DNA from: Bryobacterales bacterium
GTDB taxonomy: Bacteria > Acidobacteriota > Terriglobia > Bryobacterales > Bryobacteraceae
NCBI GenBank assembly: GCA_003142355.1
Contig: PLMF01000426.1
Coordinates: forward strand, 6,885-30,806
DNA length: 23,922 nt
Direction of reading: 5' to 3'
Part shown: positions 1 through 23,922 of the stretch, in pieces
Numbering within the stretch: the stretch's first letter is position 1
Layout of the letters: every line of letters starts with the position of its first letter
The notes under the pieces: model-generated
Databases searched by the model: none
What the model saw: only the letters and a program-made list of their open reading frames with translations
What the model was told of the DNA's origin: nothing
Made by a program: the position numbers and the translations under genes

Positions 1-641
1 ACGCAGATGGTCTGGGCTTGGCCCTCGCGCGCGAAGCGCAGCGCTTGTCGGGCGGCCTCGCGCGGGTCGGTGATGAGGGCGTCGGCAAACTGGCGCGGGC
101 GCAGCGTGCCATCGGGCTCGTACCGCCGGTCGGCGAAAGCCTCCGCCGCCACCTCCATCCCCATTTGGCGCCAAACGTCCAGCATGGGGGAGCCGGCCAG
201 GCCGAAGAGCGTGACGCGCGGGTCCCAGGCCGCCGCCCCGGCGGCGATGGCGCGCGCCACTTCCGTATTCCGCACGGCCACGTTGTAGAGCGCGCCGTGG
301 GGCTTGACGTGAACGACGCGGCCGCCGAGGCTGCGCACCACGGCGTCGAGCCGCTCGATCTGCTGGCGCACCGTGCGCTCGATTTCGGCGGCGGGCATGG
401 GGATCGCAATGCGCCCGAAATTGGCGCGATCGGGATAGCCGGGATGCGCTCCGATGCGCACGCCCCGCGCGATGGCCAGGCGCGCGGTGCGCTCCATGGA
501 GGCCTCGTCGCCGGCGTGGCCGCCGCAGGCGATGTTGGCGGAAGTCACGTACTCCATCAGCGCGGCTTCATGCCGGGCGTCTTCCAACTCGCCCATGTCG
601 CAATTGAGATCGATGGTCATACGGGCGTAGGGGCGAGGCAT
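1..641 (-). CDS. pxpA: 5-oxoprolinase subunit PxpA (LamB/YcsF family), partial
   Basis: PxpA is the LamB/YcsF-type subunit of the bacterial PxpABC 5-oxoprolinase, which opens 5-oxoproline to glutamate using ATP in the cytoplasm. The visible 213 residues carry family landmarks: an N-terminal IDLNCDMGE stretch, then SANIACGGHAGD, GAHPGYPDR and VKPHGALYN. The gene runs off the left edge, so the last few dozen residues of a roughly 250-residue family are missing. I chose the ATG at 641 because a strong GGGGAGAGG ribosome site lies just before it; the in-frame ATG at 620 fits the usual family N-terminus but has no such site. It starts 9 bases after the stop of the PxpB-PxpC fusion, so it is the third gene of the operon. 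Family assignment is firm; the exact start is moderately sure. Confidence 0.93.
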   Translation of the reverse strand, partial: MPRPYARMTIDLNCDMGELEDARHEAALMEYVTSANIACGGHAGDEASMERTARLAIARGVRIGAHPGYPDRANFGRIAIPMPAAEIERTVRQQIERLDAVVRSLGGRVVHVKPHGALYNVAVRNTEVARAIAAGAAAWDPRVTLFGLAGSPMLDVWRQMGMEVAAEAFADRRYEPDGTLRPRQFADALITDPREAARQALRFAREGQAQTIC

Positions 642-650
642 GCCTCTCCC

Positions 651-2243
651 CTACAACAGAGCATACAGCCATTGCTCCTGCTCGCGCAGCAGATCGAGCG
701 CCTGCTCGAGGGTGACGCGCTCGAAGCTCACTTCGTCGCGTGGCCGCAATTGACCGAGACGCCAGAAATCGGCCGAGATCACGTTGGCGGGTTTGGGATA
801 CCCTCCGGTGGTCTGGTGCTCGACGAAGAGAATTATCGGCTGGCCGTCCGGCGGGATTTGGAGGGCGCCCAGCGGCACGCCCTCGGTGAGCATGTGGCCC
901 GCCGGGCTGGGAATAGCCGGGCCGCGCAGGCGGAGCCCCATGCGGTCGGATTCTTCGGCCACTCGATACGCGGCAGCGTAGATCTCGCCGGAAAACCAGT
1001 GCGCCTGCGGTCCGGGGGTGACCCGCAACGGGCCGGCGCGCGCGAACTCGGGAGCGCGGCGCGGCACGGCGCGCGGCCGACGGATGGCCGCGCCGCCGAT
1101 GGGAAGCACGTCGCCGGCGCGCAACGGACGGCCGCCCACCCCAGTCATGACGTGGACGGAAGCGCTGCCCATCACCTTGGGCACGCCGATGCCGCCGCGC
1201 ACCGCCAGGTAAGCCCGCGCCCCGGAACGAGTCGCGCCGCAACGCACGGTCTCGCCGGCTTTAATCTCGATGGCGGTCCACAGAGGCAGGCCGGCGCCAA
1301 AATCGGAGCCGGTGAGGGCGATGACGGCGTCGGTTTGGAACTCGAAAGCGCCGCCCAGGAGGGTCATTTCTAGCGCGGCGGCGTTTTCGGCATTGCCCAC
1401 CAGGAGGTTGCCCGCCCGCAGGGCCAGGGGATCGGCGGCGCCGGACGCGGAAACGCCGAAATGGGTGTAGCCGAAGCGGCCGAGGTCCTGGATGGTGGTT
1501 TGGAGGCCGGGGGAGAGGACGCGGATGTGTGAGGAAGTTGGTGGGCAGGCGGAACCGCCTGCCCCACCTGCCAAAACACCGGTGACGAGGGGGTGTCCTC
1601 TGGGCCCGGCGCTACACGGAGTGAAGCGCACGCGGTCGCCCATGCGCAGCAGCGGTGGCGGCGAAGCTTGGGGATCGAACAGGCGCAGCGGCGTGCGTCC
1701 GACGATGCGCCAACCGCCGGGCGACGCCAGAGGGTAGATGCCGGCCTGGCTGCCGCCGATGGCTACGCTGCCGGCGGGCACGTGTTTCCGCGGCGCGGAA
1801 AGCCGCGGCGTGGCGAGCTCGGGCGGGAGACCGCCCAGGTATGGAAAGCAGGTGGCGAAGCCCACGAAATAGACCAGGTAGTCCGCCGCGGCGTGCAACT
1901 CGACCACGCGCTCGGGGAACAGGCCGGCGTGGCGCGCCACGTCCTCCAGGTCGGGGCCGAATTCACCTCCGTAGCAGACGGGGATCTCCATCACGCGGGC
2001 CACGCGGGCTTCGTCGCGGGCGGCCTCCATGCGCTCGCGCGCCAGAGCTTCGAGATCCGCGTGGCTGCGGAGCCGGGGGTCGAAATCGATCAGGACGGAT
2101 GCGAACGCGGGATGCAGATTCAGGACGCCGCGCTCGCCCTCCAGAGCGTGGGTGAGGCGCGACACCTGGTGGTGCGCCGCGATCGAGATTTCGTCGCCAA
2201 ACGAGATGAAAAGCGAGCGGTCGCTCGCCGGCTGGATCGTCAC
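651..2243 (-). CDS. pxpBC: Fused 5-oxoprolinase subunits PxpB-PxpC (KipI-KipA type)
   Basis: This 530-residue protein joins the two other 5-oxoprolinase subunits, elsewhere often separate genes. Residues about 1-209 match PxpB/KipI (allophanate hydrolase subunit 1 family), with CFPYLGGLP near 132, PRKHVPAGSVAIGG near 151 and SPGGWRIVGRTP near 174. Residues about 240-530 match PxpC/KipA (subunit 2 family), opening with RVLSPGLQTTIQDLGRFGY. The roughly 30-residue linker between them (AGGAGGSACPPT and flanks) is translated from a palindromic repeat, described separately. The GTG at 2243 gives the normal PxpB N-terminus; a TTG at 2252 overlapping the transporter stop is an alternative, and no good ribosome site distinguishes them. 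The gene lies directly after an MFS transporter and before pxpA, which supports a role in 5-oxoproline uptake and hydrolysis. Fused PxpBC proteins occur naturally, so the enzyme may well work. Confidence 0.9.
   Translation of the reverse strand: MTIQPASDRSLFISFGDEISIAAHHQVSRLTHALEGERGVLNLHPAFASVLIDFDPRLRSHADLEALARERMEAARDEARVARVMEIPVCYGGEFGPDLEDVARHAGLFPERVVELHAAADYLVYFVGFATCFPYLGGLPPELATPRLSAPRKHVPAGSVAIGGSQAGIYPLASPGGWRIVGRTPLRLFDPQASPPPLLRMGDRVRFTPCSAGPRGHPLVTGVLAGGAGGSACPPTSSHIRVLSPGLQTTIQDLGRFGYTHFGVSASGAADPLALRAGNLLVGNAENAAALEMTLLGGAFEFQTDAVIALTGSDFGAGLPLWTAIEIKAGETVRCGATRSGARAYLAVRGGIGVPKVMGSASVHVMTGVGGRPLRAGDVLPIGGAAIRRPRAVPRRAPEFARAGPLRVTPGPQAHWFSGEIYAAAYRVAEESDRMGLRLRGPAIPSPAGHMLTEGVPLGALQIPPDGQPIILFVEHQTTGGYPKPANVISADFWRLGQLRPRDEVSFERVTLEQALDLLREQEQWLYALL
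1540..1610. repeat. Palindromic repeat element, copy A, inside pxpBC
   Basis: A near-perfect palindrome has 10-bp arms, GGGCAGGCGG at 1543-1552 and CCGCCTGCCC at 1555-1564, with two bases between. About 25 bases further on lies a 22-base module at 1589-1610. That module matches 20114-20135 in 21 of 22 positions, in the same orientation and again just downstream of a GGCAG-type hairpin. The element is translated in full as the PxpB/PxpC linker on the minus strand. It resembles REP-like elements that occasionally insert in coding sequence. I can see two copies here; genome-wide abundance is inference. Confidence 0.75.
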
Positions 2244-2248
2244 ACCAC

Positions 2249-3520
2249 TCAATCCAGATCCGGCGGGGCCAGTTTGGGCGACAGTAATTGGATAATCGCC
2301 AGCGCAATCAAATACGCGGAGCCACAAATCATAAACAGCGCGAAGTAGCTGTGGGTCCAGGTCACGATGTAACCGGTGGCCTTCTGCAACAGCACGCCGC
2401 CGACCGCCCCCATCGTGGCGCCAATCCCCACGACACTGCCCACAGCCGACCTCGGAAACATGTCCGACGCAAGGGTGAACAAGTTGGCAGACCAGCCCTG
2501 GTGCGCCGCCATGGCCAGGCTGACCAGTCCCACCACCAGCCACATGCTCTTCGAAAACGGCGCGTAGAGCACCGGAGCCACCAACAGCGCACAAATCAGC
2601 ATGGCCGTTTTTCGCGAGGCATTGATGCTCCAGCCTCTCTTGATCAAGCTCGAGGAGAGCTCGCCGCCCGCAATGCTGCCCACGGTCGACACGTTGTAGG
2701 CCACCAGCGTCGGGAGCACGATGGCATCCAAGCTCAGCCCGAAAGTTTCCTGAAGGTACTTGGGAAGCCAGAACAAATAGAACCACCAGACCCCATCGGT
2801 CATGAACTTTCCGATCGAGAAAGACCATGTCGCCCTGTGCGGCAGGAGACGCCCCCACGGCACGTTCTCCACCCGGTCGGGGGGGTCGCTTTGAATCAGA
2901 GCCAGTTCGGTCTGCGAAACACGGGGATGTACCTCGGGCCTCCTGTACATCACCACCCAAAACGCCAGCCAGATAAAGCCCATCGCCCCGGTGCTGATGA
3001 AAGCCGCTTGCCATCCGAAATGATGGTAGAGGAATGGCACCATCAGAATCGCGATGATCGCCCCTATATTCGCCCCCGAATTGAAGATCCCCGTAGCCGT
3101 CGCCCGCTGCTTCTTGGGAAACCACTCCGCCACCGTCTTGATGCAAGCCGGGAAGTTGGTCGACTCTCCCAACCCAAGGAACGCCCGCGCAATTCCGAAG
3201 GTAAAAGCCGCAGTGGCGGCCGCGTGCGCCATGGCCGCAAGGCTCCATAGCGTAATGGCCACCGAAAAGCCTATGCGCGTGCCGAACTTGTCCAGCAGCC
3301 ACCCGGCCCCCAGCAGGCCCACGGCGTACGCCGCGACGAACGCGGAGTTGATATTGCTGTATTCGATATCGTTCCACCCGATGGCTTTCTCGAGCGTCTT
3401 CGCCAGCAGGCTGAGCACCTGGCGATCCACGTAGCTGAGGGTGGTGGCGAAAAAGAGAAGGGCGCAGATGGTCCAGCGATAGTGCGACGTGGCTGGCCGA
3501 GAGATAGTTGTAGGCATCAT
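2249..3520 (-). CDS. MFS transporter, hexuronate/anion-symporter (ACS) type
   Basis: A 423-residue inner-membrane transporter of the major facilitator superfamily, most like the anion:cation symporter branch (ExuT-like). About twelve hydrophobic segments are visible. The family's first-loop pattern appears as LLDKFGTRIGF, and ARAFLGLGESTNFPA and TAVAEWFPKKQRATATGI-type sequence (here KTVAEWFPKKQRA) follow it. The start is placed at the ATG at 3520. An upstream GTG at 3559 adds 13 poor residues and lies almost at the predicted transcription start from a TATAAT box. Its stop is 6 bases before the GTG of pxpBC, so the two are probably co-transcribed and coupled. The operon suggests it brings in 5-oxoproline or a related acid, but the family also moves sugar acids, so the substrate is inference. 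Confidence 0.88.
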   Translation of the reverse strand: MMPTTISRPATSHYRWTICALLFFATTLSYVDRQVLSLLAKTLEKAIGWNDIEYSNINSAFVAAYAVGLLGAGWLLDKFGTRIGFSVAITLWSLAAMAHAAATAAFTFGIARAFLGLGESTNFPACIKTVAEWFPKKQRATATGIFNSGANIGAIIAILMVPFLYHHFGWQAAFISTGAMGFIWLAFWVVMYRRPEVHPRVSQTELALIQSDPPDRVENVPWGRLLPHRATWSFSIGKFMTDGVWWFYLFWLPKYLQETFGLSLDAIVLPTLVAYNVSTVGSIAGGELSSSLIKRGWSINASRKTAMLICALLVAPVLYAPFSKSMWLVVGLVSLAMAAHQGWSANLFTLASDMFPRSAVGSVVGIGATMGAVGGVLLQKATGYIVTWTHSYFALFMICGSAYLIALAIIQLLSPKLAPPDLD

Positions 3521-3562
3521 CCGAACCTGGCAGCCTTTCCGGAGCAGTTTGTCCGACACAAG

Positions 3563-3568
3563 ATTATA
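3563..3568 (-). promoter_or_regulatory. Consensus -10 box for the 5-oxoproline operon
   Basis: The minus strand reads a perfect TATAAT here, which places transcription start near 3556. That is downstream of the GTG at 3559 and upstream of the ATG at 3520, so it supports the shorter transporter. I see no good -35 hexamer at the usual spacing, so strength is uncertain. Confidence 0.45.
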
Positions 3569-3575
3569 GCGAGTG

Positions 3576-3604
3576 TTGCCGGCTTTGGGGCGGAGCGGTA
3601 CAAT
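3576..3604 (+). promoter_or_regulatory. Sigma-70-type promoter of the paaK operon
   Basis: TTGCCG at 3576-3581 and TACAAT at 3599-3604 are separated by exactly 17 bases, a close match to the housekeeping consensus. Transcription would begin near 3611, giving a leader of about 35 bases before the ATG at 3646. It lies between two divergent operons and its -35 is within 10 bases of the opposite TATAAT box, so the two promoters probably interfere with each other. Confidence 0.6.
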
Positions 3605-3645
3605 CTGGTGTCACTTGGCCGAGCCGCCGGCCGGAACGGGAGATT

Positions 3646-4950
3646 ATGAGTTTTCTTGAAGCCAGCGCGCCCGACTACCTGCCGCTCCCGCAAATGCGCC
3701 AGTTGCAGCTCGCGCGATTGCGCGCGGTGGCGTCGCGCGCTTATCAGAATGTGCAACTCTACAGGACGCGCATGGACGAGCGCGGTCTCGGTCCGGAGTC
3801 CCTGTGCGACCCGAGCGACCTGGCACGGTTTCCGTTCACCACCAAGGCCGACCTGCGGGACACGTATCCCTTCGGCCTGTTCGCCAGCCCCATGAGCGAG
3901 GTGGTGCGGCTGCACGCTTCGAGCGGCACGACGGGAAAACCGATCGTGGTGGCGTACACGCGCGAGGACCTGGACGTTTGGACCAACTCGATGGTCCGCG
4001 CCTTCGCGGCGTGCGGGTTGACGCACGGCGACGTGGTGCAGAACGCCTATGGGTACGGGCTGTTCACGGGCGGGCTGGGAGCGCATTACGGGGCGGAAGC
4101 GCTGGGCGCCACCGTGATTCCGATTTCGGGCGGCAATACCGACCGCCAGATCATGGTGATGCGCGATTTCAAAGTGACGGCCATCTGCTGCACGCCCAGT
4201 TACTTCCTTCACCTGGTGGAACGCGCCGGGGAGTTGGGCGTGGACATCCACGATCTGCCGCTGCGCGCGGGCATTTTCGGCGCCGAGCCATGGACGGATT
4301 CCATGCGCCGGCGCATCCAGGCCGAAGCCGGCATACAGGCTTACGATATCTACGGGCTGTCGGAAATCGTGGGGCCGGGAGTGGCCATCGAGTGTTCCTG
4401 CCAGGAAGGCCTGCACATTTTCGAGGACCACTTCTACCCCGAGATCGTGGATCCGGAAAGCGGCGAGCCGCTGCCGGACGGCGCGGAGGGCGAGTTGGTG
4501 CTGACCACGCTCAGCAAGCAGGCCATGCCGATGATCCGCTACCGCACGCGCGACATCACGCACCTGATGGCCTCGCCCTGCGGCTGCGGGCGCACGCTGC
4601 GGCGCATGGAGCGCATTTCGCGGCGTAGCGACGATATGTTCATCATCCGGGGGGTGAACGTGTTCCCGTCGCAGATTGAAGCCGCGCTGCTGGCGGTGGA
4701 AGGCACGCTGCCGCACTACCAGATCATCCTCACGCGGCAGAAGGGGCTGGACGCGATGGAGGTGCAGGTGGAGATCACGCCGGAATTCTTCAGCGACAAA
4801 GTGGGCGCGATGGAGGGCTTGCACGAGCGGCTGGTGGATGCGCTGGACCACATCCTGGGGCTGCGCGTCGCCGTGCGCCTGGTGGAGCCCCACACCATCC
4901 AGCGCAGCGAAGGCAAGGCCAAACGAGTGATCGACCGGAGGGAACCATGA
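3646..4950 (+). CDS. paaK: Phenylacetate-CoA ligase
   Basis: A 434-residue adenylate-forming enzyme that converts phenylacetate (or another aryl acetate) and CoA to the CoA thioester via an acyl-AMP. Motifs in order: SSGTTGKP at 92-99 (ATP-binding loop), YGLSE at 236-240, YRTRD at 299-303, IIRGVNVFPSQIE at 333-345 (hinge and C-terminal lobe) and a lysine-containing EGKAKRV near 422. Length and motif order are normal for PaaK. A GGAACGGGAG purine run precedes the ATG. The stop overlaps the next start in ATGA, so translation is coupled to a tandem-ACT protein, a pairing seen widely with this ligase. There are no other paa ring-oxidation genes in the window, so the role is more likely handling aryl acids derived from amino acids than aerobic phenylacetate degradation. 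Confidence 0.93.
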   Translation: MSFLEASAPDYLPLPQMRQLQLARLRAVASRAYQNVQLYRTRMDERGLGPESLCDPSDLARFPFTTKADLRDTYPFGLFASPMSEVVRLHASSGTTGKPIVVAYTREDLDVWTNSMVRAFAACGLTHGDVVQNAYGYGLFTGGLGAHYGAEALGATVIPISGGNTDRQIMVMRDFKVTAICCTPSYFLHLVERAGELGVDIHDLPLRAGIFGAEPWTDSMRRRIQAEAGIQAYDIYGLSEIVGPGVAIECSCQEGLHIFEDHFYPEIVDPESGEPLPDGAEGELVLTTLSKQAMPMIRYRTRDITHLMASPCGCGRTLRRMERISRRSDDMFIIRGVNVFPSQIEAALLAVEGTLPHYQIILTRQKGLDAMEVQVEITPEFFSDKVGAMEGLHERLVDALDHILGLRVAVRLVEPHTIQRSEGKAKRVIDRREP

Positions 4951-5369
4951 AGATCCATCAGCTTTCGCTTTTCCTCGAAAACAGCCCCGGCAAGGCGGTG
5001 GAACCCTGCCGCCTGCTGGCCCGCGCGGGGGTCAACATCCGCACCCTGACGATAGCGGATACGCAGCAGTTTGGAATTCTGCGGCTGATTGTTGCCGATT
5101 GGGAAAGAGGCCGCGAACTGCTGCGTGAGGCCGGGTATGTGGTCAACGAGACCGAGGTGGTGGCGGTGGAAGTGGACGACCGTCCCGGCAGCCTGGCCGG
5201 CTTGCTGGAAACGCTCGAGCCGAGCGGCGTGAATATCGAATATATGTACGCCTTCACGTTCGGGCGGGAAGACCGGGCGATCATGGTCTTCCGGTTCGAC
5301 CGTCCGGATGTGGCCGTCGAGCATCTGCGCGCGGCCGGCGTCAACATGCTGTCGGACGTCGAACTGTGA
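4947..5369 (+). CDS. Tandem ACT-domain protein
   Basis: A 140-residue soluble protein made of two ACT folds in a row. Residues about 1-66 begin KIHQLSLFLENSPGKAVEP and include GVNIRTLTI; residues about 70-140 include DRPGSLAGLLETLEPSGVNIEYMY. ACT domains bind amino acids or related small molecules and usually regulate a partner enzyme. Here there is no catalytic domain, so it is likely a stand-alone sensor or allosteric partner of the ligase or aminotransferase on either side. It overlaps both neighbours by four bases (ATGA upstream, GTGA downstream), so all three should be made in fixed ratio. The ligand is not visible; an aromatic amino acid is the obvious guess from context. Confidence 0.88.
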   Translation: MKIHQLSLFLENSPGKAVEPCRLLARAGVNIRTLTIADTQQFGILRLIVADWERGRELLREAGYVVNETEVVAVEVDDRPGSLAGLLETLEPSGVNIEYMYAFTFGREDRAIMVFRFDRPDVAVEHLRAAGVNMLSDVEL

Positions 5370-6547
5370 GCGTCTCGCGGGTGATCGCGGAGCAGATGGA
5401 GCATGCTTCGTGGATCCGCCGCATGTTCGAGATCGGCATCCAGCTTCGCAAAGAGCGCGGCGCGGAAAACGTCTTCGACTTCACGCTGGGCAATCCCGAC
5501 GTAGAGCCGCCCGAGGCGGTGATCGCGGCCCTGCGCCGCGTGGTGGCGGAAAACCGCCCACGCAGCCACGGCTACATGCCCAACGCCGGCTTTCCGGAGG
5601 TCCGTGCGGCCGTCGCCAAACGGCTGGCGGAGCGCACCGGAGTGCCCTTTACCGGCGAGGACATGATCATGACGGTGGGCGCCGCCGGCGCCATCAACAC
5701 GGTGCTCAAGTCGATCCTCGATCCCGGCGACGAAGTCATTGTCCTGAGCCCCTACTTTCCGGAGTACCGATTCTATATCGAGAATCACGGCGGCCGGGTG
5801 GTGGCGGTGGAAACCGATGAGAGCTTCCAGCCCGACATCCCGCGCATCGTGGCCGCGCTGACGCCGCGCACCAAGGCGCTCATCCTGAATTCCCCGAATA
5901 ACCCGACCGGCGCGGTGTACGGCGCGCAGGTGCTGCGCGAGCTGAACGGCATCATCCGCGAGCCGGTGCTGGTGATCAGCGACGAGCCGTATCGGCCACT
6001 GATTTTCGATGGAGCCGAGCCGCCCGAGACGCTGAGCATCATCGGCCGCGCGGTGCTGGCGTGGTCATGGTCCAAGGCGATGGCGGTGGCGGGCGAGCGC
6101 ATCGGCTACCTGGCCATTCCGCCGCACCTGGGGGAAGCCGCGGCGCTCGTCAACGCCTGCACGTTCTCCAACCGGATACTGGGCTACATCAACGCGCCGG
6201 CGATCTGGCAATGGGTGGTGGCCGAAGTCCCCGACGCGGCTGTGGACGCAGGCCAATACCAGGCCAAGCGCGATCTGCTGTGCGACGCTCTGAACTCGAT
6301 GGGCTACGACGCGCCGCGCCCGCAGGGATCGTTCTACGTGTTCCCCAAGACGCCGATTCCCGACGACCTGGCGTTCATCCGCCTGCTGCAAGCCGAGGGA
6401 ATTCTGGCGGTGCCGGGCTCGGGTTTCGGACGCGGCGGTTACATGCGGCTGTCGCTTACCATCCCGCGCGGCGACATGGAACGCGCGCTGCCGGGGTTTG
6501 AGAGGGCGATTCGCAGGGCAAAGCCGAGTTTACCGCAGAGACGCTGA
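5366..6547 (+). CDS. PLP-dependent aminotransferase (class I/II)
   Basis: A 393-residue fold-type I aminotransferase. Visible landmarks are FTLGNPDVEPP near 39, NSPNNPTG at 175-182, ISDEPYRPL near 204 and the cofactor lysine K237 in SWSKAMAVAGERIGY. The GTG start is chosen because it overlaps the stop of the ACT gene (GTGA) and gives a normal N-terminus. Substrate is not readable. With a phenylacetate-CoA ligase in the same operon, an aromatic amino acid to aryl pyruvate step is plausible, but no 2-oxoacid:ferredoxin oxidoreductase, which would link the two, is present nearby. The last residues and the stop codon fall inside a GACGCTGA direct repeat, so the C-terminal tail seems to have been altered by repeat sequence. 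Confidence 0.9.
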   Translation: MSVSRVIAEQMEHASWIRRMFEIGIQLRKERGAENVFDFTLGNPDVEPPEAVIAALRRVVAENRPRSHGYMPNAGFPEVRAAVAKRLAERTGVPFTGEDMIMTVGAAGAINTVLKSILDPGDEVIVLSPYFPEYRFYIENHGGRVVAVETDESFQPDIPRIVAALTPRTKALILNSPNNPTGAVYGAQVLRELNGIIREPVLVISDEPYRPLIFDGAEPPETLSIIGRAVLAWSWSKAMAVAGERIGYLAIPPHLGEAAALVNACTFSNRILGYINAPAIWQWVVAEVPDAAVDAGQYQAKRDLLCDALNSMGYDAPRPQGSFYVFPKTPIPDDLAFIRLLQAEGILAVPGSGFGRGGYMRLSLTIPRGDMERALPGFERAIRRAKPSLPQRR

Positions 6548-6653
6548 GACGCTGAGTAAGACAAAAGAACGGATAAGGGGGGCGTACGGGGATTGAGGCT
6601 GTATACTGTTGGCCCAGGGATTTGAGAGCGCGGAGACAGCGGAGATAGCGGCG
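6533..6653. repeat. Purine-rich intergenic short repeats
   Basis: GACGCTGA is tandemly duplicated around 6540-6556, following CCGCAGA, and an imperfect AGCGGAGA repeat runs at 6624-6653. This style of CGCAGAGACGC-like intergenic sequence is frequent in acidobacterial genomes. The first block supplies the aminotransferase stop codon. No transposase or terminal repeats are visible. Confidence 0.5.
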
Positions 6654-6860
6654 GAACCGGGGTTGAACTCGTGACCTTGCGCGCCGTCAAGCTTCGTGAA
6701 GCGGCGGCCGGTTTGTGCCGGTTTGCCTCTCTCAGCCCTTCCTGGAAGAGGCGATGGTATTATACCTGTATCGCGCTATGTCGTTGAATGGTATCCAAGA
6801 CCGTCGCTGCGCTGGCCGTCTATCGCCGGTTCCGCTATCGCTCCGGGGCGGGGCCGGCAG
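6548..6860. other. Gap between aminotransferase and small membrane protein
   Basis: About 310 bases with no convincing gene. It holds the purine-rich repeats, an 11-base inverted repeat GGTATTATACC at 6756-6766 that could be an operator or -10 region for the next gene, and a minus-strand stretch near 6655-6700 faintly resembling a tRNA T arm, which does not fold properly. No clear terminator was seen. Confidence 0.5.
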
Positions 6861-7073
6861 ATGACCGCAAAGAGCAGAATCCTCCTCTATATTCCTATCG
6901 GCTTTCTCCTGATGGCGATGGCGGTGGCTATCGCTATAGGGGTCTCATACCGTTTGATCCTGCACGGTGTTTCATCGATTCCGCTCCTCTGGCCTATCCT
7001 TGCAGGTGTCGTTCTTCTGCTCGTGCTTGGCTTGCGCTTCGTCATAGCTGCCAACAGGGCGCGCAGTCGATAG
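6861..7073 (+). CDS. Small two-helix membrane protein, unknown function
   Basis: A 70-residue open frame beginning MTAKSRILLYIPIG and ending in a basic NRARSR tail. Two hydrophobic segments, roughly residues 7-29 and 40-62, separated by a short polar loop, make a hairpin inner-membrane protein likely. I do not recognise the family. The ATG is preceded only by a G-rich run, so the start is uncertain; the frame is open further upstream, but those residues look like non-coding translation. It converges on the deacetylase gene with three bases between the stop codons. The hydrophobic pattern is the main reason for calling it a gene. Confidence 0.5.
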   Translation: MTAKSRILLYIPIGFLLMAMAVAIAIGVSYRLILHGVSSIPLLWPILAGVVLLLVLGLRFVIAANRARSR

Positions 7074-7076
7074 AAG

Positions 7077-7898
7077 TCAATCCAGTCCGGCGTAATTCAC
7101 CAGCTCGATGCCGTTATGATTGAGTGCCTGGCGAACTTCGGGGGCTACCAGCGCCTCCAGTTCGTGCTCGCGGCTCTCTTTCAGGCGCGTGCGCGCGTGG
7201 CGCAACGCCTCGCCGCACCGGCCTGGGTGGCACATCAATTCCGTGCTGCCGGTTGGAAGGGCGTCCAGCAGATCCACCAGGTCGGCGGTGCGGAAACGGC
7301 CGGTGATCTGGAAGCCCGCGAAGTGGTCCGTGGTCCGGCAGCCGTGCTGCTCGAGGACACGGTGGAACCTGCGGCGTAGCAGGCCCAGCGCGGCGCTGAC
7401 GAGCCGCGTCGCGCCGGGGACCGCGCCGCGGCGCGCGTTCAGCGGGAAATCGAAAGGGCGGCGCACCCAGGGGATGTCGAACTCCTCACCCAAGCGCGCG
7501 ACCGCATCCAGCACCGGCGGCGCCAGGTGCGTGTGCTTGTGAGTGTCCAGGTGCGTCGGGCGTATGCCCGCGTCCACGATGCGCCGCACCTGTGCCCGCA
7601 ACTCGTCGTACACGCGGATCTGGCGCCGCGCCATGGCCGCGATCAATTGCGGCACGGTGAGCGGCAGCGGCGTGCCGGTGACGAGCGACTGTCCGCTAAT
7701 CAGGACCAGGTGGCAGCCGACGTCGAGCGAAGGGGTTTCACCCGCCAGGCGCAGGGCGTCCTCGAACGCCGCGCCGTTGGCCATCAGGGTGGTGGCGGTG
7801 AGAATGCCGCGGCGGTGCGCTTCCACGATGCCTTGGTTCACGTCCGGCGTGAAGCCGAAATCGTCCGCGTTGACCACCAGTTGTTTTCGGGAGTTCAA
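7077..7898 (-). CDS. ChbG/HpnK-family carbohydrate deacetylase
   Basis: A 273-residue YdjC/ChbG-fold deacetylase, a metal-dependent family that removes acetyl groups from N-acetyl sugars; the HpnK branch is linked to hopanoid loci. Metal-site landmarks are VNADDFG (D12, D13), GCHL (H63), THLDTHKHTH (H116 to H124) and a late CHPG. The start is a TTG at 7898 overlapping the mlaD stop (TTGA), because no ATG or GTG occurs early enough and this start keeps the essential NADDFG segment. Its position as last gene of an mlaEFD-like operon suggests action on a cell-envelope glycan or lipid-linked sugar. Whether it is ChbG-like or HpnK-like cannot be decided from the sequence alone. Confidence 0.85.
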   Translation of the reverse strand: MNSRKQLVVNADDFGFTPDVNQGIVEAHRRGILTATTLMANGAAFEDALRLAGETPSLDVGCHLVLISGQSLVTGTPLPLTVPQLIAAMARRQIRVYDELRAQVRRIVDAGIRPTHLDTHKHTHLAPPVLDAVARLGEEFDIPWVRRPFDFPLNARRGAVPGATRLVSAALGLLRRRFHRVLEQHGCRTTDHFAGFQITGRFRTADLVDLLDALPTGSTELMCHPGRCGEALRHARTRLKESREHELEALVAPEVRQALNHNGIELVNYAGLD

Positions 7899-8971
7899 AA
7901 TAGGGTCAGTCGAATGGTCAGGAATTTCTTGGGGTTCGCCCGGATGTCCTTGGCGAGCGACTGGAACTCGCGCGTCGCGCCGTTGAGCGATTCGTAAAGC
8001 TGCGGGTTCACCATGAACTGCCCGAGCGTGCCCTGGCCGGCATTGATCTTGTCGATGGTGGCGTTGAACTTGGCTACCAACTCGTCGAGATGCTGGTGCA
8101 GTTGGTCGTCCTTCAGGAGCTTGCCCACCGTGCCTTTGCCGGCATTGACGTCCGCCAGCAACTGCCGGATCTCGTCCAGCGATTGCTTCGCCTCGTTGAA
8201 CAGCGCGGGGTCCTTGAGAAGCTTGCCGGCGGTTCCCTGTCCGGCCTGCAAATCGGCCAGAATGGCGTCCGCGCGTTTGATGGGCGAGCGCAACTCCTCG
8301 TAGAGGGCGTCGTCGTAGATCAGCTTGCTGATGGTGCCGTGGCCGGTGCGCACGTCGGCCAGCAGTTTTTGCATCTCCGAGCCGATGCCGTTCAGGCGGT
8401 TGTACAACTCTTCGTCCTTGAGCAGCTTCCCGATGTTGCCCTTGCCCTGTTCCACGCCGGCGAGCAGCGCGTCCAGCCGGTTCACGATGGTCTGCAGCAT
8501 TGCCAGCAGGCTGGCGCTTTGCGCCATCAATTCCGGAATGTCCTGCGCCTGGAAGCTCTTGATTTCGCCGCCGTCCTGGATGTGCCGCTTGTCGCGGCCC
8601 TTGGTTATGTTGATGAACTTGTCGCCCAGCAGGTTGGAGGCGGTGATTCCCGCGACCGAGTCCACCGGGATTTCCGGCAGGTAACTCTCCTGCACCTGCA
8701 ATTCGAATTCGACGGTGCGCTTGGGGTCTCCCGACTTGCTCAGGCCCACCTTGTCCACCGAGCCGATGGTGATGCCGTTCAGGCGCACCGGCGTGCTGTC
8801 GGTTATGCCGGAAGCGTCGTCCAGGAAAACGTGCAGCGTGGCGGTGCGCTGGAACGGGTTCTTGGAGCTCGTAAGCAGAAAAATCAGTAACGACAGGATC
8901 ACGGCCGCGGTCAGCCCGACCACTCCGACCTTCAACTGCGACCACCGTACTTTGGTGCTACGATCCGGCAT
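7895..8971 (-). CDS. mlaD: MlaD-family (MCE domain) lipid-transport protein with 34-residue repeats
   Basis: A 358-residue periplasmic substrate-binding component of an Mla/MCE-type ABC lipid transporter. A single N-terminal membrane anchor lies at about 14-34. The MCE domain, about 42-123, contains VRLNGITIGSVDKV and SNLLGDKFINI. After it come five copies of a G-x-G-T-x-G-K-L-L-K-D-like motif starting at residues 176, 210, 244, 278 and 312, an exact 34-residue period in a helical region. The domain probably forms a ring that shuttles phospholipid across the periplasm; the repeats could build a helical stalk. The gene follows mlaF by three bases and overlaps the deacetylase start. Confidence 0.92.
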   Translation of the reverse strand: MPDRSTKVRWSQLKVGVVGLTAAVILSLLIFLLTSSKNPFQRTATLHVFLDDASGITDSTPVRLNGITIGSVDKVGLSKSGDPKRTVEFELQVQESYLPEIPVDSVAGITASNLLGDKFINITKGRDKRHIQDGGEIKSFQAQDIPELMAQSASLLAMLQTIVNRLDALLAGVEQGKGNIGKLLKDEELYNRLNGIGSEMQKLLADVRTGHGTISKLIYDDALYEELRSPIKRADAILADLQAGQGTAGKLLKDPALFNEAKQSLDEIRQLLADVNAGKGTVGKLLKDDQLHQHLDELVAKFNATIDKINAGQGTLGQFMVNPQLYESLNGATREFQSLAKDIRANPKKFLTIRLTLF

Positions 8972-8974
8972 GGT

Positions 8975-9799
8975 CTATACCCGCTGCTTCACGAACTTCG
9001 AAATGTAGGCATCTTTCGACTCTTCCAGCTCATCCTGGCCGCCTTCAAAGATCAACCGGCCGTCCCGAAGCACCATGAAGGTGGTCCGCATGGCACGCCC
9101 CGCCCCGTTACGAGCCGGCTCGAGACACCCTTGTTTCGAATTGTAGCGGAAATTCGCGATCAGATTCCCGTCCTGATAGCGCTGCGTGACCAGCAGGGTA
9201 GTCGTCTGTTTCATGTCCCGCTCCTTGATGAGCAGCGCGATGATGGTGTGGGCCGTGATGGGGTCGAGCCCGGCCGTCGGCGAGTCGTAGAGCACCAGCG
9301 GGGGTTCCGTCACCACGGCGCGCGCGATGGCGGCGCGCCTTCGCATGCCGCCCGAAAGCTCGCTCGGGAATTTCTCGAGCGTGCCGCCCAACTCGACGAA
9401 CTCGAGCGCCTCCTCGACGCGCGGAAGGACCCGCTCGGGAGCGCATTGGATGGACTTCTGGTTCAGCAGCGGATACGCCACGTTTTCCTGGATGGTCAGG
9501 GAATCGAACAGCGCGCCTTCCTGGAACAGCATGCCGATTTTGCTTCGAATATCGAACAATTGCCGCTCGCTGAGCATCGTCAGGTTCTCTCCGAATGCGT
9601 AGACTTCACCGGAGTCGGGCTTCACCAGTCCCAAGGCGGTCTTGAGCAGCACCGTCTTTCCACTGCCGGCCGCGCCCAGGATCACGCGCGATTCCCCTTC
9701 GAACGCCTCGAAAGAGACATCGGAGAGCGCCTCTACGTCCCCGAACGCGACGGTGACGCGGTCGAAGCGGAGGACGGCCTGATGGTTGTCGGCGGGCAT
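8975..9799 (-). CDS. mlaF: MlaF-family ABC transporter ATPase with altered catalytic residues
   Basis: A 274-residue cytoplasmic ATP-binding subunit. Walker A is GAAGSGKT at 42-49, the Q-loop FQEGALFDS is near 92, and the ABC signature LSGGM is at 148-152. Walker B reads VLYDS followed by PTAGLDP, so the usual catalytic glutamate after D172 is serine (S173). The switch histidine is also absent: the expected VTH reads VTQ (Q206). There is an unusual insertion of about 20 residues (near 213-238) before the C-terminal VLRDGRLIFEG. Start ATG shares a base with the mlaE stop (TGATG), showing translational coupling. It should power the MlaE permease, but hydrolysis may be slow or depend on other residues; a relative with the same substitutions may be common in this phylum. 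Confidence 0.9.
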   Translation of the reverse strand: MPADNHQAVLRFDRVTVAFGDVEALSDVSFEAFEGESRVILGAAGSGKTVLLKTALGLVKPDSGEVYAFGENLTMLSERQLFDIRSKIGMLFQEGALFDSLTIQENVAYPLLNQKSIQCAPERVLPRVEEALEFVELGGTLEKFPSELSGGMRRRAAIARAVVTEPPLVLYDSPTAGLDPITAHTIIALLIKERDMKQTTTLLVTQRYQDGNLIANFRYNSKQGCLEPARNGAGRAMRTTFMVLRDGRLIFEGGQDELEESKDAYISKFVKQRV

Positions 9800-10563
9800 C
9801 AACTCCCCGCCTGGCTGACGAAGATCTTGGCGATGATCAACGTCAATATAAAGATCAGGATCGAGGCGGTCACCATCGCCTGGGTGGTGGCGCGGCCCAC
9901 GCCCTGCGTGCCGCCGGTAGCGCGGAGGCCGTAGAAGCAGCCGATGAGCGCGATCGCGAATGCGAACACGAAAGGCTTCAGCAGCCCCTGGGCCACGTCG
10001 TTCCACTCCAGCGCGCGCCAGGCCGTGCTCCAATACTGCCGCGAGTCGATGTGCAGGAAGAGGAAGGCAATCACCCAGCCCCCGAAGATACCCACGAAGT
10101 CCGCGATGATGGTCAGCAGCGGCAGCATGGTGCAGGTGGCAATGAGCCGCGGCGTTACCAGCTTCTGGATGGGATCGGTGCCCAGCGCGCGCATGGCGTC
10201 GATCTGCTCGGTCACCTTCATCGAGCCCAGTTCGCTGGCCATGCCGGAAGAGTTGCGGCCCGCCACCATCAGGGCCGTCAGCACCGGTCCCAGTTCGCGC
10301 ACCAGCGTGATCGAAACCAGGGTGCCGGTCCTGCCGACCTGCCCGTAATCCGACAGCGCGCGCGACAATTGCAGCGCCATCACCGCCCCGCTGAAGAACC
10401 CGGTCAAGACGGCGATGGGAAGACTCCCGACTCCGATGACATCCATCTGGAGAGCGATGTCGTCGCTGTAATGGGGGCTGCGAAAGACGTTCTTGAGGGC
10501 CCTGCCGGCGAGCAAGAAGAATTCCTGAGCAGCAAGAACAGGCTCTTTCAGCAAATCCAGCAA
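9799..10563 (-). CDS. mlaE: MlaE-family ABC transporter permease
   Basis: A 254-residue integral membrane permease of the MlaE/TTG2B family, partner of MlaF and MlaD in phospholipid traffic between the membranes. Family landmarks are LTGFFSGAVMALQ, LVRELGPVLTALMVAGRNSSGMASELGSMKVTEQIDAM-type sequence (here AGRNSSGMASELGSMKV then TEQIDAMRALGTDP), and about five hydrophobic segments. No ATG exists at the right place. I chose the TTG at 10563, which gives the family length and has GGGA upstream; a TTG at 10599 adds 12 residues. The frame stays open further but would then overlap the divergent peptidase. It is first in the mlaEFD-deacetylase operon. Confidence 0.9.
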   Translation of the reverse strand: MLDLLKEPVLAAQEFFLLAGRALKNVFRSPHYSDDIALQMDVIGVGSLPIAVLTGFFSGAVMALQLSRALSDYGQVGRTGTLVSITLVRELGPVLTALMVAGRNSSGMASELGSMKVTEQIDAMRALGTDPIQKLVTPRLIATCTMLPLLTIIADFVGIFGGWVIAFLFLHIDSRQYWSTAWRALEWNDVAQGLLKPFVFAFAIALIGCFYGLRATGGTQGVGRATTQAMVTASILIFILTLIIAKIFVSQAGS

Positions 10564-10614
10564 GTAGGTAGGTCCCCGAACTCCGATGCTACCATACAAG
10601 GAGTAAACCCAGCG

Positions 10615-11562
10615 ATGAAGGGACTTACCGACATACCGGGCATTCGCGTCGGGCACGTTTCCGATTACGATGCGATCACTGGCTGCACGGCCATCCTGTG
10701 CGAGCGGGGCGCCGTGGGCGGCGTAGACATACGCGGCTCGGCCAGCGGCACGCAGGAGATCGACACGCTCAGCCCCGGCCACGTGGTGGACCAGGTGCAC
10801 GCTATCCTGCTGGCGGGCGGCAGCGCGTTCGGCCTGGAAGCGGCCGCGGGCGTGCGCCGCTACCTGGCGCGGCAGGGGGCCGGCTACCTTTTTGGCGGCC
10901 AGCATATTCCCATCGTGCCCGCCGCCGTTCTGTTCGACCTCGAAATCGGCAAGCCGAATGTTCACCCCGGCCTGGCGATGGGCGAAGCCGCCGCCGCCGC
11001 GGCCACTACCGACGCGGTCAAAGAAGGATGCGTAGGCGCGGGCACCGGGGCGACCGTGGGCAAGCTCTTCGGCATGAAGCAGGCGATGAAGTCGGGGATC
11101 GGATCGTTCACCCTCACGCTCCCCGGCGGCGTGCTGGTCTCGAGCCTGGTGGCCGTGAACGCATTCGGCGACGTGCGCGACCCCGACTCCGGGAAGATCG
11201 TCGCCGGCGCGCGCAAGGCCCCCGACAGCCGGGAGTTCGCCGGCACGGTGGAGCAGATGTTACGGGGAGAGCTTGGCAGCCTCCAGCGCAGTCATACCAC
11301 GCTGGCGGTGGTCGCCACCAACGCCAGGCTGACCAAGGTTCAGGCCAACAAGCTGGCGCAATTCGCCAGCCTGGGGATGGCCCGCACCATCTACCCGGTG
11401 AATACGCTGTCCGATGGCGATACCGCCTTTGCGCTCTCGATTGGAGACCGCGAGGCAGATATCAATATGCTGGGTGTGGCGGCGGCGGAAGGGCTGGCCA
11501 GGGCTATCGTGCGCGCCGTGAGGTTCGCGAAGACCCTCGGGGGCGTGCCGGGGCTGGGGTAG
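10615..11562 (+). CDS. P1/DmpA-family (S58) peptidase
   Basis: A 315-residue member of the DmpA/P1 Ntn-like hydrolase family, which self-cleaves into two chains and acts as aminopeptidase, amidase or cyclic-amide hydrolase. Landmarks: TDIPGIRVGHVSD at the start, LLAGGSAFGLEAAAGV near 65-80, IPIVPAAVLFDL near 98-109, GCVGAGTGATVGK at 138-150 and SLVAVNAFGDV near 177-187. The chain break should lie just before that last motif; here the preceding residues read GGVLVSS, so a serine may be the nucleophile, whereas many relatives have threonine a few residues earlier. AAGGAG at 10598-10603 is the ribosome site, 11 bases before the ATG. It is divergent from mlaE with only about 50 bases between, and converges on the DUF2339 gene with a 2-base gap. 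Confidence 0.88.
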   Translation: MKGLTDIPGIRVGHVSDYDAITGCTAILCERGAVGGVDIRGSASGTQEIDTLSPGHVVDQVHAILLAGGSAFGLEAAAGVRRYLARQGAGYLFGGQHIPIVPAAVLFDLEIGKPNVHPGLAMGEAAAAAATTDAVKEGCVGAGTGATVGKLFGMKQAMKSGIGSFTLTLPGGVLVSSLVAVNAFGDVRDPDSGKIVAGARKAPDSREFAGTVEQMLRGELGSLQRSHTTLAVVATNARLTKVQANKLAQFASLGMARTIYPVNTLSDGDTAFALSIGDREADINMLGVAAAEGLARAIVRAVRFAKTLGGVPGLG

Positions 11563-11564
11563 GC

Positions 11565-14243
11565 TCACAGGTACCTTTGCACGCGGTCCCGAAACCGCGT
11601 GTAGATCCACGAAACCGCGACCAGGAGCAGGCCCAGCACGAGGAACGAGAGGATTCGCGGCAGCGTCTCCAGGTGTCGCAGGTCCCACACGAACAGCTTC
11701 AGGATGCACGCCAGCAGCAGCGCGAGGCCCGAAAGGCGCAGAACGCGGTCGCGCAGCGGGAAGCCGGACACGAGCAGCGCGACGCCCTCCACGCCCCACG
11801 CTACGGTCCGCAGACTGCCCGAAACCTGGTAGTAGAGAAGCGCGGCCAGCAGCGTGGTGGCGAGCAGGGAGTAGTAGAGGCGCGGCCGGCCGCCGCGCGC
11901 GTTCAGGAACTGTGCCCCATAGAAGCACGCGATGACGCCGGCGCCCGCCAGCACCGGGTCGGCGGCGCCTGCGAAGTTGATGGCCCAGCATCGCGCGAAG
12001 GCCAGCACCGCCAGCGCATAGCTCTGCCAGCGGAACCAGGAGAGATTCCAGCGCAAGCCGGCGTACAGCAGCGCCAGAGCCAGCAGCGCCCATGCCGGCG
12101 CCACCACCGCCGGCCGTAACAGCGCCCACAGCGCGGCGCATAGAAAAACGGTCCCGGCGGCGGAAGCCACGTCGCGCACTCCGCCGCTCTCTTCCTTCCG
12201 GGCTCGCGCGGCCATCGCGTAGGCCGCCAGCGCGGCGCCGGCGGGAATGAGCCGCGGTGCAAGCGGGCCGTCATTGTGGATCGGCAGGATGTTGGAATAG
12301 AGCACCGTCACCGCGCCGCCTGCCGCCACGGCGTATGCCAGGCGGCGAAACTCAGCCGGAAGGCCGCGCAGGCCCAGTTCGAGGAGCACCATGGCCGAAA
12401 CCATCCACCCGAGTCCCAGGTAGTCGCCGGGCAACACGCACCATACGATGGCGGCCATCGCCAGCGTGGCGGCCAGTGAAGCAGCCAACCGCAGGGCTTG
12501 GCGCTCGGCCTCGAGAAATCGATCTTCCGCGGACCACAGGGCGCACAGCACGGCGGCGTAGCTGAGCGTAGCCGCCACCACCAGCGAGACCCACGGATGG
12601 GCAAACGGCGGCGCGGACCCCGCGGCGAGGTCCAGTTGGTAAAGTGCGGTTCCGAACACGCCCAGGCCGGCGAGCAAGTAGGCCTGGATGCGGAAATCCA
12701 GCAGGCGGCGCCACCATCCCACGAAGAACGGCGCGGCCGCCAGCGTGAACCACGCGGCGCCGCGATACCGCTCGGGCGTTTCGTAGCCCGCGACCAACGC
12801 TAACATGGCGGCCGCGGCGTAGCCGTAGCCCACATCGGCGGTGCGCAGCGCCCGGTTCAGATAGAACACCACCGCGTTCGCCGCGGCGGCTGGAATCCAT
12901 TGTTGCCTGGGCACCTCGAACAGTTCCAGAAGCCACAGGTGCAGCACCTCGATGGCGAATAGCGCCGCGGCCAACTGCCGCAGGTATTCCCTGCGAAACT
13001 TCAGGCCCGCGAGGAAGAACAATTCAGCTTCCGTCAACAGGCCGACCAGGAGCCACTGATGTTCCAGCTTCTGGAAAAGGGCTCCGGCAACCAGAGCCGC
13101 GGTCAGCGTCACCGGACCCTGCCAGCCGCCGGACAGCGGTTTCGCCTCGGGGTGCAGGCGCGCGCGCAAAACGGTGCTGGCCAGGTACGCGGCCGCCGCC
13201 GCGGCCAGGAATTGCCACACGTCGCGCGGCGCGGCCACCGACCATTTCAGCAGCGACAACGACAGGAAGCCGAGTGCATTGAGGGGGAGCAGCCAGGGAT
13301 CCGCGCGCAGAATATCGAAGCTCTCGAATGCCAGCCAGTAGACGCAGAAGATGGCCTGAGTTTGCCACAAAGGCGCGCCCGTGTCTCCGCGCGAGGCGCA
13401 CGTGAGGTAGGTCGCCACCAGCCCGAACATGGCCATTTTCCGCCATGAGAAGCGGTGGGCGACGTAGAGCAGGGACACCGCCAGAGGCACCAGCGCGATC
13501 ACCGACAGCGGCGTGACCTCGGTGATGGCCAGGGTGACGAATGCGATGAAATACGCCAGACCCGTGACGGTCTGCGAGCGGTAGTGCAACGAATGCACGA
13601 TCATTCCAACCGCCACTGCCAGCAGCAGGATGGCGCCTGTCCAGGGGTTGTAGATCACCCTGGCTGCATCCAGCGCCTGCATGGCGTACACCGTGAAATA
13701 GATCCCCGCCCAGCCGCCACCCAGCAGGCCGCGCGCAAAGGTGCGGTAGCGCTCGCGTCGTTCCACCGCGGCTCCCGATCCCAGCATTGCCAGGCTGAGC
13801 GCCAGGCCGATGCTCACCCGGCCCGCAGGACCCATGTGGGCGACCGAGTATCCCAGGGCCAATGCGATTCCGACGACGAGCACGAACACTCCCAGCTTGT
13901 TGAGCCAGTTGCCGCCGACCAGGGTTTCCCACTCCTCGCTGGAACGCTGTGGCGCGGGGACCGTCAGCACCGGAGCGGGAGCCGGGGCAGGCCTCAGGAC
14001 GGTATGTTCTGGCTGAGTTGCGGGCGGTAGCGGCTGGGGCCGCGGCGGCGGGGCAGGTTGCGGCGGCGGGGTAAATTGCGGTGGCAGAGCAGGCTGCGGC
14101 GGCAGAGAAGGCTGCGCCGCGGGGGGCACGGACAGGCGTTCGAGAGTGCCGATCCGCGACTCGATCTCGTACAGGCGATTGCGCAGGTAGACCCAGCGGA
14201 TCACCAGAACTACGAGCAGGCATACGATGAGAAAGCTCTCCAT
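11565..14243 (-). CDS. DUF2339 large multi-pass membrane protein
   Basis: An 892-residue predicted membrane protein. The N-terminus has one anchor helix (about 2-20), a short coiled-coil stretch (RLYEIESRIGTLERL) and a strongly proline-rich, probably periplasmic or flexible segment to about residue 100. The EEWETLVGGNWLNKLG motif typical of DUF2339 follows, then more than twenty hydrophobic segments to the end. The function of the family is not known; members are often near cell-envelope genes. The ATG at 14243 is chosen because GGAGG sits five bases before it, better than the TTG 12 bases upstream. It starts 15 bases after the stop of the lipid-repair fusion gene, so the two probably form an operon and this protein may act in membrane lipid handling. 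Confidence 0.87.
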   Translation of the reverse strand: MESFLIVCLLVVLVIRWVYLRNRLYEIESRIGTLERLSVPPAAQPSLPPQPALPPQFTPPPQPAPPPRPQPLPPATQPEHTVLRPAPAPAPVLTVPAPQRSSEEWETLVGGNWLNKLGVFVLVVGIALALGYSVAHMGPAGRVSIGLALSLAMLGSGAAVERRERYRTFARGLLGGGWAGIYFTVYAMQALDAARVIYNPWTGAILLLAVAVGMIVHSLHYRSQTVTGLAYFIAFVTLAITEVTPLSVIALVPLAVSLLYVAHRFSWRKMAMFGLVATYLTCASRGDTGAPLWQTQAIFCVYWLAFESFDILRADPWLLPLNALGFLSLSLLKWSVAAPRDVWQFLAAAAAAYLASTVLRARLHPEAKPLSGGWQGPVTLTAALVAGALFQKLEHQWLLVGLLTEAELFFLAGLKFRREYLRQLAAALFAIEVLHLWLLELFEVPRQQWIPAAAANAVVFYLNRALRTADVGYGYAAAAMLALVAGYETPERYRGAAWFTLAAAPFFVGWWRRLLDFRIQAYLLAGLGVFGTALYQLDLAAGSAPPFAHPWVSLVVAATLSYAAVLCALWSAEDRFLEAERQALRLAASLAATLAMAAIVWCVLPGDYLGLGWMVSAMVLLELGLRGLPAEFRRLAYAVAAGGAVTVLYSNILPIHNDGPLAPRLIPAGAALAAYAMAARARKEESGGVRDVASAAGTVFLCAALWALLRPAVVAPAWALLALALLYAGLRWNLSWFRWQSYALAVLAFARCWAINFAGAADPVLAGAGVIACFYGAQFLNARGGRPRLYYSLLATTLLAALLYYQVSGSLRTVAWGVEGVALLVSGFPLRDRVLRLSGLALLLACILKLFVWDLRHLETLPRILSFLVLGLLLVAVSWIYTRFRDRVQRYL

Positions 14244-14258
14244 GACGACCTCCAAGGG

Positions 14259-17200
14259 TTACCGAGTCACTCCGGCCAGTTGCTCCGCCCGGGTCTTTAC
14301 CTCGCGCAAGTTCAGCTTGCCGCTGCCGAGAAAAGGAAGCGCCTCCACCGGGTAAAGGTTTTCGCGTTTGGGCAGCCAGAGGCGCGGCAGACCGGTCTCC
14401 GAGAGCCGCTGCCACAGTTGTGCGGGGGTGACCTCGGGACGGACGTATAGCCCCACCAGGCGTTCGCCGCGCAATTCGTCGGCCACGGCGGCGACGGCGC
14501 AGGGCGATCCGCCGATCGCAGCGGCGATGGCCTCTTCGATTTTGACATGCGGCACCATTTCGCCAGCGATCTTGCTGAAGCGCGTGAGCCGGTCGACGAT
14601 GCGGACGAAACCCTCGTCGTCGATCACGGCGATGTCGCCGGTAATGTACCAGCCATTGCGGCAGGCCTCGGCGGTCTCACGCGGCTGGCCCAGGTAGCCG
14701 ATCATCCGGTTGGAACCTTTCACCATCAGCAGGCCGGCGTTGTTGGGTGCGAGCGGCTCAAAGGTCACCGGGTCCACAATCTTCGCCGCGACGCCCGGTA
14801 GCGGATGGCCAACGGTGCCCGGCTTGTTGCCGGCTTGTGAGTCCTTGCCGGCGTCGAAGTTGGGAGCGTTGACCGCCACGACAGGCGACATCTCGGTCAA
14901 GCCATAGCCTTCCAGCAACTCGAGGCCGAACTTTTCGCGAAACGCGGCAGCCACCGGCTCACGCAGTTTTTCGGCGCCCACCAGGACAAAGCGAAGGCTC
15001 GCAAACTCTTCCCGGGAGCACTTGTGGGTATACATGGAGCAGAAGGTCGGGGTAGAGAGCAGCAGCGTCCCCTTGTATTTCGCAGCCAGTTCGCCAATGG
15101 CTTTGGCATCGGCGGGATTGGTGTGGTAGACCACGCCGCAGCCCGCGATCAGCGGGAACCAGATGGCCACGGTGAACCCGAACGCGTGAAAGAGAGGCAG
15201 CCCGGAGACGATGCGGTCGTCGGAGCCGATCCGGAAAAGCTGGGCTATGGCTTCGATATTGGAGAGCACGTTGTAGTGCGAAAGCATCACGCCCTTGGGA
15301 ACGCCGGTGCTGCCGCTGGAGAAGATGACGGCGGCCAGAGAATCCGGCGTGCGCCGGCCACGGCAAAGGAGACCGGAGGGCGCGAAGCGGGCGGCCGCCA
15401 GCGCGCGGAATTGCCGCCACTTGCCGGCGCGGGCGAAGATTTCCTCGACGAACACCGTGCCCTCCAGAGGCTCCATCTTCGCCTTGGCCAGAAAAGCCCG
15501 CGACGTGACGACGGTGCGTATGCGACACTGTTCCACGGCCGAGGCCATGGCCTCGCGGCCTGCGGTGAAGTTCAGGTTCACCGGGGCGCGGCCGGCGAGG
15601 GTTAGGCCGATGTTGACCAGCGCGCCCGCCACCGTCGGCGGCAACAGCACGGCGATCATCTCTTCACCCGCGCACTCGCGCCGCGCCCAGCCGGCCACCA
15701 TCAGGCTGGCCGCCAGCATGCGGCCATGGGTGAGCTCGCGGCCGGTCGAATCGGCCATCGCGAAACGGCTCCAGTTGCGGCGGGCAGTGCGGATCACGCG
15801 CCGGCCCAGAAGGTCCCCGCCGCGCTTGCGGTGAGCCGCCGCATCGCTCGAAAGTTCCTGGATGGCCTGGCGGACCTCGTGCGCCGCCGAACCGGCCGGC
15901 ATAGGCGCGCCGAACGAGATGGTCACCGGGTACGGGACGCGCTTCGGCCATTTCCAGAAAAACCTGCCCCGCTCGAAACTGAAGATGCTGCCCCAAAGAC
16001 GGTCGAGATGGACCGGAATGATGGGCACATCCAAGCCCTTGACGATCTCTTCCATGCCGCGCTTGAACGGCAGCATATTGCCGGTGCGGCTGATGGCGCC
16101 TTCGGCGAAGATGCAGACCATATGGCCTTCGGTCAATTCCTGACGCGCGGCGCGAATCGATTCAACCATGCCGCGGGGGCCGTTTCCCACGGGAATGGCC
16201 TTGGCCATACGGAAGAACCAACAAAGCCCCCGCATTTCGTAGTACGGTTTCCAGATCATGAAACGAATGAAGCGCTGCACGCAGGCGCCGATCAGGAAAC
16301 CGTCCGCGTGCGACATGTGATTGGCCACCAGCAGCGCCGGGCCCCGGAACGGGACGTTTTCCTGACCCACGATATGAATACGGAAAACCGTGTGGGTGGC
16401 CAGCCAGAGGACAAAGCGAACGAAGAAGTCCGGAACCTTGGTGAGGATGTACACGGTCACCAGCAGCGTCAGAATGCCGAATGCCAGCAGGATGTGGTCG
16501 GCTGTAACATGCAGGCGGCCATGGAATACCGCCACCGCGGCCGAAGCCAGCAGCATGCCCAAGGTCTGGTAGAAGTTGTTGGTCGCGACGACGCGGCCCT
16601 TTTCGCGCCGTCCGCTGCGCTGTTGTATGTACGCGTAAAGCGGAACCACAAACAGACCGCTGGCCGCGGCTAGCAACCCGACCGCGGCCGCCGAGAGCGC
16701 AAACGAGCCCCGAGCCAGGTACAGGCCGATGCCGAAAACGCCCATGAGTGCCGATCCCAGGGGCACCAGCCCGAGTTCCACCTTGTCGCCGGACAAGCGG
16801 CCGGCCAGCATGTTGCCCGCCCCGATGCCGATTGCCAGGAAGGCCCACAGCACTCCGATGCCGCGATCGCCGGTGTGGAGCACTTCGGAACCGAAATACT
16901 CCAGGTCCGTTCTCAGCAGCACGGCGACGCACCAGAAGTAGGAGACGCCCAGGACCGTGAGCCACAAGGGCCGCTCTTTCAGCAGGTGCCTTGTACTGGA
17001 GACGATTTCCGAAAAGGGGTTGAAGCGGAACGGTTGGTTGGCGCCGGAAGGCGGCACGCGCGTGATGCGCAGGCTGGCGCAAAACCCCGCCACGGCCACG
17101 GCCAGCGTCACCAGGCCCATGCGCCAGGCCGCATCCTTCCAGGCCACGTAAAGGAAGGTGCCGCTGACGATGCCCAGCACGATTGCCACGAAGGTGCTCA

Positions 17201-17636
17201 TCTCCAGCAGCGCATTGCCCCGGGAGAGATCCCGGTCGGGCAGCATTTCGGGCACGATGCCGTACTTGGCGGGGCTGAAAATCGTGGAGTGCAGCCCCAT
17301 CAGGAACACCACCAGCACCATCCCTTCGAACCGGCCCGAAAGAAACGCCGCCAGTCCCACACCCATGACGAAAATTTCGAAGATCTTGACCCAGATCAGG
17401 ACGCGGCGCTTGCTGACCAGGTCCGACAAGTGCCCGGAGTAGCCGGAGAACAGGAAGAACGGCAGATTGAAAACCGCGGGGATCAGCGGCACGTAGACGC
17501 CGCCCTTCACCTGCAGTGCACCCAGCGCCACGATGGTCTGGTAGACGTTGTCATTGAACGCGCCCAGAAACTGCGTCCAGAGAAAGGCCTGGAAGCCGCC
17601 GCTCTTCAGAAGATCTTTGAATCCGCTGTGACTCAT
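14259..17636 (-). CDS. aas: LplT-acyltransferase-acyl-ACP synthetase triple fusion (Aas type)
   Basis: A 1125-residue inner-membrane protein combining three steps of lysophospholipid repair. Residues about 1-400 are an MFS lysophospholipid flippase (LplT-like, WTQFLGAFNDNVY near 20). Residues about 410-600 are a PlsC acyltransferase with NHMSHAD (H440 and D445 of HX4D) and FAEGAISR at 510-517. Residues about 625-1125 are an AMP-forming acyl-ACP synthetase with SSGSTGVPKG at 773-782, EGYGLTEMSP at 909-918, YITGD at 997-1001 and the late catalytic lysine in GSGKLNLREVK (K1107). All key residues are present. It should flip lysophosphatidylethanolamine inward and reacylate it. It leads an operon with the DUF2339 protein and is divergent from a sigma-54 activator; control by that activator is inference. 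Confidence 0.92.
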   Translation of the reverse strand: MSHSGFKDLLKSGGFQAFLWTQFLGAFNDNVYQTIVALGALQVKGGVYVPLIPAVFNLPFFLFSGYSGHLSDLVSKRRVLIWVKIFEIFVMGVGLAAFLSGRFEGMVLVVFLMGLHSTIFSPAKYGIVPEMLPDRDLSRGNALLEMSTFVAIVLGIVSGTFLYVAWKDAAWRMGLVTLAVAVAGFCASLRITRVPPSGANQPFRFNPFSEIVSSTRHLLKERPLWLTVLGVSYFWCVAVLLRTDLEYFGSEVLHTGDRGIGVLWAFLAIGIGAGNMLAGRLSGDKVELGLVPLGSALMGVFGIGLYLARGSFALSAAAVGLLAAASGLFVVPLYAYIQQRSGRREKGRVVATNNFYQTLGMLLASAAVAVFHGRLHVTADHILLAFGILTLLVTVYILTKVPDFFVRFVLWLATHTVFRIHIVGQENVPFRGPALLVANHMSHADGFLIGACVQRFIRFMIWKPYYEMRGLCWFFRMAKAIPVGNGPRGMVESIRAARQELTEGHMVCIFAEGAISRTGNMLPFKRGMEEIVKGLDVPIIPVHLDRLWGSIFSFERGRFFWKWPKRVPYPVTISFGAPMPAGSAAHEVRQAIQELSSDAAAHRKRGGDLLGRRVIRTARRNWSRFAMADSTGRELTHGRMLAASLMVAGWARRECAGEEMIAVLLPPTVAGALVNIGLTLAGRAPVNLNFTAGREAMASAVEQCRIRTVVTSRAFLAKAKMEPLEGTVFVEEIFARAGKWRQFRALAAARFAPSGLLCRGRRTPDSLAAVIFSSGSTGVPKGVMLSHYNVLSNIEAIAQLFRIGSDDRIVSGLPLFHAFGFTVAIWFPLIAGCGVVYHTNPADAKAIGELAAKYKGTLLLSTPTFCSMYTHKCSREEFASLRFVLVGAEKLREPVAAAFREKFGLELLEGYGLTEMSPVVAVNAPNFDAGKDSQAGNKPGTVGHPLPGVAAKIVDPVTFEPLAPNNAGLLMVKGSNRMIGYLGQPRETAEACRNGWYITGDIAVIDDEGFVRIVDRLTRFSKIAGEMVPHVKIEEAIAAAIGGSPCAVAAVADELRGERLVGLYVRPEVTPAQLWQRLSETGLPRLWLPKRENLYPVEALPFLGSGKLNLREVKTRAEQLAGVTR

Positions 17637-17648
17637 GGCCTGTTAGAG

Positions 17649-17663
17649 GGCACGGCCAGTGCC
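17649..17663. promoter_or_regulatory. Palindromic sigma-54-like -24/-12 element
   Basis: GGCACGGCCAGTGCC is an inverted repeat that also fits the GG-N10-GC core of sigma-54 promoters on both strands, with GGCAC and TGC at the right spacing. Read on the minus strand, transcription would start near 17638, almost at the aas ATG. Read on the plus strand, it would start near 17674, about 73 bases before the activator gene. The neighbouring gene encodes a sigma-54 activator, which makes the match more interesting, but the flanking bases are not fully consensus. Confidence 0.35.
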
Positions 17664-17715
17664 GTTCGTAAGTATCGGCGAATCAATGCCCGCAGCGCAA
17701 TCCCCAATGTCATAC

Positions 17716-17744
17716 TGTACATTTATTGCCATAGATCGTACAAT
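17716..17744 (+). promoter_or_regulatory. Possible sigma-70 promoter of the sigma-54 activator
   Basis: TGTACA at 17716-17721 and TACAAT at 17739-17744 are 17 bases apart. Transcription would start near 17751, which would make the ATG at 17753 essentially leaderless; neither nearby ATG has a ribosome site. The inverted repeat overlaps the whole promoter. Confidence 0.35.
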
Positions 17745-17750
17745 AAATGT
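17719..17750. promoter_or_regulatory. Perfect inverted repeat, probable regulator-binding site
   Basis: ACATTTATTG at 17719-17728 is the exact reverse complement of CAATAAATGT at 17741-17750, with 12 bases between. It is AT-rich in a GC-rich region, overlaps the activator's putative promoter and start codon, and is centred about 96 bases upstream of the start predicted for aas from the -24/-12-like element, a usual distance for a sigma-54 enhancer site. The bound protein is most simply the adjacent activator, but that is inference. Confidence 0.6.
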
Positions 17751-19324
17751 CCATGGCCCTGATTTCGCGCGGGGAACGCCCGTTCCTCCAGGCGGTGTCG
17801 CAACTTGGATACTCGAATCCCTTTCTGCCGGAGCGGATCGAGTTCGAGCGCGCGGCGCTGGGCGGCGATTTCATGGAAGGCGAGCCGGTCTGGAGCCAGC
17901 AGGTGGACGACCCGGAACGGCCGCGGGTCAACGTATGGCGCATCGTGGAGCGCCTGGAGCGCGTGGCCGAACAACTGCGCGCGCGGTTGCGCGAAGGCGC
18001 CGAGGCCCGCGCGCAGGATCTGGTGCTCTACGAGGATGCCATACTGCTGCTGCTCTATCAGCGCTACTACCGTAATTTCTTCGAGGCGGGGTTCGGCCCG
18101 GCCGCCGCCAAGACCGATTCCGCCCGCTGGCGGTTCTACAACAGCTTTCTCGGCGACTGGCGGCACTTCTTCCACATCGACGGCGTGCGCTTCCCCACCG
18201 GCCACGATCCGCGCCACACGTTCGCCTGCTACCGGCAGATCCAGCGCGCGTTCGAGCAGGTGTTCCGCGACGTGATCGGCAACTCCATGCCGGCGGCGCG
18301 CCTGCGGGCATCCATCTGGCAATCGATCTTCACACACGACATGCGCCGCTACCGGCGCACGCTGTACGCGCGCATGGGCGAGTTCGCCACGCTGATCACG
18401 GGGCCATCGGGCACGGGCAAGGAACTGGTGGCGCGGGCCATCGCGCAATCCCGGTACGTGCCCTTCGACGACCAGCGTCTGGCATTCGCGGAGCCCGCGG
18501 GGCACCCTGGCGTGGGGGTGTTTTTCCCCATCAACATTTCGGCGCTCTCGCCCACCCTGGTGGAGTCCGAGTTGTTTGGCCACCGGCGCGGCGCCTTTAC
18601 CGGAGCCGTGGCCGACCGCACGGGCTGGCTCGAGTCCTGCCCCGAGCTGGGATCGGTTTTTCTGGATGAACTGGGCGACCTGGACCCGGCGATCCAAGTG
18701 AAGCTGCTGCGGGTTATCGAAACGCGCACGTTTTATCCGGTGGGAGACACGGCGGGCCGGCAATTCCAGGGAAAGCTGATTACCGCGACTAATCGGGACC
18801 TGGCCGCGGCCATCGCGGCGGGACGGTTCCGCGAGGACCTGTATTACCGCCTGTGCTCCGACCAGGTGACGACGCCTTCGCTGGCCGAGCAACTGGCCGA
18901 TTCGCCGGGGGTGCTACGGGAGCTGGTGTGCTATATGGCCCGGCGGGTGGCGGGCCCGGAGGCCGACGACCTGGCGCGCGAAGTCAACGAGTGGATCGAC
19001 GGTAACCTGGGAATTGGATACGCCTGGCCGGGCAACTACCGCGAGTTGGAACAGTGCGTGAAGAACGTGCTGATCCGGCGCAACTACCGTCCGGCGCGGA
19101 CGGGCGCGGAAGATCCGTTGGAGGAGTTCGCGCAGGACGCCCGCGCGGGCCGGCTCACCGCGGAAGAGTTGTTGCGCCACTACGTCACGATTGTCTATAG
19201 CCGCACGGGGAGCTACGAGGAAACCGCCCGGCAACTGGGACTGGACCGCCGCACGGTCAAGAGCAAGTTGGACGAGCGGCTGCTGGGCGCGCTTACTTGG
19301 GCCGGTCGGCGACGGTTGGGATAG
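17747..19324 (+). CDS. Sigma-54-interacting AAA+ transcriptional regulator, atypical
   Basis: A 525-residue bacterial enhancer-binding protein. Residues about 1-205 form an N-terminal region I do not recognise as receiver, GAF or PAS; it is rich in aromatic residues and includes NPFLPERIEFERAALGG near 24. The AAA+ domain has Walker A GPSGTGKE (219-226), the sigma-54 contact loop GAFTGA (282-287), Walker B SVFLDELGD (303-311), FREDLYYRL and WPGNYREL. About 20 extra residues lie between Walker A and GAFTGA, and the LPPLRER segment after YYRL is missing. A Fis-type helix-turn-helix ends the protein (about 488-513). ATG 17747 is used; ATG 17753 is equally possible. No sensor kinase is nearby, so it may sense a ligand directly. 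Confidence 0.9.
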   Translation: MSMALISRGERPFLQAVSQLGYSNPFLPERIEFERAALGGDFMEGEPVWSQQVDDPERPRVNVWRIVERLERVAEQLRARLREGAEARAQDLVLYEDAILLLLYQRYYRNFFEAGFGPAAAKTDSARWRFYNSFLGDWRHFFHIDGVRFPTGHDPRHTFACYRQIQRAFEQVFRDVIGNSMPAARLRASIWQSIFTHDMRRYRRTLYARMGEFATLITGPSGTGKELVARAIAQSRYVPFDDQRLAFAEPAGHPGVGVFFPINISALSPTLVESELFGHRRGAFTGAVADRTGWLESCPELGSVFLDELGDLDPAIQVKLLRVIETRTFYPVGDTAGRQFQGKLITATNRDLAAAIAAGRFREDLYYRLCSDQVTTPSLAEQLADSPGVLRELVCYMARRVAGPEADDLAREVNEWIDGNLGIGYAWPGNYRELEQCVKNVLIRRNYRPARTGAEDPLEEFAQDARAGRLTAEELLRHYVTIVYSRTGSYEETARQLGLDRRTVKSKLDERLLGALTWAGRRRLG

Positions 19325-19769
19325 GTGGAGCAATGATCTCGACTGACGGAAAATAGCTTCGATACCGGGCGGCATCGCGCGTGAGCAACGCGAGTCGACC
19401 GATGGCTGCGTGCGCGCCGATGTAGAAATCGGGCAGAGGCGATTGCCGCGGACCTCCGCGCCGCCGGTATCGCAGAAAGCATTTTCCCGCCAGGAAACCG
19501 GCCTCCCAAGGGAGCGCTTCACGTCGATACAGGGCGGCCGGCATGGCGGCGTCGAGCGCTTCGATGGTGCTGAATCCGATCGACACTTCGGCATATATAA
19601 TCGGATTGATTATCAGGGCCGCGTGCTCGGCGACCTCCGCGAGGGCGCGCGCGGACCACTCGCCCCAATTGGGATCGTTGGTGGCCACGTCGAGCAGGAC
19701 GTTGCTATCCACAAGCACGCCTCGGCAGTCCTTCAGGCGCCCGGGCAGGTTGGCCGTGGCCGGTGTCAC
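19293..19769 (-). CDS. vapC: PIN-domain toxin, VapC type
   Basis: A 158-residue PIN-domain ribonuclease, the toxin of a type II toxin-antitoxin pair that cleaves RNA when freed from its antitoxin. Acidic metal-binding residues are present in VLVDSNVLLD (D21), IYAEVS (E61), PLPDFYIGAHA (D114) and LLTRDAARY (D132). The GTG start at 19769 overlaps the antitoxin stop in GTGA, the normal arrangement. Its 3' end overlaps the 3' end of the convergent sigma-54 activator gene by 32 bases, which suggests it was inserted or extended there after the activator gene was in place. Confidence 0.88.
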   Translation of the reverse strand: MTPATANLPGRLKDCRGVLVDSNVLLDVATNDPNWGEWSARALAEVAEHAALIINPIIYAEVSIGFSTIEALDAAMPAALYRREALPWEAGFLAGKCFLRYRRRGGPRQSPLPDFYIGAHAAIGRLALLTRDAARYRSYFPSVEIIAPPIPTVADRPK

Positions 19770-20029
19770 GCACGCCGCCGCTTCGCCCGGCGGGGCCCGC
19801 TGCGAGTCAGGGCAAGGATCTCGTCGGTGCTCATGCGCGTATCGGCGCTCCCCCGGAGGACCTCAAGGACCAGCCGCCCCCTCGTGTCCTCGCCTGGCTG
19901 TCGGCGGGCCTTGCGAATACGGGCGTGATCTCCGGCCAATTCGAACTCGACCTTAGTGTGCGGCAGAAGTCCCAGACGGTTGCGGACCTCCTGAGGGATG
20001 GTGACCTGTCCCTTGCTGGTGATCTGCAT
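19766..20029 (-). CDS. vapB: AbrB/MazE-type antitoxin
   Basis: An 87-residue antitoxin with an N-terminal SpoVT/AbrB swapped-hairpin DNA-binding domain (MQITSKGQVTIPQEVRNRLGL) and a basic, flexible C-terminal part that would wrap the toxin. GGAG lies 8 bases before the ATG. It is coupled to the PIN-domain toxin by a 4-base overlap. Antitoxins of this class normally repress their own operon; two GTAATAC repeats just upstream are a candidate operator. Confidence 0.9.
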   Translation of the reverse strand: MQITSKGQVTIPQEVRNRLGLLPHTKVEFELAGDHARIRKARRQPGEDTRGRLVLEVLRGSADTRMSTDEILALTRSGPRRAKRRRA

Positions 20030-20059
20030 GGTAATACTCCTACTGGTAAGTGTAATACC
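20030..20059. promoter_or_regulatory. Candidate operator repeats upstream of vapB
   Basis: GTAATAC occurs directly repeated at 20031-20037 and 20052-20058, about two helical turns apart, immediately before the antitoxin start and spanning its ribosome site. Such spacing suits binding by two AbrB-type dimers on one DNA face. There is no direct evidence for binding. Confidence 0.35.
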
Positions 20060-20088
20060 GAGAGATCCGACGCCGCAACTGCAGTGGG

Positions 20089-20135
20089 GCAGATTGGCAA
20101 TCTGCGGCCGATTGGGGGTGCCCTCTGGGCCCGGC
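20089..20135. repeat. Palindromic repeat element, copy B
   Basis: A perfect hairpin, GCAGATTG at 20089-20096 and CAATCTGC at 20098-20105, is followed by a 22-base module at 20114-20135. That module matches 1589-1610 in 21 of 22 positions. The order and orientation (hairpin then module) are the same as in the pxpBC copy, with a shorter spacer. It lies where the body of a higB toxin gene would be expected, between vapB and higA. Confidence 0.7.
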
Positions 20136-20195
20136 CTGCCGCCTGTGGCTTCGCCGCCCCCGGACTAACATGCAAATCCTTGCCATCGGCGAGGA

Positions 20196-20231
20196 ATACA
20201 TGGCAACGTGGAGATTGTCGACTATCACTAG
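20196..20231 (+). pseudogene. C-terminal scrap of a HigB-type toxin
   Basis: Immediately upstream of higA, one frame reads HGNVEIVDYH and then TAG. Many HigB/RelE-superfamily host-killing toxins end in a VEIVDYH-like tail right before higA. The frame is closed by a TAA at about 20164, so no more than 20 codons remain and the catalytic body is gone. The segment upstream is repeat-derived. The scrap is very short, so chance cannot be excluded. Confidence 0.42.
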
Positions 20232-20242
20232 AAGGTGCTGCG

Positions 20243-20551
20243 GTGGCAATTCAGAAATCCAAACGGCTTCAGCCGCTTCATCCTGGCGAGGTACTCAAGG
20301 AACTGCTGAGCGAAGCGGGATTGACGGTCAACGCGCTGGCTCTCGCGCTGCGAGTGCCCGCCAACCGAATCGGGGGAATCGTCAAAGGGCAGCGGCGCAT
20401 TACGGGCGACACATCGCTTCGGTTGGCGCGCTATTTTGGAACATCCGCTCAGATGTGGATGAACCTGCAGGCGAAGTACGACCTGGCAGTCGCAGAGGAT
20501 GCGGCCGCTGCCCGCATCAGGAAGGAAGTGCGCCCTCGTCCCGCGGCCTGA
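20243..20551 (+). CDS. higA: HigA-family XRE-type antitoxin
   Basis: A 102-residue DNA-binding antitoxin. It has the family opening LHPGEVLKELLSEAGLTVNALAL, a helix-turn-helix at about 26-47 (VPANRIGGIVKGQRRIT), and the characteristic RLARYFGTSAQMWMNLQAKYDL. The GTG at 20243 is preceded by GAAGGTG and gives the normal N-terminus. A complete HigB toxin is absent upstream, so it may be an orphan antitoxin that now works as a repressor or neutralises a toxin elsewhere. Confidence 0.9.
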   Translation: MAIQKSKRLQPLHPGEVLKELLSEAGLTVNALALALRVPANRIGGIVKGQRRITGDTSLRLARYFGTSAQMWMNLQAKYDLAVAEDAAAARIRKEVRPRPAA

Positions 20552-20755
20552 CATTCCGCTCCCAGGATATGCACGCCCCGGCAGCCTTGGCGGGCGCGGC
20601 GGTGTGCGTTGCGATTCCGCGGTGCTGAAGTCCTCGGACGCCGTTTGGGGCCATTTTCGGAGTGGCCGACCTTCCGACCGAAGGCGATACAACGACGGAT
20701 TGTCGGAAGACCGGCAACGACTGTCTCATGATCCACGAGCCGGCAACGTAATAGT
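20552..20755. other. Repeat-like intergenic stretch
   Basis: About 200 bases without a believable gene. It includes a small hairpin (CCTTC at 20670, GAAGG at 20680) and CCGGCAAC three times between about 20711 and 20775. The whole stretch has the look of degenerate dispersed repeat sequence. No terminal repeats or transposase are visible, so I do not call an insertion sequence. Confidence 0.4.
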
Positions 20756-21652
20756 TCAGGTGCCAAACCCGGCAACAACACTCACAACCTGTTTCTCGAA
20801 CCTCTCAGGATCAATCTCACGCTCGAAAATGATCTGGGGCATAACAACACCCGGTCCCTTGGCGATCGGGTTTGGATTGACGCGGATGGTTTGTTCACCG
20901 AGGTCATCGAGTGAAAATGTTAGGGCGTGGCGTCGGGAACCTAGTAAGAACTGGAGGTTGTGCAATTGAGGCCAACTTTGCTCCGGTAGCCACGCTATTG
21001 GCTTGATGAAGAAGAAATCAAGGATTAGCCGGATGAACGAACCGCGTAGGCTGGTTAAGCTAAACCCCGTCGCATCGGGAGGCGAAACAGACAACTGCGG
21101 AAACTCATGGTCGACCAAAACGGTATTGTCGAATGCATACGACGCGACCAAGCGAGCAGAGTTGACATCGCTCTCCAGAACTAGCGTTGGCCGCGTGTCA
21201 GCGGAAGGCGGTCTGCCCCCACGGTAGAAGTCGAGAGTCACGTGAGGCTGGAAGAACAATGGCTCGTTTTCTGAAATCGGCCTTTTGCATCTTGACGGAT
21301 CGAACCGAGAGACCGTATGCTCAACGTTCCGATGAAAGGCGTTGTATCCCGGACGTTCAAGCCGAACAGGACCGGCCGCCTCGACTACGCCGTTTCGCAC
21401 GTCAAGATAGCGATCTCGCAGGAAATGACGACCGCCCGTCGGCGCTAGCTGCGCAGGCAATCTATGAAATCCCATTTGATCACCATAGACCCGCCTGAGA
21501 TCCTGCTCGGTTGCCTCAATCTTAAGCGTGAGAAAGAGTCCGCACGGGAGCAGAGGGGATTGGATGGCGCGAAGAATCTGTTCTGTCTGATCCTGATTCT
21601 TTTGCTCAGTCGCGACGGAGAAGAGCCGTGGCCAATATATGGGGCCCACCAC
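20756..21652 (-). pseudogene. C-terminal part of a split nuclease-domain protein
   Basis: A 298-residue open segment that I do not recognise as a stand-alone family. It is soluble, with no signal peptide, and rather rich in aromatic and charged residues. It is in exactly the same frame as the Mrr-like fragment upstream, separated only by TAG at 21688-21686 and the 11 codons from 21685. Reading through the TAG gives SWTDI-x-AELNRRLDLL and then VVGPIYWPRL, which looks like a normal continuous linker. The only start codons after the TAG are poor ones (GTG pair near 21652, no ribosome site). Base composition is near 50% GC, lower than the flanking core genes, so the whole gene was probably acquired. 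It may be dead or made only by read-through. Confidence 0.55.
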
Positions 21653-21685
21653 CTGGAGTAGGTCCAGCCTGCGGTTCAGTTCAGC

Positions 21686-22078
21686 CTAGATGTCGGTCCA
21701 ACTCCACACCTCAACTTCGAATAAGCCCTGTCGGTTATGTTCTTCAGTCAGACGGCGGGCTGCTTCCTGAACCGCTACTTCGGACGGACCGGTAGTGGCA
21801 ATAATGAATCGCCTGAGGGGCGGAACAAAGTGACGTGCGGCTGCGACCTCTTCGGCAAGTTCCTTAAGAGTTAACTTGCTTCTCAGAAGCTCATCCTTCT
21901 GCTTGCATTGGATGCCGATCCAGTTGTCCCCATACCTGCCGTAGATATCGACCCCAGCCTGGGGCTGGCCATTTCGCCCATTCTTGTGCGCAACTTGACC
22001 CCAGATAGACCCCCAGAGGTCGGCGCACAAGGACTCGAAAGCAATCGGATCAGTCGGCGAAGGCCAGCGCTCACTCAT
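21686..22078 (-). CDS. Mrr-like restriction-endonuclease-fold protein, N-terminal fragment
   Basis: A 130-residue fragment with a PD-(D/E)XK-type nuclease fold. It shows PIAFESLCADLW (E15), then GVDIYG (D44) and IGIQCKQK (Q57, K59), the D-QxK catalytic layout common in Mrr-like enzymes, then RFIIATTGPSEVAVQEAARRLTEEH. The end, EVEVWSWTDI, is a familiar linker that normally leads into a second domain. Here TAG follows where a tryptophan codon (TGG) would fit. GGAG sits 7 bases before the ATG. The neighbours are toxin-antitoxin genes, so a defence or mobile-element role is plausible but unproven; the second domain's function is unknown. Confidence 0.65.
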   Translation of the reverse strand: MSERWPSPTDPIAFESLCADLWGSIWGQVAHKNGRNGQPQAGVDIYGRYGDNWIGIQCKQKDELLRSKLTLKELAEEVAAARHFVPPLRRFIIATTGPSEVAVQEAARRLTEEHNRQGLFEVEVWSWTDI

Positions 22079-22345
22079 GTGAATACTCCAATCGGCTCCG
22101 ATGTCATAGCTCGGATGTCCAGTGGCTCCGTTCTACTTGGAACCATTTAGTTTAAGCCCATAAGATCCATTATCGCGCTGGTCCGCAGCGGTTGCCGCTG
22201 ATGTGAGCGTTCTGTGGCTACTGTGGCCAGGTCGCGGGGCACTGAGGAACTGGTCGGATTCGCACGCTACCAGCCCCAAGTCCTTGTGTGGACCCGCCTC
22301 ACGAAATCGTCGCAGGCTGCCTGCGAAGGCTTGGATGAGCCTGAC
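22079..22345. other. Gap between nuclease-like gene and ridA
   Basis: About 270 bases in which I see no gene. A short palindrome, CAGCGG-TTG-CCGCTG, lies near 22187-22201 but has no T-run, so it is a weak terminator candidate. It is probably the junction between the acquired segment and the housekeeping operon. Confidence 0.4.
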
Positions 22346-22729
22346 TTACGCCGGCCGGTACGCCACAGCGTCGATTTCCACTCTGATGCCCGGGATGGCA
22401 AAGGCCGCCACCACCGTGGTGCGCGCGGGTTTGGCGGCGCCGAAGAATTCCGCGTAGACCTCGTTCATGGCGGCGAAATCTTTGCCGTCGGCCAGGAATA
22501 CCTGGCACTTCACCACGTCGCTGAGGGCCGCGCCGCAGCCTTCCAGTATCCGCATGATGTTGGTCAGCGTCTGGCGGGTTTCGTCGCGAACGTCGCCGGC
22601 GACCACCTGTTGAGTGACGGGGTCGATGGGGACCTGGCCGGAAACAAAGATGAAATCGCCGGCGCGAACGGCCGGGGAATAGGGGCCGCGCGGGGCGGGC
22701 ACGCCGGGGGGGGAGATGCGCTCAATCAT
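22346..22729 (-). CDS. ridA: RidA-family reactive imine deaminase
   Basis: A 127-residue YjgF/YER057c/UK114 protein, which hydrolyses reactive enamine/imine intermediates made by PLP enzymes to 2-oxoacids, protecting the cell from 2-aminoacrylate-type damage. Key residues are present: GPYSPA (Y17), PARTTV (R103) and VEIDAVA (E118). It forms a trimer in known members. The ATG is 3 bases after the trxB stop with AAGGA at a proper distance, so it is last in a tsaC-trxB-ridA operon. Confidence 0.94.
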   Translation of the reverse strand: MIERISPPGVPAPRGPYSPAVRAGDFIFVSGQVPIDPVTQQVVAGDVRDETRQTLTNIMRILEGCGAALSDVVKCQVFLADGKDFAAMNEVYAEFFGAAKPARTTVVAAFAIPGIRVEIDAVAYRPA

Positions 22730-22732
22730 GGT

Positions 22733-23656
22733 TCAGTGTCCTTCCGCTTCCAAAAAACGTTCGGCTTCCATGGCGGCGCGGCAGCCGGCGCCGGCGGCGG
22801 TGATGGCCTGGCGGTAGGTGCGGTCCTCCACGTCGCCGGCGTGGAAAACGCCGGGAACGCTGGTGCGCGCGCCGCCCTTCGAAACGATATAGCCTTCCGC
22901 ATCGGTTTCGAGCTGGCCTTTGAAAACCTTGGTATTGGGAATGTGGCCGATGGCCAGGAAAAAGCCGTCCACTTTCTGGTCCCAGACCTTGCCGGTCTTG
23001 AGGTCGCGCAGGCGCACGCCGGTGACGATCTTCCCGGCCACGTCGTGGATCTCTTCGACTACGGTGCTCAGTAGGAACTTGATCCTGGGATTGCGACGCG
23101 CGCGGTCAAGCATGATCTTCGACGCGCGGAACTCGTCGCGGCGATGGACCAGCGTCACCTTGCGGCCGAAGCGAGTCAGGAAGTTGGCCTCCTCCATGGC
23201 GGAATCGCCGCCGCCCACCACCATGATCTGCTTGTCGCGGTAAAAGAATCCGTCGCAGGTGGCGCAGGAACTGACGCCATGGCCAATGAGCGCTTGCTCG
23301 GATTCGAGGCCCAACCAGCGCGCGGAAGCGCCGGAAGCGACGATCGCGGTGCGCGTCTCGGTCCAATCGCCTTCGATGCTGAGGCGCAAGGGGCGGCTGG
23401 AGAAATCGGCGTCGACGACCGCCCCGTGCACGTATTCGGCGCCGAAGTTCTGCGCCTGTTTCCTCATGTTCTCGACGAGGTCCGGCCCGCTGATGCCTTC
23501 CGGGAAACCGGGAAAGTTCTCCACCAGGGTGGTGAGGGAAAGCTGCCCGCCGGCTGCATGGCCGCCCACGACCAGCGGTTTCAGGTTGGCGCGCGCCGCG
23601 TAGATCGCGGCGGTGTTGCCCGCGCATCCGGAACCGATGATGATTACATTTCGCAT
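22733..23656 (-). CDS. trxB: Thioredoxin-disulfide reductase
   Basis: A 307-residue FAD- and NADPH-dependent enzyme that reduces thioredoxin in the cytoplasm. Landmarks: the FAD-binding GSGCAG at 8-13 (the usual proline is cysteine), the redox pair CATC (C131 and C134), NADPH-binding VVGGGDSAMEEA at 146-157, HRRDEFRAS near 171 and the C-terminal FHAGDVED. The ATG at 23656 gives the canonical N-terminus, RNVIIIGSG; a longer open frame upstream would overlap the preceding gene. It starts 7 bases after tsaC. The length is normal for low-molecular-weight TrxB. The ribosome site is weak. Confidence 0.95.
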   Translation of the reverse strand: MRNVIIIGSGCAGNTAAIYAARANLKPLVVGGHAAGGQLSLTTLVENFPGFPEGISGPDLVENMRKQAQNFGAEYVHGAVVDADFSSRPLRLSIEGDWTETRTAIVASGASARWLGLESEQALIGHGVSSCATCDGFFYRDKQIMVVGGGDSAMEEANFLTRFGRKVTLVHRRDEFRASKIMLDRARRNPRIKFLLSTVVEEIHDVAGKIVTGVRLRDLKTGKVWDQKVDGFFLAIGHIPNTKVFKGQLETDAEGYIVSKGGARTSVPGVFHAGDVEDRTYRQAITAAGAGCRAAMEAERFLEAEGH

Positions 23657-23663
23657 GTTTGAC

Positions 23664-23922
23664 TCACGACGGCTGCAGGCACTCCGCGATTTCCTTCTCT
23701 TCAATGGCGCCAGCCCGGATGAGGCGCCAGTATGGCTCGGTGATATCGACGGTGGTGGCGCCCGCTCCGCTGCACGTGCCCCCGTCGATCACCAGGTCCA
23801 CGCGCCCATCCATCATACCGAAGACATCGATGCCACTGCGGCACGTCGGGCGGCCGGAAATGTTGGCGCTGGTCGAGATCAGCGGGTGGTTCAGCATGGC
23901 GATCAACTGGTTGGCGATCTTG
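23664..23922 (-). CDS. tsaC: L-threonylcarbamoyladenylate synthase (TsaC/YrdC/Sua5), partial
   Basis: The C-terminal 85 residues of a YrdC-fold enzyme that makes threonylcarbamoyl-AMP from threonine, bicarbonate and ATP for the t6A37 modification of tRNA. The conserved STSANISGRP is clear, followed by VDLVIDGG and STTVDIT-like sequence (here ATTVDITEPYWRLIRAG). The N-terminal part lies beyond the right edge. The short tail after IRAGAI fits the TsaC form without the extra Sua5 domain. It is the upstream neighbour of trxB, 7 bases apart. Confidence 0.9.
   Translation of the reverse strand, partial: KIANQLIAMLNHPLISTSANISGRPTCRSGIDVFGMMDGRVDLVIDGGTCSGAGATTVDITEPYWRLIRAGAIEEKEIAECLQPS

What the first reader, a model, noticed from the sequence alone, without database searches (positions are those of the whole stretch)
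1527..1616. A palindromic repeat forms the linker that fuses PxpB to PxpC
The hairpin and 22-base module of copy A are translated in frame as residues about 210-239, exactly between the end of the PxpB domain and the first residues of PxpC. The encoded AGGAGGSACPPT segment has nothing to do with either family. The simplest reading is that insertion of a mobile palindromic repeat removed the pxpB stop and created a fused gene, or that it entered an existing linker. Either way it is a repeat-encoded peptide tolerated in a core enzyme.
Basis: partly seen in the sequence, partly recalled or inferred. Interest (0 to 1): 0.72.

Follow-up and report, generated by a model that had tools for sequence, protein, structure and literature searches.

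The report
Mobile palindromes form an enzyme's linker
In a group of soil Acidobacteria two enzyme genes have become one, and the stretch joining the two protein parts is written by short dispersed DNA palindromes that differ even between close relatives.

Summary
Confirmed, and larger than reported. The window is Bryobacterales (Acidobacteriota) DNA. All three recur, dispersed, in related genomes. In 17 of 18 related loci pxpB and pxpC are separate genes. The 49 fused protein clusters plus L001 form one clade (98/95) with linkers of 22-72 residues in seven peptide families; linker family carries no phylogenetic signal (31 changes; shuffled mean 30.7). The window's hairpin, read otherwise, spells other strains' linkers (LVGRRNRLPH, VGQAVPPA), so DNA rather than peptide is what spreads. 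The module also lies in frame in DnaX, PriA, EtfA and other genes of genome G001, and adds 4 codons in 8 of 8 cleanly matched linker pairs. AlphaFold leaves the linker unstructured. Not shown: that a repeat created the fusion. The first-branching fused protein (P0016, rest grouped at 88/85) has no recognised repeat, which favours fusion first. The mover is unknown; 20 RAYT loci held neither module nor full DGRGS element. Closest precedent: Rickettsia palindromic elements.

The parts
651..2243 (-). fused pxpB-pxpC gene, 530 aa
   Evidence: same domain order as solved protein TTHA0988 (3oep)
1527..1622 (-). 32-codon interdomain linker, almost wholly repeat DNA
   Evidence: absent from unfused relatives; pLDDT below 50 at residues 214-216 and 220-233 of P0002
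1575..1615 (.). 41-bp member of the GTAGCGCCGG..CCGGTGTT palindrome family (29 bp without the module)
   Evidence: sequence; family pattern in 7 of 25 genomes, reversed-pattern control 0
1591..1605 (+). module core GGGTGTCCTCTGGGC nested in the 41-bp palindrome (22-base form 1589-1610)
   Evidence: GGGTGYCCTCTGGGC in 11 of 22 genomes, 33 copies in G001, control 0
1540..1568 (.). CAGGCGG/CCGCCTG hairpin repeat (perfect core 1543-1564)
   Evidence: GGCAGGCGGWWCCGCCTGCC in 8 of 22 genomes, 43 sites in G006, control 0
20114..20135 (+). second copy of the module, with another stem (about 20083-20105) before it, between genes
   Evidence: position between genes judged by eye
3..620 (-). pxpA, cut by the window start
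   Evidence: NF003814, 239 bits against a cut-off of 226

Best explanation
In one Bryobacterales clade the neighbouring, usually overlapping genes pxpB and pxpC became a single gene once. The join is a flexible segment that tolerates almost any open reading. Dispersed short palindromes enter it and are lost or replaced there so often that linker identity carries no phylogenetic signal. They are held only to being stop-free and a multiple of three; one palindrome is used in three different readings. A smaller repeat of about 15-17 bp sits nested in these palindromes and also in frame in other genes. Shown: repeat origin of the linker in the window and L001, separate genes in most related loci, one fused clade, strain-to-strain change of the linker, several readings of one palindrome, module in other coding sequences. 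Inferred: movement of the repeats (no event was watched), repeat origin of linkers known only as protein, disorder and near-neutrality of the linker, and the order of fusion and first insertion.
For: Dispersed copies with zero-count reversed controls. 17 of 18 related loci unfused. One fused clade, 98/95, and linker family random on the tree, 31 changes against a shuffled mean of 30.7. The window's hairpin spells the linkers of P0023, P0039 and P0044 in other readings; 12 seven-letter words shared against a mean of 0.0054, at most 2, in 4658 random pieces. One L002 site spells two linker families. 26 of 1248 eight-letter linker words occur elsewhere against 0 reversed and 0.58 shuffled. L012 has repeats at the same junction between separate genes. 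Module in frame in other genes. Linker predicted unstructured.
Against: DNA of fused relatives was available only for the window, L001 and the independent fusion L094; other linkers were assigned by peptide motif. Two linker families (YPAHRF in 6 of 49, LLPAVSR in 2 of 49) were not tested as DNA repeats, and P0016 has no recognised repeat. Six-letter words did not separate linkers from controls. The tree's bootstrap had not settled and many inner branches are weak. No insertion with intact flanks or target duplication was seen for the larger palindromes.
Confidence: 0.78

Rival explanations
1. A palindrome inserted at the overlap of pxpB and pxpC, removed the stop, shifted the frame and thereby created the fusion; later repeats replaced it.
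For: Separate genes with an overlapping stop and start in relatives, pxpC in another frame; the linkers of the window and L001 are net 64 and 40 nt longer than the 32-nt junction of L005 and L006, both 1 modulo 3, which joins the frames; an independent fusion L094 has a palindrome in its linker; L012 has repeats inserted at the same junction.
Against: P0016, first branch of the fused clade, has no recognised repeat in its linker; G002 has the two genes in one frame with only a stop between, so a fusion needs no repeat.
Confidence: 0.35
2. Linkers are exchanged between strains by recombination in the flanking pxpB and pxpC sequence, rather than by fresh insertion in each strain.
For: Linker family is random on the tree while the same families recur in distant branches, e.g. 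YPAHRF in 6 rows.
Against: One palindrome in three readings at the junction and with/without-module pairs in several linker families need repeated local change, not only exchange.
Confidence: 0.3
3. The fusion or the linkers are assembly or gene-calling artefacts at repeats.
For: Most fused sequences come from metagenome contigs and repeats are where assemblies fail.
Against: 49 clusters, 48 distinct linkers, all open and in frame between the two halves of one gene; L001 is a separately assembled genome. The set was found by searching with a fused protein, so in-frame members are favoured.
Confidence: 0.04
4. An ordinary G/P-rich linker that resembles repeats by chance.
For: The linkers are rich in G, P, A and S.
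Against: Exact DNA copies elsewhere with zero-count reversed controls; shuffled and reversed linkers do not match.
Confidence: 0.02

Closest known systems
Rickettsia palindromic elements (Ogata 2000, 2002; known here only through passages of PMC10969869 and PMC2229807)
   Same: Dispersed palindromes found in frame inside conserved protein genes, apparently tolerated by the host protein
   Different: RPEs are about 100-150 bp with a peptide of their own; here the units are about 15-58 bp, are read in several frames and both strands, lie between two domains of a fused gene and differ between close relatives
REP elements, including the GTAG-tagged superfamily (PMC3733652, abstract and passages)
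   Same: Short (20-40 bp) high-copy palindromes; one family here starts with GTAG; REP insertions inside coding sequences are reported there
   Different: No RAYT gene was found flanked by the module or the full DGRGS element; the GTAG tag was part of my search pattern and so not tested
MITE/ERIC-type open-reading-frame fusions (PMC2229807, PMC2759123; passages and listing)
   Same: Small mobile sequences fused in frame to other reading frames
   Different: MITEs are about 100-200 bp with terminal inverted repeats; not seen here
Natural PxpB-PxpC fusion TTHA0988 (3oep)
   Same: Same domain order in one chain; phmmer E 4.5e-73 over residues 11-509
   Different: No repeat was looked for in its linker

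Membership tests
Rickettsia palindromic elements | in-frame presence in conserved protein genes | tested here: met
   linker of pxpBC; module in 14 Pfam-bearing frames of 18 passing out of 33 copies (the L188 match is weak)
Rickettsia palindromic elements | length about 100-150 bp | tested here: not met
   units of about 15 to 58 bp
Rickettsia palindromic elements | conserved encoded peptide | tested here: not met
   one palindrome in three readings; module read as GVPSGP, GPEGTP, GPRGHP, GCPLGP, RAQRAP
REP elements (RAYT-associated) | short high-copy palindrome | tested here: met
REP elements (RAYT-associated) | copies flanking a RAYT gene | tested here: not met
   20 RAYT loci, 0 with the module or full DGRGS element; two held 9-letter parts; only 20 of the matches were fetched
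REP elements (RAYT-associated) | GTAG or CGTC tag | tested here: inconclusive
   one family begins GTAG but the pattern required it; the unbiased check had one case
MITE | target site duplication and terminal inverted repeats of an IS | not tested
   no empty-site pair at DNA level for the larger palindromes
5-oxoprolinase PxpABC locus | pxpB, pxpC and pxpA together | tested here: met
   the PxpC equivalog NF045499 is below its cut-off (216.7 of 500) while TIGR00724 is above (280.2 of 230.2)

The most novel reading that the evidence does not exclude
The 15-17 bp module is itself a mobile micro-element: it replaces about 3-5 bp of its target with a net gain of 12 nt and so stays in frame by construction, seeding 4-codon insertions in loops of replication, repair and metabolic enzymes of Bryobacterales, while larger palindromes use the fused pxpBC linker as a landing site that turns over between close relatives.
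Probability: 0.3. Interest if true: 0.82.

Novelty: new variant of a known kind. Interest (0 to 1): 0.63.

Why it matters
It is a natural insertion experiment: one join between two enzyme domains, about fifty relatives, seven peptide families and three readings of one palindrome, all kept open. It shows selfish palindromes supplying a protein linker, extends the Rickettsia case to soil Acidobacteria, and offers a site where the rules and rate of palindrome movement could be read from population data. If the 15-17 bp module moves on its own with a net gain of 12 nt, it would be a remarkably small mobile unit (my judgement; not searched exhaustively in print).

Tried and rejected
RAYT link: Y1_Tnp matches occur in 24 of 25 genomes, but none of the 20 fetched RAYT loci (two of them from Firmicutes genomes) carried the module or the full DGRGS element; two held 9-letter parts. 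Not supported, not excluded.

EtfA: in 120 relatives the loop holding the module in G001 is longer in close relatives and often reads GPEGTP or GPEGAP, but protein lengths step less cleanly than in pxpBC (324, 325, 326, 328, 329, 332, 333, 336 and others) and my segment parser failed on 62 of 120. It supports insertion in a loop, not a strict 12-nt rule.

Nested DGRGS elements: 23 of 24 are 34 nt and one 35, against 22 nt without the module (the pattern allowed 26-46 nt). They may descend from one insertion, so they are not independent events.

With/without pairing: of 17 linkers with the module, 8 gave clean pairs of +4 codons, 3 pairs were set aside (P0004 -2 and P0035 +9, partner of another linker family; P0036 +8, wrong anchor) and 6 had no partner.

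Word test: six-letter words did not separate linkers from controls (180 of 1346 against 95 reversed and 199 for a PxpC segment); seven and eight letters did. In the first listing P0040 was missed by the pattern; it is in the later counts. P0055 was left out of the first tree because its PxpB end did not parse. Coding frames were chosen by a codon score trained on nine window ORFs; 15 of 33 copies did not pass. L098 was mis-measured (gap -33). Plasmid search: only distant pxp genes. The GTAG tag check failed once through a wrong stem length and then had too few cases.

Full report
What is there. The window carries an MFS transporter gene, a fused pxpB-pxpC gene (minus, 651-2243) and pxpA, a 5-oxoprolinase locus. 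The closest genome locus is a Bryobacterales MAG, L001, 88% identical. The PxpB and PxpC domains are intact and joined by 32 residues.

Are the pieces dispersed repeats? Exact pattern scans, each with a reversed-pattern control that gave 0: module core in 11 of 22 genomes, 33 copies in G001 (the genome of L001) and 89 in G002; hairpin core in 8 of 22, 43 sites in G006, 39 in G016, 2 in G001; GTAGCGCCGG family in 7 of 25, 6 copies in G001; the element that forms L001's own linker in 16 of 25, with 24 hits in G001 of which two are the linker arms. That last element, called DGRGS here after its peptide, is a palindrome of about 58 bp, ACCGCTCCCTGACGGTCGCGGCTC..GAGCCGCGACCGTCAGGGAGCGGT. No whole genome of the window itself was held.

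Unfused relatives. Of the 18 Bryobacterales-type loci L001-L017 and L045, 17 have pxpB and pxpC apart and one, L001, is fused. In 14 of 29 junctions measured (fused ones and the mis-measured L098 counted) the gap between conserved ends is 26 nt, with a TGA stop overlapping or touching the pxpC start and pxpC in another frame; a GGAGG-like stretch often precedes it (by eye). Among 237 genomes of the family 116 match the protein; in the listed rows, which were cut, only G001 and G023 give one unbroken span over both domains, and G002 gives one span with a TAG. L012 keeps the genes apart but has 271 nt at this junction holding a GTAGCGCCGG element and a near copy of the module.

The fused clade. 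The 49 protein clusters P0002-P0050 (P0002 is the window's own type; the other 48 are 81-92% identical) and L001 form one clade (98/95), with one fused/unfused change in the 60-row tree. In the wider 99-row tree the fused state needs three changes, the others being P0051/P0054/L094 and P0052/P0053. L094's linker also contains a palindrome, CCGGAAGCGC..GCGCTTCCGG. More distant fused proteins, P0063 and on, have linkers of nearly constant length, 25-31 where parsed. Linkers of the main clade are 22 to 72 residues, 48 distinct of 49. By peptide motif 40 of 49 belong to families whose DNA repeats I checked (DGRGS, the hairpin in three readings, LVTG, alone or combined), 6 to a YPAHRF and 2 to an LLPAVSR family whose DNA I did not check, and 1, P0016, to none (with P0034 reassigned by hand). 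Linker family needs 31 changes on the tree; shuffled labels need 30.7 on average, 26-33. Bootstrap had not settled and 20 of 57 inner branches are open, but starred pairs such as P0042/P0044 and P0014/P0047 have unrelated linkers.

DNA, not peptide, is what spreads. The window's own hairpin, read on the other strand, gives LVGRRNRLPH, found in P0023 and P0039; in another frame of the coding strand it gives VGQAVPPA, found in P0044. One site in L002 gives both GAGASACQP-type words, as in P0008, and VGQALPPA/GQALPPAN, as in P0037. Of 1248 eight-letter linker words, 26, in 12 of 49 proteins, occur in six-frame translations of L001-L017, L045 and the window with pxpBC masked; reversed linkers gave 0, 200 shuffles a mean of 0.58 and at most 4. 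Seven-letter words: 61 of 1297 against 10 reversed; in non-Bryobacterales loci 4 against 8. Six-letter words did not separate.

The module. Of 17 linkers with it, 8 have a clean partner without it, and all 8 are 4 codons longer; 3 pairs were set aside and 6 had no partner. At a second site inside PxpC, of 47 readable proteins 9 carry GPRG(R/H) and are 4 residues longer than 37 others; 1 is one residue shorter. At DNA level the DGRGS element with the module is 34 nt in 23 of 24 cases and 35 in one, against 22 without, perhaps all from one event. In G001, 18 of 33 copies lie in a stop-free best coding frame of at least 100 aa; 14 of these 18 have a Pfam match (that of L188 weak), among them DnaX, PriA, EtfA (two modules in tandem between its two domains), a MutS-domain-V protein, QueG, GH20, tricorn, an M28 peptidase and a PAS-histidine kinase; in 7 the module is inside a domain or has domains on both sides. 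Readings differ (GVPSGP, GPEGTP, GPRGHP, GCPLGP, RAQRAP).

Structure. AlphaFold gives mean pLDDT 85.8; residues 214-216 and 220-233 fall below 50, and the block with the second module site (391-400) averages 62 (51 sequences). Both sites are predicted flexible. A natural fusion of the same order is solved (3oep).

How it most likely works. Shown: a repeat-built linker, separate genes in most related loci, one fused clade, change from strain to strain, several readings. Inferred: repeats move into a tolerant linker under selection only for an open frame. Whether a repeat made the fusion is open. P0016, with linker IPVRDSGTAANPETGSRLETDPSSTRH and no recognised repeat, is the first branch (the rest group at 88/85), which suggests fusion first. 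L094 and the frame arithmetic allow the opposite: the window and L001 linkers are 64 and 40 nt longer than the 32-nt L005 and L006 junctions. The mover is unknown; 20 RAYT loci held neither the module nor the full DGRGS element.

What is known. Rickettsia palindromic elements are the precedent for palindromes in frame in conserved genes (PMC10969869 and PMC2229807, passages). REP insertions in coding sequences are reported (PMC3733652, passages). The Solibacter genome paper notes many short repeats, most under 50-100 nt (PMC3174227, passages). Paper searches listed no title or abstract describing this linker or module; the library holds open-licence papers only.

Noticed in passing
window 20083-20135: Copy B of the module follows another stem (CAGATTGGCAATCTG) and, by eye, lies between an AbrB/VapB-like and a HigA-like reading frame; a similar arrangement is at L067.
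   Followed up: partly
L197 790-1785 (G001 C187): An EtfA gene with two tandem modules (GPEGTPPGPEGTP) between its two Pfam domains; the loop is variable in relatives.
   Followed up: partly
L012 10640-10910: 271 nt of several repeats between unfused pxpB and pxpC, a separate arrival of repeats at the same junction.
   Followed up: partly
P0060 (294 aa, 92% identical PxpC): Begins MPHIRV like an unfused PxpC although it is as similar as fused members; may be a re-split gene, a gene call or a contig end.
   Followed up: no
L198 (G001 C204): A histidine kinase reads TGVPSGPVPSGPAGGNGVPYGPG, which looks like several modules in a row between PAS and HisKA domains.
   Followed up: no
L002 around 10600-10700: pxpB and pxpC are in the same frame with a TAG and an ATG between them, so a fusion there would need no repeat.
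   Followed up: no
L174 and L188 (G001 C36 and C117): Two module copies share the same flanks beside a transposase-like frame, so they are probably one insertion copied with a larger element.
   Followed up: no
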